A stretch of 64,000 nucleotides of DNA. Source: a bacterium (GTDB lineage Bacteria > Myxococcota > UBA727 > JAUIJE01). The stretch covers positions 186,001 through 250,000 of the forward strand of contig JAUIJE010000006.1 of assembly GCA_030431455.1 (NCBI GenBank), given 5' to 3'. A model generated the notes under the pieces. The model was not told where the DNA came from and made no database searches. It saw only the letters and a program-made list of their open reading frames with translations. This document shows, in pieces, positions 1 to 64,000 of the stretch. Positions within the stretch are counted from its first letter, which is position 1. The number at the start of each line of letters is the position of its first letter. Position numbers and translations under genes: made by a program.

Positions 1-2
1 CC

Positions 3-506
3 GGGGTGGACCTGGTCGAGGAGCTGTGCGCGCGCGCGGCCCGGGAAGAGCTCGGGGTCTACCTCCTCGGGGCCCAGCGCGACATCGTCGACCAGGTCGA
101 GCGCAAGCTGTGCCAACGCTATCCAGGGTTGCACATCGCGGGGGTCGACGACGGCTACTTCACGTGGGACGAGGCCCAGGCCCGGGCCGAACACGTGCGC
201 CAGAGTGGGGCCCACATCCTCATCGTGGCCATGGGTGTGCCCCGGCAAGAACGGTTCATCGAGGAATACTGGGAGCAGCTGGGCGTGCCCTTCGCCATCG
301 GGGTGGGCGGCAGCTTCGACGTGGTGGCCGGCCTCCGCCAGCGCGCGCCCCGGGTGGTGCAAGCGGTGGGCATGGAGTGGGCGTTCCGGTTGGCCCAAGA
401 GCCCCGGCGACTGTTCAAGCGCTATCTGATGACCAACTCCCGCTTCATCTGGCAGATGAGCAAAGACATTGCCACGGGCCGCAAGGGCCTTTCGGAGGAT
501 TCATGA
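3..506 (+). CDS. WecG/TagA/CpsF-family glycosyltransferase, 5' end missing
   Basis: The open frame enters from the left edge, so the N-terminus is missing; about 168 residues remain of a family usually near 240. Visible family features are GVYLLGA at the start, the P-G-L-H-I-A-G segment followed by GYF, and the conserved VAMGVPRQERFI and GVGGSFDVVAG blocks. The family transfers N-acetylmannosaminyl or related sugars to a lipid-linked acceptor on the cytoplasmic side of the membrane during surface polysaccharide or teichoic-type polymer synthesis. The stop overlaps the next start (ATGA at 503-506), so it is translationally coupled to the UDP-GlcNAc 2-epimerase that makes UDP-ManNAc, which supports a ManNAc-type donor. 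The exact substrate is inference. Confidence 0.88.
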   Translation, partial: GVDLVEELCARAAREELGVYLLGAQRDIVDQVERKLCQRYPGLHIAGVDDGYFTWDEAQARAEHVRQSGAHILIVAMGVPRQERFIEEYWEQLGVPFAIGVGGSFDVVAGLRQRAPRVVQAVGMEWAFRLAQEPRRLFKRYLMTNSRFIWQMSKDIATGRKGLSEDS

Positions 507-1609
507 GCGCCCGGCGCAAACTCATGGTCGTGCTCGGCACCCGTCCCGAGGCGATCAAGCTCGCCCCGGTGATCCTCGGGGCCAAGGACCGTGCAGACAC
601 ATTTGAGACGGTCGTCATCACCACCGGGCAGCACAAAGAGATGCTCGCCCAGATGCTCGACGAGTTCGGCATCACCCCGGACAAAGACCTCCAGATCATG
701 AAGCCAGACCAGACCCTGGCCCACATCACCACCGCCGCCCTTGAGGGGCTGTCCGACGCGATCACCGCACACCAGCCCGATTGGGTCGTGGTCCAAGGCG
801 ACACCACCACCACCTTCGCCGGCGCCCTCGCGGCGTTCTACCAGAAGGTCAAGGTCGCCCACGTCGAAGCGGGGCTGCGCACCTACGACAAGCACCAGCC
901 CTACCCCGAGGAGATCAACCGAACCCTCACCGGCCATCTCGCCGACATTCACTTCCCCCCGACGACGATGAGCCGGGACAACCTCCTCCGCGAGAACATC
1001 CCCGCCGATCGCATCTTCGTCACCGGCAACACCGCCATCGACGCGTTGTTCTTGACCCTGAAAAAGATGGGCCGGACCCCCAACAAGGCCGGGCCGGTGC
1101 GCCCCCGGGAGCGGATCTTGCTCACCGCCCACCGCCGGGAGAACCAAGGTCCCAACCTGGAACAAATCTGTGACGCGGTGCTCACCCTCGTCGACCGCTA
1201 TCCATCTTTGCAGGTGACCTATCCCGTGCACCTGTCGCCCCGGGTTCGGGCCACGGTGATGCCCAAGCTCGGTGACCACCCGCGGATCACGCTCACCGAC
1301 CCCCTTGGCTATCCAGAGTTTGTCCAGGCGATGGACGACGCCGACATCATCCTCACCGATTCCGGGGGGGTGCAAGAGGAGGCCCCCTCCCTGGGCAAAC
1401 CCGTGCTCGTGTTGCGCGAAAGCACCGAGCGCCCCGAGGCCAGCGAGGCCGGCACCGCCCGCATCGTGGGCGCCGACCGGGATGTGATCGTGCGGGAGAC
1501 CGCCCGGCTGGTGGACGATGACCAGGCCTACGCGGCCATGGCCCGGGCCGACAATCCCTACGGGGACGGCACCGCCGCGGCCCAGATCCTCGACCGCCTC
1601 GCGGGCTGA
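503..1609 (+). CDS. wecB: UDP-N-acetylglucosamine 2-epimerase (non-hydrolysing)
   Basis: Interconverts UDP-GlcNAc and UDP-ManNAc in the cytoplasm, providing the ManNAc donor for surface polymer synthesis. The protein of 368 residues has the usual family length. Visible motifs are GTRPEAIKLAP near the N-terminus, VVQGDTTTT, HVEAGLRT, PYPEEINR, LLTAHRREN and the UDP-binding DSGGVQEEAPSLGKPVLVLR followed by ERPE. The ATG at 503 is preceded by GGAGG at 495-499 and overlaps the upstream glycosyltransferase stop by four bases. A much longer same-frame extension back to base 26 would read through the upstream gene out of frame and is not credible. No other polysaccharide gene follows within the window. 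Confidence 0.95.
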   Translation: MSARRKLMVVLGTRPEAIKLAPVILGAKDRADTFETVVITTGQHKEMLAQMLDEFGITPDKDLQIMKPDQTLAHITTAALEGLSDAITAHQPDWVVVQGDTTTTFAGALAAFYQKVKVAHVEAGLRTYDKHQPYPEEINRTLTGHLADIHFPPTTMSRDNLLRENIPADRIFVTGNTAIDALFLTLKKMGRTPNKAGPVRPRERILLTAHRRENQGPNLEQICDAVLTLVDRYPSLQVTYPVHLSPRVRATVMPKLGDHPRITLTDPLGYPEFVQAMDDADIILTDSGGVQEEAPSLGKPVLVLRESTERPEASEAGTARIVGADRDVIVRETARLVDDDQAYAAMARADNPYGDGTAAAQILDRLAG

Positions 1610-1733
1610 CCCGCGGTCGCGCCGTCCAAGCGCGCACTGGCGCGGATCTCGGCACCCAGCACCATTGGTGGGTGTATGTAGGACACACGCGCACCCGTCG
1701 TACGTATTGCGACACCGCCCTTCACGTCCTACA

Positions 1734-1755
1734 CAACGATCTCACGCGATCGTTG
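1734..1755. repeat. Perfect inverted repeat upstream of lipoprotein gene
   Basis: CAACGATC (1734-1741) and GATCGTTG (1748-1755) form a perfect 8-bp inverted repeat with a 6-base spacer, 22 bases before the ATG of the lipoprotein gene at 1778. It has no following T-run, so it is more likely an operator or 5'-leader hairpin than a terminator. The rest of 1610-1777 holds no gene; a weaker CACCCA/TGGGTG pair lies at about 1655-1676. Confidence 0.4.
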
Positions 1756-1777
1756 CGTCTGGCTGTGTGAGGTCCCC

Positions 1778-3460
1778 ATGTTGTGTCGTTCGTCCGTCGT
1801 CACCGCCGCCCTGGTCGGCATCTCCCTGTTGGCCCACACCGGGTGCCCCTCCGACGACGGCCTCGACGACATCGTGCCCTACATCGAAGTCGGCGACCCC
1901 CTCGAAGAGGGCGGCACCATTTGTGACGAAGACCGCTTCTCCAACTGCGCGTATGCGTTCGGTGAGGTGAGCGTGGGCGAAGGCCGGACGTTCAAGCTCC
2001 AGCTCGAAAACACCGGCGGGGCGAACATGACCATCACCAGCATCGCCATCGATCCCGCCCGGGGCGACGCCAGCCGCTTCACCGTCGAGGGGGTGATCGC
2101 CACCGCCGACAACCCCCTCGTGCTGGAGCCCACCACCGGCCCCGACGCCGTGGCCCCGCTGTTGGTCGACGTCAAGTACATCCCCAACGTCGAAGGCAAT
2201 GACCAGACCGCGTACGTGCTGGTGACGTCGGACGCCGACAACACCGAAAGCAATGACGGGGTCCTCGAGATCAAACTCGTGGCCAACGCCATCGACACCG
2301 GCCGCCCCGAGGTGGTGATCGAACCGGCGCAATGTGACTTTGGCGAGGTCGGTTTGGGGGCCAAAGCGTTCTGCGACATCTCGGTGCGCAACGTCGGGGC
2401 CCGCGACCTCGAGATCCGCGGGGTGGCGTTCCTCGATGACACCACCTTCCCCTCGGTGTTCAACGCCGAGACCATCGTGCCCATCCCCTCTTTCGTGGCC
2501 CCGGGCACCGCGTTGTCGATCCGCTTCTCCGCGTCTCCGACGTCGCCCCAGGTGCAACGCAACACCTTTGTGCTCAGCAGCAACGATCCCTTGAGCCCCG
2601 ATGTCGAAGTGCCGCTCGAGGTGCTCGGGGCCGAGGCCCCCACCGCGGTGGCCCGGGTGCTCGCGATCAATAACATTCCGACCAACCAAGCCACCCCCGA
2701 CGTGCGCCCCCTCGACGACGTGGTGGTCACCGGCGAGGACTCGGTGCCGGCCCAGAGCAACGGCACCATCGTGGCCTACACCTGGGAGCTTTTGAGCCAG
2801 CCCCAACAAAGCTCGGTGACGCTGTCGACGCCGGCGGGCATGACCACCGGCTTCCGCTTCAACAGCGCGCAGGGGGTGGTCAACGGCCTCGACGTCGCGG
2901 GGGAGTACGTGGTCCGCTTGACCGTCGAGGACGACGCCGGCCTGGTGTCCACCAACGACGCCCGGGTGGTGCTCAACGCGGTGCCGAGCGAGGCGTTGCA
3001 CGTCGAGCTCACCTGGGAGTCGCCCAACTGGGACCTCGACCTCCACATGATCCGCGGGGCCGACGACTTTTGTTCGGACACCAGCTGCTACTACGGCAAC
3101 TGCAAGCCCGGCGACCCCAGCTACCCGGAGTGGGACGGCTTCGGCGGGCGGGGCGAGGGCGACCCGGTGCTCGACATCGACGACCTCGACGGCTACGGCC
3201 CGGAGAACATCAACATCGACGCGCCCACCGACGGCACCTACCGCGCCGCGGTGCACACCTACTCGTCCAGCCTGGATGAGGACGTCGGCGTCACGGTGAA
3301 GGTCTACGTCAACGGGGCGCTGGCCTACGACGACTACCGCATCATGAGCGGCGGCGACGAGCTGTGGGAAGTGGTGGAGATCTCGTGGAGCAACGGGGTG
3401 CCCACGGTGTTCCCCGTGAACCTCTACGACACCAGCGGCGGCAACTGCAGCTCGTACTGA
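1778..3460 (+). CDS. Putative surface lipoprotein with choice-of-anchor-type repeats and YfaP-like C-terminus
   Basis: Secreted protein of 560 residues. The N-terminus has a hydrophobic signal ending in LLAHTGC (Cys23), a plausible though imperfect lipobox. Two similar beta-sandwich segments follow (roughly residues 45-170 and 175-285), with phrases such as FKLQLENTGGA and CDISVRNVGARDLEI that resemble the choice-of-anchor D/HYDIN group. A PKD-like segment spans about 290-405 and a C-terminal domain about 405-560. That last domain, with LTWESPNWDLDLHM, the Cys pair in its loop and TYRAAVHTYSS, resembles the YfaP/DUF2135-type fold. GAGG at 1771-1774 supports the ATG at 1778. It probably sits on the cell surface; ligand and role are unknown. 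It ends 11 bases from a convergent gene with no obvious terminator between them. Confidence 0.75.
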   Translation: MLCRSSVVTAALVGISLLAHTGCPSDDGLDDIVPYIEVGDPLEEGGTICDEDRFSNCAYAFGEVSVGEGRTFKLQLENTGGANMTITSIAIDPARGDASRFTVEGVIATADNPLVLEPTTGPDAVAPLLVDVKYIPNVEGNDQTAYVLVTSDADNTESNDGVLEIKLVANAIDTGRPEVVIEPAQCDFGEVGLGAKAFCDISVRNVGARDLEIRGVAFLDDTTFPSVFNAETIVPIPSFVAPGTALSIRFSASPTSPQVQRNTFVLSSNDPLSPDVEVPLEVLGAEAPTAVARVLAINNIPTNQATPDVRPLDDVVVTGEDSVPAQSNGTIVAYTWELLSQPQQSSVTLSTPAGMTTGFRFNSAQGVVNGLDVAGEYVVRLTVEDDAGLVSTNDARVVLNAVPSEALHVELTWESPNWDLDLHMIRGADDFCSDTSCYYGNCKPGDPSYPEWDGFGGRGEGDPVLDIDDLDGYGPENINIDAPTDGTYRAAVHTYSSSLDEDVGVTVKVYVNGALAYDDYRIMSGGDELWEVVEISWSNGVPTVFPVNLYDTSGGNCSSY

Positions 3461-3471
3461 CCTCGCGCGGG

Positions 3472-4503
3472 TTAGCCGGCGCAGTCGGTGATCAGGGGGA
3501 CGACGTCGAACTCGTCGGCGGTGTCCAACTGGTCATAGCGGCCGGCGCCGGCCTCGGCGAGCCCGAGAAGAATGCTCTTCAGGGTGCAGGCGTCGATGCC
3601 CGCGAACGGGTCGAGGCCCGCGGGCAGTTCGCTGCTCACCAAATGCCCGGCGTGAAAACGAAACCGAACCGCCCCCGCGGCCTCGACGTCCGCGCGCATC
3701 GCCGCGACCTCGGCGCGCAGCCCTTCGCTCCGGTTGCGGTCGTCGCCCACGGCGAACCCGGGCAGCACCTGCGGTCCCGCATCCTCCTCGTAGGTTGTGC
3801 GGAGGTTGCTCAAGAAGGCGGCGTCGTTGCACAAGGCTAGCTCCTGCAGGCCCTGGCAATAGACCGCATCGGGGCTCGCCTCCGGCAGGTTGTTGTTCGG
3901 GCATTCGTCCGCGAGGGGGCCGAGGGCGCCCACGGTCTCGGCGTTGGCCTCGCAACACCGCGGGGTGGGCGCGCCGTCGCTCATGAGCACGACCTCGTAG
4001 AAGGTCCGCGCCCGGTCTGCGGGGCTCAGGTTGTTGACGTCGTCGAGCAAAGCGGCGCGCAACGCGGCCAGCGTGCCCTCGAGGTCGGTCTGGACATCCG
4101 AGGCCAAGACCCAACCCGGGACCAGGAAATCCGCCGCGGGCATGAACACAGGCTCGCCCCAGGGGCGCAGGCCGACGCCGAGGGCCATGATGTGGCTGTC
4201 CGCCACGTCGGCGTAGTGACCCGCCACCGCGCGCATCGCGTCCCGGCGGCGGCCGGTGGGATCGACGAACTGCAGTGAACCCGACACATCGACCAACATC
4301 ACCAACCGGACGTTTGCTTCGCCGGGCAAGACCTCGACGGGGTCGCAGGGCCCGCCCGCGTCCGGCCCCGCGTCGACCGCGCCCGTCCCGGCGTCGAGGC
4401 CCCCCGCGTCCTGGCGCACGTCGGGCAGCGGCGCGCACGCCGACTCGCAGCCAAACCACCCGCACCCCGCCGCCAACGCGACCCACGCCATCTTGCTGTG
4501 CAT
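3472..4503 (-). CDS. vWA-domain lipoprotein
   Basis: Protein of about 343 residues, starting from the ATG at 4503; the frame stays open upstream to 4779 but that stretch is low-complexity and lacks a signal peptide. The N-terminus carries a short hydrophobic segment with two possible lipobox cysteines (AAGC and WFGC). A Gly/Asp/Ala-rich linker follows (residues about 28-50), then a von Willebrand A-type domain beginning [13 protein letters not shown], where D-x-S-G-S is the metal-ion-dependent adhesion site. Many cysteines lie in the second half. vWA domains bind proteins or surfaces through a divalent metal. It probably acts outside the cell. The substrate is unknown. Confidence 0.75.
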
Positions 4504-4938
4504 GTCCGAACCCCCGCACAGGGTAGCGCGGGGTGCGCCCAGATCTCGTGTAAGTCCTTGACCACACTTGGCTTTTGGCGCCAACCGCAACCGCCGTCCG
4601 CCCCACCCGGATCCATAGAGAGGGCTCGATGCCGCGTCGTTCCGGAGCGCGTCGTCGATGGCCACGTCAGACGTGTCACTCGCACACCGGCGAGGGGCGG
4701 GACCGGCTTGTCCCGCGGGGCACATCGGCGGCGGCGGGGGCGGGCCCTCGCCCCCGATCCGCCAAACCCCCAAAAACACAGCTTTTCAAAATCTCTTTTG
4801 CGCCCGCCAATCTCCCCGGGCGGCGAGAGCCCATTTGACATCCCCGCCCAGTGTGCGTTCACTCCCCACACCGCGTGGTCATGCCGATCACACGCGTGTT
4901 GCGCCCCAAGGCGCGCACAAGACGGAAAGGAACCCCCC
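4504..4938. other. Divergent intergenic region, no gene seen
   Basis: This 435-base gap separates the vWA lipoprotein (leftward) from the rpsP operon (rightward). It codes for nothing convincing: frames crossing it are basic, low-complexity and have no ribosome-binding site. It contains a GGGGGCG/CGCCCCC hairpin around 4736-4755, an A/T-rich patch near 4771-4800 (unusual here), and a promoter-like TTGACA at 4835. It is long enough for both promoters and a leader for autoregulation of the ribosomal protein operon, but no recognised leader RNA was identified. Confidence 0.5.
4835..4863 (+). promoter_or_regulatory. Putative sigma70-type promoter of rpsP operon
   Basis: A consensus -35 TTGACA (4835-4840) is followed after 17 bases by TTCACT (4858-4863), a weak -10. 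It lies about 75 bases upstream of rpsP in the region where the operon promoter is expected. Confidence 0.4.
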
Positions 4939-5196
4939 ATGGTCGTGATTCGACTCGCCCGAGGCGGCGCCAAAAAGCGCCCGTTTTACCGCATTGTTGT
5001 CGCCGATCGCCGGATGCCCCGCGACGGTCGCTTTATTGAGCAGGTCGGCTACCACGACCCCAACCGCGACGAGAACGGCACCATGGTCAAGCTCGATCGC
5101 ATCGACCACTGGCTCGACAAGGGCGCTCAGCTGTCCGAGACCTGCGGCCACATCGTGGCGCGGTACCGCACGGCGCAGCCCAAAGCCGACGCCTGA
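4939..5196 (+). CDS. rpsP: 30S ribosomal protein bS16
   Basis: Small ribosomal subunit protein of 85 residues, the normal size for bS16. The N-terminus [20 protein letters not shown] is the family signature and is followed by VGYHDP and the [11 protein letters not shown] segment. It binds 16S rRNA in the body of the 30S subunit and helps assembly. GGAAAGGAA at 4924-4932 precedes the ATG at 4939; a longer in-frame reading back to 4498 has no family similarity. It is the first gene of a tightly packed operon (khpA, rimM, trmD, SPOUT methyltransferase). Confidence 0.97.
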
Positions 5197-5201
5197 TCGC
5201 C

Positions 5202-5492
5202 GTGCGCGAGCTCGTCGATTACCTCGCCCGGGCCCTGGTCGATGACCCGGCGCCGGTCGAGGTCACCGAAGAAAAGAACGGCGACGACGTGCTCTACCTG
5301 GTCAAGGTGGGGCGCAAGGACCTGGGCAAGGTGATCGGCAAAAAGGGCCGCACCGCCAAGGCCCTGCGCACGTTGTTGTCCGCGGTGGGCACGTTGCAGA
5401 ACGTGCGCGCCGGCCTCGAGATCGTCGAGCCCGACGAGGACGAGGGCAAAGCCAAATCCAAAAACAAGCCGGCGGCCGACGCAGACCAATGA
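5202..5492 (+). CDS. khpA: RNA-binding KH domain protein KhpA
   Basis: Protein of 96 residues with a single type II KH domain. The RNA-contacting loop is VIGKKGR (residues about 46-52), inside a G-K-V-I-G-K-K-G-R-T-A-K-A-L-R stretch typical of KhpA/YlqC. The acidic, Lys/Ala-rich C-terminal tail is disordered. The family is a small RNA chaperone that often pairs with KhpB/Jag and affects cell size or division in other bacteria. The start is GTG at 5202, five bases after the rpsP stop. Its place between rpsP and rimM is the conserved order in many bacteria. Confidence 0.93.
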   Translation: MRELVDYLARALVDDPAPVEVTEEKNGDDVLYLVKVGRKDLGKVIGKKGRTAKALRTLLSAVGTLQNVRAGLEIVEPDEDEGKAKSKNKPAADADQ

Positions 5493-6019
5493 GCGATGGC
5501 TCGAAGCTGCGGCTCGGCGTGATCACCCGCCCCCACGGGGTGCGGGGGGCGGTCCGGGTGCGCTTGGACAACCCCGACTCTGCGGTGTTCGCGCCCGGGC
5601 TCGAGGTCGGTCTCGACGACGGGCGCACCCTCACCATCGAGGGGGTGTTCGGCCAAGGCGACCGGCTGCACTTCGCGGGGGTCAACAGCCGCAACGACGC
5701 CGAGGGGCTCCGGGGGCGCGTGCTGTTGGTGCCCCGGGACATCCTGCCCGCGCCCGATGACGATGAAGTGTATTTGGTCGACGTCATCGGCGCGCAGGTC
5801 CTGCTCGAGGACGGCACCCCGCTTGGCACCATTTCGCGGTTCTGGGACAACGGGGCCCAGCCCATCGCTGACGTGAAGACGGCTTCGGGCGAAGTCTCGA
5901 TGCCGTTTGTGCCCGGCCTGCTCGTCGACGTGGACGTCGACGCCATGCGGGTGGTGGTGCGCCCTCCCGAGGGGCTGTTCTTCGGCGAGGCGGATGAAGT
6001 CCCCGAGGGCTCGTCGTGA
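5489..6019 (+). CDS. rimM: 16S rRNA processing protein RimM
   Basis: Protein of 176 residues, the usual length, with N-terminal RimM domain (L-G-V-I-T-R-P-H-G-V-R-G-A) and C-terminal PRC barrel (V-Y-L-V-D-V-I-G, about residues 95-165, with MPFVPGLLVDVDV). RimM helps late maturation of the 30S head domain and binds uS19. The ATG overlaps the khpA stop (ATGA at 5489-5492) and the end overlaps the trmD start, so the three genes are translationally coupled. Confidence 0.95.
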   Translation: MSDGSKLRLGVITRPHGVRGAVRVRLDNPDSAVFAPGLEVGLDDGRTLTIEGVFGQGDRLHFAGVNSRNDAEGLRGRVLLVPRDILPAPDDDEVYLVDVIGAQVLLEDGTPLGTISRFWDNGAQPIADVKTASGEVSMPFVPGLLVDVDVDAMRVVVRPPEGLFFGEADEVPEGSS

Positions 6020-6777
6020 CCCGGCGCTACAGCGTGGTGGGGTTGTTCCCCGAGCTGGTGCGGGCCGCGGCCGAGACCAGCGTGCTCGGGCGGGCCAAAG
6101 CCGACGGGCGGTTTGTGCTCGACGAGGTGCGGCTGCGGGACTTCGCCACCGACAAGCACCACACGGTGGACGACACCCCCGCGGGGGGCGGGCCCGGGCT
6201 GGTGATGAAGATCGACGTGGTCGCGGCCGCCATCGCCCACGCCAAGGGCCTCGGCCAAGGGCGGCAACGGGTGGTGCTGATGAGCGCGGCGGGCGGGCGG
6301 TTCGACGATGCCGCGGCCAGCCGGTTGGCCGGGTACGACCACGTGGTGTTTGTGTGCGGCCGGTTCGAGGGCATCGACGCGCGGGTCGCGGCGTATGTGG
6401 ACGAGGCCCTGAGCATTGGGGACTACGTGCTCACCGGCGGGGAGCTGGCCGCGTCGGTGATGCTCGACGCGGTGTTGCGCAAGGTGCCGGACGTGCTCGG
6501 CAACGAACAATCCGCGGCCACCGAATCCCACGTCGCGCCCCGGCTCGAGCACCGGCAATACACCCGGCCTGTTGTGTACGAAGGACGCGCGATTCCGCCG
6601 GTGCTGATGAGTGGGCACCACGGGCGCATCGAACAAGCGCGCAAAAAGGACGGTCTGGTCGAGACCGCGGCCCACCGGCCGGACCTGCTCGCGCGCGCGC
6701 CGCTGAGCGATGCCGAACGGCGGCTGCTCGATGACGATCGCGTCGAGACCTTGGCGTATGAAGAGGAGAGCGCATGA
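6016..6777 (+). CDS. trmD: tRNA (guanine-N1)-methyltransferase
   Basis: SPOUT-class enzyme of 253 residues that methylates G37 at N1 in tRNAs reading codons starting with C or G-rich anticodons, using S-adenosylmethionine, and so prevents frameshifting. Motifs seen are GLFPEL at the N-terminus, PAGGGPGLVMK, VFVCGRFEGID, and the knot signature Y-V-L-T-G-G-E-L-A, with V-A-P-R-L-E-H-R-Q-Y-T-R-P in the C-terminal part. The start is GTG at 6016, overlapping the rimM stop (GTGA). Confidence 0.96.
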   Translation: MTRRYSVVGLFPELVRAAAETSVLGRAKADGRFVLDEVRLRDFATDKHHTVDDTPAGGGPGLVMKIDVVAAAIAHAKGLGQGRQRVVLMSAAGGRFDDAAASRLAGYDHVVFVCGRFEGIDARVAAYVDEALSIGDYVLTGGELAASVMLDAVLRKVPDVLGNEQSAATESHVAPRLEHRQYTRPVVYEGRAIPPVLMSGHHGRIEQARKKDGLVETAAHRPDLLARAPLSDAERRLLDDDRVETLAYEEESA

Positions 6778-7328
6778 CCCGGGTGGCGGTGGCTTTGGTG
6801 CACTATCCCTGCGTGGACAAACACGGCGAGATTTACGCCACGAGCATCACCAACCTCGATGTGCACGACATCGCCCGGAGCGCGCGCACCTACGGGGTAG
6901 ACGCGTTCTACATCGTGCACCCCATCGAGGCGCAGCAGAAGCTGGCGCGGGCGATTTGTGGGTTCTGGTCCGAGGACAAGCACGCCCAGAAAAACCCCGA
7001 CCGGAACGAGGCGCTGTCCCGCGCCCGGGTGGTGGCCTCCCTGGAGGACGCCTACGCCCAAGAGGAGGCCGAGACGGGGGGACCGCTGCGCCGGGTGGCG
7101 ACCTCCGCGCGCGCCGAGGGGGCCACGGTCTCCTTTGACGCGGTGCGGACAGATATCGCAAGTGGCCGAAATTCCTTCGTTTTTTTCGGAACCGGCCACG
7201 GCCTATCGACACAATGTTTGGAATGGGCTGATGACATCCTGGAACCGATCCGGGGCACAGACACCTACAACCACCTATCTGTGCGGTCTGCGGCCGCGAT
7301 TGTAATGGATCGGCTGCTTTCCCCGTAA
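6774..7328 (+). CDS. SPOUT-class RNA methyltransferase (PF09936-type)
   Basis: Protein of 184 residues starting at the ATG that overlaps the trmD stop (ATGA at 6774-6777). It resembles the small SAM-dependent RNA methyltransferase family typified by Thermotoga TM1570: V-A-L-V-H-Y-P near the N-terminus, TSITNLDVHDIARSARTYG, and a C-terminal FFGTGHGLS then Y-N-H-L-S-V-R-S-A-A-A-I forming the knot. The family occurs next to or fused to TrmD in several phyla; its RNA target is not known. It takes the place where rplS is often found. The AT content rises in its last third. Confidence 0.88.
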   Translation: MTRVAVALVHYPCVDKHGEIYATSITNLDVHDIARSARTYGVDAFYIVHPIEAQQKLARAICGFWSEDKHAQKNPDRNEALSRARVVASLEDAYAQEEAETGGPLRRVATSARAEGATVSFDAVRTDIASGRNSFVFFGTGHGLSTQCLEWADDILEPIRGTDTYNHLSVRSAAAIVMDRLLSP

Positions 7329-7350
7329 CTGCAGCTAGAGCCTTGCATTC

Positions 7351-7379
7351 TTGCCGCGTCTGCGGAGGTTGGCTAGGGT
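7351..7379 (+). promoter_or_regulatory. Putative promoter of the MNIO peptide operon
   Basis: TTGCCG (7351-7356), 17-base spacer, TAGGGT (7374-7379). It lies in the 162-base gap between the tRNA-modification operon and the small lipoprotein gene, implying an untranslated leader of about 105 bases. That leader contains a small TCGGGG/CCCCGA hairpin (7390-7408). No better match was seen by eye. Confidence 0.4.
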
Positions 7380-7490
7380 CCACGAGATGTCGGGGGGGAG
7401 AGCCCCGAGAATTATGATGCGCCGCGTCTGTACGGACCGGCCGAACCGGAGCGGGTTGCACAGCAGCCAGCCGATTCAAGTGAGGAAAGC

Positions 7491-7742
7491 ATGATCAAGG
7501 GTGTTGGAAATGTTTTGAAAGTGGCGCTGGTTGCCGGCGCCATCACTGTGGGCGGCCTGTCGGCCTGTGACGGCGGCACCGGTGACGGTGACGGCGACGG
7601 CGACGGCGATGGCGATGGCGACGGCGATGCCGACGCGGGTTGCCCGAGCTGCGGCTCGGCGGACGCGGGTTGCCCGAGCTGTGGCGCCGCGGACGCGGGT
7701 TGCCCGAGCTGCGGCTCCGCGGACGCTGGCTGCGGGAGCTGA
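7491..7742 (+). CDS. Small Cys-repeat lipoprotein, candidate RiPP precursor
   Basis: Protein of 83 residues with three parts. Residues 1-26 form a signal peptide ending in the lipobox L-S-A-C (Cys26, followed by Asp27). Residues 31-46 are eight Gly-Asp repeats, a flexible acidic spacer. Residues 48-83 are 3.5 copies of a ten-residue unit (DAGCPSCGSA, DAGCPSCGAA, DAGCPSCGSA, DAGCGS) carrying seven cysteines. GAGGA at 7482-7486 supports the ATG. The next genes are a DUF692 MNIO enzyme and a DUF2063 partner, the pair that modifies Cys residues in short exported peptides (bufferins, HvfA type), so this is probably the substrate. Lipid anchoring plus CPSC repeats differs from the EGKCG-type precursors I know of. 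A metal-binding role for copper or iron is inference. Confidence 0.8.
   Translation: MIKGVGNVLKVALVAGAITVGGLSACDGGTGDGDGDGDGDGDGDGDADAGCPSCGSADAGCPSCGAADAGCPSCGSADAGCGS
7632..7739 (+). repeat. 30-bp tandem repeat encoding the Cys units
   Basis: Three 30-bp units (7632-7661, 7662-7691, 7692-7721) and a partial fourth (7722-7739) start with GACGCGGGTTGCCCGAGCTG, varying only at a few positions. Near identity at silent sites indicates recent duplication, so copy number may vary among relatives. Confidence 0.9.
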
Positions 7743-7762
7743 TCGCAGCGTTTCGCCTGCGC

Positions 7763-7793
7763 GACCCCGGCTTCGGCCGGGGTCGTTTGTTTT
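7763..7793 (+). terminator. Hairpin with U-tract between precursor and MNIO gene (attenuator)
   Basis: GACCCCGGC (7763-7771), loop TTCG (7772-7775) and GCCGGGGTC (7776-7784) make a perfect 9-bp stem with a stable UUCG loop, followed by GTTTGTTTT (7785-7793). It sits 20 bases after the precursor stop. The GGAGG ribosome-binding site of the next gene (7794-7798) follows at once, so read-through is needed to express the enzymes. Partial termination would give more precursor than enzyme mRNA. Confidence 0.85.
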
Positions 7794-7802
7794 GGAGGCC
7801 CC

Positions 7803-8645
7803 ATGAGCGGCGCACGCGGCGTGGGCATCGGGTTTCGGCGACGGTTTGCCGACGATGTGCTCACCACCGACCGGACCTTGGATTGGCTCGAGGTCACCCC
7901 CGAGAACTTCATCGGCCGGGGCGGGCGGTTCACCGCCGCGTTCGAGCGCGCCCGGGCGGACTTCGACGTGTTGGCCCACGGGGTGTCGCTCAACCTCGGC
8001 GGGCCGGACTCGTTTGAGCCCGACCAAATCGAAGGGCTCAAAACATTTCTCGACCGGTACGAGATCGACTCGTTCTCGGACCATCTGTGTTTCTCGACCG
8101 CGCGGGGCTTTTACAGCTACGACCTGTTGCCGCTGCCCTTCACCGAAGAAGCGGTGACCCACTGTGCGGCGCGCATCCGGGAGCTGTCCGACCGCCTCGA
8201 GCGCGCGGTCTACATCGAGAACATCTCCGCCTACACCATCATGCCCGGGACCATGGACGAAGGGGCCTTCACCACCGCGGTGTGTGACGAAGCGGACTGC
8301 GGCATCTTGCTCGACGTCAACAACATCTTCGTCAACGCCACCAACCACGGGCTCGATCCAGAGGCATTGTTGCGCTCCTTGCCCGCCCACCGGGCCAAGC
8401 AGATCCATCTCGCCGGCCACCTCGACCATCGCAGCGGTCTCAAGATCGATACCCACGGGGCCCCGGTCCACGACGACGTGTGGCCTTTGTTCGAGACCGC
8501 GCTGGGGCTGACCGGCGATGTGCCGGTGCTGATCGAATGGGACACCGACGTGCCCCCCCTCGAGACCGTGCTCGACGAGGCGGACAAGGCCCGCGCCATC
8601 TACCGCAAAGTCATTCAAGACGGCGGCCAACGGAGGGCGGGATGA
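7803..8645 (+). CDS. MNIO-family (DUF692) peptide-modifying oxidase, BufB/HvfB-like
   Basis: Protein of 280 residues, the usual DUF692 length, with a TIM-barrel that binds two or three irons. The family uses O2 to change Cys residues of peptides into oxazolone/thioamide, thiooxazole or related groups. All expected sequence blocks are present: D-W-L-E-V-T-P-E-N-F (27-36), AHGVSLNLGG (58-67), SDHLCFS (92-98), Y-I-E-N (137-140), LLDVNNIFVNATNHG (169-183), IHLAGH (201-206), DTHGAPV (216-222) and EWDTDVPP (245-252). By motif, His59, His94, Glu139, Asp171, Asn174, His202, Asp216, His218 and Glu245 are the likely metal ligands, so the enzyme looks intact. The start at 7803 has GGAGG four bases upstream; the end overlaps the partner gene (ATGA). 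Confidence 0.93.
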   Translation: MSGARGVGIGFRRRFADDVLTTDRTLDWLEVTPENFIGRGGRFTAAFERARADFDVLAHGVSLNLGGPDSFEPDQIEGLKTFLDRYEIDSFSDHLCFSTARGFYSYDLLPLPFTEEAVTHCAARIRELSDRLERAVYIENISAYTIMPGTMDEGAFTTAVCDEADCGILLDVNNIFVNATNHGLDPEALLRSLPAHRAKQIHLAGHLDHRSGLKIDTHGAPVHDDVWPLFETALGLTGDVPVLIEWDTDVPPLETVLDEADKARAIYRKVIQDGGQRRAG

Positions 8646-9373
8646 GCCTGACCCTCGACGCGTACTTTGAGGCCATGACCCGGCTGCTCAAACACGAGGA
8701 CACCCCCGAGGCGTTCCTCGAGCGGGTGGGGGGCGAAGGCCCCCCGGGCCGCGGGCTCCGCTACTACCAAAGCGCGATGCAGATCATCCCCGGCAACATC
8801 CTGCGGGAGGTCTACGGGCGCTGCGCCGCCTACGCGGATCGGGTCGAGCCCGGTTTGTTCGACGAGTTGGTGCGACACCACTTTCAGCTCTGCCCCATTT
8901 CGCGATGGCAGATCTTCCGCCTCGCCGAGTCCTTCGCGGATTCTGTGGAGAGCTACGCGGCCGAGCGGGAAGCGCAGAATAGGCCCATCCCCACCGCGCT
9001 GGTGGAGCTGGTCGACTACGAACAATGTCTCTGGCTTGCGCGCTCCGGGGCCCCCGCGCCCACCCACGGCATCGCGGCGCCGGTGTTCATCATGCGGCGC
9101 TACACCTACGCGGTGCGCGACTGGCTCAACGCCCTGCGCAAGGACCCCGCCACCGCCGAGCCCCGGGCCGAAGAACAGATCTGGGTCATCTACCGCGACC
9201 CCCACGAGGAGCGGGCCCACGTGTTGCGGCCCACCCCCGCCCAGTTGTTGGCCCTGGCGGTGGCCACCGGGGACCTCACCGACGAGCAGGCGTTGGGCGC
9301 GGGGTTGACCCCGGACGACCTCGCCGCCGCCCGGGCCTCGCTGCGCGAACGCGGGCTGTTGGAGCGGGCATGA
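8642..9373 (+). CDS. DUF2063-type MNIO partner protein, BufC/HvfC-like
   Basis: Protein of 243 residues. The N-terminal half (about residues 5-105) fits the DUF2063/PF09836 pattern: L-R-Y-Y-Q-S-A, then a helix pair leading to F-D-E-L-V-R-H-H-F and C-P-I-S-R, then V-D-Y-E-Q-C-L-W-L-A at about 120-130. Partners of this kind bind the peptide leader and present it to the MNIO enzyme (as MbnC and HvfC do). The C-terminal half (about 150-243) resembles the winged-helix-like tail of HvfC relatives, with RDPHEERAHVLRPTPAQLLA. The start overlaps the MNIO stop, and the end overlaps the next start (ATGA at 9370-9373), so one translational unit is likely. Confidence 0.85.
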   Translation: MSLTLDAYFEAMTRLLKHEDTPEAFLERVGGEGPPGRGLRYYQSAMQIIPGNILREVYGRCAAYADRVEPGLFDELVRHHFQLCPISRWQIFRLAESFADSVESYAAEREAQNRPIPTALVELVDYEQCLWLARSGAPAPTHGIAAPVFIMRRYTYAVRDWLNALRKDPATAEPRAEEQIWVIYRDPHEERAHVLRPTPAQLLALAVATGDLTDEQALGAGLTPDDLAAARASLRERGLLERA

Positions 9374-10374
9374 ACAAGACGCAGGTCGTGGCCGGGCTCG
9401 TGCTCGGCGCGTCCATCGGCGCCATCGGCTACTTTGGCTATTCCCTGTATCGGGACCGGTTGCCCGAGGGCGTGGTCGAGGTGACGATCGAGGACCCGGT
9501 GAGCGACTGGGACGTGAAGGGGTTCGTCACCCTCGAGCCCCCGGTGTATTTGCCCGTGACCGCGGACGAAAAAGGGCGCATCGAGGTGGCGTTGCGCATC
9601 CCCGAGGGAGCCACCGTCGAGGTCGTCGAGCACCCCGCGGACGAGCGCCCCACGCTGCGCTTCCCCGCCGGGACCATCGCCGACCGCCTCGAGTACCGAA
9701 AAGGGCTGCGGGGGGACGACGAGGTCTGGCAGGTGGCGGACGTGCGCGGGACCGAAATCGAGCCGGTCGGCGCGGAGCGGTTTCGTCTGTTTCGCCCGCT
9801 GCACAAAGGCGGCGGCCAGCCCCTGTTCGGCTACACCTGGCCGCGGGGCGAACCCGACGTGCACGAGGCGGTGATGGACCGGTTCGCGGCCGCGATGCAA
9901 AAGGGCCGCGGCTTCACCAAGCCCCCCCGGAAGAAGGCCCGGGCCCGGACCATCGAGGGGTTCCGCCAGCGGGGGGCGTGCGCGGCCTGCCACATCCATG
10001 GCAAGCCGGAGTCGCAAAAGACCCCGCGGCGGGCGACGGACGCGAGCGGCTTTTATGTGCCCCAGAGCGTGTTGTTCAACGACGCGCCCCTCGAGGCGCA
10101 CCGGGCGCGCGACATCAATCACACGTCCCCGTTCATTGACATTGGGTGTCCGGACGGGACCCCCGCTAAAAAGGTCCAGGACAAAGGGGTGCACTTCGAG
10201 TGCGACGGGGGTCAGGTGCCGCGGGCGACGTTGCGCATCGTGGAGGCGCTGGCCGCGGGGGATGTGCACGCCAAGGGGGTGTGCCGTTCGCGCCAATATT
10301 TGTACGACCACCTCGACGACGCGGGCCGGAAGGTGTTCGCCCCGCGCTTCGCCGAGTGCGGCATCGCGGGATGA
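9370..10374 (+). CDS. Membrane-anchored mono-haem c-type protein in the MNIO operon
   Basis: Protein of 334 residues. An N-terminal hydrophobic helix (about residues 5-25) anchors it with the rest outside the cytoplasm. The only haem c motif is CAACH (204-208), in G-F-R-Q-R-G-A-C-A-A-C-H-I-H. Further cysteines at 260, 278, 305 and 330 could form disulfides. The first part (30-140) looks like a beta-rich domain. I do not recognise a named family. The start overlaps the stop of the MNIO partner gene by four bases, so it is almost certainly part of the system. Methanobactin operons also carry haem proteins (MbnH), which makes an electron-transfer or oxidative role plausible, but MbnH has two haems and is not obviously related. 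Confidence 0.72.
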   Translation: MNKTQVVAGLVLGASIGAIGYFGYSLYRDRLPEGVVEVTIEDPVSDWDVKGFVTLEPPVYLPVTADEKGRIEVALRIPEGATVEVVEHPADERPTLRFPAGTIADRLEYRKGLRGDDEVWQVADVRGTEIEPVGAERFRLFRPLHKGGGQPLFGYTWPRGEPDVHEAVMDRFAAAMQKGRGFTKPPRKKARARTIEGFRQRGACAACHIHGKPESQKTPRRATDASGFYVPQSVLFNDAPLEAHRARDINHTSPFIDIGCPDGTPAKKVQDKGVHFECDGGQVPRATLRIVEALAAGDVHAKGVCRSRQYLYDHLDDAGRKVFAPRFAECGIAG

Positions 10375-10381
10375 GGCGGAG

Positions 10382-10954
10382 ATGAAACAGACGGGCATTT
10401 GGATTGGATTTTGTGCGTGGGCCCTGGTGGCGTGCGGAGATGCCGGCGGGGGCACGGACGCGGGGCCGGAGCCCGAAGCCGAGCCCGAGGTCACCGTCGA
10501 CGAGGAAGCGCTCATCGATGCGGTGGCCAACTACCAGCAGGCGGGGTTCGTGAAGATCAACGACCTGCCCTACACGTCGCAGCACGGGCTCGCGGACTTG
10601 GTCAATGTGTATGTGTCGACCGCGGACGCGACCAAGTACCGCTCGGTCGATCCCGCGGACACCGACCAGTCCATCGAACCCTTCGGCCCCGGCGCGACCA
10701 TCATCAAGGAACACCTGGATGACCTCGGCGAGTTTGACGGCCTGTTGGTGATGTACAAGGCCGAGGCCGGCTACAACCCCGACGTGGGCGACTGGTGGTG
10801 GGGCCGGTTCACCGGTGCGCCCGCGGCGGACACGTTGGCCGACAGCGGCAAGGTCGGCTTCTGCATCAGCTGCCACAGCGAGACCAACGACTTCGCGGAC
10901 ACCGACTATGTGGGCGGGGTCGAGCGCAGCAACCTCGACGCGCCAGGCTTCTGA
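10382..10954 (+). CDS. Cytochrome P460-like mono-haem lipoprotein
   Basis: Protein of 190 residues with a lipobox A-L-V-A-C (Cys18), an acidic Pro/Glu linker and a globular domain (about 45-180). The domain matches the cytochrome P460 pattern by eye: V-N-V-Y-V near residue 74, FGPGATIIKE (101-110), L-L-V-M-Y-K, GDWWWGRF (136-143), and the haem c motif CISCH (161-165) near the C-terminus. P460 proteins oxidise hydroxylamine or handle nitric oxide in some bacteria; here the substrate is unknown. It begins seven bases after the previous gene, with GGCGGAG as ribosome-binding site, and is the last gene of the MNIO operon as I read it. Confidence 0.75.
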   Translation: MKQTGIWIGFCAWALVACGDAGGGTDAGPEPEAEPEVTVDEEALIDAVANYQQAGFVKINDLPYTSQHGLADLVNVYVSTADATKYRSVDPADTDQSIEPFGPGATIIKEHLDDLGEFDGLLVMYKAEAGYNPDVGDWWWGRFTGAPAADTLADSGKVGFCISCHSETNDFADTDYVGGVERSNLDAPGF

Positions 10955-10973
10955 CCCGCGGGTGTCTCGCGGT

Positions 10974-11002
10974 TTGGCGAGCGCGCGCGGGCGCGCGACA
11001 AT
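10974..11002 (+). promoter_or_regulatory. Putative promoter giving a leaderless transcript
   Basis: TTGGCG (10974-10979), 17-base spacer, GACAAT (10997-11002). The -10 ends six bases before the ATG at 11009, so transcription would start at or next to the start codon. The spacer holds a GC-only alternating run. Confidence 0.45.
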
Positions 11003-11008
11003 CAAGGC

Positions 11009-11830
11009 ATGACCGGGCGATCGCTGTGCTGGCTGGCGTTCGTCTTTGTCGCCGGGTGTCCCGGGGGCGAAGGCGGTGAGTCGGTGCATTGTGACTTCGG
11101 GGAGCGCAACATCGGCGGCACCTGCGCGGCCGTGCCCCACATGTACGTCAACCTCGACGAGCGACAGGACGTCACCAACGACAACGCCACCCGGTCTGGC
11201 ATCGGCGTCAACGCGTGTGCGTTCGACCAACTCAACTACGCGGTGATCGAGGAGACCGACGGCTGCACCGTGCTCACCTATCCCCAAGAGAATGCCGCCC
11301 ACGGCTTTTCCGCCAACGCCGGCGCCATCGTGGCCCAGCTCGACCCCGACCCGGTGTTGATGCTCCCCGACGCCGAGGACAACTGTTACGCCACCGACCT
11401 GCACCCCACCCGCCGCGATCTCTTCTCCCGGGACGAACGCATTCGCATCGAGGGCACCGGGGGCCCAGACTTTCCCGCCTTCGAGGCCGACGTCATCGCC
11501 CCCCACACCTTGGTGATGGCGCCCCCGTCGGAGTGGGTCGCGGGCGAAGAGTTCTTCACCAACTGGCTCGACGGCGCCGCCCAACAGATGGTGGTGGTCG
11601 CCCACAGCCACGACCCCGAGCACGACGAGAGCATCGACATCCAATGCACCATCCCCGACACCGGGTCGATCACCATTCCCCCCGCGCTCACCGACCAGCT
11701 CGTGGGCGACACCGCGGACCTGTTCTTCCTCCGCCAGAACCGCGTGCACCTGGAGCCCCCCGACGCCGACGTGGCCATCGAGTTGTTGCTGACCTCGTCG
11801 GTGACCCGCTCGGTGCCCATCGTGCGTTGA
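11009..11830 (+). CDS. Lipoprotein of unknown function
   Basis: Protein of 273 residues with a clear lipoprotein signal, V-A-G-C at Cys17. The mature part is acidic and beta-rich, with seven further cysteines that may form disulfides outside the cytoplasm (C-D-F-G, G-G-T-C, N-A-C, D-G-C, D-N-C and others). I do not recognise the family. No ribosome-binding site precedes the ATG; a -10-like GACAAT six bases upstream suggests a leaderless mRNA. It is separated by 54 bases from the MNIO operon and has its own promoter candidate, so it is probably not part of it. Confidence 0.65.
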   Translation: MTGRSLCWLAFVFVAGCPGGEGGESVHCDFGERNIGGTCAAVPHMYVNLDERQDVTNDNATRSGIGVNACAFDQLNYAVIEETDGCTVLTYPQENAAHGFSANAGAIVAQLDPDPVLMLPDAEDNCYATDLHPTRRDLFSRDERIRIEGTGGPDFPAFEADVIAPHTLVMAPPSEWVAGEEFFTNWLDGAAQQMVVVAHSHDPEHDESIDIQCTIPDTGSITIPPALTDQLVGDTADLFFLRQNRVHLEPPDADVAIELLLTSSVTRSVPIVR

Positions 11831-11897
11831 GCCGCACCACATCCGCCCACATCGAGACGCGGCTTCCGCCCGCCTCGTTGGGGGATAGACTCGCCCC

Positions 11898-13526
11898 ATG
11901 ACGCTCCCTTCCCCCCCGCAGACCAAAGAGCGCTTGGCCGCGCTCGAGGAGATGCGGGCGCACATGTTCGCCACCGCGCAAGACAACCACCTCACCCCCG
12001 AAGACCAAGTTCAGGTCGCGGCCGCGTTGCTCGCCAGTTGTTTGCTGTCGTCGCGCAAGCAGCGGCTGTCGCGCGATGCCCTCGACGAGCTCGTGCGCCG
12101 GGGGGAAGAGCTGGCGTTGGCCCATGCCGAAGCGGCCCCGGGCCTGCCCGCGGCGGCCCCGGGCGCCCCCGCCCCGGTCAAGATTCCGCCGGTGGCGGTG
12201 CCCACGGCGGTGATGGACGCGTTGCCCGGCGACCAGCTGTTCGACGAGATGTTCAACGAGCTCGTGACCCCCGACCCCCTCGAGGCGGTGCCCGCGACCC
12301 AGGTGTTGCCCCAGTCCGACCTCAACACCAATCCGTTTGCGGTGTTGCCGTCCACCGCCGACGTCGAGGTCGGGTCGGTTCTGCGCCGCTTTCCACGGTT
12401 CGAGGCCCGCGACCGGGTGGTGGTCGACATCGCGGACAAAAACGAACTGTCCGAGATGTACACCAACAACATCAGCATGGGCGGCCTCTACATCGAGACC
12501 CAGGACCCGCCCCCGGTGGGAACCCGGCTGACGGTGCAGCTGTCCACCCCCGATGGGGCCCTCGACCTCACCGGGGAGGTGGTGCACGCGGCCAGCGACC
12601 CGATGGGCGACATGCCCCCGGGCATCGGGTTTCAGTTCGACAAGTTGTCGGTGGCGCAGAAGACCGCGCTCGATTCTTACATCCTCGGCATCACCAACCG
12701 CTTGGCGTTGATCGAGGTCGACACCGACGACGGCGTGGCCAAACGTGCCATGACATTGTTGCGCGCGGTGGAGGCCGGCCGGTTGTACGAAGCGGTGGGC
12801 CTCGATCCCCGGGCCGACACCGCCGCGGTCAACAGCAAGCTCGCCGATGTGGAGGCCCGGTTCAAAAAAGCCGCGGTGAAGGCGGAGGGCTCCGACGGGT
12901 TGCGCATCAACAACGCCCTGCGGGTGCTGATGCGGCTCAAAGAAATCCTGGGGCGGCCCACCCGGCGGCTGAGCTACGACTTTCAGCATGGGCTGGAGCG
13001 GGTCGAGGAGCGCCTCGAGGAGGCCAAACGCGGCGGCCCCACCCCCCAAGACATGCGCGGGGTGTGGGCCAAGGTGTTTCCCGACCGGGTGAACGAAGCG
13101 AACCGCCTGGTGGGGCAAGCGTTGGCCGCGGAAAAGGCGGGCAACTACGACGACGCGGCCCGGCACGGGCAGGCCGCGTTGGACAAAGACCCGTTCTACG
13201 TGTCGCTGCGCAAACGCGTGGCGGTGTGGGCCCACATGGACGACATCGTGGCGATGATGAAGCGCGACGATGTGCCCGCCTCATCCTGGCCGGACATCTG
13301 TGAAGAGCGGGGCCTGTCCATGGACAAGCTTCGGGATATTTGGGAAGAGCTGTATCCCCAGCGGGTGGAGGAGGCGAAGGCCTACGGCCGCAAAGCGTTG
13401 CAGGCCGAGACGATCAAACGCATGGACCTCGCCTTGGTCGCGGCCCACGCCGCGTTGGACCGCGACCCGTTCAACGAGCGGCTGCGGGCGGCCCTGACCG
13501 AGTGGACCCGCGACCCGGTGGGCTGA
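11898..13526 (+). CDS. PilZ-domain protein with J-like/TPR-like C-terminal half
   Basis: Cytoplasmic protein of 542 residues. After a helical N-terminus and an Ala/Pro linker (about 78-105) comes a PilZ domain (about 160-255). Both cyclic-di-GMP signature motifs are present: R-R-F-P-R (163-167) and NISMGG (191-196), so it may bind c-di-GMP. Then L-Y-E-A-V-G-L-D-P (about 295) begins a degenerate J-like helical segment. The remaining part has two helical repeats with A-A-R-H-G-Q-A-A-L-D-K-D-P-F and A-A-H-A-A-L-D-R-D-P-F, similar to TPR-type units. The downstream YkgJ-type gene starts one base after the stop, so the two are co-transcribed. The function in motility or surface control is inference. 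Confidence 0.8.
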   Translation: MTLPSPPQTKERLAALEEMRAHMFATAQDNHLTPEDQVQVAAALLASCLLSSRKQRLSRDALDELVRRGEELALAHAEAAPGLPAAAPGAPAPVKIPPVAVPTAVMDALPGDQLFDEMFNELVTPDPLEAVPATQVLPQSDLNTNPFAVLPSTADVEVGSVLRRFPRFEARDRVVVDIADKNELSEMYTNNISMGGLYIETQDPPPVGTRLTVQLSTPDGALDLTGEVVHAASDPMGDMPPGIGFQFDKLSVAQKTALDSYILGITNRLALIEVDTDDGVAKRAMTLLRAVEAGRLYEAVGLDPRADTAAVNSKLADVEARFKKAAVKAEGSDGLRINNALRVLMRLKEILGRPTRRLSYDFQHGLERVEERLEEAKRGGPTPQDMRGVWAKVFPDRVNEANRLVGQALAAEKAGNYDDAARHGQAALDKDPFYVSLRKRVAVWAHMDDIVAMMKRDDVPASSWPDICEERGLSMDKLRDIWEELYPQRVEEAKAYGRKALQAETIKRMDLALVAAHAALDRDPFNERLRAALTEWTRDPVG

Positions 13527-13527
13527 C

Positions 13528-14154
13528 ATGCGCTTGCCCGTCACCGACGAGCCTGTGGACGCGGGGGAGTTCTCCGCGTGGTTGGCCGAGACCCTGGACT
13601 CGATGCACCGCGGCCAGGGGGTCGACGTGCCCTGCGGTGACTGTGTGGCCTGCTGCACCTCTTCCCTGTTTGTGCACATCGAGGCCGACGAAGCCGAGGC
13701 CCGGGCCCACATCCCCGCGGCCTGGATGTTTGATGCGCCGGGCGCGCCCCCGGGCACCAAGGTGGTGGGACACAATGAGCAGGGACATTGCCCTTTGATG
13801 GTCGAATCCGCGTGTACGATATATGCCCACCGGCCGCGGACCTGCCGCGAGTACGACTGCCGGGTGTTCGCCGCCGCCGGCCTGCGGCCCGAGTCCCAGC
13901 CCAAAATCGACGCCCGGGTGGTGCGGTGGCGGTTTTCCTACGTCGACCAAGCCGCCCGCGAGGCCCACGAGGCGGTGAAGGCCACCGCGCGTTTTCTGTG
14001 CGACCACCCGGCGGCGTTCTCGCGTCCCCCGCCCCCGAGCCGGCTGGGGATCGCGTTGGCGGCGTTGCGTGGTCACCCCGCGCTGCTGGGAAACGCCGAC
14101 GACGCGCGCCCCGTGGCCGACATCGCCCGGGACATCGAAGCCTGGGCCCGCTGA
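13528..14154 (+). CDS. YkgJ-family Cys-cluster protein
   Basis: Protein of 208 residues with the N-terminal cluster CGDCVACC (Cys36, 39, 42, 43) and the downstream A-C-T-I-Y-A-H-R-P-R-T-C-R-E-Y-D-C block, the pattern of the YkgJ/UPF0153 family. These cysteines are thought to bind iron-sulfur or zinc; the function is unknown. The ATG at 13528 is one base after the PilZ protein stop, so translation is likely coupled. It ends next to a convergent gene with one base between the stops, and no terminator is seen. Confidence 0.8.
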   Translation: MRLPVTDEPVDAGEFSAWLAETLDSMHRGQGVDVPCGDCVACCTSSLFVHIEADEAEARAHIPAAWMFDAPGAPPGTKVVGHNEQGHCPLMVESACTIYAHRPRTCREYDCRVFAAAGLRPESQPKIDARVVRWRFSYVDQAAREAHEAVKATARFLCDHPAAFSRPPPPSRLGIALAALRGHPALLGNADDARPVADIARDIEAWAR

Positions 14155-14155
14155 C

Positions 14156-15049
14156 CTACTCGAACGCGGCCGGGCGCAGATCGAGGGTCATCGCGTGTTG
14201 GGTCAACACCGGGGCGCAGACCACGCCATCGTAGATGATGTCCTTGACCAGGGCGGGACCGCTGACCGCGCCGAGGCCGGCGATGTCCACCGCCACCTGC
14301 TCGAGGGGGGCGGCGCCTTTTTCGGTCACCGCGGCGGCGACATCAAAGCCGAGCACATTGGCGGCGTGGGGGGCGAGCATCACCCCGTCGACGAAGCAGC
14401 CCGAGTCGACCAAGAACCAATGCGCGGTCCCGGCCAGCTTGGTCTCGACCAACGCGGTGAGCGACACCCCGCTGGCTTGGCGCACAAACCGCACCGGGGT
14501 GGGCGCAGCGCCCGCGGGGTCGACCACCACGCGGTCGTGCCCGAGGTCCACGGTGACCACGTGGCCGGCCAAGGTGTGCAGCGAGAGCATGCCCGCGACC
14601 TTCGGCCAGTCCGGCGGCATCAACGCGTTGAGGTCCATGACCCCCACCGTGGGCACGGTGAGGGCCTGCCCGGCCACGGTGAGCGCGACATCGCGACAAT
14701 AGGGCATAGCGATGCGTTCGCCGGTCATGCGAAAGCCCACCAGACGCCCGGTGGGGGTGCAGCCCAGGGCCTCGGCCACCTCGGGCGAGATCACGGTCAG
14801 GCCCCCGCCGGTGTCGAACAAGAACGTGCGCCCCGCGCCCGCGACCTCGACGTCGACCTGGCGCAGGGGGCCGACGAATGGCTTGACCGCCCAGGTGGGC
14901 CCGGGCGCAGCCGGCGCGCGGGGGGGCGCGTCGGCCCGGGCGGTGGCCGCCGGCGGCGCACGGTGACTCGCCGCCGGGGCGGCGGCCGGCGGGGTGGACG
15001 CACAGGACAAGGCCAGCACGAACAGACCGGGCACAAACACGTGGCGCAT
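14156..15049 (-). CDS. Aspartyl-protease-fold lipoprotein
   Basis: Protein of 297 residues starting at the ATG at 15049, which has CTGGAGG upstream; the longer frame to 15226 lacks a ribosome-binding site. The N-terminus is a lipoprotein-type signal (L-A-L-S-C, Cys16), then an Ala/Pro-rich linker to about residue 58. The catalytic domain has FDTGGG (78-83), the D-T-G active site of retropepsin-like aspartyl proteases, followed by L-T-V-I-S-P-E and hydrophobic strands. A second half without a clear D-T-G has D-S-G-C-F-V-D-G-V-M. It may be a periplasmic or surface peptidase; catalysis is not certain, as many bacterial members are untested. Confidence 0.75.
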   Translation of the reverse strand: MRHVFVPGLFVLALSCASTPPAAAPAASHRAPPAATARADAPPRAPAAPGPTWAVKPFVGPLRQVDVEVAGAGRTFLFDTGGGLTVISPEVAEALGCTPTGRLVGFRMTGERIAMPYCRDVALTVAGQALTVPTVGVMDLNALMPPDWPKVAGMLSLHTLAGHVVTVDLGHDRVVVDPAGAAPTPVRFVRQASGVSLTALVETKLAGTAHWFLVDSGCFVDGVMLAPHAANVLGFDVAAAVTEKGAAPLEQVAVDIAGLGAVSGPALVKDIIYDGVVCAPVLTQHAMTLDLRPAAFE

Positions 15050-15143
15050 AGAACCTCCAGGCCGCGGCATAGGTGAACCGCAGGTGGTCGTCGACCGGTG
15101 GCGCGCGGCCGCGCGCCTAAATGTCGCTGAAACCGCGGCGGGC

Positions 15144-15575
15144 TCAATCCACCGCGTCGGCCACCACCTGGCGGGCCCAGGCGGTGACAATGTCGACATA
15201 GGTCGCGGGGGTCGCGCCCAGCGCATCGGTGATGCGCATCGACCAGCGCTCGGGCGCGAACAATGTCCCTGTACCCGGCACCGCGGTGAGCGTGCCCGCC
15301 CGCGACAGGTGTCGGCCCCGGCGGAGCAGGTCTTGGATCGTGACCCGGCCCGCGAGGGCGTCGTCGAGGCTGGTCACCGCCTGTTGCACCGCCGCGTCGG
15401 TGAGCTTCATCGTCCTTTGGTGCTGTACGTTGAAGCACGCCACCGCGTAGAAATGGGGCAAGCCCCGCGCGGCCCCCGGCACTTCGGCCTCGATGAACAA
15501 CAGGCTGTTCAGCCGTTCGCGGCAGGTGAGCGTGCCCTCGTCGTGAAGGCCGCAGTCGGGGCACGGGGCGGACAT
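15144..15575 (-). CDS. DUF5946-like protein
   Basis: Protein of 143 residues. The N-terminal C-P-D-C-G and later C-R-E-R look like a small metal-binding site. The pattern L-P-H-F-Y-A-V-A-C-F-N-V-Q-H and the helical C-terminus fit the DUF5946 family, whose function is unknown. The ATG at 15575 lies inside the stretch where the transcript of the upstream gene (15634-18228) would end, and no good Shine-Dalgarno is seen, so the start is less certain; a longer frame runs up to 15731. Confidence 0.65.
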   Translation of the reverse strand: MSAPCPDCGLHDEGTLTCRERLNSLLFIEAEVPGAARGLPHFYAVACFNVQHQRTMKLTDAAVQQAVTSLDDALAGRVTIQDLLRRGRHLSRAGTLTAVPGTGTLFAPERWSMRITDALGATPATYVDIVTAWARQVVADAVD

Positions 15576-15586
15576 GGGCCGAGCAT

Positions 15587-15615
15587 AAAACAAAGGCCCC
15601 CTTCCGGGGACCCTT
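15587..15615 (-). terminator. Rho-independent terminator of the endonuclease-fold gene
   Basis: On the minus strand, AAGGGTCCCC, loop GGAA and GGGGGCCTTT form a 10-position stem with two mismatches (plus-strand 15592-15615), followed by TTTGTTTT (complement of 15587-15594). It lies about 19 bases after the stop at 15634. Confidence 0.65.
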
Positions 15616-15633
15616 GGGCGTTCGCGCGCCCGC

Positions 15634-18228
15634 CTATTTCTTGGGCTCAGGACAGCCCGGCAGCCCCGCCCACCGCAAGCACGGTGGCACGTGGCTGAGC
15701 ACGAACTCCATTTCGTAGAGGTACTCGGCATCGGACGTGTCCTGAACCGGCTCGCCGGTGTCGCTCCAACGCCAGGTCAACCACCGCGACACTTGATTGT
15801 CGGGGAGGGTCTTGACGTGCTGGCCGCCGAGGTCGCTGAGGGCGTTGTTGTCATAGGCATTGGCCAACCGGACCGCCTGCTCCCCAACGATGGACTCGTC
15901 GGCGTCTTCGATGTTGTCCAGGTCCGACTCCAGGATCAGCAGGCTGAGCTCCTCCTGATAGCGGTACCGCGGCAGCCAGAAGTAGGCGGGCCAGGGCGCG
16001 CCCCCATCGGTGGTGGCGTCGATGGTCGGCAGCGGGTCGAAGTGGCTGGTGTGATCGCTCACGTTGCTGGCGGTGACCACGTCCCCGAGCTTGGGCCCCA
16101 GCTCGAGCGCGAGGTAGAGCTCGTCGTACCAGGTGGTGGAGTCCTCTTCCTCGATCACGCTGATGGTCAAGGGGTGAAAGTACGTGAGGTCGGTGCGGTG
16201 GGCGACCCGCGTGAGCCCCACGAAGGTCGGGTCCGGCCGGCTCACCCGGAGCAGCACGTCTTGGTGACTCGCGGGGCGGAGTTCGCCCTTGATCGCGCGG
16301 AGGCGAATGCCCTGGGCGGCGAAGTCGGTGAGGTTGTCCCAGGTCAGGAAGTTCGGACCTCCTTCGGCCACGGTGGGGTTGGGCAAGGGCAGGTTGCCCA
16401 ACGTGCGAAACGCGAAGGTGAACTCGGGAAGTGGCACCGGGGTGAACTCTGCGGTGACGCTGAAATCATGTTCAACCGGTTGGGCATCGTCCGCGCTGTC
16501 GACGGTGACGCGGAAGAAGAGTGACTCGTTGAAGGCCAAGGGCTTGTTGGGCCAGATCGCGATCTCGCCGTTGTCATCGCCGGCGAGAAGGATGCAGGCT
16601 TCGGCCGGAGACTGGCAGTCGAAGCGATCGAGAATCAATGTATAGGGAGTTGTGGCATTGCGATTCTGTCCGTCCTTGTTGGTGCCGACGAAGGTCCGCA
16701 CGTAGTAGGGCGGGTTGTCGAGCTTGTAGATGCGTCGGTCGGGGCCCTCGTCGATGCGAGGTTCGAGGGGGCGGGTCAGGTCGTAGGGCGCGTAGACCTC
16801 GGCCGCGGTGGGAACCCCGCTGGTGGTGACCACGTTGTAGGTGCCGGGTTCACCGTCGAGGATCGTCCACTGCATCTGCCCCGGGACGGTGATGGCCAGG
16901 CTCTCGGTGATGGTCTGCCCCAGGCCCACAAAATTGTAGCCGGCCCGCCGCGGGGTTTCGCGGGTGAGGGGGGTATCGTCCGGGACCAGCAAGAGGTCGA
17001 CCGCGGCGGGGAGGTGGTCGCTCAGGCGTCCGCCCACGCCGGACAAGTCCCAGGGCGTGGTGAGGTGTTGGGGGATGAGCTGGTTGATGTGGAGGGACGG
17101 TTGGGCGCTCCGCGACGTGCCGCGGTAGGCGATGTAGTCCAGGCGATGGCCCTGGTCGAACCGTTCGGGATCCGAGAGGTCGGTGTAGAAGGAGAGACCG
17201 TTGGTGCGCCCGAGGTCATCGGGGCTGGTGTCGAAGGCCCACGCGTCGACGAGGTAGGCCCCGCGGTCCTGACACCATCCGAGGTCTTTGTCCCCGCAGC
17301 GAAGCGGGATCGGACCGTAGCCGGAAGGGTTGAAGAAGTAGTCCCACTGTCCGGTGTCGCACGTGTCCGCCGGGGGGGTGTAGGGGTTTCCGTCGATGTT
17401 GAGATCGCCGATGAGCACGATGTTGTGGCTGAAGGGATCCATGGTGTTGAGCTGGTTGTTCACATCGGGGGTGGCGTCGCGAAGCAGCTTGTCAATCTGG
17501 TCGAACGCCTTGGCGCGGTCGGCCCGCTTGGCACAGATTTCATCCTGGTTGTCGTACACGTAGTTGGCCACGAAGTGGGAAAACACCACGTACAGCGACT
17601 CGCCCATGGGCAGGCCAACTTTTACCAACCCCGCGCCCTTGGAGGAGTAGCAGTCCGGTTGGTCCCACACCGGCTCGTAGGCGTAGGACGAATCACACGT
17701 GAAGCGGGTGAAGCCGACGTAGCCTTCGTTGGATTCGGCGTACTTGCTGTCGCCGTTCACCCAGCCGAGAAAGGTGTCCGACAGGTTGTTCACCTGTGAT
17801 TCGTCTTCGGCACCGAAAAAAGGCGCGTAGTTGTCCTGGCTGTCGAGGTCCATCTGTTCAAACGGATGAACCGAGAACAGCATGAGGCCGGAGTCTTGCA
17901 GGTCCGGCCCGTGGCGGATGTAGTCCACGTGGTAGGGGTAGTCCTTGTCGAGAAGCGACACAAATGTCGCCCGCGAGTCTTCGTCGAAGACCTCCTGCAG
18001 GGCCACGATTTCGAAGTCGGACGCGCGGATGTTCTCCGCGATCACCGCGGCCCGGTCGAGGTCGGTGAGGCCACCGCCGTAGGGATCGTAGAAGTGGCCG
18101 TCCTGGTTGGCGATGTCGTCCTTTTGTTGGACGTTGTAGGTGGCGATGCGCACGTTGCGGGCTTGTGCCGCGGCGGACGAATGCACCGCGGCCACCGCCA
18201 CGCACGTGGCGAAGATGGATCGAATCAT
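15634..18228 (-). CDS. Secreted endonuclease/exonuclease/phosphatase-fold protein
   Basis: Protein of 864 residues. The ATG at 18228 has GGGAG upstream and begins a signal peptide (MIRSIFATCVAVAAVHSSAAAQA). The catalytic domain (about 24-440) shows the fold landmarks VRIATYNVQ, IVALQEV, L-I-G-D-L-N-I-D-G and S-D-H-L-P, with the metal-binding Glu and the His near its end. Such enzymes cleave phosphodiesters (DNA, RNA, phospholipids). The second half (about 440-864) looks like beta-sandwich segments with acidic loops and no family I recognise, ending in a small Cys/Pro tail. It is probably released or surface-bound; the natural substrate is unknown. It is followed by a terminator. Confidence 0.82.
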   Translation of the reverse strand: MIRSIFATCVAVAAVHSSAAAQARNVRIATYNVQQKDDIANQDGHFYDPYGGGLTDLDRAAVIAENIRASDFEIVALQEVFDEDSRATFVSLLDKDYPYHVDYIRHGPDLQDSGLMLFSVHPFEQMDLDSQDNYAPFFGAEDESQVNNLSDTFLGWVNGDSKYAESNEGYVGFTRFTCDSSYAYEPVWDQPDCYSSKGAGLVKVGLPMGESLYVVFSHFVANYVYDNQDEICAKRADRAKAFDQIDKLLRDATPDVNNQLNTMDPFSHNIVLIGDLNIDGNPYTPPADTCDTGQWDYFFNPSGYGPIPLRCGDKDLGWCQDRGAYLVDAWAFDTSPDDLGRTNGLSFYTDLSDPERFDQGHRLDYIAYRGTSRSAQPSLHINQLIPQHLTTPWDLSGVGGRLSDHLPAAVDLLLVPDDTPLTRETPRRAGYNFVGLGQTITESLAITVPGQMQWTILDGEPGTYNVVTTSGVPTAAEVYAPYDLTRPLEPRIDEGPDRRIYKLDNPPYYVRTFVGTNKDGQNRNATTPYTLILDRFDCQSPAEACILLAGDDNGEIAIWPNKPLAFNESLFFRVTVDSADDAQPVEHDFSVTAEFTPVPLPEFTFAFRTLGNLPLPNPTVAEGGPNFLTWDNLTDFAAQGIRLRAIKGELRPASHQDVLLRVSRPDPTFVGLTRVAHRTDLTYFHPLTISVIEEEDSTTWYDELYLALELGPKLGDVVTASNVSDHTSHFDPLPTIDATTDGGAPWPAYFWLPRYRYQEELSLLILESDLDNIEDADESIVGEQAVRLANAYDNNALSDLGGQHVKTLPDNQVSRWLTWRWSDTGEPVQDTSDAEYLYEMEFVLSHVPPCLRWAGLPGCPEPKK

Positions 18229-18393
18229 CGGAACTCCCAAGTTGTGTGTCAGCCGGCCCACACCCGGTGCCGGCGCAAGGGGGTGTTTCGGGTTCCGATC
18301 TGTCGCGGTGCGTGCGCAGGGCCCGGTGCGTGAGGATTGTGACGGCTTGACCGCGGTCACCACCGCTGTGTGCAGGGGCATTGTGTCGCGGGC

Positions 18394-18420
18394 AAAACAA
18401 AAGGGCCCCGGCGGGCCCTT
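18394..18420 (-). terminator. Rho-independent terminator of the acyl-CoA dehydrogenase gene
   Basis: On the plus strand AAGGGCCC (18401-18408), CGGC loop and GGGCCCTT (18413-18420) make a perfect 8-bp stem. On the minus strand it is followed by TTTTGTTTT (complement of 18394-18402). It lies about 21 bases after the stop at 18442. Confidence 0.85.
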
Positions 18421-18441
18421 CTGCGTGGGGGAGGCGTGGGA

Positions 18442-20268
18442 TCAGAACACGTCCTCGGGCACATCCATGAGCGAGAGCTCGCTTTTCTCGACGAGCTTGC
18501 GCGCGAGGGTCAGGCCCGGCAGCACGTTGTGGGCAAAGAACTGGGCCGAGGCGACCTTACCGTCGTAGTACTTGCGGTCTTGCTCGTGAGCGGTCTCACG
18601 CTTCTCGATCGCCACCGCGGCGTGTTCGATCAGCAGCCACCCGATGGTGAGCTCGGCGAGGGCGAACAACATGCGGTTGCCCTGCAGGCCCACGTGGTAG
18701 ACCGACTCGCCCATCTTGCCCATCATCGCCATGAACATCCCGCCCACGTCGTCAATGCCGCGCTTGAGCAGCGCCCGCTCCGCGGCGAGGATGTCCCCGC
18801 CCTTGTTGCTGTCCACCGTTTCTTGCATGCGGCCCAGCAAACCGCGCAGGGTCTCGCCTTGGTCGCGCCCGACCTTGCGGAAGAAGAGGTCCAGCGCCTG
18901 GATGTGCGTGGTCCCCTCGTACAAGGTGTCGATCTTCTGATCGCGGATGTACTGCTCGATGGGGTAGTCCTGGCAGAAGCCAGACCCGCCGAACAGCTGG
19001 AGCGCGTCGGACAACAGGGTCCACGCCTTGTCCGAGCAGTAGCCTTTGATCAGCGGCAGCATCAGGTCGTTGAGCCGGTCGATCTTCTTGCCTTCCTCCG
19101 ACTTGTGCCCCCCCGCGAGCTGGACCTTGTCTTGGATCGCGGCCGCGTACAGCGCCATGGCGCGCATGCCCTCGGCGTGGCTCTTGAGATTCATCAACAT
19201 CCGGCGCACGTCGGGGTGCTGCATGATCGTGACCCGGGGGGAGGCCTTGTCCATCACCTTGGTGAGGTCGGGCCCTTGCACCCGCTCCTTGGCGTACTCG
19301 AGGGCGTTGAAGTACGCGGTGGACACGTGGCTCATCGACTTCACGCCAATGCACATGCGCGCCTGCTCGATGATCATGAACATCTGGCGGATGCCGTCGT
19401 GCACCTCGCCCATGAGGTAGCCCACGCAGGGCTTGCCTTCGTCGCCGCCGAGGGTGAGCTCACAAGTGGCGGAGGCCTTGATGCCCATCTTCTTTTCGAT
19501 GTTGGTGACCTTGACCCCGTTGCGCTCGCCGAGGGTGCCGTCCTCGTTGACGATGTATTTCGGAACGATGAACAGGGACAAGCCCTTGGTGCCGGGGGCG
19601 CCGCCCTCGGGCCGGGCGAGGACCATGTGTACGATGTTCTCGGGGTGGTCGAAGTCGCCGTTGGTGATGAAACGCTTCACGCCCTCGAGGTGGTAGACAT
19701 CGCCTTCGACGTGTTTGGCCTTTGACCGGCCCGCGCCCACGTCGGAGCCGGCGTTGGGCTCGGTGAGCACCATGGTCGCGCCCCAGTGGCGGTCGATGAG
19801 ATTCTGCACGAAGAGCTTCTTCTGCTTTTCGGTGGCGCAGGCGTCGATGACCCGGGCGATGAAGCTGCCAAAGAAATAAAAGCCCGCCGCCGCGTTGGCC
19901 CCCACCACCATCTCCCAGCCCGCCCACACCAGCGAGGGGGGGGCGCCGTAGCCGCCGAGCCGCTCGGGAAGATCGAGGCGATGCCACTCGGCCTCGTACC
20001 AGGCGTTGAGCGCGGCGGTGATCTCCTCCGGTACAGTGACATTGCCGTCGCCGTCCAGGGTCAAGGGGGTGCGGTCCCCGGCGACGTAGCTCGCGGCCAG
20101 CGGGCCTTCGGCGTACTTGCGGATGCCGTCGAGGGAGGCGCGCGCGGTGTCTTCGTCCATGGGCGCGAACGGCCCTTGGCCGAGCACCCCGTCTTGCACT
20201 TTGAGGTACTCGAACAGGTTGAACTCGACGTCGCGCATGTTCGGCTTGTAGTGGGTTTCGCTGGTCAT
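18442..20268 (-). CDS. Acyl-CoA dehydrogenase, about 600-residue FadE-type with C-terminal extension
   Basis: Protein of 608 residues, starting at the ATG at 20268 with CCGGAGG upstream; the frame is open to 20499 but lacks such a site. It catalyses the first step of beta-oxidation, making the trans-2-enoyl-CoA with FAD. Family landmarks are TEPNAGSDVG, L-F-I-V-P-K-Y, L-F-G-G-S-G-F-C-Q-D-Y-P-I-E-Q-Y-I-R-D and the YEGTTHIQALDL box, with a helical C-terminal domain of about 130 residues as in other 600-residue members. The promoter region carries a palindromic operator at 20310-20325 shared with two other fatty-acid genes, so it is probably repressed by one regulator. Confidence 0.92.
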   Translation of the reverse strand: MTSETHYKPNMRDVEFNLFEYLKVQDGVLGQGPFAPMDEDTARASLDGIRKYAEGPLAASYVAGDRTPLTLDGDGNVTVPEEITAALNAWYEAEWHRLDLPERLGGYGAPPSLVWAGWEMVVGANAAAGFYFFGSFIARVIDACATEKQKKLFVQNLIDRHWGATMVLTEPNAGSDVGAGRSKAKHVEGDVYHLEGVKRFITNGDFDHPENIVHMVLARPEGGAPGTKGLSLFIVPKYIVNEDGTLGERNGVKVTNIEKKMGIKASATCELTLGGDEGKPCVGYLMGEVHDGIRQMFMIIEQARMCIGVKSMSHVSTAYFNALEYAKERVQGPDLTKVMDKASPRVTIMQHPDVRRMLMNLKSHAEGMRAMALYAAAIQDKVQLAGGHKSEEGKKIDRLNDLMLPLIKGYCSDKAWTLLSDALQLFGGSGFCQDYPIEQYIRDQKIDTLYEGTTHIQALDLFFRKVGRDQGETLRGLLGRMQETVDSNKGGDILAAERALLKRGIDDVGGMFMAMMGKMGESVYHVGLQGNRMLFALAELTIGWLLIEHAAVAIEKRETAHEQDRKYYDGKVASAQFFAHNVLPGLTLARKLVEKSELSLMDVPEDVF

Positions 20269-20309
20269 CAAATCCTCCGGCCGCGCGCCTCCGATCGGGC
20301 GCGCTGACA

Positions 20310-20325
20310 TTGACATCAATGTCAA
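20310..20325. promoter_or_regulatory. Operator palindrome TTGACAT-CA-ATGTCAA
   Basis: A perfect 7-2-7 inverted repeat located 42 bases upstream of the acyl-CoA dehydrogenase start at 20268. The same repeat occurs, with at most one change per half, at 23111-23126 and 27250-27265, each just before a beta-oxidation gene. This is best explained as one DNA-binding site of a fatty-acid repressor; the regulator itself is not in the window. Confidence 0.75.
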
Positions 20326-20346
20326 CGACCTAACGCGATGTGTCAA
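20318..20346 (-). promoter_or_regulatory. Putative promoter overlapped by the operator
   Basis: On the minus strand TTGACA (20346-20341), 17-base spacer, GACATT (20323-20318) as a weak -10. The -10 lies inside the operator palindrome, which would block RNA polymerase when the repressor is bound. Confidence 0.4.
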
Positions 20347-20476
20347 GGGTGACTTTGCCTGCGGTGTCGTACTGTCACCCACACGACGAGGACGCCGCCC
20401 CCAGTCGGTCTTGGCAAGCGCCGCCAGCGAAGGCATGACCCGGCGGTGAACCGGCTCCGGCCGGATGGGGGAAGAG

Positions 20477-21800
<1,324 letters not shown>

Positions 21801-21829
<29 letters not shown>

Positions 21830-22442
21830 CCGGGTTGGGGTCGGCGGGCCCGGCCTTGTCGGCCAGGGCCCGGGCGCGTTTTTCCGACTCGGTCTTGAGC
21901 GACCGCGCGGCGGCGATGAAGCTCACCACGTTCACCCCGATGGTGATGGTCTGATCTTTGTCGTCGAGGCTCGAGACCACGCTGCTGAAGTTCTTGATGT
22001 TGCCCCAGTAGGTCACCCGGGTGCCCCGGGGCACGGTCTCCAGCTGCCAAGTGAAGGTGCTGCCCTCGACGTCCCCCTCGACGATGAGGATGTCGGCCCG
22101 CCGCTTCTGGGCGTCCATCTTGTACCGGGAGGTGTAGTTGGTGGACACGATGGGGGTGTCGATGTCGAACTCCACGAAGTGGTAGCCGTCCTTTTCTTTG
22201 ACCTCGACCTCTTCGCACCGGGGCATAAACCGTGGATAGCTGCGGAAGTCGGCCAGGGTGTCCCACACCACCTGCACCGGAGCGTCGATGTCGATCACCA
22301 CCGTGGACCCCTTGAACTTCCCGCGCTGATCGTAGTCCACCCGGGCGAGGGGGCCCTTCTTGAGCATGCTCGTCAATGTGTCTGCAAGAACCGGCGGGGC
22401 CGCCAGCAACGCGGCGAGAACGGGGACGAGGGTCTTTTTCAT
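21801..22442 (-). CDS. Secreted SRPBCC/START-like lipid-binding protein
   Basis: Protein of 213 residues with a signal peptide ([20 protein letters not shown]) when started at 22442; a longer frame to 22499 would bury the signal. The mature part (about 40-185) has the pattern [24 protein letters not shown], the cyclase/dehydrase-like START fold that binds hydrophobic ligands in a deep pocket. The C-terminal helix is Ala/Lys-rich. Ligand unknown. The last 29 bases overlap the end of the flavoprotein gene on the other strand. Confidence 0.78.
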
Positions 22443-22573
22443 GCCCTCTGGTAGCACGGCGGGGACGGTGGCGCGGGCCCCCGGCGGTGCCCATCTCACA
22501 CCCGCGAACCCCCGTGCATCGGAGCGTCCCGCGCCCTATGACGAGGTCTCGTTTTGTCCGCCGGAGGTGCATC

Positions 22574-23020
22574 ATGTCCACCCGCCAGGGTTTGGTTCTC
22601 ACTTTGTTGGTGCTCTTGGCCTGGGCGGTTACGGTGGCGGCCAACCCCCCGGCCGCCGCGCCCCCGGCGCACAACCCGGTGCAGGTTGAGATGCAGGCCC
22701 TGCAAGCCGCGATGCAACAGAGCGTGGCCGCGATCGCGGCCGGGGACGTGCGCGGTCTGCCAAAGCTCCTGCATGCGGTGCACACCGCGGGGGGCGACAC
22801 CAACAAGGCCCTCGACGACGGCCGCTACCATCCCCCCCAGGGGAAAGACCAGCTGGAGACGTTCCGCCGGCTCGACCACGCCTTTCACGCTGAGATGATC
22901 AAGATGGTCAAAGCCGCGCGCAAAAACGACGTCGCCACCGTCGCGCAGCAACATGGGGTGCTCATGAGCAAATGCCACGCCTGCCACGCGGTGTTTCGCC
23001 ATCCCCCCGCGGCGCGCTGA
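22574..23020 (+). CDS. Cytochrome c'-type mono-haem protein
   Basis: Secreted protein of 148 residues with a signal peptide (cleavage near residue 23) and a four-helix-bundle-like mature part. The haem motif CHACH is close to the C-terminus (134-138), as in the cytochrome c'/c-556 family. These proteins bind NO or carry electrons in the periplasm. CCGGAGG (22561-22567) supports the ATG at 22574. It is divergent from the START-like gene and lies upstream of the thiolase with a 118-base gap that holds an operator. Confidence 0.8.
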   Translation: MSTRQGLVLTLLVLLAWAVTVAANPPAAAPPAHNPVQVEMQALQAAMQQSVAAIAAGDVRGLPKLLHAVHTAGGDTNKALDDGRYHPPQGKDQLETFRRLDHAFHAEMIKMVKAARKNDVATVAQQHGVLMSKCHACHAVFRHPPAAR

Positions 23021-23110
23021 CATTGTGCGGTACTGGTCCGTTTTGGCTTGGGGCTGCGGGCTAAATGACGCCTTGCGTTAGCACCCAAAAGATCGCAGAT
23101 TGGTCTGGCG

Positions 23111-23126
23111 TTGACACAAATGTCAA
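23111..23126. promoter_or_regulatory. Operator palindrome TTGACAC-AA-ATGTCAA
   Basis: The same 7-2-7 inverted repeat as at 20310 and 27250, with one mismatch between the halves. It ends 12 bases before the thiolase ATG and directly abuts CGGAGG, so bound repressor would also hide the translation start region of the mRNA template. Confidence 0.7.
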
Positions 23127-23138
23127 TCGGAGGACGCG

Positions 23139-24452
23139 ATGGCGAAGAAGGCACCAAAAGTGACGAAAGGCCGCGAGGCCGTGCTCGTGGCGGGGTCGCG
23201 CACCCCGTTTTTGAAATCCAACGGCGCGTATCGGCCGTTCATGGCCCACGACCTCGGGCGCTTCGCGGTCCAAGGGCTGTTCGAGCGCACCGGCCTCGAC
23301 CCCGCCCTCATCGAGCTGGTGGTGATGGGCACCGTGGTCCAGGACCCCCGCACCTCCAACGTCGCGCGTGAAATTGCATTGGGGGCGCAGGTGCCCCAGC
23401 GCGTGCCCGCGTTCACCACCACCTTGGCGTGCATCTCCGCCAACGTGGCCGCCACCACCTGCGTCGAGCACATCCGCGCCGGCCAGGTCGACGTCGCCCT
23501 GTGCGGCGGCACCGAGACCTTCTCCGACCCGCCGATTCGCTTGAGCAAGAATTTGCGCCAAGCGTTGGTGAAGCTGCAGAAGGCCAAGGGGCCCGCCGAC
23601 TACCTCGCCATCCTCGGTCAGCTCTCCCCCAAAGATGTCATCCCCGACATCCCCTCGGCGTCGGAGTTCTCCACCGGCCTGACCATGGGCCAAGGCTGTG
23701 AGCGCCTCGCGCGCCGGTGGGGGGTGACCCGGGAAGAGACCGACGAGTTTGCCGCGCGCTCGCACGTGCTCGCGGACCGGGCCTGGAAAGAGGGCCTGCT
23801 CGCCGAGGAGGTCGCGCCGGTGCAGCTGCCGCCGAAGTTCGACACCGTGGACAAGGACAACGGTCCCCGGGGGGACACCACCGTCGAGGGCCTGGCCAAA
23901 CTCAAGCCCGCGTTCGACAAAAAGCACGGCATCATCACCGCCGGGAGCAGCTCGTTTTTGACCGACGGCGCCTCCGCGGTCCTGCTCATGGCCGAGGAGC
24001 GCGCCAGTGAGCTCGGCTACGACGCCAAGGCCAAGATCAAGGACTACACCTACGGTGCCGGTGACCCCCTCGAGGAGCTTCTCATGGGGCCGGCGTTCAC
24101 CATCCCGGTGCTGCTCGAGCGCAACGGGCTCAGCGTCGACGACGTGGACGTGTGGGAGATCCACGAGGCGTTCGCGGCCCAGATGGTGGCCAACCTGCGG
24201 GCCCTCAAGGACGACACCTTCGCCAAAGAGCGCCTGGGCATGAAGAAAGCCATCGGCGAGATTCCCCTCGAGAAGCTCAACGTGTGGGGGGGCTCGGTGT
24301 CGGTGGGCCATCCCTTCGGCGCCACCGGGGGGCGGCTTTTGACCACCGCCGCCCACCGCTTGAATCTCTCGGGCAAAAAGTACGCGGTGGTGGCGGGGTG
24401 TGCCGCCGGGGGCCAAGGCTCCGCCATCCTCCTCGAGAACGCTCAGCTCTGA
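23139..24452 (+). CDS. Acetyl-CoA acyltransferase (3-ketoacyl-CoA thiolase, FadI-type)
   Basis: Thiolase of 437 residues that cleaves 3-ketoacyl-CoA with CoA to release acetyl-CoA, the last step of beta-oxidation. The nucleophile is Cys98 in T-T-L-A-C-I-S-A-N. The other active residues are in IHEAFAA and G-H-P-F-G-A-T-G-G-R, and Cys in VAGCAAGGQG near the C-terminus. The length fits FadI better than the shorter FadA. CGGAGG precedes the ATG at 23139. It forms an operon with the trifunctional gene 32 bases downstream, the usual pairing as FadIJ complex. Confidence 0.93.
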   Translation: MAKKAPKVTKGREAVLVAGSRTPFLKSNGAYRPFMAHDLGRFAVQGLFERTGLDPALIELVVMGTVVQDPRTSNVAREIALGAQVPQRVPAFTTTLACISANVAATTCVEHIRAGQVDVALCGGTETFSDPPIRLSKNLRQALVKLQKAKGPADYLAILGQLSPKDVIPDIPSASEFSTGLTMGQGCERLARRWGVTREETDEFAARSHVLADRAWKEGLLAEEVAPVQLPPKFDTVDKDNGPRGDTTVEGLAKLKPAFDKKHGIITAGSSSFLTDGASAVLLMAEERASELGYDAKAKIKDYTYGAGDPLEELLMGPAFTIPVLLERNGLSVDDVDVWEIHEAFAAQMVANLRALKDDTFAKERLGMKKAIGEIPLEKLNVWGGSVSVGHPFGATGGRLLTTAAHRLNLSGKKYAVVAGCAAGGQGSAILLENAQL

Positions 24453-24484
24453 TCATCAGTTCGCTATTCATGAATGGGGGCGCC

Positions 24485-26749
24485 ATGACCGCCACGACCG
24501 CAGAAAAAGATTCCAGCCAAAAGTCCGCCAAGAAGTCCGCCGGGGCGGCCAACGCGATTCAACTCGAAAAGGTGGGCGAGGTTCTTGTCATCACCTTCGA
24601 TGACCCCGACGCCAAGGTGAACACCCTGAGCGAGAAGTTCAGCGCGGAGCTGAAGGACGCCTTCGACGCGTTGCTCAACGACCACGAGGTCAAAGCCGGG
24701 GTGCTCATCTCGGGCAAGAAGGACGGCTTCATCGCCGGGGCGGACATCAAGATGTTGCAGGCCTGCCGCTCCGCCCAAGAGGTCGAGCGGTTGAGCCGCG
24801 ACATGCAGGCCGAGCTGGACAAGCTCGAGTCGAGCAAGAAGCCGGTGGTGGCCGCGATCCACGGCCAGGCCCTCGGCGGTGGCCTGGAAGTGGCATTGGC
24901 TTGTCACTATCGCATCTGCACCGAGCACAAGAAGACGGTGATGGGCCTGCCCGAGGTGATGCTCGGGCTGCTCCCCGGGGGCGGCGGGACCCAACGTCTG
25001 CCCCGGTTGGTGGGCATCCAGGCCGCGCTGGACATGATGCTCACGGGCAAGAACATCCGGCCCAAGAAGGCCAAGAAAATGGGGTTGGTCGACGAGGTGG
25101 TGCTGCCCTACGGCCTGCGCGAGGTCGCCATCGAGGCGGCGCAGAAGCTCGCCGCGGGCACGCTGAAGCACAAGGAGCGCGAGCTGTCGCCCCAAGACCG
25201 GGCCCTGGAGGACAACTTCGCGGGGCGGGCCATCGTGTTCCGCCAGGCCCGGGCGATGGTGGAAAAGCAGACCAACGGGCTCTATCCCGCGCCCTTCGCG
25301 ATCATCGACGTGGTCGAGCACGGGATGAACAAAGGGATGAAGAAGGGCCTCGAGGAAGAGTCCCGCCGGTTCGGCGAGCTGGGCATGACCCCGGAGTCAG
25401 CGAGCTTGATGAGCTTGTTCTTCGGGCAGACCGCGCTCAAAAAGAACCGTTTTGGCAAACCCGACGTCGCGACCCAGACGGTGGGGGTGCTCGGCGCGGG
25501 CTTGATGGGCGCGGGCATCGCCATGGTCTCGACCATGAAGGGCTACCGCGTACACCTCAAAGACATCTCGTACGAGGGGCTCGGCCGCGGGCGCAAACAA
25601 ATCTGGGACGAGCTGGACCGCCGCCGCAAACGCAAAGCCATGACCGCGTTCGAGCGCGACCAGACCATGGCCAACGTGGTGGCCCAGCTCGACTACGCCG
25701 GGTTCAACAACTGTGACGTGGTGATCGAGGCGGTGTTCGAGGACCTGAAGCTGAAGCACCGGGTGATCGAAGAGGTCGAGCAGCACATTCACGATGACTG
25801 TGTGTTCGCGTCCAACACCTCGGCGTTGCCCATCACCGACATCGCCCAGGCGTCGAAGCGCCCCGAGAACGTCGTGGGTATGCACTATTTCTCCCCGGTG
25901 CACAAAATGCCGCTCCTGGAGGTGATCGTCACCGACAAGACGAGCAAGAAGGCGTCGGCCTTGGCCGTCGACGTGGGGCTCAAGCAGGGCAAGACCGTCA
26001 TCGTGGTCAAGGACGGCCCCGGCTTTTACACCACCCGCATCCTCGCGCCCTACATGGACGAGGCGGCGGTGATCGGGATGGAAGGGGTGGAGTTTCACCG
26101 CTTCGATCAGATCATGAAGGACTTCGGGTTTCCGGTGGGGCCCATCGCGCTGCTCGACGAGGTGGGCATCGACGTGGGGGCCCACGTGGCCAAGGACATG
26201 GCGCCGTTTTTCAAAGACCGCATGGCGGCTGCGGATTCAGACGCATTGGACGCAATGGTCAAGGCGGGCTTTTTGGGGCGCAAGTCGAAGAAGGGTTTCT
26301 TCCTCTACGACCAGGGCCCGAAAAAGAAGGACGCCGCGCACCAGATCGTGTCCATGCTCAAAAAAGCGGTGGGCCAAGGGGACGAGGGCAAACCCATCAA
26401 CCCCGGCGCGCTCGAGATCTTCAAGGCCCACGGCGGCAAGTCCGGGGGCAAGGTGGACGTCACCGAGATCCAACACCGCATGGCCATGCGCATGGTCAAC
26501 GAAGCGGTGATGTGCCTCGAGGACGGCATCTTGGACAACCCCGTCGACGGGGACATCGGGGCGGTGTTTGGCCTCGGGTTCCCCCCGTTCCGGGGTGGGC
26601 CGTTCCGCTACGTGGACAGCATCGGGGCGGGCCGCGCGGTGTCGATCCTGGAGAAGCTCGCGGACAAATATGGCAAGCGGTTCGCGCCCACCGGGCTGTT
26701 GGTCGAGCACGCCAAAAGCGGCAAGAAGTTCCACCCCGACGCGAAGTGA
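24485..26749 (+). CDS. Fatty-acid oxidation multifunctional protein (enoyl-CoA hydratase / 3-hydroxyacyl-CoA dehydrogenase, FadJ-type)
   Basis: Protein of 754 residues. The N-terminal crotonase part (about 25-310) has ISGKKDGFIAGADIKMLQ, G-G-G-L-E-V-A-L-A-C-H-Y-R-I-C and L-P-E-V-M-L-G-L-L-P-G-G-G-G-T-Q-R. The NAD-binding part (from about 335) has V-G-V-L-G-A-G-L-M-G-A-G-I-A-M. The hydroxyacyl-CoA dehydrogenase catalytic segment has MHYFSPVHKMPLLEV, followed by DGPGFYTTRIL. It performs hydration and oxidation of enoyl-CoA in the cytoplasm, then hands 3-ketoacyl-CoA to the thiolase upstream. The ATG at 24485 is chosen because GGGGG sits just before it; ATG 24470 in the same frame is also possible. 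A terminator follows at 26772. Confidence 0.93.
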   Translation: MTATTAEKDSSQKSAKKSAGAANAIQLEKVGEVLVITFDDPDAKVNTLSEKFSAELKDAFDALLNDHEVKAGVLISGKKDGFIAGADIKMLQACRSAQEVERLSRDMQAELDKLESSKKPVVAAIHGQALGGGLEVALACHYRICTEHKKTVMGLPEVMLGLLPGGGGTQRLPRLVGIQAALDMMLTGKNIRPKKAKKMGLVDEVVLPYGLREVAIEAAQKLAAGTLKHKERELSPQDRALEDNFAGRAIVFRQARAMVEKQTNGLYPAPFAIIDVVEHGMNKGMKKGLEEESRRFGELGMTPESASLMSLFFGQTALKKNRFGKPDVATQTVGVLGAGLMGAGIAMVSTMKGYRVHLKDISYEGLGRGRKQIWDELDRRRKRKAMTAFERDQTMANVVAQLDYAGFNNCDVVIEAVFEDLKLKHRVIEEVEQHIHDDCVFASNTSALPITDIAQASKRPENVVGMHYFSPVHKMPLLEVIVTDKTSKKASALAVDVGLKQGKTVIVVKDGPGFYTTRILAPYMDEAAVIGMEGVEFHRFDQIMKDFGFPVGPIALLDEVGIDVGAHVAKDMAPFFKDRMAAADSDALDAMVKAGFLGRKSKKGFFLYDQGPKKKDAAHQIVSMLKKAVGQGDEGKPINPGALEIFKAHGGKSGGKVDVTEIQHRMAMRMVNEAVMCLEDGILDNPVDGDIGAVFGLGFPPFRGGPFRYVDSIGAGRAVSILEKLADKYGKRFAPTGLLVEHAKSGKKFHPDAK

Positions 26750-26771
26750 TCGCGCGCGACGACGTGAAGAT

Positions 26772-26799
26772 GGCCCGCCCGCGCGGGCCGTTTTCTTTT
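26772..26799 (+). terminator. Rho-independent terminator of the thiolase/trifunctional operon
   Basis: GGCCCGC (26772-26778), CCGC loop and GCGGGCC (26783-26789) form a perfect 7-bp stem, followed by TTTTCTTTT (26791-26799). It is 23 bases after the operon's last stop. Confidence 0.88.
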
Positions 26800-26823
26800 G
26801 GGTCGAAGGGGGGCCGCCCTCGC

Positions 26824-27150
26824 TCAGAGGGTGTGCAGAAACGCGACCAGGTCCGCCGCCTCCTGATCGGTGAAGGTGTCCTCAAACGCGGGCATCTCGT
26901 CTTCGCCGTTGAGGATGGTCGAGATGGTGCTCTCGTCGGAGTGCTCGGCCACTTCCTCGACGATGTTGGGCCCCTGGCTGGTGCCCTGGCCGTCGGCGCC
27001 GTGGCAGGCGCTGCAGTTGGTCTGGTAGAGGTCGCCGCCGGCGGTGGCGTCCCCGTCCAGGGCCGCGATGTCGGCGGCGCGTTCGTTCATGGCGCCGCCA
27101 CAAGCGGCGAGGGGGGTGAGAAGCAGGGCGAAAAGGCACAGGCGCATCAT
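26824..27150 (-). CDS. Small cytochrome c lipoprotein
   Basis: Protein of 108 residues with a lipobox L-A-A-C (Cys17), a short spacer and one class I cytochrome c domain (about 35-108). The haem motif is CSACH (46-50) and Met86 in D-E-M-P-A-F is the likely sixth ligand. It carries electrons at the outer face of the membrane. The double ATG at 27145-27150 has GGAG upstream on the minus strand; the open frame to 27246 is not needed. It is convergent with the fatty-acid operon and divergent from the next acyl-CoA dehydrogenase. Confidence 0.85.
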   Translation of the reverse strand: MMRLCLFALLLTPLAACGGAMNERAADIAALDGDATAGGDLYQTNCSACHGADGQGTSQGPNIVEEVAEHSDESTISTILNGEDEMPAFEDTFTDQEAADLVAFLHTL

Positions 27151-27249
27151 TTGGTACTCCAAGGTTCTGCTTGGGTTTACGCACCAGGGGCAGATCTGCT
27201 TGGTGAAAAAAACTGAATCTGGCGCCGGGGTTGCCACCTCGGGCAAATA

Positions 27250-27265
27250 TTGACATGGATGTCAA
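27250..27265. promoter_or_regulatory. Operator palindrome TTGACAT-GG-ATGTCAA
   Basis: Perfect 7-2-7 repeat, third copy of the site described at 20310. It ends 23 bases before the GTG start of the acyl-CoA dehydrogenase at 27289, and an A/T-rich ATATT patch lies just before it. Confidence 0.75.
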
Positions 27266-27288
27266 TCTCACTAAAAAAGGGGCGCCGG

Positions 27289-28428
27289 GTGCACGAATCA
27301 TTGTTGAACGACGAGCTCAAGGCTTTCCAAGACGCGTTCAAGAAGTGGGTCGACAAAGAAATCGTGCCCCACCACGCGGCCTGGGAAAAAGAGGGCATGG
27401 TGCCGCGGGCCCTGTGGGAGAGCGCGGGGGCCAACGGCTTTTTGTGCATCACCCAGCCGGAGGCCTTCGGCGGGTTGGGGCTCGACTTCCGTTACTCCAC
27501 GGTGGTGATCGAGGGCCTGGCCCGGGCCGGCGCCCATGGGCCGGGGTTCCCGCTTCACAGTGACATTGTGGCGCCGTACATCGAGCACTACGGGTCGGAT
27601 GAGGTCAAACAGAAGTTCTTGCCCCCCATGGCCGCGGGCACCTGCATCGGGGCCATCGCCATGACCGAGCCCGGCACCGGGTCGGACCTGCAGGGGGTCA
27701 AGACCAAGGCCGTGCTCGACGGGGACGAATGGGTGATCAACGGCGCGAAGACGTTCATCACCAACGGGCTGTTGTCGGATGTGGTGATCGTGGTCGCGCG
27801 CACCGAAGACGACAAATCGGGCTGGGAGTCCCAGAGCCTGATCCTGGTCGAGCGCGACGCGCCTGGTTTTTCCCGCGGCCGGCACCTTGAAAAGATGGGA
27901 CTGCACGCCCAGGACACCGCCGAGTTGAACTTCGAGGACTGCCGGGTGCCCAAGGGCAACCTGCTCGGGGAGCGGGGCCAAGGGTTCGTCTACCTGATGA
28001 ACGAGCTCGCCCGGGAGCGCTTGATCATCGCCGCGGGCTGTGTGGCCGGGGCGCAGGCGGCGCTGGAGATGACGGTCGAGTACACCCAAGACCGGCAGGC
28101 ATTTGGGCGGCCGATCTCGAAGTTCCAGACCACCCGGCACACCCTGGCCGAGATGGCGACCGAGATCGCGGTGGGGGAGGCGTTCGTGGACCGGTGCATC
28201 GAGCGGCTGGTCGCGGGGGACAGCCTCACCGTCGAGGCGTCGATGGCGAAGTACTGGACCTCGGAGATGCTCGGCCGGGTCACCGACGCGGGGGTGCAGC
28301 TGTTCGGGGGCTACGGCTACATGAACGAGTACCCGATTTCGCGGGCCTACACCGACGCGCGGGTGCAACGCATCTACGGCGGCACGAGTGAAATCATGAA
28401 AGAGATCATCGCCCGCGCCCTGGTGTAG
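27289..28428 (+). CDS. Acyl-CoA dehydrogenase, standard 380-residue type
   Basis: FAD enzyme of 379 residues for the first step of beta-oxidation or a related acyl-CoA oxidation. Landmarks are I-A-M-T-E-P-G-T-G-S-D-L-Q-G, V-I-N-G-A-K-T-F-I-T-N-G, F-G-R-P-I-S-K-F-Q and L-F-G-G-Y-G-Y-M-N-E-Y-P-I, with the catalytic Glu in YGGTSEIMK at the C-terminus. I chose GTG at 27289 because AAGGGG lies six bases upstream; TTG 27250 and ATG 27259 in the same frame fall inside the operator palindrome and are unlikely. The substrate chain length is not evident. The operator links it to the other fatty-acid genes. Confidence 0.9.
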   Translation: MHESLLNDELKAFQDAFKKWVDKEIVPHHAAWEKEGMVPRALWESAGANGFLCITQPEAFGGLGLDFRYSTVVIEGLARAGAHGPGFPLHSDIVAPYIEHYGSDEVKQKFLPPMAAGTCIGAIAMTEPGTGSDLQGVKTKAVLDGDEWVINGAKTFITNGLLSDVVIVVARTEDDKSGWESQSLILVERDAPGFSRGRHLEKMGLHAQDTAELNFEDCRVPKGNLLGERGQGFVYLMNELARERLIIAAGCVAGAQAALEMTVEYTQDRQAFGRPISKFQTTRHTLAEMATEIAVGEAFVDRCIERLVAGDSLTVEASMAKYWTSEMLGRVTDAGVQLFGGYGYMNEYPISRAYTDARVQRIYGGTSEIMKEIIARALV

Positions 28429-28544
28429 TCGAGGCTGCGACATGTCGCGGCGCCGCCGGGGAAGTGGATCGTTTTGGCGAAAACCGGCTTCCCCATGCGG
28501 CTTTGCGTACACTCGACCCGAATACCTGACCGGGTTGGGGTTGT

Positions 28545-34811
<6,267 letters not shown>

Positions 34812-34860
34812 TGCCCATGCCGTGGCCGGCCCCTCGACGCAGGGATTGGCCGTGATAGAC

Positions 34861-34908
34861 CCTCCTCGTCATGCGACGAGGAGGCCTCCTCGTCAGCGAA
34901 CGAGGAGG
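34861..34908 (+). promoter_or_regulatory. Overlapping inverted repeats that include the ribosome-binding site
   Basis: Four arms are packed before the start at 34913: CCTCCTCGTC (34861-34870), GACGAGGAGG (34875-34884), CCTCCTCGTC (34885-34894) and CGAGGAGG (34901-34908). Arms 1+2 can form a 10-bp hairpin with an ATGC loop. Arms 3+4 can form an 8-bp hairpin whose last arm is the Shine-Dalgarno. Arms 2+3 are a perfect palindrome (CGAGGAGGCCTCCTCG). Alternative pairings would hide or expose the GGAGG, as in translational control elements. Confidence 0.6.
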
Positions 34909-34912
34909 ATGT

Positions 34913-35770
34913 ATGCGTCGAGTTCGTGAATGGGTGTTGGTGGGCATGGTGGTGGCGTTGGCCGCGGCGTGTCCGGAGAAGAAGGCCGACGAGGGCGGTG
35001 AGCACGCGGGCCAGGGTGAGGCCGCGGTCAAGGGCGGGGCCGCGAGCCAGCCCGCTGGCAATGCCCCTGCAGCCAAGGGCGACCGCAGCGTTCATTTTGT
35101 GTGGCCCCAAGACGGGTCCACTGTGCCCGAGACCTTCACGGTGGTGTTCGGGGTGAAGAATCTTGAGGTGGTGCCCGCGGGCGAAGGGTTGAACGACCCG
35201 AACAAGGGGCATCACCACGTGGTCATCGACGGCAAGCCCATCCCGGCGAAGACCATGGTGCCCAAGGACGAAAAGAACATTCACTTTGGCAAGGGCCAGA
35301 CCCAGGCCGAGCTCAAGCTCGCCCCCGGGGAACACACCTTGACCATGCAGTTCGCGGATGCGGCCCACATGAGCTACGGACCCGATTTGTCGTCGACGAT
35401 CAAGGTCACGGTGGTGGCCGCGCCCAAGGACGAGATGAAGGTGATGTTCGAGGCCCCCCAAGACGGCGCGAAGGTGAAGTCGCCGGTGAAGGTGGTGTTC
35501 GGGGTGTCGGGCATGACGGTGAAGCCGGCCGGGGAAGAGGTGCTCAACAAGCTGGTCGGTCACCACCACGTGGTCATCGACGGCGAGGCGATCCCCGCGG
35601 GCACCATGGTGCCCAAGGATGACAAGAACATTCACTTCGGGGGCGGCCAGACCGAGGCCGAGCTCAAGCTCGACAAGGGCAAACACACCTTGACCATGCA
35701 GTTCGCGGATGGCGCGCACATGAGCTACGGCGAAAAGATGTCGAGCACCATCACCGTCGAGGTCGAGTGA
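34913..35770 (+). CDS. Lipoprotein with two tandem DUF4399 domains
   Basis: Protein of 285 residues with a lipoprotein-like signal (L-A-A-A-C, Cys20), an Ala/Gly/Glu linker, and two copies of one domain (about 60-167 and 177-284). Both copies contain the DUF4399 hallmarks: P-Q-D-G, V-V-F-G-V, G-H-H-H-V-V-I-D-G, T-M-V-P-K-D, K-N-I-H-F-G-x-G-Q-T, H-T-L-T-M-Q-F-A-D and A-H-M-S-Y-G. The copies are alike enough to be a duplication. The clustered His residues suggest metal binding, but this is unproven. The ATG at 34913 has GAGGAGG four bases upstream; an upstream in-frame ATG (34871) lies inside the hairpin loop. Its stop overlaps the next start (GTGA). Confidence 0.82.
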   Translation: MRRVREWVLVGMVVALAAACPEKKADEGGEHAGQGEAAVKGGAASQPAGNAPAAKGDRSVHFVWPQDGSTVPETFTVVFGVKNLEVVPAGEGLNDPNKGHHHVVIDGKPIPAKTMVPKDEKNIHFGKGQTQAELKLAPGEHTLTMQFADAAHMSYGPDLSSTIKVTVVAAPKDEMKVMFEAPQDGAKVKSPVKVVFGVSGMTVKPAGEEVLNKLVGHHHVVIDGEAIPAGTMVPKDDKNIHFGGGQTEAELKLDKGKHTLTMQFADGAHMSYGEKMSSTITVEVE

Positions 35771-35985
35771 GCAAGACCCCGCCGGTGCAGGTGGGTGACC
35801 TGGTGGTGATCGTCACCGCCCCCGAGCGCGGCATCGGCCGCCTCGAGCGGGTGCTCGACGACGGTCGCCACCGGGTCTTTTTTTATCCCACCGGCACGTT
35901 TTGGCTCGGGCCCGCGGCCGAGGTGCGGCCCTGTCCGGTGGGCTTTCCCCAGCAGACCGGGTTCGTGGTCGAGGGCGACGGCTAG
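35767..35985 (+). CDS. Small SH3-like hypothetical protein
   Basis: Protein of 72 residues with a GTG start that overlaps the upstream stop by four bases, so coupled translation is likely. The pattern V-Q-V-G-D-L-V-V-I-V with a short beta-rich core R-V-F-F-Y-P-T-G-T-F-W-L is like DUF3553/KOW-type small barrels, but similarity is only by eye. No signal peptide. Function unknown. It ends overlapping the convergent gene by four bases. Confidence 0.55.
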   Translation: MSKTPPVQVGDLVVIVTAPERGIGRLERVLDDGRHRVFFYPTGTFWLGPAAEVRPCPVGFPQQTGFVVEGDG

Positions 35986-36527
35986 GGTTGCACCAGCCCC
36001 CACAGGGCGCCGTCCGCGGGGCCGTCGAATGGTGCGATGGCCTCGTCGAGAGCGGGCGCGCCCGCGAGCCCGGGGAGCATGACCGGCGCCGCGGTCGCGG
36101 CGTCGTCCACCGGCAGCTTCCAGTCGTGCCGGCTGTACAGTTTCATTGTGCGGTCGCCGTCCTTGATCGCGAGACACAGCTCAAACGGGGGCGGGGCTTT
36201 CCCTTCGCATTCCCAGGTCCGGACCTGGGCCTTCACCCGGCGCTTGGCCTGGGGAAAGACCATGGTCAGCTCACCCCCGGCCAGGCGGTGGCGGAACAGC
36301 TCGGCCCGCGCCCGCCAGCGGGAGGCGTGGCTGAACGCGCCCACCCGCTCGCCCTCGGCCGACACCGCGACAAAGGAGTGCACCATGTCGCGGTCGCCGC
36401 GCGGCATGCGCTCGATCCACACCCGGTTGATCAGATGCTTGGCCCGGTCGGGCCGCGCCGGGCGCAGAACAAAAAACGCCCCCGCGATGAGGGACAAGGA
36501 CAAGGACACGGCCAACCACTTCGACAT
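35982..36527 (-). CDS. Single-pass membrane/secreted protein of unknown function
   Basis: Protein of 181 residues with an N-terminal hydrophobic helix (about residues 4-22) and a soluble remainder. The ATG at 36527 has GAGG eight bases before it on the minus strand. Its repeated K/R-containing strands (W-I-E-R-M-P-R-G-D-R-D) and a loop with C-E-G-K-A-P-P-P-F-E-L-C-L-A suggest a beta-rich fold with a possible disulfide. I do not recognise the family. Confidence 0.6.
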   Translation of the reverse strand: MSKWLAVSLSLSLIAGAFFVLRPARPDRAKHLINRVWIERMPRGDRDMVHSFVAVSAEGERVGAFSHASRWRARAELFRHRLAGGELTMVFPQAKRRVKAQVRTWECEGKAPPPFELCLAIKDGDRTMKLYSRHDWKLPVDDAATAAPVMLPGLAGAPALDEAIAPFDGPADGALWGLVQP

Positions 36528-36695
36528 CGCATGCTCCTCTGGGCCCGCGGCCCGCGAAGAGTGTAACGACAAAATGCGACGAGGCCGCGCGGCCACCAAA
36601 CGCCGTCTCCTACAGTGGCATACCAGGACCTACCTCTGTGAGGGGGGTCAACGGCGGGATCGAAGCCGAGTCGCCATGATGGCGTCAGCCCTGTC

Positions 36696-37349
36696 ATGAC
36701 CCTGCACAATCTTCGCTCTGTTCGCGCGGCGCCGCGCCTGGTCCTGGCCTTGTCGGTGGGGGCGGTCCTGCTCGGGGGCGCGCCCGCCGAGGCCCGCCGC
36801 ACCGACCGGACCCGCCGTCCCGCGGTGGACAGCCCCCGCGCCCAGAACGCGCACACCGCGCGCAAGTCGAGCCCGCGGCGGCGCCCCCGCCGCGCGGCCC
36901 CGCAGAAAAAGCGCGCGCACCCGCCGCGCCGAGACGCCGCGTCCACCCCGGTCAAGGCCCCCGCGGGCCTGAGCAAAAAGCGCAATGCCATTGTCAAGAC
37001 CGCCCTCGCCCTCGAGGGCAAGCCCTACCAAGCGGCGGGCAAAGGCCCCGCGCGCTTCGATTGTTCGGGGCTGACCCACTACGTGATGAAACAGCACGGC
37101 ATCACCGTCACCGGCGGGTCGCGGCACCAAATCCACGAGGGCAAACCCGTGCCCTGGTCGGCGTCCCGGCCCGGGGACTTGGTGTTCTTCCGGCGCGAAG
37201 GCCGCATCGCCCACGTGGGGGTGGTGGTGGACAACACCGGCGAGAGCCTGCTGGTGGTGCACGCCACGTCGCGCGGGGTGGTGGTCGATGACGTGCTCGC
37301 CTCGTCGTACTGGCGGCCCCAGCTCTACGCCGCGCGCGATCTCTTGTAA
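36696..37349 (+). CDS. NlpC/P60-family peptidoglycan hydrolase
   Basis: Protein of 217 residues. A signal-like N-terminus (to about residue 33) is followed by a basic, Arg/Pro/Lys-rich linker (34-90) and a catalytic domain (about 95-217). The catalytic Cys123 is in RFDCSGL, His173 in I-A-H-V-G-V-V, and His189 in V-V-H-A-T-S. The enzyme cleaves peptide cross-links or stems in peptidoglycan in the periplasm. The strongly basic linker probably binds cell wall or nucleic acid. No clear ribosome-binding site; the start is the first ATG of the frame. Confidence 0.85.
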   Translation: MTLHNLRSVRAAPRLVLALSVGAVLLGGAPAEARRTDRTRRPAVDSPRAQNAHTARKSSPRRRPRRAAPQKKRAHPPRRDAASTPVKAPAGLSKKRNAIVKTALALEGKPYQAAGKGPARFDCSGLTHYVMKQHGITVTGGSRHQIHEGKPVPWSASRPGDLVFFRREGRIAHVGVVVDNTGESLLVVHATSRGVVVDDVLASSYWRPQLYAARDLL

Positions 37350-37384
37350 CCCCGGTGTCACATCCGCGGGGCTATGCTGCGCCC

Positions 37385-37648
37385 ATGAATGCTCTGATGC
37401 GTGTGTCGTTGTTGGTGGTCTTGGGCCTCGTTCCCGCGTGTGCGCCGAGTTGTGTGCCCGCGGACGCCACCGGGTGTCCCCTGGAGCCGAGCGAAGCGGT
37501 GGGGGTGCCGTGCTTTGACGAGGGTCAGCAATGCGGGGAGTTCAGCCTGTGCGACCCGTGCACATCGGACTTGAGCGAATGCGAGATGCTCGAATGCAAA
37601 GACGGGTCGTGGACCGCCCTGGAGCCGGACCCGAACTGCGAGCAGTGA
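37385..37648 (+). CDS. Small Cys-rich lipoprotein
   Basis: Protein of 87 residues with the signal ending L-V-P-A-C (Cys19) and eight further cysteines in the mature part. It has no similarity to a family I know. The ATG has no Shine-Dalgarno, and TATGCT (37373-37378) ends six bases upstream, the same spacing as in several other genes here, so a leaderless mRNA is likely. Confidence 0.6.
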   Translation: MNALMRVSLLVVLGLVPACAPSCVPADATGCPLEPSEAVGVPCFDEGQQCGEFSLCDPCTSDLSECEMLECKDGSWTALEPDPNCEQ

Positions 37649-37684
37649 CATGTCGAGCGGAGGCGCGGCCCGCGAGGCGGGGGC

Positions 37685-38089
37685 TCAAAGCTCGAGGTAC
37701 TTGGCGCGCTTTTTCTTGATGTTCTGAATCAGCTTGTTGGCCGTGACAATGTCACCGGAGTAGATGCGGTCCACGAGCTTGGTGTCGGCCAACAGGTGCA
37801 GGGCCTCATCGATGGCCTGGGCCGAGGTCGCCGACGGCTCATTGGGGAACAGCGCTTCCCACACCCCGTGGTCGCCGAGCGGGCGCATGTGGCTGTCCAC
37901 AAAACGCTGGAAGTCGGAGCCCGGCCGGTGATCGATGCGGGAGCTCCCGCTGCCTTTTTTGCCGCGGTAGGTCTCGTAATACAGTTCGCACAGGCTGTCC
38001 GCGGCTTCGCTGCGCCAAAGATCGCCGTCGTCGCTCTCTTTGGTGCGTTGCGCCTCATCATCACTCAGCAGTGCTTCCCAATCGACCAC
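37685..38089 (-). CDS. Hypothetical cytoplasmic protein
   Basis: Protein of 134 residues from GTG 38089, preceded by GGGAGAGA; the frame extends to 38200 but without ribosome-binding site. It is charged and helical, with R-Y..-type segments (L-C-E-L-Y-Y-E-T-Y-R-G-K-K) and a Lys-rich end (I-K-K-K-R-A-K-Y-L). No signal, no recognised domain. It is convergent with the small lipoprotein upstream. The downstream 177 bases before the FAH gene end hold GC-rich repeats (GGCGCCGGC twice) but no gene. Confidence 0.55.
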   Translation of the reverse strand: MVDWEALLSDDEAQRTKESDDGDLWRSEAADSLCELYYETYRGKKGSGSSRIDHRPGSDFQRFVDSHMRPLGDHGVWEALFPNEPSATSAQAIDEALHLLADTKLVDRIYSGDIVTANKLIQNIKKKRAKYLEL

Positions 38090-38266
38090 GTCTCTCTCCC
38101 GTCCACCGCGCAGGTGGTGCAATTTTTGTGGCCGCGATCCCCCCCGGCGCGGAACTGACGGCGGAACCATACGGTTTTTCCGGCCCGCGCGCAGCAACAT
38201 GTCAAACGGCGCCGGCGGGTGCTGACCCGCGCGTACGGCGCCGGCTCGGACGCGGCCACCAGTGGC

Positions 38267-39076
38267 CTAACTAGCGTTGATCACAGGGTTTTTCAAGGTC
38301 CCCAGGCCGGCCACGGAGACCTCCACGGCGTCCCCCGCGACCAGCGGACCCACCCCCGCCGGGGTCCCGGTGAGCACGACATCTCCCGCCTCCAGCCGCA
38401 TGAGGGACGAGACGTAGGCCAAAAGCCGCGCCACCGGGAACACCATGTCGCGGGTGTTTCCCTGTTGCCGGACCGCGCCTTGCACCCGGCAGGTGATCGC
38501 CAATGCTTGTGGATCAGCCACCGCGGCCGCCAACACCACCCGCGGCCCCAGCGCGCAGAAGGTGTCGAAGCCCTTGGCCCGGGTGAAGCGGCCCTTGTCC
38601 GCGCGCTGCAGATCGCGGGCGGTGACGTCGTTGGCGCAGGTGTAGCCGAACACCACCGAAAGCGCCTCGTCCTCGCGCAACCCAGAGGCATTGTGGCCGA
38701 TGACCACCGCCAGCTCCGCCTCGTGGTGGACTTCACCGCTCAGGGCGGGGCGCACGATGGGGGCGCCGGGCCCGACGAGGCTGGTCACCGGCTTTTCGAA
38801 CACCGTGGGCACGTCGCCGACGGTGTTGCCCAGCTCTTTGGCGTGCTCTTCATAGTTGCGGCCGATGCAGATGATTTTGCGCGGCTCCACCGGGCAGGCC
38901 AGGGCCAAGCCTTCGAGGGGGCGGGGCGGGCCCCCGTCGCGCCCAAACGGGCCCCCCACCAGCGGGGTCGCGCCCCGCTCGTCGACGCGGTAGCTGAGCA
39001 TGGTCCCGGTGTCGGGGTCCCGGGCCCGGATCACGGCCGGGAACAATGTGGCTGCAGAATCCACGTGGTCGCTCAC
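38267..39076 (-). CDS. Fumarylacetoacetate hydrolase-family protein
   Basis: Protein of 269 residues, starting at GTG 39076, which overlaps the dapB stop (GTGA). The FAH domain (about 60-265) has ICIGRNYEEHAKELG, the metal-binding Glu pair in VHHEAELAVVIG, F-G-Y-T-C-A-N-D-V-T-A-R-D-L-Q, and G-D-V-V-L-T-G-T-P-A-G-V-G. Enzymes of this family hydrolyse C-C bonds or decarboxylate 2-keto acids in aromatic-compound or central metabolism. The exact reaction cannot be assigned from sequence. Being translationally coupled to dapB is unusual and may be incidental. Confidence 0.88.
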   Translation of the reverse strand: MSDHVDSAATLFPAVIRARDPDTGTMLSYRVDERGATPLVGGPFGRDGGPPRPLEGLALACPVEPRKIICIGRNYEEHAKELGNTVGDVPTVFEKPVTSLVGPGAPIVRPALSGEVHHEAELAVVIGHNASGLREDEALSVVFGYTCANDVTARDLQRADKGRFTRAKGFDTFCALGPRVVLAAAVADPQALAITCRVQGAVRQQGNTRDMVFPVARLLAYVSSLMRLEAGDVVLTGTPAGVGPLVAGDAVEVSVAGLGTLKNPVINAS

Positions 39077-39879
39077 AGCCCGAGGGCCTGGTCCATGGTG
39101 TAGCGGCCGGGGGCCTGGTCGGCCAAAAACCGGGCCGCGAACAGCGCGCCCCGGGCGAAGATCCCCCGGTCGGTGACCCGGTGGGTCACCTCGATGCGCT
39201 CCCCGGCGAGGAAAAAGTACACCGTGTGTTCGCCGACCACGTCGCCGCCGCGCAGGCCGAAGACCCCGATCTCGCCTTCTTCGCGCGGGGCGTGTCCGGC
39301 CCGGGCCAGCACCTTGCGTTCGTCGAAGGACACGTCGCGGGCGGCGGCCACCGCCCGGCCCAACATCAAGGCCGTGCCCGAGGGCGCGTCCTTCTTTTGG
39401 TTGTGGTGGATCTCGGCGATGTCCACGTCGGCGAAGGGCAAGGCCGCGGCCGCCTTCTTGACCAGCGCGGACGTGACATTGGCCCCGAGGGAGGTGTTGG
39501 CCGCGCGCATCACCGGCACGGTGCCGGCGAGGTCGTCGAGGGCCCGCTCCTCGTCGTCGGACAGCCCGGTGGTGCCCACCAACAGGGGAAAGCCGTGGCG
39601 GCGGGCGGCGTCGATGTGCCCGGCGAGGGCGGCGGGAGCGGTGAAGTCGATGATCACCCCCCGGGTGCCGCCCTGCGCGGCGATGGCGGCCTCGAGGTCG
39701 GTCTTGACCTCGAGCTCGAGGTGGCCACGCCCCAGCAGCGCGCCCACGTCGTCGTAGGCCCCCATCGCCCCCGGCCGCACGGTGGCGCCGAGCAGCCGGT
39801 GTTGGTCGTCGTGGACCGCGGCGTGGGCGATGAGGTGGCCCATGCGCCCGGTGACGCCGGGGACGTAGACGCCGGTCAC
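39073..39879 (-). CDS. dapB: 4-hydroxy-tetrahydrodipicolinate reductase
   Basis: Protein of 268 residues from GTG 39879, overlapping the dapA stop by four bases (39876-39879). It reduces 4-hydroxy-tetrahydrodipicolinate to tetrahydrodipicolinate with NAD(P)H in the lysine/diaminopimelate pathway. N-terminal G-V-T-G-R-M-G is the nucleotide-binding loop, F-T-A-P is present, and the substrate site is E-I-H-H-N-Q-K-K-D-A-P-S-G-T-A. The longer frame to 40137 overlaps dapA and is not real. Confidence 0.95.
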   Translation of the reverse strand: MTGVYVPGVTGRMGHLIAHAAVHDDQHRLLGATVRPGAMGAYDDVGALLGRGHLELEVKTDLEAAIAAQGGTRGVIIDFTAPAALAGHIDAARRHGFPLLVGTTGLSDDEERALDDLAGTVPVMRAANTSLGANVTSALVKKAAAALPFADVDIAEIHHNQKKDAPSGTALMLGRAVAAARDVSFDERKVLARAGHAPREEGEIGVFGLRGGDVVGEHTVYFFLAGERIEVTHRVTDRGIFARGALFAARFLADQAPGRYTMDQALGL

Positions 39880-40781
39880 GTGCCGTAGCCCGCGGCGGCG
39901 AGCGCGTCCTTCAGGGTGGTGCGGTCTTTGTCGTCGAGGGCGACCAGGGGCAGGCGCACGGTGTCGTGCATCTTGCCCTTCAGCCGGGTGAGGGCGAGGG
40001 CGGCCTTGACCGGGACGGGGTTGGGCCGGAAGAACATCGCCGGGGTCAGCGGCCGCACCTTGTGCGAGAGCTTGGCCGCGGTCTGGCGATCCCCCGCGTG
40101 GAACGCGTTGATCATGGCTTTGAGGTCGCTGGCGCACAGGTGGGAGATCACCGACACCACCCCGTGGCCGCCCACCGCGAGCAGGCCGAGGATGAGCCCG
40201 TCGTCGCCAGACAGGACCGAAAAGTCGGCCCGGTCGATGAGCGCGCAGGTGTGTTCGGCCCGTTGGATGGAGCCGGTGGCCTCCTTGACCGACACAATGT
40301 CACTGTGGTCGCGCGCGAGGCGGGCGGTGGTCTCGGGGAGCAGGTCGATGCTGGTCCGGCCGGGCACGTTGTAGAGCATGGTGGGCACCGACGCCGCCTT
40401 CACCACCGCCGAGAAGTGCTGGTACAGGCCCTCCTGGCTGGGCTTGTTGTACCAAGGCGTGACCTGGAGCGTGCCGTCGACGCCGAGTTCCTTCATCGCC
40501 TTTTGTTTGTCGCAGGCGGCTTGGGTGTTGTTGCTGCCCGCGCCGGCGATGACCGGGACCTTGCCTTTGCAATGCTCGACCGCGGTGCGCACCACGGAGA
40601 GGTATTCGTCGTCGCTGAGGGTGGACGCTTCGCCGGTGGTGCCGCAGGACACGATGCCGTCGACCCCCTGGGCGATTTGGTCGTCGAGCACCGCCCGGTA
40701 GCCGTCGAGGTCGAGGCTGCCATCGGGCTGAAACGGGGTGACCACTGCGGTCCACACCCCTTGAAACACTGGCGTCGTCAT
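39876..40781 (-). CDS. dapA: 4-hydroxy-tetrahydrodipicolinate synthase
   Basis: TIM-barrel enzyme of 301 residues that condenses pyruvate with aspartate semialdehyde, the first committed step to diaminopimelate and lysine. The Schiff-base Lys166 is in IVSVKEATGS, Tyr137 in L-Y-N-V-P-G-R-T, and the pyruvate-binding G-T-T-G-E loop is at 47-51. The ATG at 40781 has GGAGG upstream. dapA-dapB-FAH is one operon with four-base overlaps. Confidence 0.96.
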   Translation of the reverse strand: MTTPVFQGVWTAVVTPFQPDGSLDLDGYRAVLDDQIAQGVDGIVSCGTTGEASTLSDDEYLSVVRTAVEHCKGKVPVIAGAGSNNTQAACDKQKAMKELGVDGTLQVTPWYNKPSQEGLYQHFSAVVKAASVPTMLYNVPGRTSIDLLPETTARLARDHSDIVSVKEATGSIQRAEHTCALIDRADFSVLSGDDGLILGLLAVGGHGVVSVISHLCASDLKAMINAFHAGDRQTAAKLSHKVRPLTPAMFFRPNPVPVKAALALTRLKGKMHDTVRLPLVALDDKDRTTLKDALAAAGYGT

Positions 40782-40899
40782 GGTTCCTCCAAACATTGCG
40801 GGTCGATCCCGGACCCGACGAGCTGTAGCAAACACCCGCGCAGGCTCAAACCGGGGCCGGCGTCGGCGGTCAGATCACCAACCCCGACGACGGGCGCGG

Positions 40900-42669
40900 T
40901 TATTTCAGACTTTTGATCGCCCGCCGCGCCTGGTCCGCGTCGCGGCCCGAGGGCTGGAGCTTGAGGAACGCTTGGAACGACTTGATCGCCTGCGCCTTGT
41001 CGCCGCGCGCCCGGTACACCTCGCCGAGGCCGAGGTGGGCTTCGGCCGCCTTGCCGTTGAGCTTGAGGGCTTTTTTGAACGACGCGGTCGACGAGCTGAG
41101 CCGGTCCATGTCGAGGTACGCCCAACCGAGGCCGATGTGCGGCCGGTGGGACGTGGGCTTTTTGCGCATCGCGCGCTTGTAATATTTCACCGACGCGCTC
41201 GAGTGGTCGGCGAGCCGCAACCGGTCGGCCTTTTTCAGCAGCGCGTGGTAGTCGAGCTTGCGCCCGGTGCGCTTTTCCTCGGCGTCGTCTTCGGCGTCGT
41301 TGCTCTCGTCGTCCTCGTCGTCACCGTCCTCGTCGGCGGTCTCGCCGGGGGGCGCGGCCGCGGGGGGGGCCTCGGCCGCGAGCAGGGACGCGGGGCGGTG
41401 CCGGGGGTGGGCGGCGGCGAACCCTTGGACCGCGCTTTGGTTGTCGTGCCCGACGAGCTTGTCGATGGCGAGCTTGGCGTATTCGAGCCGCGCGTCCTTG
41501 AAGGTGCGGGCCTGGGCTTTGCCGAGGGCGAGCTCAAAGGCGGCGGCGGTCTTTTTCTGTCGGGCCGGGTCGGGGTCGATCACGGTGCGGCGGGCGAGGG
41601 CGAGGGTGCGGATGATGTCCGCTTCCTTTTGGAAATCCGCCGGGGGGGTGCCGGCGAGGGCCTGGCCAAGATCGGCCTCGAGTTCGGTCGCGGCCCCCTT
41701 GAGGCTTTGGTAGTCGGCGTGGGCGAGGTGGGCGGCATTTTTGTCGCCGGGCGCGGACAGGGCCCGCACCGCGAACTGATACGCCCGCTGCAGCGCCTCG
41801 TCGCGCGCGGTCTCCGCGGCCTTTTGGGCGTCAGGGGTCTTCTCCAGGCGGCCGACCTCGCCGAGCTGCCGGGCCCGGGCTGCGTGCAGGCGGCTCACCG
41901 CCGCGAGCAAGGTGGCGTCCGCGGCTTGGTCGTCGGTCTTGTCCCCCACCTCGGACAGCAGGGTGTCGATTTCGCCGAGGTCGTCACGGGGCAGGGCGCT
42001 GTGCACCAATTGCAACGCCTGATCCCCCGCGGGGGTATGTCCCTGCAACCGCGCGATCCAAGGCTGGACCAAGTCGGGGCGCAGGAAGTACAGGCCCGCG
42101 CCGGCGCCGACCCCGAGCAGGAGGAGCACGGCCGCGGCCCGCTTGAGGGTGCCGCGTCGTTTCCATTGTTTGACCGGGTCCTCGACGTCGAGGTCGTCGA
42201 AGGTGTGCCCATCGAAGAACGTCTCGAGGGTGGGCTTGCCCGACGGGCCGATGGCGGGCGCGGGCTGCTCGGGCACCGTCACCGGGGTCGGCTGGGGGGT
42301 GCCCTGCCCGATGAGCCGGGCCTGGTTGGCGGCGTCGACGACCTGGAAGAAGCTGGACAGCTCCGCGATGTCGGCGAGCGCCTTCCAGCTCTTCCCGGTC
42401 TTGGAGATCTCGTCGGTGCGACCGACCTTTTGCTCCACGATCCACTTTTGCAGGGTGGTGAGCTCTTTGAAGCGCAACGACCGCCCGTCGCGGGTGCGGA
42501 TCATCCACTCCACGGTCTCGGTGACGACCTGGGCATCCTGTTGGGCGGCTTCGCGACGGACCTTAAAAATGTGCGTGCAGTTGGTGCACTTCACCGTCAC
42601 GCCCTGGGGCGTCACCTTGTCATCATCGAATTCGTACTCGACGCTGCACGCCGGGCACCGCACGTCCAT
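40900..42669 (-). CDS. Zinc-ribbon/GYF-like/TPR membrane protein
   Basis: Protein of 589 residues. The first 35 residues form an MJ0042-type zinc ribbon with CPAC (5-8) and CTNC (28-31). A small domain follows (about 50-110, W-M-I-R-T-R-D-G-R-S-L-R-F-K-E-L, like the GYF_2 domain of myxobacterial regulators). Then a Pro-rich linker, one transmembrane helix near 174-194, and a periplasmic/extracellular helical part with acidic tract (about 425-450) and TPR-like repeats at the end (about 470-585, with A-H-L-G-L-G-E-V-Y-R-A-R-G-D-K-A). It resembles the N-terminal architecture of several gliding-motility or signalling proteins of Myxococcota. AGAGG precedes the ATG. Function unknown. Confidence 0.78.
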   Translation of the reverse strand: MDVRCPACSVEYEFDDDKVTPQGVTVKCTNCTHIFKVRREAAQQDAQVVTETVEWMIRTRDGRSLRFKELTTLQKWIVEQKVGRTDEISKTGKSWKALADIAELSSFFQVVDAANQARLIGQGTPQPTPVTVPEQPAPAIGPSGKPTLETFFDGHTFDDLDVEDPVKQWKRRGTLKRAAAVLLLLGVGAGAGLYFLRPDLVQPWIARLQGHTPAGDQALQLVHSALPRDDLGEIDTLLSEVGDKTDDQAADATLLAAVSRLHAARARQLGEVGRLEKTPDAQKAAETARDEALQRAYQFAVRALSAPGDKNAAHLAHADYQSLKGAATELEADLGQALAGTPPADFQKEADIIRTLALARRTVIDPDPARQKKTAAAFELALGKAQARTFKDARLEYAKLAIDKLVGHDNQSAVQGFAAAHPRHRPASLLAAEAPPAAAPPGETADEDGDDEDDESNDAEDDAEEKRTGRKLDYHALLKKADRLRLADHSSASVKYYKRAMRKKPTSHRPHIGLGWAYLDMDRLSSSTASFKKALKLNGKAAEAHLGLGEVYRARGDKAQAIKSFQAFLKLQPSGRDADQARRAIKSLK

Positions 42670-42786
42670 GCGAACCTCTGCCCCTCAACTAGCACGTTGG
42701 GCGGGGCCAAGCAGGTATTCGGCCGGGGTGTCCGCCCCCGTGCACGTCCGGGGGCACGAGGGCGCCCCCGGTCGCCGGTTGGCGCC

Positions 42787-44472
42787 TCAGGGCTTCTCGA
42801 GGAAGGTCATCGCCGGTCGGTTGTTGCGCCCCTTGCCCGCGGGGTCGACGCCCGCGAGGCGCAGCGCCGTCGAGTACACATGCCCGGAATCGGGCACGAA
42901 CTCCTCGGCTTGGGACGTGGTGTTGTTCAACCCCGTATTGGGGTCGTAGCTCGGCGACAGGCTGCCGTCGGGCATGATCGGGATCGAGTCCAAGGTCGAG
43001 GTCCCGACCCGCCCGTACTGGCGATCGCCCTGCACGTTGCCGCCCATGAACACCACCGACGACACGTCCCAGTGCTGGCACACGTCCTGGGCGATGATCT
43101 CTTGGTACTTGTCGTTGGTGGTGCCGTCGCCGTTGAGGATGGCCCCGACGTCGCCCTGGATGGTGCGGCCCATCTCCGAACAGATCACGATGGTGGTGCG
43201 GTCCCACAGGCTGGTGCCGGGCACGCCGGGCACCTCCGTGGTCTTCAGCCGGCCCACGAACGCGCGGAGCGGGTCCCAGAGGTTCTCGACCATGTTGTTG
43301 TACTGGTCGGGGTGGGTGTTGTTGTTCATGACGTTGCTGCGGGCCCGGTGGGAATCGAAGCCGCGCACCGCGCGGTTTTCGATCCAGAACCCACAGCTGA
43401 TGTCCGCGCGCATGAGCTCGTAGGCCATCATCGCCTGCACCCGGGTGTGGGGCGTGTCTTTGCTGCGCGCGGGGTTGCCGTTGACGCTGGTGTACGTCGG
43501 GGCCTCGTCGCCGGTCTGGATGCCGAACTCGTCGCGCAGGGTGTTGTCCGCGAACAGCGTGTTGAGGTCGACGTTGAGTTCGCCCTCGGACAGCGCGCGG
43601 TGGATGTCCACCGCGGACGCAAACGCGGCCACCGACTGGCCGTCGCGTCCGTTGACGAAGTTGCTGTGGAGGTTGTCGGTGTATTGGCGGATCAAATACC
43701 GACGCTGGTTGGTGGCGAGGTCGCCCACCGCGGCCAGGCGGGCCTTGAGGTCGTCGGGGGTGCGTCCGTAGACGGTGTGCGCGTGGGGCGGGCCCAGCTT
43801 TTCATAATATCCCGTGCCCTCGGGGTACTGGGCGAGGTCGAGCTCCCCGTCGGACAGCCACCGGTGCCAGGAGATGTTGGGCAGCAACATCTGCGCGCCC
43901 TTTTCCTCGGCGAAGGCCTGCATCACGGTGCGCTCGTCGTCGGCGCGGTAGGCCGACAGCGAGCGGTTGTACTTGCCGTAGTGGTAGTCGAACCGGCTCC
44001 CGGAGTGGAAGGTGTTGCCCCGGTGACTCGACAGCACCGCCATGTCCGCCATCAGGTCGGCGCCGGGGGTGGCGAGGTAGCCGTGGGAGATGCCGCCGGT
44101 CTGGAACACGCAGTTGCCAGTGTCCTCCCCGCGTCCGGTGACCCGGTAGGTCTGGTCGCTCCACGCCGGGGTGGGGTTGAGGGTGCCGGCGGGGATGTCG
44201 AGGGGCGCGTGGTTGGGGGTGTCGACGGGGGAGAACATCGAATACGACATCCAGCCCCCCTCTTGGAACCAATACACGAGGTAGGACTTCTCGACCGGGA
44301 TCTCTTCTTGGGCCCGGGCCTTGGCGATGCCCCAGTCCTTGGGGCTGCCGGGCACGCCGTAGCGACGGAAAAAGCCGAGCCATTCCATCGCGCCGATGGC
44401 CCCGAGGCCGGCGGCACCGGAGAGAAAACGACGACGAGAGGGGCGGGGCGGGAGGCGGTGGTTCTTTTTCAT
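42787..44472 (-). CDS. Tat-exported DUF1501/DUF1552-like protein
   Basis: Protein of 561 residues. Twin-arginine signal S-R-R-R-F-L-S-G-A-A-G (about 11-21). The mature part has the sulfatase-like landmarks of DUF1501: a conserved T-I-V-I-C-S-E-M-G-R-T and a middle H-R-G-N-T-F-H-S-G. I cannot decide between DUF1501 and DUF1552. It is directly downstream of the DUF1592-type cytochrome lipoprotein, a very frequent pair in Myxococcota and Planctomycetota, function unknown. ATG 44472 has GGAGG; the longer frame to 44514 lacks it. A hairpin without T-run is at 42734-42755. Confidence 0.78.
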   Translation of the reverse strand: MKKNHRLPPRPSRRRFLSGAAGLGAIGAMEWLGFFRRYGVPGSPKDWGIAKARAQEEIPVEKSYLVYWFQEGGWMSYSMFSPVDTPNHAPLDIPAGTLNPTPAWSDQTYRVTGRGEDTGNCVFQTGGISHGYLATPGADLMADMAVLSSHRGNTFHSGSRFDYHYGKYNRSLSAYRADDERTVMQAFAEEKGAQMLLPNISWHRWLSDGELDLAQYPEGTGYYEKLGPPHAHTVYGRTPDDLKARLAAVGDLATNQRRYLIRQYTDNLHSNFVNGRDGQSVAAFASAVDIHRALSEGELNVDLNTLFADNTLRDEFGIQTGDEAPTYTSVNGNPARSKDTPHTRVQAMMAYELMRADISCGFWIENRAVRGFDSHRARSNVMNNNTHPDQYNNMVENLWDPLRAFVGRLKTTEVPGVPGTSLWDRTTIVICSEMGRTIQGDVGAILNGDGTTNDKYQEIIAQDVCQHWDVSSVVFMGGNVQGDRQYGRVGTSTLDSIPIMPDGSLSPSYDPNTGLNNTTSQAEEFVPDSGHVYSTALRLAGVDPAGKGRNNRPAMTFLEKP

Positions 44473-44482
44473 GGTGTCCTCC

Positions 44483-46975
44483 TCAGTTGGTCCCGATGGG
44501 GTTGACGTAGGCATCTGAGAACAGAACCGCCTCCAGCACGTCGCGGAACGTCCCCTCCCCTTGACCGGCGGCTTGCCACAGATCGAAGTAGAGGGTGCGC
44601 TCGTCGTCCTGGTGGCGCATCTGGCGGTTGAACACCATTTGGAACTGGGTGTTGATCATGCGGCGAATAAATCCTTCTTTGCGGATGGCGACCTGGGAGA
44701 AGGCCTCCATGCCGTTGCCGGCGTAGGGGTAGCCGTCGACGAGCCCGTGGTCGGAATCGTCGAGGGGCATGCCCATGTCGTCGACTTCGCGGTAGTTGCC
44801 GTCGTCGTCCCACTTGAGCCGTTGGTGGGCCAACGGGGTGAGGACCTGGTGGCAGGAGTAGCAGATGCTCTCGGGGTCGACGGTCGACGCCGCGGTGGCG
44901 GTGTCGCGCTCGTCGAACACCTCGGGCGGCACCTCGAACACGCGGCCCATGAAGCCGGTCATGACCCGGGCGGAGTAGTTGTAGTGCGGCAGCCCCGGCT
45001 TGCCTTTGATGTAGCCCTTCATGGTCAGCACCCCGGTGGCGCCGTGCTCGGGGGGCCGGGCCTGGGGCTCGAAGTTCTCGTCGACGCCGTACTCGCCCGC
45101 GAGCAGGTCGCGCATCGGCCGGTCCGCGAGGAAGATGTGCGTCAGCATGCGCGCGGGCTCGTCTCCGTCGACGGTGCCGTCGGTCTCGAGGAGGATGCGG
45201 GCCCGGTGGTAAAAGGCGTCCCGGAAGTCGTCGCTGTCGAGCCACTCGTCGACGAGCTCTTGGCGGGTGCTTTCCCCGGTGTCGAAGCGGTCGAGCTCGC
45301 CCTGGGTGGGGGGCCGGTCGAGGAGATCGAGGGCGGATTTGATCACCAACATGCGGGACCGCTCGTCGGCGCTGGCCCCGTCGAAGGCCGCGGGCCGGGT
45401 GAACAAGAAGTCGGGGTGCCGGATCAGCCCTTCGCACACCCCCGCGTACGCGCCGTCGCGGTCGCCGTCGAAGCTGTCGAGGCTGACGAGCAGGTTGTAC
45501 AGGGGCATCAGGTCGGCGTCGGGGTCGCCGGGGCGCAGGGTCACGCGTTCGAACACGGTGCCGAGCTTGGCCAGGGTGTCGGCCATGGCGGTGTCGCCGC
45601 CCACCGGGGGGTTCACCGGGCCCACCACCTGCAGCCGTTGGATGAACAAGTTGCGGTCGCGGTTGTTCGGGTCCGGGTCGTCGGGCATGTAGTAGTCATT
45701 GGTGAACATCGCGTCGACGGTGTGAAGCCCGGCGGTGGTGGTGATGGTCACGTCGTAGTCGGCGAAGCCGGTGGACTCGGGCACGTCCCATTCCCCGGCG
45801 ATGACGCCGTCGATGAGCAATTGCATGTGCGGCAGGTCGGGGCCGGCTTCGTCGCCTTGGGCGGAGATGGTGATCTCGTAATCCCCGTCGGAGGGGAAGG
45901 TGTGTTCGGCCCGGCCGCCCCCGGCGCTGACCACGCGCAGCGACGGGGGGTTGCCGCCGATGTTCCACGGGGTGGCGCGCACCGTGCCCTGGCCGGTGAC
46001 GGAGATGAGGTCGGCGGGCTCATACAGCGTCGTGCTCTGGGGGGCGGTGTCTTGCAGGGGGCCGCTGAAGTCGAGGCCGTCAAAGGGGCCGGTCTTTTGG
46101 GCCGCGGCCTGGCTGCAGACGTCCTCGGCGAGCAGGTCGAGCCCGACGAGGAACTCGGCGGTGGCGGCCCGGGCGGGGATGTACGCGTTTTCGAAATCGA
46201 CCCCGCCGAACAGCGAGATGTTGGCCGAGAACCGGTCTTCGCCGTCGCGCACCCAGTCGTCGCCGAACTGTACGTCGATGCGCCCCTTGAGCTGTTCGAA
46301 GGTCAGGAAGGTGTTGTCGTATTCCGTGGGCGCGGGGCCGACGTACGGCTCGAGCAACCCGGGGGGGAAGATCTCGTCGAGGGGGATGGGGTTGTCCTGC
46401 TCGTACAGCACCGCGGCGCAGGTGAAGACCCGGAGGTCGTCGCGCTCGTCGTCGTTCCAGGCGGGGTTGGGAGACGGCGGCATGAGCGCGCGGTCGACGC
46501 GATCGTAGAAGTTCAACGGGTCGAAGTCGAAGTACCCCGCGGTCCGAATCTTGTGGAACGTGTCGACCGCGGTGGTGCCCATGGCGAACCCGCCCACGAC
46601 GTCAGGGCCGTGGCAGGTGATGCATCCGCCTTCGGCCGCGTCCCGCGTCATCATGGGGTAGATGTTGGCCGAGAACCGATCGATGAGCTCGGTCAACGAC
46701 GAGGCCGCGGGCACGTCGTCGCAGCTGAGCCCCTCGGGGATGACCGGCCGCTGCGGAATCACATCGCCGTCGCCGTCGCCGTCGCCGGGGCCGTCTCCAT
46801 CGCCGTCACCGATGATGTCGCCGTCGCCGTCGCCGATGATGTCGCCATCGCCGTCGCCGGGACCGTCGCCGTCGCCGTTGAGGTTGTTGTTGAGCCCGAC
46901 CAACGCGGTGCAGGCGGAGAGAGCGAAGCACGCGGCCGCGACGGCCACGGCCCGCAAACCAGTGGAGGCGTTCAT
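44483..46975 (-). CDS. DUF1592/DUF1588/DUF1585-type two-haem lipoprotein with CBM60-like domain
   Basis: Protein of 830 residues, lipobox L-S-A-C (Cys22), then a Gly-Asp-rich linker (34-71). CITCH (118-122) and CYSCH (705-709) are two haem c motifs. Between them lies a beta domain (about 330-440) with L-L-I-D-G-V-I-A-G-E-W-D-V-P, F-T-N-D-Y-Y and D-R-N-L-F-I, which resembles the calcium-dependent CBM60/CaXBM module. The DUF1592 and DUF1588/DUF1585 segments follow (about 480-825, e.g. FLFTRPAAF and F-M-G-R-V-F-E-V-P-P). The carbohydrate-binding look suggests oxidative attack on a polysaccharide, as inference. It starts at ATG 46975; the DUF1501-like gene follows 10 bases after its stop. Confidence 0.82.
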   Translation of the reverse strand: MNASTGLRAVAVAAACFALSACTALVGLNNNLNGDGDGPGDGDGDIIGDGDGDIIGDGDGDGPGDGDGDGDVIPQRPVIPEGLSCDDVPAASSLTELIDRFSANIYPMMTRDAAEGGCITCHGPDVVGGFAMGTTAVDTFHKIRTAGYFDFDPLNFYDRVDRALMPPSPNPAWNDDERDDLRVFTCAAVLYEQDNPIPLDEIFPPGLLEPYVGPAPTEYDNTFLTFEQLKGRIDVQFGDDWVRDGEDRFSANISLFGGVDFENAYIPARAATAEFLVGLDLLAEDVCSQAAAQKTGPFDGLDFSGPLQDTAPQSTTLYEPADLISVTGQGTVRATPWNIGGNPPSLRVVSAGGGRAEHTFPSDGDYEITISAQGDEAGPDLPHMQLLIDGVIAGEWDVPESTGFADYDVTITTTAGLHTVDAMFTNDYYMPDDPDPNNRDRNLFIQRLQVVGPVNPPVGGDTAMADTLAKLGTVFERVTLRPGDPDADLMPLYNLLVSLDSFDGDRDGAYAGVCEGLIRHPDFLFTRPAAFDGASADERSRMLVIKSALDLLDRPPTQGELDRFDTGESTRQELVDEWLDSDDFRDAFYHRARILLETDGTVDGDEPARMLTHIFLADRPMRDLLAGEYGVDENFEPQARPPEHGATGVLTMKGYIKGKPGLPHYNYSARVMTGFMGRVFEVPPEVFDERDTATAASTVDPESICYSCHQVLTPLAHQRLKWDDDGNYREVDDMGMPLDDSDHGLVDGYPYAGNGMEAFSQVAIRKEGFIRRMINTQFQMVFNRQMRHQDDERTLYFDLWQAAGQGEGTFRDVLEAVLFSDAYVNPIGTN
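46763..46876 (-). repeat. Interrupted Gly-Asp repeat in the DUF1592-type gene
   Basis: Encodes residues 34-71 of the lipoprotein: Gly-Asp runs interrupted by G-P and D-I-I, all from GG-N/GA-Y hexamers. See also the runs at 7581, 28713 and 58600. Confidence 0.9.
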
Positions 46976-47111
46976 GCGACGATTGTCGTCCGATCGGGCG
47001 GATGACCACAAGTCGGCTCGCCGCGAACACACCTACATGTCAGATGTTTTCAGACCTGGCGCGGTCCCCGAAGTTGACTCGGCGACCACACCAGCGCTCT
47101 ATACTGCGGCC

Positions 47112-48230
47112 ATGCACAGCCGGTTGGTTTTGATTGTTGTTGGCACGCTCCTTTCCGCCGCCGGGGCCCAGGCAGATCAGACCTGTGTCCTGACCAAAGA
47201 TCATGTCCTCGAGCAGAGCAAGAAGAAGGACGTGGTGCTCGGCGCCGGCGACGCCGTGGTGATCGTGGCCGAGAAAAAGAACACCCTGACGGTGAAGGCC
47301 AAAGGGGAAGAGCGGAGCGTCGGCAAGGCCGGCCTGATGGCGGTGTGCGAGGTGGTCGCGCCCCAGGTCGGGGTGATGCCGCTGGCGATGAAGGGCCGTG
47401 TGCGCAAGGCGGATCGGCGGTTGTTGGACGCTTGGCACGATCAGCTTCAGGAGGCGTTCGCGCGGGCCCGCCCCGACGTGACCAGCCTGCAGAAGTCGCG
47501 CAAAGAGAGTCACATCAAGCTCGAGCGCTCGAGCAAAAAGCAGCTCGCCGAGGAGAAGAAGCGGGCCAAGGCCGCGGGGGTGGGCCACGTGATCCGCACC
47601 GAGGTCAAAAAGCGCCGCGGGCGGTACACCGTCCGGGTGTTTGTCGTCGACCTGGAGAAGGCCAAGACGGTGGCCACGTCCCAGCAAAAGCTGACGAAAA
47701 AGAGCAAAGCGGGCTGGGCGGACACCGTGGTCGAGGAGCTGCTCCCCGCGTTGCCGCCCAAGCCAGAGGTGAAGCCCGCCCCCGAGGAGGTGGCCCAAGC
47801 GGAGGAGGCGTCGCCGCAGGACGCCGCCGCCCCCGACGAGGGCGCCGCCCCCGACGAGAAGGTCGCGCAGAGCGACGAGAGCGCGGCGGTGGCGGAGGAA
47901 GACGACGAAGGCGGGTCGGGGCTGTCGACGGCCCTGTACTCGCTCGGCGCGGTGACCGGCGGGCTCGGCGTGGTCAGTCTCATTGGGGCGGCCGGCCTCG
48001 GCAGCGTGGCGTTGGCCGACTCGTTTGCGTTGTTGCCGCTCGACAACGCGCGCGACGCCAAGAACAACCGCTCGTTCACCATGGCCAACGTCACCGACGG
48101 TTTGTGGGTGACCACCGCGGTGCTCGGCCTCACCACCGCCGCGTTGCTCGGCTCGGGCTTTTTCTTGTCCCCCGCCGAAGAGGGGCCCGAAGACGCCCCG
48201 GACGAGACCGCCACCGCCCTGGTGCGGTAG
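47112..48230 (+). CDS. Secreted protein with two C-terminal hydrophobic segments, function unknown
   Basis: Protein of 372 residues with a signal peptide (cleavage after about residue 21). A beta-rich SH3-like segment is at 22-85. The middle (about 90-215) is strongly basic with K-K-R-G-R-Y-T-V-R-V-F-V-V-D. An acidic/Ala/Pro linker (about 220-270) leads to two hydrophobic stretches near 275-305 and 325-350. I do not recognise a family. The ATG has no ribosome-binding site; TATACT (47100-47105) ends six bases upstream, suggesting a leaderless transcript. Confidence 0.6.
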   Translation: MHSRLVLIVVGTLLSAAGAQADQTCVLTKDHVLEQSKKKDVVLGAGDAVVIVAEKKNTLTVKAKGEERSVGKAGLMAVCEVVAPQVGVMPLAMKGRVRKADRRLLDAWHDQLQEAFARARPDVTSLQKSRKESHIKLERSSKKQLAEEKKRAKAAGVGHVIRTEVKKRRGRYTVRVFVVDLEKAKTVATSQQKLTKKSKAGWADTVVEELLPALPPKPEVKPAPEEVAQAEEASPQDAAAPDEGAAPDEKVAQSDESAAVAEEDDEGGSGLSTALYSLGAVTGGLGVVSLIGAAGLGSVALADSFALLPLDNARDAKNNRSFTMANVTDGLWVTTAVLGLTTAALLGSGFFLSPAEEGPEDAPDETATALVR

Positions 48231-48387
48231 GCCCGGCCCCGCCCCCCGGTGGGGCGCACATGTCATACCCCGCGACAGGCATGTCGGACCCGGCCGGTCC
48301 GCGTGGCCGAGCGGGCGGCGTGCCCACGCGATCGACGGTGGGTGGCACGCGTCGTGAAAACCGCCTCCGCGTCATTGGGAGGTGATC

Positions 48388-49464
48388 ATGATTCGTTTGT
48401 GCGCGATGGGAATGGGACTGGGGTTGTTGTTGACCGGGTGCGGGGCCATCGAGGTCAGCGACGGGGGCGAAGGCCTGCTGGGCGAGGGGTTGCACCAACC
48501 CTACGCGCGGGGCGCGACGGTGCACGTGCGATTTCGGGCCACGCTGCCCACCCCCTGGGGCGGGCTGGCCAACCCCTGGCGCGCGACGGTCGACGACGAG
48601 GACGTGGCCGCGTTGGTGCAGCAGACGTCCACCTTCGACGCCGACGGCAACCGCGACGGCCTCGAGGTGGTGTTGGCCATGACCAGCGAGGGCTCGACCA
48701 CCCTGCGGCTGTTCGAGGGGGACGCCACCGCCGAGTCGTGGTCCGGCACCGTCGAGGTCGTGGTGCCCGACCAGCTCGAGCTCGTGCCCGCCATCGACGC
48801 CCAAGTGTTCGGGCGTGACCAGGCCCCGGCCGAGCGCGGCGAGGAGGTGCTCGCCCTGCAAGGACATGACGCGGCGTTTATGGTGCGGCTGCGCAAAGGG
48901 GGCCGCTCGGTCTACGGCACCGGCTCGGTCGAGGCCCGCGTCGACGGGGAAGGCCTGTACGCGGAGCCGGACACCAGCGTGCTCGGGCGGGACCGAGAAT
49001 GGTTCAAGCTGCGCGCGTCCGGTGCCGGGCCGGTGTCGGTGCACTTTTTGTCCGACGGCACCGAGCTGCACGACGTGGCGGTGCGCGGGGTCGAGGCGGC
49101 CGCGGTCCAGACCTTGACCCTGGACGCGTCGTCGGAGAGCGGCCTGTCCGACGGGGCGTCGGCCACCGCGATTCTGCGCGGCCACGGCGACGGGGGACGC
49201 CCGGTGTACGGCTTGGTGGGCACCTTTCGCTTCGACGACAACACCCTCCAGGGCGAGGGCGATCACGTGGTGTACGAGTTTATGGCCGACGAGGAGGTCG
49301 AGCTGTTCGCCCGGGCCGGTGACGTCGAGGTGCGCCGCACCGTGCACGGCCGGGGGGCACGGGTGGGCAACACCAACCAGGTCAGCTGCGTGCAGGCGCC
49401 GCTCAGCCTGTGGGGGCTCGCCGCGCTCGTGTTCGCGGTGCGTCGTCGGCGCCGCGCGGCCTGA
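48388..49464 (+). CDS. Lipoprotein with MYXO-CTERM-like tail
   Basis: Protein of 358 residues with a clear lipobox L-L-T-G-C (Cys18) and several Ig-like beta segments. The C-terminus is unusual for a lipoprotein: a Cys, then about 16 hydrophobic residues and a run of five Arg (R-R-R-R-R-A-A), similar to MYXO-CTERM/rhombosortase-type sorting tails. Two anchors in one protein are odd and may mean the tail is processed. GGGAGGTGA (48377-48385) precedes the ATG; GTG 48382 is also in frame. Function unknown. Confidence 0.65.
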   Translation: MIRLCAMGMGLGLLLTGCGAIEVSDGGEGLLGEGLHQPYARGATVHVRFRATLPTPWGGLANPWRATVDDEDVAALVQQTSTFDADGNRDGLEVVLAMTSEGSTTLRLFEGDATAESWSGTVEVVVPDQLELVPAIDAQVFGRDQAPAERGEEVLALQGHDAAFMVRLRKGGRSVYGTGSVEARVDGEGLYAEPDTSVLGRDREWFKLRASGAGPVSVHFLSDGTELHDVAVRGVEAAAVQTLTLDASSESGLSDGASATAILRGHGDGGRPVYGLVGTFRFDDNTLQGEGDHVVYEFMADEEVELFARAGDVEVRRTVHGRGARVGNTNQVSCVQAPLSLWGLAALVFAVRRRRRAA

Positions 49465-49471
49465 GGTACCC

Positions 49472-49501
49472 TTGGACGGCGGGGCACAGAACGCGTAGTT
49501 T
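49472..49501 (+). promoter_or_regulatory. Putative promoter giving a leaderless GTG-start mRNA
   Basis: TTGGAC (49472-49477), 18-base spacer, TAGTTT (49496-49501). The -10 ends six bases before the GTG at 49508, and no Shine-Dalgarno is present. Confidence 0.5.
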
Positions 49502-49507
49502 TGTGCT

Positions 49508-51145
49508 GTGCTGCTGCGCCAAACCAACGTGAACAAGCTGTCGGGCAAGCCCTACGATGTGTTGATCGTGGGCTGCGGCATCAACGGGGCGGTGTCGGCC
49601 GCCGCGTTGGCCGCGCGGGGGTGCCGGGTGGCGGTGATCGACCGGGGCGACTTCGCCGGGTTCACCAGCCAGGCCTCGTCCAACCTGGTCTGGGGTGGCA
49701 TTAAGTACCTGGAAAATTTCGAGTTTCCGCTGGTGTGGGACCTCTGCAAGAGCCGCAACCGGTTGATGGACGCCTACCCCTCCAACGTGCGCGAGGTGCG
49801 GTTTTTCTCGGCGGTGGAGAAGGACTTCCGGTTCCACCCCATGTTTATGTATGCCGGGACGTGGCTGTATTGGGGCATGGGCCGCTTTTACACCCAGACC
49901 CCGCGCTACTTGACCCGGGCCCGGATCCAACGTGACGAGCCCTGCATCAACGCGGCGCGTTTCTCCGGCGGGGTCGAGTACTCCGACGCCTACCTGCAGG
50001 ACAACGACGCGCGCTTCGTGTTCAGCTTTGTGCGGCTGGCGCTCAACGTCGGCGCCACCGTGGCCAACTATGTCGAGCTGCTCGACGCCCAGCGCACCGA
50101 TGAGGGGTGGCGCGCCACCGTGCGCGACAACATCGACGGGAGCGAACACGCGGTCACCGCCCGGGTGTTGATCAACGCCGCCGGGCCCTTCGTCGACCCC
50201 CTCAACGAAGCGATGGGGTTTTGCTCCGACCATCACCTGGTGTTCTCGCGGGGCATTCATTTGCTGGTCCCCAAGATCACCGACAGCGGGCGGGTGCTGA
50301 CCTTCTTCGACGACACCGGCCGGATGTTCTTCGTCATCCCCATGGGGCCCCGGTCGGTGGTGGGCACCACCGACACCCGGGTGGACAGCCCCCACACCGA
50401 GGTCACCGACGAAGACCGCGCGTTCCTGCTTGCCAATGTCAATGCCCGGCTGTCGCTGCCCACCCCGCTCACCGCCGCCGACATCATCGCCGAGCGCTGC
50501 GGGGTCCGGCCCTTGGTGGTCGAGGGGGGCGACGCCGCCCAAGACGATGGCGAGTGGTTCTCGCTCTCGCGCAAACACGTGATCGCCCACGACCGGGGGG
50601 CGGTGGCGATCTACGGGGGCAAGCTGACCGACTGCCTCAACGTCGGCGAAGAGGTGTGCGATCTCGTCGAGGGCATGGGCATCTCCCTCGAGCCCGAGAC
50701 CGGCCATTGGTACGGCGAGCCCGCGGCCGGCATCCGCCGCGCGTTCTTCCGCCAGGCGCGGCTGATGCGGTTGGACGACCTCCGGGCCAGCCCCGACCAT
50801 GAGCTGCTCTCCACCCGGTTGTGGCGCCGCTACGGGTTGCGGGCGTTCGCGATGCTCGAGTCGATCCGGCGCGACCCCGCGATGGACGACGTGCTCATCG
50901 AGGGGGCGGAGTATCTGCGCTGCGAGCTGTACCACGCGGCCCAGACCGAGATGATCATCAAGCTCGAAGACTTCCTGCGCCGGCGGTCGAAGATCGCGTT
51001 GGTGGTCTCGCGGGACCACATCAAGACCGCGCGCGGCATCCACGAGGCCTGTCGCATGTTGTTCGGCACCGAGGCCGAGGCGAAGTTTCACGAGTATTTC
51101 GACGAAGCGGAGGCGGTGCCGTCTCCCCTGCAGGCGGTGTCATAA
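49508..51145 (+). CDS. glpD: Glycerol-3-phosphate dehydrogenase-like FAD enzyme (GlpD family)
   Basis: Protein of 545 residues. The N-terminus VLIVGCGINGAVSAAALAARG is the FAD-binding loop, with VIDRGDFAGFTSQASSNLVWGG and IKYLENF following, as in GlpD. The middle has A-G-P-F-V-D, and then I-P-M-G-P-R-S-V-V-G-T-T-D-T. The usual C-terminal GlpD cap domain is present. It oxidises glycerol-3-phosphate to dihydroxyacetone phosphate at the membrane and feeds electrons to quinone, unless the substrate has shifted. The GTG start is supported by the promoter six bases upstream. The Deg-like protease follows four bases after the stop. Confidence 0.88.
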   Translation: MLLRQTNVNKLSGKPYDVLIVGCGINGAVSAAALAARGCRVAVIDRGDFAGFTSQASSNLVWGGIKYLENFEFPLVWDLCKSRNRLMDAYPSNVREVRFFSAVEKDFRFHPMFMYAGTWLYWGMGRFYTQTPRYLTRARIQRDEPCINAARFSGGVEYSDAYLQDNDARFVFSFVRLALNVGATVANYVELLDAQRTDEGWRATVRDNIDGSEHAVTARVLINAAGPFVDPLNEAMGFCSDHHLVFSRGIHLLVPKITDSGRVLTFFDDTGRMFFVIPMGPRSVVGTTDTRVDSPHTEVTDEDRAFLLANVNARLSLPTPLTAADIIAERCGVRPLVVEGGDAAQDDGEWFSLSRKHVIAHDRGAVAIYGGKLTDCLNVGEEVCDLVEGMGISLEPETGHWYGEPAAGIRRAFFRQARLMRLDDLRASPDHELLSTRLWRRYGLRAFAMLESIRRDPAMDDVLIEGAEYLRCELYHAAQTEMIIKLEDFLRRRSKIALVVSRDHIKTARGIHEACRMLFGTEAEAKFHEYFDEAEAVPSPLQAVS

Positions 51146-51149
51146 AAAC

Positions 51150-52574
51150 GTGAGAAAGTTTGAAAACGTCGTGCGCGTCTACTGCACGTCCCAGGCTCCC
51201 GACTACGATTGCCCTTGGCAAGCTTCCGCGCCTGAGCACGGCACCGGCTCGGGGGTGATGGTGGGCAAAGACCTCGTGCTCACCGGGGCCCACGTGGTGG
51301 CCAATGCCACATTTCTGCAAGTGCAGAAGGTCGGCCAACCGGACAAGACCGTGGCCACGGTGAAGGCGGTGAGCCACGATATGGACCTGGCGTTGTTGCA
51401 GGTGCAGGACCGCAGCTTCGGCAAGAACATTGTCCCGGCCAAGATCGGCCCCTTGCCGCACCTGCGGGACAAGGTCTCGGTGGTGGGGTTCCCCATCGGG
51501 GGCGAAGAGGTGTCGATCACCGAAGGGGTGGTCTCGCGCATCGAGGTGCAGACCTACGCCCACTCCCAGCGCCGGTTGATGGCCGCCACCGTCGACGCCG
51601 CGATCAACGCCGGCAACTCCGGGGGGCCGGTGTTCAAGGGCGACAAGGTGGTGGGCATCGCGTTTCAGAAGCTCGGGGGAGACGTGGACAACATCGGCGA
51701 GATGGTCCCCTCCAGTCTCATTCGGCATTTTCTCCAGCAGGCCAAGGTGCAGACCCGCATCGAGGTGCCGGGTCTGGGGCTGTGGGCCCAGACCTTGGAG
51801 AACCCCACCCTGCGCAAGAAACTCGGCCTCAGCCCCGACCAGTCGGGGGTGCTGGTGTCGGCGGTGGAGCATGGGGGGTCGGCGGATAAGATCCTGCGCC
51901 CGCGGGACGTGGTGATGAGGGTCGGTGAGTTCGACATCGCCAACAATGCCACTGCGGTGTTCCGTCGGCGGTACCGCACGCATTTCTCGGCGGTGGTGGG
52001 CGAGTACGCGGTGGGCGACCAGGTCGATGTCACCTTCGTCCGCCGCAAGAAGGTCAAGACGGTGGCGATGACGCTGCAGCCCGCGGTGGACCTGGTGCCG
52101 CGCAGCATCTACGACGTGCCCCCCAGCTTCTTGGTGTGGGGGGGCTTTGTGTTCCAGCCCCTGTCCCGGGACTTTCTGAGTACCTGGGAGGACTGGCTCG
52201 AGCGGGCGCCCACGTCGTTCTTGTACGCCTACAAGACCGGCCTGCGCACCCCGGGGCGCCGGGAGATCGTGGTGCTCAGCCGGGTTTTGGCTGACCAAAG
52301 CACAGTGGGGTATCAAGACCTCGAATGTGTGGCCATCGATGCAGTCAACGGCAAGCCGGTGCGCGACCTCGCCCACCTCGCCCAGGTCCTCGACGGGGCC
52401 CGCGGGCTGGTGGAGTTCTCCACGTCGGCGCGGGCGGTGATCGTGGTCGACGCGCGGGAGGTGCGCGCGGGGCACGCCGCGCTCCTGGGCAAGTACCGGA
52501 TCGGCCAAGATCGCTCCATCGACATTGCCGAGGCCTCGGCCCCGCCCAAGCGCAAAAAGGCGTCCGCTGAATGA
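51150..52574 (+). CDS. Deg/HtrA-like serine protease without signal peptide
   Basis: Protein of 474 residues with a trypsin-like domain (about 10-200). The triad is His48 in LTGAHVV, Asp79 in SHDMDLALL and Ser157 in AGNSGGPVF, all present. PDZ-like segments follow (about 200-300 and 340-440), as in plant-type Deg proteases. No signal or membrane segment is visible, so it probably acts in the cytoplasm, which is unusual for HtrA relatives. GTG start four bases after the GlpD-like stop; its end overlaps the next gene (ATGA at 52571-52574). Confidence 0.85.
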   Translation: MRKFENVVRVYCTSQAPDYDCPWQASAPEHGTGSGVMVGKDLVLTGAHVVANATFLQVQKVGQPDKTVATVKAVSHDMDLALLQVQDRSFGKNIVPAKIGPLPHLRDKVSVVGFPIGGEEVSITEGVVSRIEVQTYAHSQRRLMAATVDAAINAGNSGGPVFKGDKVVGIAFQKLGGDVDNIGEMVPSSLIRHFLQQAKVQTRIEVPGLGLWAQTLENPTLRKKLGLSPDQSGVLVSAVEHGGSADKILRPRDVVMRVGEFDIANNATAVFRRRYRTHFSAVVGEYAVGDQVDVTFVRRKKVKTVAMTLQPAVDLVPRSIYDVPPSFLVWGGFVFQPLSRDFLSTWEDWLERAPTSFLYAYKTGLRTPGRREIVVLSRVLADQSTVGYQDLECVAIDAVNGKPVRDLAHLAQVLDGARGLVEFSTSARAVIVVDAREVRAGHAALLGKYRIGQDRSIDIAEASAPPKRKKASAE

Positions 52575-54586
52575 CGGTGGCGGTGTTGATCATTGACGAC
52601 GACGAGGCGCGGGCGGGCGCGCTGGCCGAGTCGTTGACCCCGTACGGGTTCGAGACCAAGCTGGTCCACGAACCATCCGCGGGCATCGGCGCGTTCTTGG
52701 CCGAGCCCTTCGACGTGGTGTTGTTGCCGGTGTCGGCGTTCTCCGGCCAGGGCCTGCAACTCGCCCAAGGCATCCGCGGATGCACCGGCGGCGTCGACGT
52801 GGGGCTGGTGCTGTGGGCCAAAAACCAGGCCGAAGCCGACCCCGCCTGGGACGGCATCGCCAACGAGGTCTGGGTCGGGGAGATGGACAGCCACCGCGTC
52901 CCGGTCCGGCTCGCGTCCATCGCCCACGAGGCCACCGGCGCGGTCTGCGAAAACCTCGTGGCCGACGCGCCCCGCATCCAGATGCGCACCATTCCGGTGG
53001 ACGGCACCCCCGCGCCGGAGGTCGACATCGACCTGGTGGACGTGGAGTTCGAGGATTCGGTGGAGATCGACGCGGTGGGTTATCCCGACGAGGGAGAGCT
53101 GTCCGCGACCATCACCCCGCGCGATCTGTTGCTGTACCACGCCCGGGGCAAGACCAACGGGGTGCTGCACTTCTCCGACGGGCAGACCCGGGCGGCGGTG
53201 GCATTTGTCCGCGGGATGATCATGGGGGCGCTGGACACGTCCCCCGAGACGCGCCTGGGCACCCAGCTGTTGCGCAACCAAGTGTTGAGCCGGGCCCAAC
53301 TCGACATGGGCATCAAGGAAGCCAAGGACCGCCGCCTGCGCTTGGCCGAGGCTCTCATGGGCATTGGGTTGGTCGATGCCGGGCGCTTGCTCGACGAGCT
53401 CGCGCTCCAGGCCAAGGAGCGCGCGGTGCGGGTGGTGGGCTTTTCCGCCGGGACCTACCGGCTGGGGCGCTCGGTGGAGCTGGTGGAGCAGCTGTCCATC
53501 GCGCCGGTCGACGTGGTCGAGGTGTTGCTCACTTGGTACCTGCGCTTGCCCGAGCGGGAGACGGTACACGGCTGGTTGCGGGGGCAGCTCGACTCCGCCT
53601 TGCGGTGGCCCAAAGAACACCCCCTCGGGCTCGACGGGTTGCGTGCCCTGCGGCCCGAGTCGATGGTGCCCGACATCCTGCAGGCCTCGCCCACGAGCGT
53701 GCGCGAGGTGGTGAGCGAGATCGGGCGCCGGTGCGTCCAGCGTCCCCCCGCCCGGGAGACCGCCCTCGAGGAGTTCTACGCGGCGGGGCGCGCGGGTCTG
53801 TTCTACGTCGACGGCGACGGTCCGGTGGCGGGGCGGCGCTTGCCGTTGCGCCTGCGCGGCGACGGCAGCGACGGCGACGGCATCGACCGGGAGCTCGCGG
53901 CCGAGGTGCAGACCACCTGGCTCAAGAGCCAAGGGCGCAACTTCTTCGACGTGCTCGGCATCTCGTCGGAGGCGTCGGACGGCGAGGTCGCCGCCGCCCT
54001 GGAGCGGTTCAAGGAGCGCTTCGGGCCGGATCGGCTCAAGGCCAGCAAGCTCGGTCCTGCAGCTTCATTGGCGGCGGGGCTCATCGGGCTGGGGGCGGAG
54101 ATGGACTGGGTGCTGCTCGACCCGGTGCGCCGGGCGGACTACGCCCGGGAGATCACCGCGACCTTTGAGGTCCTGCCCCCGACCACATCACCGGACATCA
54201 TGTCCGAGCTCGACACCGCCGAAGAATTGATGGACAGCGGGCACTACGATCAGGCCCGCAAGATGCTCGAGGACCTCGAGGGACGGGCCCCGGACAGCAC
54301 CACCTTGGCCGCCAACCTCGCGTCGGTGCGGTTTTCGTTGGCGATGCAGGACGCGCGAAGCGCGGTGCGGGATTTGGAGATCGCCCACGACGAAGCCCCC
54401 GCCAACGTGCGGGTCTTGTACTTGCTCGGCAAAGCCCAGGTCGCGGTGGGCGACTACGAAGCGGCGGTGAAGTCTTTGTCGGCGGCGTGCCGCAAAGTCC
54501 CGGGGGACGTGGTCATCGCCGCCGCGTTGGCCGATGTCATGACCCGGGTGGCGAAGCTCCGCGAGGTCAAAGAAGACGGGCTGTAG
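52571..54586 (+). CDS. Pseudo-receiver/DUF4388/J-like/TPR protein
   Basis: Protein of 671 residues. The first about 115 residues look like a response-regulator receiver. The acidic cluster D9-D10-D11 is there, but the expected phospho-acceptor Asp is Pro53 in V-V-L-L-P-V-S, so it is probably not phosphorylated. A DUF4388 (PATAN-like) domain follows (about 175-300, G-E-L-S-A-T-I-T-P-R-D-L-L-L and L-H-F-S-D-G-Q-T). Then comes a degenerate J-like domain (about 458-495, F-F-D-V-L-G-I-S-S-E-A-S-D) and TPR-like repeats to the end. It is soluble. It may be a scaffold in signalling; the ATGA overlap ties it to the protease. Confidence 0.78.
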   Translation: MTVAVLIIDDDEARAGALAESLTPYGFETKLVHEPSAGIGAFLAEPFDVVLLPVSAFSGQGLQLAQGIRGCTGGVDVGLVLWAKNQAEADPAWDGIANEVWVGEMDSHRVPVRLASIAHEATGAVCENLVADAPRIQMRTIPVDGTPAPEVDIDLVDVEFEDSVEIDAVGYPDEGELSATITPRDLLLYHARGKTNGVLHFSDGQTRAAVAFVRGMIMGALDTSPETRLGTQLLRNQVLSRAQLDMGIKEAKDRRLRLAEALMGIGLVDAGRLLDELALQAKERAVRVVGFSAGTYRLGRSVELVEQLSIAPVDVVEVLLTWYLRLPERETVHGWLRGQLDSALRWPKEHPLGLDGLRALRPESMVPDILQASPTSVREVVSEIGRRCVQRPPARETALEEFYAAGRAGLFYVDGDGPVAGRRLPLRLRGDGSDGDGIDRELAAEVQTTWLKSQGRNFFDVLGISSEASDGEVAAALERFKERFGPDRLKASKLGPAASLAAGLIGLGAEMDWVLLDPVRRADYAREITATFEVLPPTTSPDIMSELDTAEELMDSGHYDQARKMLEDLEGRAPDSTTLAANLASVRFSLAMQDARSAVRDLEIAHDEAPANVRVLYLLGKAQVAVGDYEAAVKSLSAACRKVPGDVVIAAALADVMTRVAKLREVKEDGL

Positions 54587-54594
54587 CCGCGGGC

Positions 54595-55491
54595 TCAGCG
54601 TTGGGCGAGCCGGTGGGTCGAGGTGGAGGCGGCCGCGGTCTTGGTGCCGTCGAGGTGGGGCAGCAAGAACTCGTAGGTGGCCAGCGCCCAGCGGCGCGCG
54701 GCCTGGCGTCCGATGATGCCAATGTTGTCGAAGTGTCGTCCGTCGCCGCGTCGCTTGGCTTGGCGCGCGAGGTCGGCATAGTCCAGGAACGGCAGGGCCG
54801 CCGTGCGGCTATCCATAAATGTACACCCGGCGGGCAGGTTCTGTTCGAGCAGGCGGTAGACGTCGTCGATGAGGGCGCTGGGTTTTTTGCGGTCGGTGCC
54901 GTTGGGGGGGCCGACCCACACGCAGGTGCTGGAGGCGGCCACCTTCTCCGCGAGGGTTCGGATCTGGGCCGCGGCGGCTTCGGGCTCGCGCTGGGCGCGC
55001 CAAATGAGATTGGCCCCCAGCTCGATCACGGTCACGTCGGGCCGGTGCTCGGCGAGGAGGTCGTCGACCTGGGGGGTGGACGAGCGGCGCTCGAGCTCGA
55101 CGGTCATGTCGGGGCCGTCGATGTGAAGAAAGCCGCAGCGCGTGGTCTTGCCGGTCAAAAAGCCGTCGGGGCTCACGCCGCAGCTGCCCACGGTGGTGAC
55201 CCGGGTCCGGGCGCGGGCCCGGAGCAGCAGGTCGAGCGCCTGGCCGTAGGTCTGGGTGACGTGCGAGTCCCCGATGATGAGCACCCGGGTATCCCGGGGG
55301 GCGGGCGCGGGCGCGGTCTCGGCCAGGAAGGTGGGCAGCGGCAACGACGGCCAGACCTCGGGCGCGGGGGCGGCCTCGGCCCGGGTCTCGGTCGCGGCGC
55401 GGTGCCCGAGAAAGGCGAACACCGTGAGCGCGGTGCAGGCGGCGATGTAGGCGGTTGTGGGCGTCGAAGGGGGTCGCGGGGCGCTTTGCAT
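54595..55491 (-). CDS. SGNH/GDSL-type hydrolase, membrane-anchored or secreted
   Basis: Protein of 298 residues with an N-terminal hydrophobic segment (about 14-30). The nucleophile Ser76 is in the block I-I-G-D-S-H, with GANLIW as the oxyanion block and D-G-R-H-F near the C-terminus giving the catalytic Asp/His. Four cysteines may pair. Such esterases act on lipids, peptidoglycan or polysaccharide acyl groups outside the cytoplasm. It is convergent with the pseudo-receiver gene, leaving eight bases between the stops. Start ATG 55491 is chosen from the frame; ribosome-binding is weak. Confidence 0.75.
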   Translation of the reverse strand: MQSAPRPPSTPTTAYIAACTALTVFAFLGHRAATETRAEAAPAPEVWPSLPLPTFLAETAPAPAPRDTRVLIIGDSHVTQTYGQALDLLLRARARTRVTTVGSCGVSPDGFLTGKTTRCGFLHIDGPDMTVELERRSSTPQVDDLLAEHRPDVTVIELGANLIWRAQREPEAAAAQIRTLAEKVAASSTCVWVGPPNGTDRKKPSALIDDVYRLLEQNLPAGCTFMDSRTAALPFLDYADLARQAKRRGDGRHFDNIGIIGRQAARRWALATYEFLLPHLDGTKTAAASTSTHRLAQR

Positions 55492-55501
55492 GACCCATGG
55501 T

Positions 55502-55536
55502 GGTCAGATGGAGCCAGGTGGCTCCAGTTTTTGACC
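55502..55536. repeat. Hairpin with T-run between two minus-strand genes
   Basis: TGGAGCC (55509-55515), AGGT loop, GGCTCCA (55520-55526), then GTTTTT on the plus strand, with an outer GGTCA/TGACC pair (55502-55506, 55532-55536). The T-run lies on the plus strand although both flanking genes are on the minus strand, so it could stop antisense transcription. Confidence 0.45.
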
Positions 55537-55539
55537 GGA

Positions 55540-56124
55540 TCAGGCCGCGACCAGGCCGGCGCCGGACCATCCCGCCACGATCAGCGTGAGGTACACCGCG
55601 ACCTTGAGCCAGCGCACCGCACAGGCGAGCACAAACGGGCCGAGCCGCATGCCCACTGCGCCCGCGGTCCAGGTGCTGGCCGCGAACGGGATGGGGGTGA
55701 TGGCGGCGAGGGCGACCGCGACCGCCCCGCGCCGGGCCATGAGAGGGGCCACGCCACTTTTTTCCAGCCGTTGCAGCACCGCGGGGCGCCGGCCGAGCAA
55801 CGCCCCCGCGCTGTACCCGACCAAACCCGAGAAGTGGCTCGCGGCCCCCGCGACCAAAAAAATCTGTGCATAGCTGAGCCCACCCGCGTGCCCGAAGAAC
55901 AACAGCGGCTCATGGGTCAAGGGGGGCAAAATCCAGCTGTCGGTGAACACCACCCCCACAAACAGGCCCACCAACCCGAAGCGGTCGACGCAATAGGCGC
56001 TCACTTGGGTCAGCGGCACCCGGAACAGGTAGCCGAGCAGGCCGGCCACGAGGATGAGCACCACCAGGCCGACGCCGAGCCGGACCCAGGGGTTCTTTTT
56101 CGGGGGCGCCGGTTTTGCCTCCAT
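55540..56124 (-). CDS. VTT/DedA-like membrane protein
   Basis: Protein of 194 residues with four or five hydrophobic helices and the conserved F-x-x-x-x-G-x-x-x-G-Y pattern (ASHFSGLVGYSAGALLG) plus T-P-I-P-F-A-A. It matches the VTT (SNARE-associated, DedA/YqaA) group, which helps flip or recycle lipid carriers in the inner membrane. The ATG at 56124 starts with a short soluble Lys/Pro tail. It lies 18 bases upstream of the secreted protease stop, on the same strand, so it is probably part of one transcript. Confidence 0.8.
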   Translation of the reverse strand: MEAKPAPPKKNPWVRLGVGLVVLILVAGLLGYLFRVPLTQVSAYCVDRFGLVGLFVGVVFTDSWILPPLTHEPLLFFGHAGGLSYAQIFLVAGAASHFSGLVGYSAGALLGRRPAVLQRLEKSGVAPLMARRGAVAVALAAITPIPFAASTWTAGAVGMRLGPFVLACAVRWLKVAVYLTLIVAGWSGAGLVAA

Positions 56125-56142
56125 GCGCCGACCATAGCCCGC

Positions 56143-57837
56143 TCAGGGCGGGGACCAACCCAGGGCCGTGGCCGCGCGTTCGATGGGGGTCGCGACCTGG
56201 AACATCGACGTGCTGTAGCGCTCCTGGGGCGAGTGCGGGCTCATCAGCGTGGCGTTCACCCCGATGAGGCGCCCGGCCGCGTCGAACACCGGCCCCCCCG
56301 AGTAGCCGTTGCAGGTGTCGTAGGTGGCCAAAAAGGGCCCTGCGGTGATCACCCCCGTCCAGGTCGGTTCGCCCCCGAACGACACCGCCGCGCTGGGGCA
56401 TCGCTCGCTGAGCTGCCAATGTTCTTGGTTGCCGTCGACATTGCAGAACGCGGCCGCCTCCCGGTTGCGGTCCGCGACCTTGCCGAACGAGAACGCGGGT
56501 GTGCCCGCGATCAGGGCATAGCCATGGGCGGCCCGGGCGTCGTCGCTTCGGCCCTCTACCCGGGGATAGCCATGGATGAACACCGGCGCGCCCACCGCGG
56601 GCAGGGGCCCGGTGGGGGCGGGGGCCAACCCTGCCACTGGGGGCGTGACCTCGACCAGGGCGACGTCCACCGCGTCGGGGTTGTCCACCGCGACCCAGTG
56701 GTGGGCAAAGTCACGCTTCCCGACCGTGATGTTCGCAAGCTGCCGGGGGAGGGGGGCGTCGGGTCCGGGCACGAGCACCGCGGACCCGGCCTTGCGGGCG
56801 TCGTCGTCGAGAAGGTCGGCCACGCAATGGGCGGCGGTGAGCACATGCCGGTCGTCGACGAGGTACCCCGAACAATTGCCGAAGTGGTGGAAGCGACATT
56901 GCCCATCGGCGCATTGGGCGTCGCGGAGGCCTTGGCAGCGGGCCTGGTTCCACGCGGCGGAAGCAGGGTCCTCACAGGTGGCGGCGGTGCGCGCTTCCAG
57001 GTCGGCGGCCGGCGCCTCCTGCTCACCCCCGTCGAGAACGAGCTTGACCGTGCGGGCGTGGACCGTCTGCAATGTCTTTGCATCGATGGGCAGTCCGTGC
57101 CGCGGGAGCCAAAACGGCGACGCGGCCACGGCCAGGGGGAAGAACCCTTCCCAGCCGGTGACGTCCACCGACGGCTCGAGGGGGTGCTTCGATTGCTCGA
57201 CCACGGTGACGCTCCAGAGCACGGTGCCGTCCTCCGCCGCGAGCACCGCCGGCCCGTGGGTCCACACAAAGTCGGGGCAGGTGGTGGTGGTCATGGTGGC
57301 CCGGCCCCCGTCGACGTCGCCGGGCACATCGTGGGCGGTGCAGCGCCACCACTGGGCCCCCATCCGTGCGTTGATGTCGCGTCGGGTGCCTTCGCCCCGG
57401 GGGGTGAAGGTGGGGGGCAAGGTCCAGGCGTAGAGGTCGAACAACGTCTGGGGATCGCGGGCATCGAGGGGTCGGCGCTGGCCGTCTTCGATCAGGAACA
57501 GCGCGTCTACAATGTTGTTGCGTTGATTCGCGGGGGTGTCGGTGACCACCTGCAGCCATTGTTTGGTGTCGGGGCCGCGCCGGGCGGTGACCTGAATGTG
57601 CAGCACATTGTTGTCCCCCCGGCTGACGATGCGTTCCTCCAGCGACACCGGCCCGGCGGTGAGATGGGCGCCGGTGTAGCGATAGGTCACGCGGTTGCCG
57701 ATGCGGTACCGCGTCGGTTCGGCCGCGGCCTCGTCGTCGGGCGGTGGCGCCGCGCGCTCGTCGGTGGTGGCACATCCCGGGCCCAGCCCGGCGAGCGCGG
57801 TGAGCAGCACGAACAGCTGAAGGGTGGCTTTGGTCAT
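56143..57837 (-). CDS. Secreted trypsin-like protease with long N-terminal domain
   Basis: Protein of 564 residues. A signal peptide (to about residue 22, with G-P-G-C as weak lipobox) is followed by an N-terminal region of unknown fold (about 40-270). The trypsin-like domain (about 310-560) contains His337 in T-A-A-H-C, Asp391 in D-V-A-L-V-E-V and Ser513 in GYSGGPVF. Many cysteine pairs support a periplasmic or extracellular location. CGGAGG precedes the ATG at 57837. Substrate unknown. Confidence 0.85.
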   Translation of the reverse strand: MTKATLQLFVLLTALAGLGPGCATTDERAAPPPDDEAAAEPTRYRIGNRVTYRYTGAHLTAGPVSLEERIVSRGDNNVLHIQVTARRGPDTKQWLQVVTDTPANQRNNIVDALFLIEDGQRRPLDARDPQTLFDLYAWTLPPTFTPRGEGTRRDINARMGAQWWRCTAHDVPGDVDGGRATMTTTTCPDFVWTHGPAVLAAEDGTVLWSVTVVEQSKHPLEPSVDVTGWEGFFPLAVAASPFWLPRHGLPIDAKTLQTVHARTVKLVLDGGEQEAPAADLEARTAATCEDPASAAWNQARCQGLRDAQCADGQCRFHHFGNCSGYLVDDRHVLTAAHCVADLLDDDARKAGSAVLVPGPDAPLPRQLANITVGKRDFAHHWVAVDNPDAVDVALVEVTPPVAGLAPAPTGPLPAVGAPVFIHGYPRVEGRSDDARAAHGYALIAGTPAFSFGKVADRNREAAAFCNVDGNQEHWQLSERCPSAAVSFGGEPTWTGVITAGPFLATYDTCNGYSGGPVFDAAGRLIGVNATLMSPHSPQERYSTSMFQVATPIERAATALGWSPP

Positions 57838-57896
57838 CGGTCCTCCGCGGGCGGACGTCCTCCGCGAGCGGACCCTAGCGCGTCCCGGGCCGCGGT

Positions 57897-58454
57897 TCAG
57901 GGGGCGCCGGGGGCGATCACCACCACGCTGTAGGCCACGGCCACGCCCCGGCCGGGGTTTTGGTAGGAGTGTTTTTGGTCACCACGGAACACCACCACGC
58001 TCCCCGCGGCGACGTCGTATCGCTCCCCGCTGGCGAACAACGCGACCTGGCCGCGCTCGCAGGCGAGGTACTCCCGGGTGCCCGGGGTATGGGGGGCGCC
58101 CTTCATGTGCGCGCCGGGGGCGAGTTCCATGCGCTCGAGCTGCAAGCCGGGCAAAGACTCGGGAATGAGCTCGCGCACGGTGACGCCGCCGCGCACCTTT
58201 TGCCGCAGCTCGTTTGCGGGGTAGACGCGGCCGCTTTGGCGGGGCGGGCCGATGAGTTCTTCGACGCTGACTGCCAAGGCGGTGGCCGCGCGCAACAGAA
58301 CGTGGAGGGTGGGGTTGCCCGCGCCGCCCTCGAGCTGGGCCCAGGTCGGTCGTGGAATCTCCGCCAGCTTGGCCGCCTGCGCTTGGGACAGGCCGCGCGC
58401 ACTGCGCAGGGCCTTCAGGTTCGCGGCGAGGTGCCCAGATATCTTTTCGTCCAT
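57897..58454 (-). CDS. XRE-type HTH plus cupin transcription regulator
   Basis: Protein of 185 residues. The N-terminal helix-turn-helix (about 10-65: N-L-K-A-L-R-S-A-R-G-L-S-Q-A-Q-A-A-K-L-A) is followed by a cupin domain (about 108-180: L-E-R-M-E-L-A-P-G-A-H, R-E-Y-L-A-C-E-R-G-Q and F-R-G-D-Q-K-H). This is the SutR/PuuR-like architecture in which the cupin senses a small molecule. ATG 58454 is chosen as the start; the frame runs to 58490. It starts four bases after the end of the giant MYXO-CTERM gene (58459), so they share a transcript; targets are unknown. Confidence 0.85.
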   Translation of the reverse strand: MDEKISGHLAANLKALRSARGLSQAQAAKLAEIPRPTWAQLEGGAGNPTLHVLLRAATALAVSVEELIGPPRQSGRVYPANELRQKVRGGVTVRELIPESLPGLQLERMELAPGAHMKGAPHTPGTREYLACERGQVALFASGERYDVAAGSVVVFRGDQKHSYQNPGRGVAVAYSVVVIAPGAP

Positions 58455-58458
58455 GTGG

Positions 58459-61400
58459 CTACTCAGGCATCTGGCGGACGCGGCGTCCACCGCGCCGCCG
58501 CCGCAGGGCGATCAGGGCCAACGCCCACAGCCCCAAACCCCAAGGCCGCGACGTCGCCGCGCCCGGCGTCATCGAACAGCCACAATCGTCGCCGTTGCCA
58601 TCGCCGTCGCCGTCGCCGTCACCATCGCCATCACCGTCGCCGTCGCCATCTCCGTCGCCGTCACCATCTCCGTCGCCGTCACCATCTCCGTCGCCGTCGC
58701 CGTCGCCATCGCCGTCTCCGTCTCCGTCACCATCGCCGTCTCCGTCGCCATCCCCGTCACCGCCCGGTTGGCAGGTGAAGCCAAGGCCCTCTTGGACGCA
58801 GGCCAGACCGTCGTCACAGACCAGCGGGCTGTCGCCCTCGGGACTGCACGCGGTGCCTTCATCGCCCACGCACCGGGGCACGCCGGCGGGGTCGAGCCCA
58901 CAGGTCCGGCCGATGGCCGCACAGTCCAAGCCTTGCGCTTCGCGCACGGTGTAGTCGTCGTTGCCTAGACAATACGTGGCGATGTCGCCCACGCAGCCGA
59001 TGTGCTCGTCGCCCCGGGCGCAATCGCCGACCGCGCGGCAGGTCTGCACCGCCTCGCCTTCGAGCTGCTCGACCACGCAGCCATAGCCCGGCCCGCACAG
59101 GTAGGTCGTGGTCACGTCGCACGGGGCGCCCTCGCCGCTGGCCACGCAGCTGTCGCCCACCAGGTCACACGTCCCGTCCCCGTCGTCGAGGCAGCTGAAC
59201 GACGCACCACAGACCGCGTCGGGTCCCTCCGCGATCAACGCCGCGCAGTCGAGACCGGCCACGGTCCCGGTGTCGTCGTCACAATAGGTGAGCGTGTCGC
59301 CGGTGCAGCTCGGCACCAACAGCGTGGGATCGCAGAGGTCCTCGGGCACCGCACAGGTCGCGGTCACCGGATTGCACGTCAACGCGCCGTCGCACTCGTG
59401 TTGGGCGTCGCAGGGGGCGTCCTCGGGCAACGACGCGCAGTGGCCTTCGCTGCAGGAGCCGGCCAACGCCGCGCAGTCGGTGGCCACCGCTTGGCCCACC
59501 TGGCAATCGATCACCGCGAGGTCGCCGCTGCAGGAGGGGGCAAAGGGGACGTCGCCGGCGGTGAGGCACGTGGGCACGTCCGCTTCACAATGTGACGTGG
59601 CGGTGCTCTCGTCGACCACACAAGAACCACCCGGCCCCTCACAGAACGCGAACACCACATCGCCGGTGTCGTTGAAGAACGAGCACGCATCGCCGCTCGG
59701 CACCGCGCAGTCGAAGCCATACACCGGGTCGATGAGCGTGCAGAGGCCGTCGGTGTCGGGGAACACGCCGGCGCAATCCACCGTGGCCAGGGTCTCGGAC
59801 GGTGTCCCCCGGTCCTCGCAATAGCTCAGCTGCGCTCCCGCACAGGTCCCGTAGTAGCCGACGTCCCCGCAGGGGCCAGGCCCCGGCTCGACGTCGATGT
59901 CCACCGCGGCGGACCGCACCCCGGTCCCGAGGTCGCCGACCCCGCCGAGCAGAGCCACGTCGACCGCGGCGGTGCCCACCGTGACCCCACGCAGGTACAC
60001 GTCGACGATCACGTCGCTGCCGGCAGGCAGGGCGGGCACCGCGCAGGTCGCCGACTGCGCATCGTGGTCGCACACCGCCCCCGCGGCGAGGACCTGCACG
60101 ATGTCCACCTGCGCATCCACGTCGACAATGAGCTGGTCGAAGGCCACCTCACCGGGGCCGAGCGCGGTCACGGTGACGTGGACCGGCACCACGTCTTCGA
60201 TCGTCACCGTCTCGGAATCGGCGACCACCGAGAGGTCGTGGGCGCCGCACACACCCTCGGTGGCGTCGCTGACGAGGAAAATGGTGTCGGTGGCGGCGCC
60301 ATCGGTGAGGTAGCCGCCCCCGGTCCCCGGCACCACCGTCAGCGACGAGGTGCCGAGCAGATGGGCCCGGCTGGCGGGCCCCGCCGACACCGCGAGGCCG
60401 TTGGCGGTTGCATTCGACGGTTGCAGAAACGACGAAAAGAGTAGGCTGGAGGCGTCGGGGGAAAAGCGGGCCACAAAGCCATTGGGCCCGCCCCCGGTGG
60501 CGGCCGACAGGGTGCAGGCGGCCAAGGGGAAGGTGGGGCCCCCGTAGGTCTGGCCCGTGATCAGCCAGGTCCCGTCGGGGGCGATGGTGATGTCGTGGGG
60601 CACGTCGATGTCCGCGTCGCCGTAGAAGGTGCCGTAGACGAGGCTCGCGCCGTCTGGGCTCAGGGCCGCGATGCCCACGTCTTCATCGCCCGGGGCGGTG
60701 GCGAACGCGCCCGAGGCCGCCACCGGAAAGTCACTGGAGGTGGTGTGCAGCGCGACCACCGGCCGCCCGGCGGCGTCCACCGCGATCGCCCCGCGCAACC
60801 GGTCCACCGTCTCGGTGCCGAGGCCGCCGACAAACGTGGTGAACACGACGCTGGCATCGCCGTCGAGCGCAGGGTTGACCCGGACCACCCCGGCTTGGTT
60901 CGCGCCGGTCTGAAAGGCGCCGGGGGTGGCCAGGAGACTCACCGCGGCCCCGGCAAAGACCGAACCGGCCAAGACGTAGAGGTCACCGTCGGGACCGGCG
61001 GCGAGGTCCCATCCGACGTCGTTGTCGCCGCGGGACAAGCGGCCGGCGTAGAGCAGGGTGGCGGTGCCGGCGAGGGCGGGGTCGAACACCGCGAGCACCG
61101 CCGCCCCCGCGTTGGCCGGGCTTCCCACATCGGGGAACGTGCCCGCGGCGGGGGCGTGGCCGGCGATGGCGAAGGTGCCGTCGGGCCGGGCCGCGACCGC
61201 TTCGGCCCGGGTGCCCCCCGACCCCAAGGTGGTGGCGTAGTCGAGCGCCGACCCGTCCGCGTGCAGCAACAATGCAAATGCAGCGTTGGCGGCAACCGGC
61301 TGGGCGGCGTTGACCGCGGGGAAATCGGCCGAGCTCGTGAGCCCGGCGATGACCGGGCGGCCGTCGGGCAGGACATCGATGGCCACGGGGGTGTCCGCGC

Positions 61401-62247
61401 CCGCGCCCCCGGCGGTGAAGGTCCAGACCAGCGACGAGGGGCCGGTGAGCCCAGGGTGGACCGCGACGACCTCGACGTCGGTGGCGCCGGCAAAGGGATC
61501 GAACGAGCTGCCGACGATGATGCTGGTCCCGTCGTCGCGGGCGACGACATCGACGGTGGGCGCAGGGAGATCGACGAAGGTGGCGTAGGACAAGATCGGA
61601 TCGATCAGCAACCGCCGGGCCGGGTCGTGCCCCTCCACCGCGAAGCCCACCAGGTGCTCGCCCCGGGGCACGAAGTGGGTGGCGTGTGCGCGCCCGGGCG
61701 CCGTGCCCATCCGGGCGGGCTTTTGTCCGCCGGACGGCGGGGGGGCGAACGCAACCGGGGCGGTCAAGCCCAAGGGCCCGGCCTGGAGGGTCGCGTCCGC
61801 GCGCAATGCCAGTGGATGAGAAAACCGCAGCGCGATGTCGGCGGGGTCCGCGCCGGGGGCGAGCTCGAACTCGATGTGGAAGCTGTCGTCCCCGCGCACG
61901 ATGACGTCGATGCCGGGCCACACGTGGGGCCAGCGTACCCGTTGGTGGGCGGTCACCGCGCGCGAGGTGGCGCCGCGGGCCTCGGTCACGCGCACATCCA
62001 GAGGCATTTCGGCCACCGCTTGGGTGCCGGGTGACGCCCCGTCGAACACGACGTGGACCGGACCGTCGGGACCGATGACAACCACGCCATGCGGGGTCGC
62101 GCGCACGGCAAATGACGCGGCGCGCCCGACGAGGCCTTCGGGGGTGTCGCGGAAAAAGTGGGCCGCGGCCCCGGCTGGTCCGGCGGTCAAGACCCCCGCC
62201 ACGACGAGCGCCGCCGCCCCCCGGTTGAACGCGTGCGTATTGGACAT
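58459..62247 (-). CDS. Giant secreted protein with DUF7948-like, beta-propeller and Cys-rich parts, MYXO-CTERM tail
   Basis: Protein of 1262 residues. The signal peptide (to about residue 28) is followed by a DUF7948-like domain (about 30-215, W-P-H-V-W-P-G-I-D-V-I-V), then propeller-like SBBP repeats (about 220-640, S-Y-A-T-F-V, G-G-L-G-T-E-T-V-D). A CARDB/DUF11-like beta domain follows (about 665-790, D-L-S-V-V). About 800-1150 is Cys-rich (C-S-G-D-L-A-V-I-D-C, C-N-P-V-T-A-T-C). A (Gly-Asp)27 linker covers 1163-1216. The end is CGC then a hydrophobic stretch and Arg cluster (A-L-I-A-L-R-R-R-R), the MYXO-CTERM pattern for surface sorting. Ribosome-binding site AAGGGGG on the minus strand. 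It is probably surface-displayed; ligand unknown. Confidence 0.8.
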   Translation of the reverse strand: MSNTHAFNRGAAALVVAGVLTAGPAGAAAHFFRDTPEGLVGRAASFAVRATPHGVVVIGPDGPVHVVFDGASPGTQAVAEMPLDVRVTEARGATSRAVTAHQRVRWPHVWPGIDVIVRGDDSFHIEFELAPGADPADIALRFSHPLALRADATLQAGPLGLTAPVAFAPPPSGGQKPARMGTAPGRAHATHFVPRGEHLVGFAVEGHDPARRLLIDPILSYATFVDLPAPTVDVVARDDGTSIIVGSSFDPFAGATDVEVVAVHPGLTGPSSLVWTFTAGGAGADTPVAIDVLPDGRPVIAGLTSSADFPAVNAAQPVAANAAFALLLHADGSALDYATTLGSGGTRAEAVAARPDGTFAIAGHAPAAGTFPDVGSPANAGAAVLAVFDPALAGTATLLYAGRLSRGDNDVGWDLAAGPDGDLYVLAGSVFAGAAVSLLATPGAFQTGANQAGVVRVNPALDGDASVVFTTFVGGLGTETVDRLRGAIAVDAAGRPVVALHTTSSDFPVAASGAFATAPGDEDVGIAALSPDGASLVYGTFYGDADIDVPHDITIAPDGTWLITGQTYGGPTFPLAACTLSAATGGGPNGFVARFSPDASSLLFSSFLQPSNATANGLAVSAGPASRAHLLGTSSLTVVPGTGGGYLTDGAATDTIFLVSDATEGVCGAHDLSVVADSETVTIEDVVPVHVTVTALGPGEVAFDQLIVDVDAQVDIVQVLAAGAVCDHDAQSATCAVPALPAGSDVIVDVYLRGVTVGTAAVDVALLGGVGDLGTGVRSAAVDIDVEPGPGPCGDVGYYGTCAGAQLSYCEDRGTPSETLATVDCAGVFPDTDGLCTLIDPVYGFDCAVPSGDACSFFNDTGDVVFAFCEGPGGSCVVDESTATSHCEADVPTCLTAGDVPFAPSCSGDLAVIDCQVGQAVATDCAALAGSCSEGHCASLPEDAPCDAQHECDGALTCNPVTATCAVPEDLCDPTLLVPSCTGDTLTYCDDDTGTVAGLDCAALIAEGPDAVCGASFSCLDDGDGTCDLVGDSCVASGEGAPCDVTTTYLCGPGYGCVVEQLEGEAVQTCRAVGDCARGDEHIGCVGDIATYCLGNDDYTVREAQGLDCAAIGRTCGLDPAGVPRCVGDEGTACSPEGDSPLVCDDGLACVQEGLGFTCQPGGDGDGDGDGDGDGDGDGDGDGDGDGDGDGDGDGDGDGDGDGDGDGDGDGDGDGDGNGDDCGCSMTPGAATSRPWGLGLWALALIALRRRRGGRRVRQMPE
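58600..58761 (-). repeat. Gly-Asp hexanucleotide repeat (27 units)
   Basis: 162 bases of GGN-GAY units encode (Gly-Asp)27 as linker between the Cys-rich part and the C-terminal sorting tail. It is the longest of the four such runs in the window. Confidence 0.95.
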
Positions 62248-62345
62248 ACCCCACCCCCTTAGGCGCTCAGAGGTATCAGATCCCCGCGCTGGGTTTGAGT
62301 GGGGTCGCGCAATTGGTGCGTGCGGTCAGACGGTGATCGAGGTCG

Positions 62346-62374
62346 TTGGCTCGGGCCGGTGGCCGCAGTATGTA
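62346..62374 (+). promoter_or_regulatory. Putative promoter for the last gene
   Basis: TTGGCT (62346-62351), 17-base spacer, TATGTA (62369-62374). It lies 20 bases before the ATG at 62395, in a 147-base divergent gap with no other gene. Confidence 0.4.
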
Positions 62375-62394
62375 TGGTCGCCGGGGGTGAGGTG

Positions 62395-64000
62395 ATGGCC
62401 AAGCGACTTTGGGTGGCCCTTCCAACACTGTGCGTGCTCTTCGGCGTGGCCGACGGGTCGTGGGCGAAAGGGTACGGCGGCCAGACGCTGACCAAGAAGG
62501 CGGAGGGCACCGACCCCTTTTTGGAGGCGTACCGCTTGTTGCTGATCACGCCCTTGGGCTGCCCGGGGGCGAGTCCGGCCCAATGCTTAGACAGTACGTA
62601 TGGCATGACCACCTGCGGGCAAAAACAAGCGCAGGTGCTGATCGATTGGGACGCCGGCACCTGTGCGGCCACCTGTGACGCCTACGTTCCGACCCTGCAG
62701 GAATGCCAGACCGCCGACTTCCTCAATTCCATCTGTGGTCAACGCGAGCGCGACCGCATGTTTGACGCGGACGCCTACTCCCTGATCGCCGACGACCAAG
62801 AGCAGATTCCCATCCCCGACCACCCCTCGACATGTGTCGACATTCTGCGGGTGTTTGGCGAAGACGCGCAGAACACAAGCCCCTTTCAGTCGGTGTTCGA
62901 CAATGCCATTGAAACGGTCGCGGTGGTGGCCGATACCTCGGCGGTGGTGGTGGGTGACGACAACAACCCCACCGTCGGTGATGAGACCCTCCTGTCCCAC
63001 GGCTACAGCGACCCCAACTTCCCGACGCATGCCGTACGCCAAACCCCGCCGGCCTTCGCCCGGTTCGAGACCGACGGCACCAGCTCGTTGTTTGGGGTGA
63101 AGGTCGCCCAAGAAGACATCGGGCTGCGCAACCAGGACAGCGCCGCCTACGAGACCAACATCTTCCTCGCCATTCGCAACGGCTGGGACGCCAACGGCAT
63201 CGCGGTGGAGAGCTGTCGCGAATACGCCTACGAGAAGTTCTACGACTATTCCAAATGGGAAGACCGCACCCACTACCTGGGCGCCGACGCCCGGGCCAAG
63301 GTCCTGGCCGCCTACGACGACGAGGTCCTGCCTTGGTCCATCGGCACGCGCATGATCAACGGGATAAAGCTGCGCCGCAAGGATGGGGTGCAGACCTACG
63401 AACAGGTGTTCTTCGGGTCGGGCTTCACCGCCAAAAACGAGTTCTTCGCCACCCCCACCCACTTCCCCAGCGATCCCGACCGCCAGGAGAACATCACCGA
63501 ATGGAACATGAACGGGTACAACCTCTCGTTTCCCGATCCCACCACCGGGGAGGTGTATACCGCCAACACCATTCGCCCACTGGACATCCTCAACCCCATC
63601 ATCCTCGACGAGGACTTGTGGAACACGCTGGTGGACGGACGGCTGCACCACAAGGTCACCAAGACCTGGGCCTGGCACAAACAAATGAGCGAGGACCTGT
63701 TCGCAGCGGGCTACATCGATGAAGAGCTGTTCGCGCGGGACCGGCTCAAGGAGCGCTATGCACAGTTGCTCCACCAGCGCCACCTGCTGAAGTGGTACCT
63801 CGCGGACCAAATTCTCGAGGCCTACGGCTTCTCGTTGAACCAGTTCCTCGAGGTCCCCGACTTGGTTCCGGGCTTTCACCCCGAGCAGCTCGTCAATCCT
63901 GCCGACGACCTGCTCAACCTCGGCACCTTCAGCCAGGCCCTCACCCAGATCGACGTCCAGAACGAAGAAGTACAAGAATCCATCGGCCTCACCACCGAGG
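62395..64000 (+). CDS. Secreted Cys-containing protein of unknown function, 3' end missing
   Basis: The frame begins at ATG 62395 (GAGGTG upstream) and runs to the right edge without a stop; 535 residues are visible. A signal peptide (MAKRLWVALPTLCVLFGVADGSWA) is followed by a Cys-rich start (C-P-G..A-Q-C-L-D, T-T-C-G, C-A-A-T-C) and then a long soluble part. The stretches G-S-G-F-T-A-K-N-E-F-F and A-N-T-I-R-P-L-D-I-L-N-P-I-I are the most distinctive. I do not recognise the family. Confidence 0.65.
   Translation, partial: MAKRLWVALPTLCVLFGVADGSWAKGYGGQTLTKKAEGTDPFLEAYRLLLITPLGCPGASPAQCLDSTYGMTTCGQKQAQVLIDWDAGTCAATCDAYVPTLQECQTADFLNSICGQRERDRMFDADAYSLIADDQEQIPIPDHPSTCVDILRVFGEDAQNTSPFQSVFDNAIETVAVVADTSAVVVGDDNNPTVGDETLLSHGYSDPNFPTHAVRQTPPAFARFETDGTSSLFGVKVAQEDIGLRNQDSAAYETNIFLAIRNGWDANGIAVESCREYAYEKFYDYSKWEDRTHYLGADARAKVLAAYDDEVLPWSIGTRMINGIKLRRKDGVQTYEQVFFGSGFTAKNEFFATPTHFPSDPDRQENITEWNMNGYNLSFPDPTTGEVYTANTIRPLDILNPIILDEDLWNTLVDGRLHHKVTKTWAWHKQMSEDLFAAGYIDEELFARDRLKERYAQLLHQRHLLKWYLADQILEAYGFSLNQFLEVPDLVPGFHPEQLVNPADDLLNLGTFSQALTQIDVQNEEVQESIGLTTE

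Follow-up and report, generated by a model that had tools for sequence, protein, structure and literature searches.

The locus studied here raises the question of why an MNIO, its partner and a Cys-repeat lipoprotein should be encoded together with two haem proteins. It lies at positions 7491-10954 of the window, by which we mean the whole stretch of 64,000 nucleotides that was analysed, and the initial annotation had described it as a five-gene operon. All five ORFs were found on the + strand, in the order and at the positions claimed, with the following features.

7491..7742, + strand: gene 1, putative RiPP precursor lipoprotein, 83 aa, with signal peptide, lipobox LSAC and lipid Cys26
7571..7634, + strand: Gly-Asp spacer inside gene 1, a generic linker in this genome
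7761..7786, + strand: terminator-like hairpin between precursor and MNIO, 11 pairs, loop of 4, T-rich tail
7803..8645, + strand: gene 2, MNIO (PF05114) of the HvfB/BufB-like subfamily, metal site and catalytic Asp intact
8642..9373, + strand: gene 3, MNIO partner, divergent PME type 1 / DUF2063 plus RRE-like
9370..10374, + strand: gene 4, mono-haem c protein (CAACH) with a membrane anchor, a TM helix at the N-terminus and a beta domain
10382..10954, + strand: gene 5, cytochrome P460-type mono-haem lipoprotein, CISCH, cross-linking Lys K109

The tight coupling of the genes was confirmed, with ATGA overlaps between genes 2 and 3 (8642-8645) and between genes 3 and 4 (9370-9373), and 7 bases from the stop of gene 4 to the start of gene 5. 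The strong hairpin at 7761-7786 had a fold z of -2.4, and 10 terminator-like sites were counted in the region vs 2.4 in shuffles; it is possibly an attenuator that would yield surplus precursor mRNA. No metal or copper genes were seen near the window cassette. The genes on its 5' side are rimM/trmD-like, as read from their translations, together with an RNA methyltransferase gene, so the neighbourhood gives a functional reading no metal-related support.

We then consider the modification enzyme. Gene 2 scored 315 bits against PF05114 (cut-off 25), which places its product, of only 280 aa, in the MNIO superfamily. The nearest NCBIfam equivalogs were HvfB (291 bits, cut-off 360) and BufB (287 bits, cut-off 310), both with scores below their cut-offs, and the scores on the ChrH and MbnB models were 48 bits (cut-off 600) and 38 bits. 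The metal-site blocks had been described as intact, and alignment bore this out: H59, H94, E139, D171, N173, H202, D216, H218 and E245, as well as the base D247, were identical in 19/19 aligned MNIOs, in which the Arg12-Arg13 pair was conserved with the catalytic Asp247. The closest solved structure was 3BWW, and the closest relatives found (~52% identity) adjoin lipoproteins whose repeats are EGSCG or exactly EGKCG. A single MNIO clade for the haem cassettes was neither backed nor excluded by the tree, in which such a clade was not resolved (AU p 0.3). Gene 3 reached only a sub-threshold 14.7 bits against DUF2063 (cut-off 27.2), and it aligned with the partner of a related locus, L049, at E 3e-11. 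Among the homologous partners, those of L040 (27.7 bits) and L049 (28.5 bits) passed this cut-off, whereas those of L041 (20.6 bits) and L039 (25 bits) stayed below it.

As to the precursor, the Cys repeat of gene 1 is built of three 30-nt units and a partial fourth, [ADAGCPSCGS]x3 + DAGCGS, giving two Cys positions per unit and seven Cys beyond that of the lipobox. Searches of Pfam and NCBIfam gave no family match, and gene 1 has no DUF2282, EGKCG-type Lys-Cys repeat or Cys-Lys motif. A tandem pair of GCPxCG units was unique to gene 1 among the 142 genomes searched. A search of relatives for a lack of connection between the small gene and DUF692 instead found tandem GCPxxC lipoproteins only beside MNIOs. 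Single DAGCPxC motifs occur elsewhere in the phylum.

The initial annotation had placed the novelty of the system in the lipobox and the Gly-Asp spacer of this precursor, and neither held up as a distinguishing feature. The lipobox LSAC was recognised by pattern, as were those of the L049 precursor and the fused precursors of L040/L041, and gene 1 thus has, by pattern, the sequence hallmark of DAG-RiPPs, a lipobox signal peptide on an MNIO-adjacent Cys peptide. Such precursors are common, however: when the ORF directly 5' of the MNIO was examined by a pattern test (lipobox plus Cys repeats), a Cys-rich lipoprotein was found in 34/37 Myxococcota MNIO loci, which do not count as 37 independent cases because they are mostly from Myxococcaceae. 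Their repeats are mostly EGSCG-like, with exact EGKCG in some (L008, L016, L021), and a second MNIO locus of the same genome (L002) also has an EGSCGG lipoprotein. Lipidated MNIO peptides have moreover been published, with products triacylated in E. coli (PMC12636315), and ~16% of Buf2 bufferins are predicted lipoproteins (PMC12452194). The spacer pattern gave 5,572 overlapping hits genome-wide and is a generic linker that is also present in other P460 lipoproteins of this genome. What stood of the earlier interpretation was the set of MNIO, partner and upstream Cys-rich substrate, which is backed by conserved gene sets.

The two haem genes were more distinctive. Gene 4 had no Pfam or NCBIfam match. 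A profile search found it in 4/195 genomes of the phylum, to which L049 on a GTDB contig is added; a contig scan with the single gene 4 protein gave no match, and a scan with an alignment gave four loci. No copy was found on plasmids at E 1e-5. Every one of the five copies adjoins an MNIO partner gene and 4/5 loci also contain the MNIO, while genome G109 has kept genes 3 and 4 with MNIO and precursor not nearby. Besides one CxxCH, the protein has invariant Cys260, Cys278, Cys305 and Cys330; its N-terminus is a TM helix in the window and L049, and in the Archangium loci it is a signal resembling a lipobox. Its predicted model (pLDDT 81, pTM 0.80) gave no credible Foldseek match in the PDB or viral libraries. 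Gene 4 represents a dedicated mono-haem protein family whose model matches no solved fold.

Gene 5 scored 28 bits against PF16694, and 29.2 for the domain alone (cut-off 27), which places it among the P460 proteins. A profile built from 15 myxobacterial P460-like lipoproteins retrieved P460 and c'-beta structures with a best E of 3.5e-6, and the predicted P460 model (pLDDT 31) was set aside. The invariant Lys aligned with residue 78 of 6HIU, the cross-linking Lys78 of McP460, and it was kept in all P460 domains of the cassettes; 7EAD has Phe61 there, as described for T. thermophilus c'-beta (PMC11928373). The distal carboxylate of hydroxylamine oxidation is Glu96/Asp102, with Ala131 in the inactive NsP460 (PMC11928373). 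In the column of Asp102 of McP460, where the alignment is weak, the window has Leu and the cassette relatives have Ala/Ile, and the catalytic carboxylate thus seems absent. Gene 5 is therefore predicted to bind its haem through a Lys crosslink and to be inactive as a hydroxylamine oxidase. The genome encodes other P460 lipoproteins without MNIO. Canonical PF16694 P460 genes were also considered near MNIOs phylum-wide, and the listed P460 and MNIO positions did not coincide, so the P460-MNIO link looks specific to this cassette.

Related loci carry comparable arrangements. The whole set was found in three of them, namely two Archangium MAGs (L051/L052, which are loci L040/L041) and L049 of the Myxococcota MAG Prado145. 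In L051/L052, the gene 5' of the MNIO encodes a signal peptide, a lipobox, a GCPAGCP tail (...AGCPAGCPAADAGCPAGCPATT) and a P460-type domain with CxxCH, so that one polypeptide substitutes for genes 1 and 5; in L052 the fusion gene lies at 5840-6442. L049 has a separate lipoprotein with VDAGCATGCPAADAGCPAGCPTADAGCPAGCPTADAGCPAGCPAPDAGCA, whose gene overlaps the MNIO start. In the window and in L049, tail and P460 are thus separate lipoproteins, at different positions of the cassette. Fused in one case and separate at differing positions in the other two, the same five functions occur in three arrangements in four genomes. The P460 of the window shares only ~20-30% identity with the fused P460s and is without their extra Cys pair, and it was therefore possibly recruited separately. 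The L049 cassette also encodes an ECF sigma factor and, as a candidate, a zinc-finger anti-sigma protein; since sigma/anti-sigma genes are also contained in bufferin type 1 clusters (PMC12452194), this pair suggested stress control.

Taken together, we consider it probable, with some reserve, that the locus is an MNIO-type RiPP cassette that makes a modified Cys-repeat lipoprotein, tethered to a membrane and acting jointly with a P460-type haem. In the cytosol, the gene 3 partner would present the precursor to the gene 2 MNIO, which would oxidise Cys of the DAGCPxC units; as with HvfB/FonB-type enzymes, the likeliest products are 5-thiooxazoles, at -4 Da apiece. In FonB, Arg15/Arg16 hold Glu1 of EGKCG and Asp249 is the base, and this motif is converted to 5-thiooxazole (PMC13097082); EGKCG peptides are also lipidated (PMC12636315). 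In the present precursor, the Asp at -3 of Cys would replace the Glu of EGKCG and face the conserved Arg12-Arg13. Because this pair and Asp247 are present, and Asp stands at -3 in DAGC, the first Cys of each unit would be the likeliest target, and the second could either remain a thiol or likewise be modified. We take 5-thiooxazole as a first guess for the product; a different Cys chemistry is possible, since CPSCG resembles the CPxCGxG of ChrH substrates.

After Sec export, the precursor would receive diacylglycerol on Cys26 and become anchored in the membrane, where the modified Cys units would take up a soft metal, of which Cu(I) is the likeliest. The P460, as gene 5 or, in Archangium, as the C-terminal domain of one and the same polypeptide, would place a Lys-crosslinked c-haem beside the metal site. 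We infer that gene 4 swaps electrons with the P460 haem, which would couple metal binding to a redox step of the envelope, and the most likely reading of the function is copper sequestration linked to redox chemistry at the haem. The parts of this mechanism that are backed by sequence are the gene set, the lipobox, the intact active site, the conserved association, the fusion and the cross-linking Lys, and we infer its modification, metal and electron-transfer parts. Several observations count against the main reading: the window partner is below the DUF2063 cut-off, DoxX is missing, the precursor has neither DUF2282 nor EGKCG or Cys-Lys motifs, its CPSCG is like the ChrH motif, and the tree shows no resolved clade of haem-cassette MNIOs. 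The distance between the window P460 and the fused ones, the retention of genes 3 and 4 in G109 with no MNIO or precursor close by, and the lack of a metal or copper gene in the vicinity also weigh against it.

A rival explanation would be an ordinary lipidated captophorin/oxazolin variant, in which the peptide alone buffers copper and the haem genes belong to an adjacent cytochrome operon whose role is unrelated. Such a view fits the Myxococcota MNIO loci examined, in which a Cys-repeat lipoprotein is encoded but no haem gene follows closely downstream, and it fits a genome that has a second such locus (L002) and P460 lipoproteins without MNIO. The distribution of gene 4, confined to MNIO/partner loci, does not agree with it, nor do the joining of tail and P460 in a single protein in two genomes and the window genes that overlap or lie 7 bases apart. 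We regard it as unlikely.

The haem proteins could otherwise act as late maturation enzymes, with an exported, peroxidase-like gene 4 product, by analogy with MbnH on MbnP, further oxidising the peptide or installing the Lys-haem crosslink of P460. The dedication of gene 4 to the cassette, its lack of a solved fold and its conserved Cys beyond CxxCH would suit such a role, but MbnH carries two haems and gene 4 a single haem motif. In P460 proteins, Lys crosslinking driven by peroxide is known, yet these crosslinks arise spontaneously in aerobic expression (PMC11928373), and we give this explanation a low probability. The chance seems slimmer still that the MNIO installs a ChrH-like change (a CPxCG macrocycle and a heterocycle), giving a product that is redox-active instead of Cu(I)-chelating. 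CPSCG is indeed near the CPxCGxG of chryseobasin precursors, some of which are lipoproteins, but a partner gene is present here that is missing from ChrH loci (PMC12636315), the relatives have CPAGCP rather than CPxCG, and a protein of 280 aa with 48 bits on the ChrH model is far from that family. This score lowered ChrH-type chemistry as a first choice.

We thus keep the reading of a modified lipoprotein working with a P460-type haem, and its novelty appears to lie in the haem pair and in the precursor-P460 fusion of the relatives, not in lipidation. No publication combining MNIO and P460 was found in the partial collection of literature searched. A bolder proposal, which we hold only tentatively and think rather doubtful, is a class of haem-RiPP hybrid lipoproteins: Cys heterocycles made by the MNIO would bind copper on the N-terminal tail of, or as partner to, a Lys-crosslinked P460, forming a membrane copper/haem centre served by a mono-haem protein of new fold. 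MNIO peptides have so far been regarded mainly as stand-alone metal chelators. A modified Cys repeat tied to a P460 haem suggests that the heterocycle-bound metal joins the redox chemistry of the envelope, and the cassette suggests that MNIOs may be able to decorate whole haem proteins.

Compared with known systems, the cassette shares with the DAG-RiPPs (lipo-NedABC, lipo-DybAH) a lipobox precursor, its modification by MNIO (predicted here) and an expected triacylation, but none of these has been reported with haem genes, and their motifs are EGKCG, CPxCGxG, bufferin and CxxxxC vs the tandem GCPxxC here (PMC12636315). The chryseobasin ChrH family likewise has a CPxCG motif in a lipoprotein precursor (PMC10214503, PMC12636315), but ChrH lacks a partner and ends in a helical domain, and gene 2 is far under the ChrH cut-off. 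Captophorins (oxazolin HvfABC, fontiphorin FonABC and gonophorin), in which an MNIO and PME1 make 5-thiooxazoles (PMC13097082, PMC13419390), resemble the cassette in their HvfB/BufB-type MNIO with an Arg-Arg pair and catalytic Asp, in the adjacent partner and in the upstream Cys-repeat precursor with a signal peptide. They differ in their EGKCG repeat, which is DAGCPSCG or DAGCPAGCP here, and the present cassette has no DoxX, a divergent partner, two haem genes and, in relatives, the P460 fusion. Cytochrome P460 and c'-beta share the CxxCH near the C-terminus, and gene 5 keeps the position of the cross-linking Lys and matches P460 structures by profile; unlike cytochrome P460, it is a lipoprotein, seems to be without the carboxylate of hydroxylamine oxidation and is linked to an MNIO substrate (PMC11928373). 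Bufferins differ in their DUF2282 or Buf2 domain, which was not seen here, and the cassette has a P460-type haem partner and a dedicated mono-haem membrane protein that matches no solved fold. Both pair an MNIO with a partner of DUF2063 type, a divergent one here, and both have loci with sigma/anti-sigma genes (here L049) and some predicted lipoprotein precursors, and rare fusions of a precursor to cytochrome c (Buf1|Cytochrom_C) have been reported among bufferins, so that the link between precursor and haem has a precedent (PMC12452194).

The genome from which the window comes also holds a second MNIO locus (L002 1015-3032; C4:296715), in which a lipoprotein precursor with EGSCGG repeats was accompanied by an MNIO and a DUF2063 partner, and no haem genes were found within the 3.8 kb read. 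Elsewhere in this genome, the following ORFs encode further mono-haem lipoproteins with a long Gly-Asp spacer, at least two of them P460-like and one 614 aa in length:

L117 12-725
L117 7977-8669
L118 8277-10121

GD linkers are exceptionally common in the same genome (5,572 overlapping matches). Lying 54 bases 3' of the P460 gene of the cassette, a lipoprotein-like ORF (window 11009-11830) gave no Pfam match, and no counterpart was noticed in other cassettes.

In Myxococcus sp. MY1 (L039 6159-7804, the same locus as L050; G109:C13), the partner and the haem protein were retained, with 67% identity to the intact Archangium set, while the precursor and the MNIO were absent at the locus. This absence may represent a deletion, or another MNIO may be relied upon. 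A third myxobacterial MNIO type was observed at L042, L044, and L045, with Arg then Thr, Asn or Pro in place of Arg-Arg, and with IEWDE/D; no upstream lipoprotein precursor was found for these enzymes. Tandem canonical P460 ORFs, with two or three domains in one chain, were located distant from the MNIO positions listed in the phylum search:

G027:C241:27314-28204
G027:C15:7594-8499
G040:C680:2817-3875
G043:C330:404-1204

The C-terminal region of the partner (window 8642-9373) weakly matched the thio(seleno)oxazole radical SAM maturase SbtM over the latter's N-terminal portion (E 5e-4), a likeness that possibly reflects a common peptide-binding domain, or chance.

Follow-up and report, generated by a model that had tools for sequence, protein, structure and literature searches.

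All MNIO-PME1 systems characterised so far install 5-thiooxazole, and the MNIO groups differ in their selectivity for cysteine (PMC13097082). FonBC, an enzyme for EGKCG repeats, modifies a minimal substrate with two repeats but not one with a single repeat; it tolerates Pro at no site of the 5-mer, and the double variants it accepts have only Gly or Ala after the Cys (PMC13097082). Among bufferins, bufA stands 5′ of bufBC, 16% of Buf2 proteins are predicted lipoproteins, and fusions of Buf1 to Cytochrom_C have been reported (PMC12452194). Lipidated MNIO products exist as well (PMC12636315). The products of the characterised MNIO-PME1 systems have mostly been read as copper buffers or scavengers. 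Here we describe a locus in a stretch of bacterial DNA of 64,000 nucleotides (the window) in which a Cys-rich precursor stands beside an MNIO gene and a gene for a P460-type haem protein. We put at about even the chance that the precursor provides a lipid-anchored, MNIO-modified, probably copper-binding and captophorin-like Cys tract that works with a P460 haem.

The genes and elements of the cluster all lie on the + strand. The precursor gene, taken from the ORF list (7491-7742), encodes a predicted lipoprotein of 83 residues, in which a signal peptide (residues 1-25) and an LSAC lipobox with Cys26 (codon 7566-7568) were recognised by eye; both are a direct reading of the sequence, and lipidation is the prediction that follows from them. 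The lipobox is followed by a Gly-Asp tether, (GD)n, of 21 residues that is encoded by a 6-bp array (7569-7631). Since tethers of the same type are also present in other lipoproteins of the source genome, we regard it as a display linker and not as the mark of a precursor family. Other hexamer arrays of the GD/DG-coding kind are located in the window at 28713-28804, 46764-46878 and 58587-58762, possibly as linkers of other lipoproteins, and elsewhere in the genome two P460-like lipoproteins (C4:449144, locus L186, and C18:698300, locus L206) carry a very long (GD)n and no Cys tract. The gap between the precursor and MNIO genes contains a terminator-like hairpin (7761-7794; 11 pairs, a UUCG loop, a T-rich tail, z -2.6), a possible attenuator, which would hold the precursor mRNA above the level of the enzyme mRNA. 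The lipobox, the tether, this hairpin and two haem-protein genes further downstream extend the initial annotation of this DNA.

The C-terminal part of the ORF (7632-7742) is the Cys repeat core, which reads DAGCPSCGSA, DAGCPSCGAA, DAGCPSCGSA and DAGCGS before a TGA stop and contains seven Cys residues. Translation and TRF (a 30-bp array of 3.7 copies, score 171) place the repeat exactly where it had been annotated initially. The units had been called identical. They are near-identical: units 1-3 share 27-29 of 30 bp with one another, but Ser is replaced by Ala in unit 2, and neither the Pro nor the second Cys is present in unit 4, which matches each of the others at 16 of 21 bp. The single Cys of this last unit, also annotated before, is due to the TGA, which occupies the codon of the second Cys (TGC or TGT) in the other units. 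The proposal that the 30-bp units expanded recently gained clear support from the synonymous sites, at which units 1-3 show one codon difference (8 codons in three units) against 6.4 expected from the codon usage of the neighbouring genes (P = 0.0003). This excess similarity points to recent copying of the units. Besides the three units, the 7.7-Mb genome contains the pattern DAGC-x2-CG once more, at an isolated site. In agreement with the initial annotation, the DAGCPSCG motif differs from the EGKCG motif of HvfA, and no NCBIfam model matched the precursor even at E 0.1. Selenocysteine was considered for the final TGA, which takes the place of a Cys codon in a frame that stays open for 20 more codons (window 7740-7803), into the MNIO start. 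The downstream sequence does not continue the repeat, however, and is followed by the terminator-like hairpin, so that an ordinary stop is the simpler explanation.

The gene adjoining the precursor on its downstream side (7803-8645; PF05114, 315 bits) encodes an MNIO enzyme. The enzyme comes nearest to HvfB and BufB among the NCBIfam models, with scores under both equivalog cut-offs. It retains the equivalents of the catalytic Asp249 and of Arg15/Arg16 of FonB, and has Thr at the position of Phe250. The next gene (8642-9373), which overlaps the MNIO stop, encodes a divergent DUF2063/PME-type partner that scores 14.7 bits against DUF2063, under the cut-off of 27.2; its homologue in the related genome G085 scores above it, at 27.7 bits. 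SbtM (TIGR04082), the model of a thio(seleno)oxazole radical SAM maturase, also aligned with residues 108-240 of the window PME, at E 5e-4 and far short of its cut-off, a similarity that may reflect a shared recognition domain. From the MNIO gene through the PME gene to the two haem-protein genes, cytA and cytB, successive genes overlap or are at most 7 bases apart. The cluster showed neither a second candidate substrate for the MNIO nor a metal-response gene, and DoxX is absent from the list of its genes. Because the precursor is a Cys-rich and predicted exported ORF located directly upstream of an MNIO gene, as bufA is before bufBC (PMC12452194), it is very probably the substrate of the MNIO/PME pair. 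The view of this ORF as a precursor for modification enzymes thus probably holds, though the likely substrate is a predicted lipoprotein and not a free peptide. The same genome contains a second MNIO cluster (L002, 1015-1359 and 1417-2310; C4:296.7 kb) whose lipobox-containing precursor has EGSCG repeats and an HvfA-domain score of 18.5 bits against a cut-off of 19.5; judged by its motifs, it is a more usual captophorin-type system alongside the unusual one.

Gene cytA (9370-10374) overlaps the PME stop and encodes a protein with one haem motif (CAACH) that belongs to no known family according to a Pfam search, in which nothing matched; its predicted structure (pLDDT 48) was too poor for a fold search. 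To place the cluster, we used genome sets of 1 genome for the window's family, 16 for its order and class and 195 for its phylum, probably Myxococcota. Clear cytA matches were present in four of the 195 genomes of the phylum, in all four with an adjacent PME gene. None was detected in plasmids, nor in the 392 genomes of the phylum of the L025 genome together with six other genomes, a search that had no positive control there. The PME and cytA genes look like an inherited unit; among the loci compared, the best match of the window PME is the cytA-linked PME of genome G165. The latter has kept PME and cytA (L144, 2659-4301), with neither MNIO nor Cys tract found beside them, which may reflect either decay or the use of an MNIO that another of its contigs (L145) carries.

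The last gene of the cluster, cytB (10382-10954), encodes a cytochrome P460 lipoprotein with a VACG lipobox and a CISCH motif (PF16694, 28 bits; cut-off 27). In G085 (locus L142) and G168 (L143), the two cytA-bearing relatives that keep MNIO at the locus, the genes run precursor-MNIO-PME-cytA, and the precursor, encoded immediately 5′ of MNIO, is a fusion. It is a lipoprotein of 200-206 residues with an N-terminal tract, GCPAGCPAADAGCPAGCP, and a P460 domain as its C-terminal half, so that in the L143 protein (2342-2944), for instance, tract and haem domain form one polypeptide. All four tract Cys are conserved between these genomes, which belong to different genera. As the Pfam P460 scores of the fused domains (22.9 and 13.2 bits) are under the cut-off, their assignment rests on profile and fold results. 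A profile of a 12-member P460 alignment retrieved the P460s of Nitrosomonas sp. AL212 and N. europaea from the PDB at E 6e-5 to 7e-5; single-sequence phmmer searches of the PDB with cytB or the L143 protein gave nothing usable. When a model of the L143 protein, whose first 60 residues including the tract are without confidence, was compared with PDB folds, the top 17 chains were all P460/c′-beta (Z 6.6-8.8; next chain, 4.9). Moreover, all 12 aligned proteins, cytB and the fused domains included, have Lys where NeP460 has the crosslinking Lys70. At the distal carboxylate site (Glu96), cytB carries Leu and the two fused proteins carry Ala. P460 proteins examined that have no adjoining MNIO also have no GCP tract. 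These observations make P460 a probable functional partner of the Cys tract. We found no earlier description of an MNIO-type Cys tract fused to a P460 haem cytochrome, and no paper joining 'cytochrome P460' with MNIO or DUF692 in a literature search whose coverage mostly stopped short of subscription journals.

MNIO genes are present in 125 of the 195 genomes of the phylum, and the precursors examined are mostly EGxCG-like or NxCKG-like, many with a lipobox. Complete clusters, with tract, MNIO, PME, cytA and P460, are known in three cases. In the free tree their three MNIOs, of which that of the window is on a long branch, are not grouped in a single clade, but the AU test does not reject such a grouping (p 0.17). 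P460 relatives occur in 45 of the 195 genomes, and cytB was not recovered with the fused protein as query; by this measure, cytB is not close kin of the fused P460 domains. Either P460 split off and diverged, or it would have been recruited twice; in the second case the functional link would gain weight. A conserved operon lacking the repeat, which the initial annotation had named as the refuting case, was encountered only where MNIO is also gone from the locus (G165). Wherever MNIO remains there, the Cys tract remains too.

As to which Cys residues are modified, heterocycles and metal binding, both suggested initially, are plausible in view of the 5-thiooxazole that every characterised MNIO-PME1 system makes (PMC13097082). 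A simple CxxC chelator is less so, since the CxxC unit is not conserved: the relatives carry GCPAGCP, and the element common to them and the window is GCP. Cys is followed by Pro at three of the seven core Cys in the window precursor and at all four tract Cys (GCP) in both relatives. In the FonBC register, unit 4 is canonical (D-A-G-C-G), and units 1-3 have Pro at position 5 for their first Cys (D-A-G-C-P) and at position 2 for their second (C-P-S-C-G). By the FonBC rule, with Pro tolerated nowhere and Gly or Ala preferred after Cys, the sole canonical site would be the Cys of the last unit (DAGCG), contrary to the earlier idea that each Cys could be converted. Either the P460-linked subgroup tolerates Cys-Pro, for which the varying selectivity of MNIO groups leaves room (PMC13097082), or the GCP cysteines would remain unmodified.

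From the sequence anatomy, gene order, fusion, P460 fold and conserved Lys we infer the modification, metal, electron transfer and physiological role as follows. In the cytoplasm, MNIO and PME would oxidise some tract Cys, with 5-thiooxazole (-4 Da per Cys) as the most probable product. Sec would then export the precursor, Cys26 would be lipidated, and the flexible Gly-Asp tether would present the tract. The modified Cys would serve as ligands of a soft metal, for which copper is the best candidate by analogy with captophorins; whether thiooxazole formation and copper binding both take place we regard as evenly balanced. The tract, unlike ordinary bufferins and oxazolins, would work with a P460-type haem, that of cytB here and that of the same polypeptide in the two relatives, with which cytA probably exchanges electrons. 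The P460 part would bind NO or a similar ligand, and a possible function of the whole unit is to deal with copper and reactive nitrogen at the membrane; a role in NO/Cu stress is a tentative suggestion. Slightly more doubtful is the fullest form of this proposal, in which an MNIO that accepts Cys-Pro builds a thiooxazole-type Cu site on, or docking to, a P460 lipoprotein, giving a composite Cu/haem redox unit and not a copper buffer. Weighing against the main reading are the Cys-Pro sites, which FonBC would refuse, the separate position of the window MNIO in the free tree, the distance of cytB from the fused P460 domains, the small number of complete clusters (three) and the lack of metal-response and DoxX genes.

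The locus might instead encode an ordinary lipidated captophorin or bufferin, a membrane copper buffer with an unusual motif to which the haem genes are mere neighbours. Lipidated MNIO products are known (PMC12636315), many precursors of the phylum have a lipobox, and the DAGCG of the last unit fits the EGKCG register. This reading is nevertheless rather unlikely, considering that two relatives have tract and P460 in one protein, that the standalone P460s examined have no tract, and that cytA is next to PME in four of four genomes. We consider it clearly less probable still that unmodified thiols bind Zn or Fe while MNIO acts on another substrate or on the last Cys only. CPSCG presumably resembles a zinc-ribbon or rubredoxin knuckle, three of which stand in tandem. 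In addition, Pro beside Cys should block a FonB-like enzyme (PMC13097082), but the CPxCG spacing is not conserved (CPAGCP in the relatives) and the cluster offered no second candidate substrate.

A P460 unit that oxidises hydroxylamine and passes the electrons to the modified tract would agree with the activity of known cytochromes P460 (PMC11928373) and with the conserved crosslink Lys. The distal carboxylate position, however, holds Leu or Ala, and NsP460, which has the crosslink and Ala at this place, does not oxidise hydroxylamine (PMC11928373). This makes such a unit improbable, and NO binding or another redox role appears more likely for the P460 part. Finally, the core could be a passively expanding low-complexity linker whose Cys have no special role, given that lipoproteins of the source genome and its relatives commonly have linkers rich in DAG or GD and that the 30-bp units look recent. 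We give this very little credence: the precursor is located directly 5′ of MNIO, four of four tract Cys are conserved between relatives of different genera, and a (GD)n P460 lipoprotein elsewhere in the source genome has no Cys tract.

The main interest of the locus thus extends beyond 7632-7742, to the tie with a P460 haem. If the proposed partnership of tract and P460 is correct, the fusion means that RiPP chemistry can also equip redox proteins. The tract further raises the question of Cys-Pro as a possible MNIO target, one that FonBC does not accept, and hints at a biochemical setting for the many P460 lipoproteins of the phylum.

The window cluster resembles the EGKCG-type captophorins (oxazolin HvfABC, fontiphorin FonABC) in three respects: a Cys-repeat precursor with predicted Sec export precedes the MNIO and a PME-type partner, an acidic residue stands three before the Cys (DAGC; EGKC in the captophorins), and the catalytic Asp and Arg pair is kept. 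It differs from them in the absence of Lys before the Cys, the Pro after many Cys, the Thr in place of FonB Phe250, the lack of a visible DoxX gene and the haem-protein genes in the operon. With respect to HvfA itself, the precursor has neither EGKCG repeats nor an HvfA or other NCBIfam match, whereas the second cluster of the genome nearly matches. The gene order is that of the bufferins Buf1 (DUF2282) and Buf2, but no DUF2282 match (Pfam up to E 0.1) and no Buf2-like Cys spacing was found in the precursor, and in contrast to the Buf1|Cytochrom_C fusions (PF00034) the haem domain here is P460, a beta fold. Cytochrome P460 proteins (NeP460, NsP460) share with cytB and the fused domains the fold, CxxCH and the position of the crosslink Lys, and NsP460 shares the missing distal carboxylate; cytB and the fused proteins differ in their predicted lipid anchor and in the MNIO-linked Cys tract that they accompany or carry. 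The RiPP-lipoprotein hybrids (DAG-RiPPs DybA and NedA) have an SPII lipobox on an MNIO substrate (PMC12636315), an arrangement for which the window precursor, with the lipobox read from its sequence, is a candidate, but the core motif of the window precursor is different and its partners are P460 and cytA. The precursor is likely a variant of the MNIO-modified lipoprotein RiPPs that is neither an HvfA nor a Buf1.
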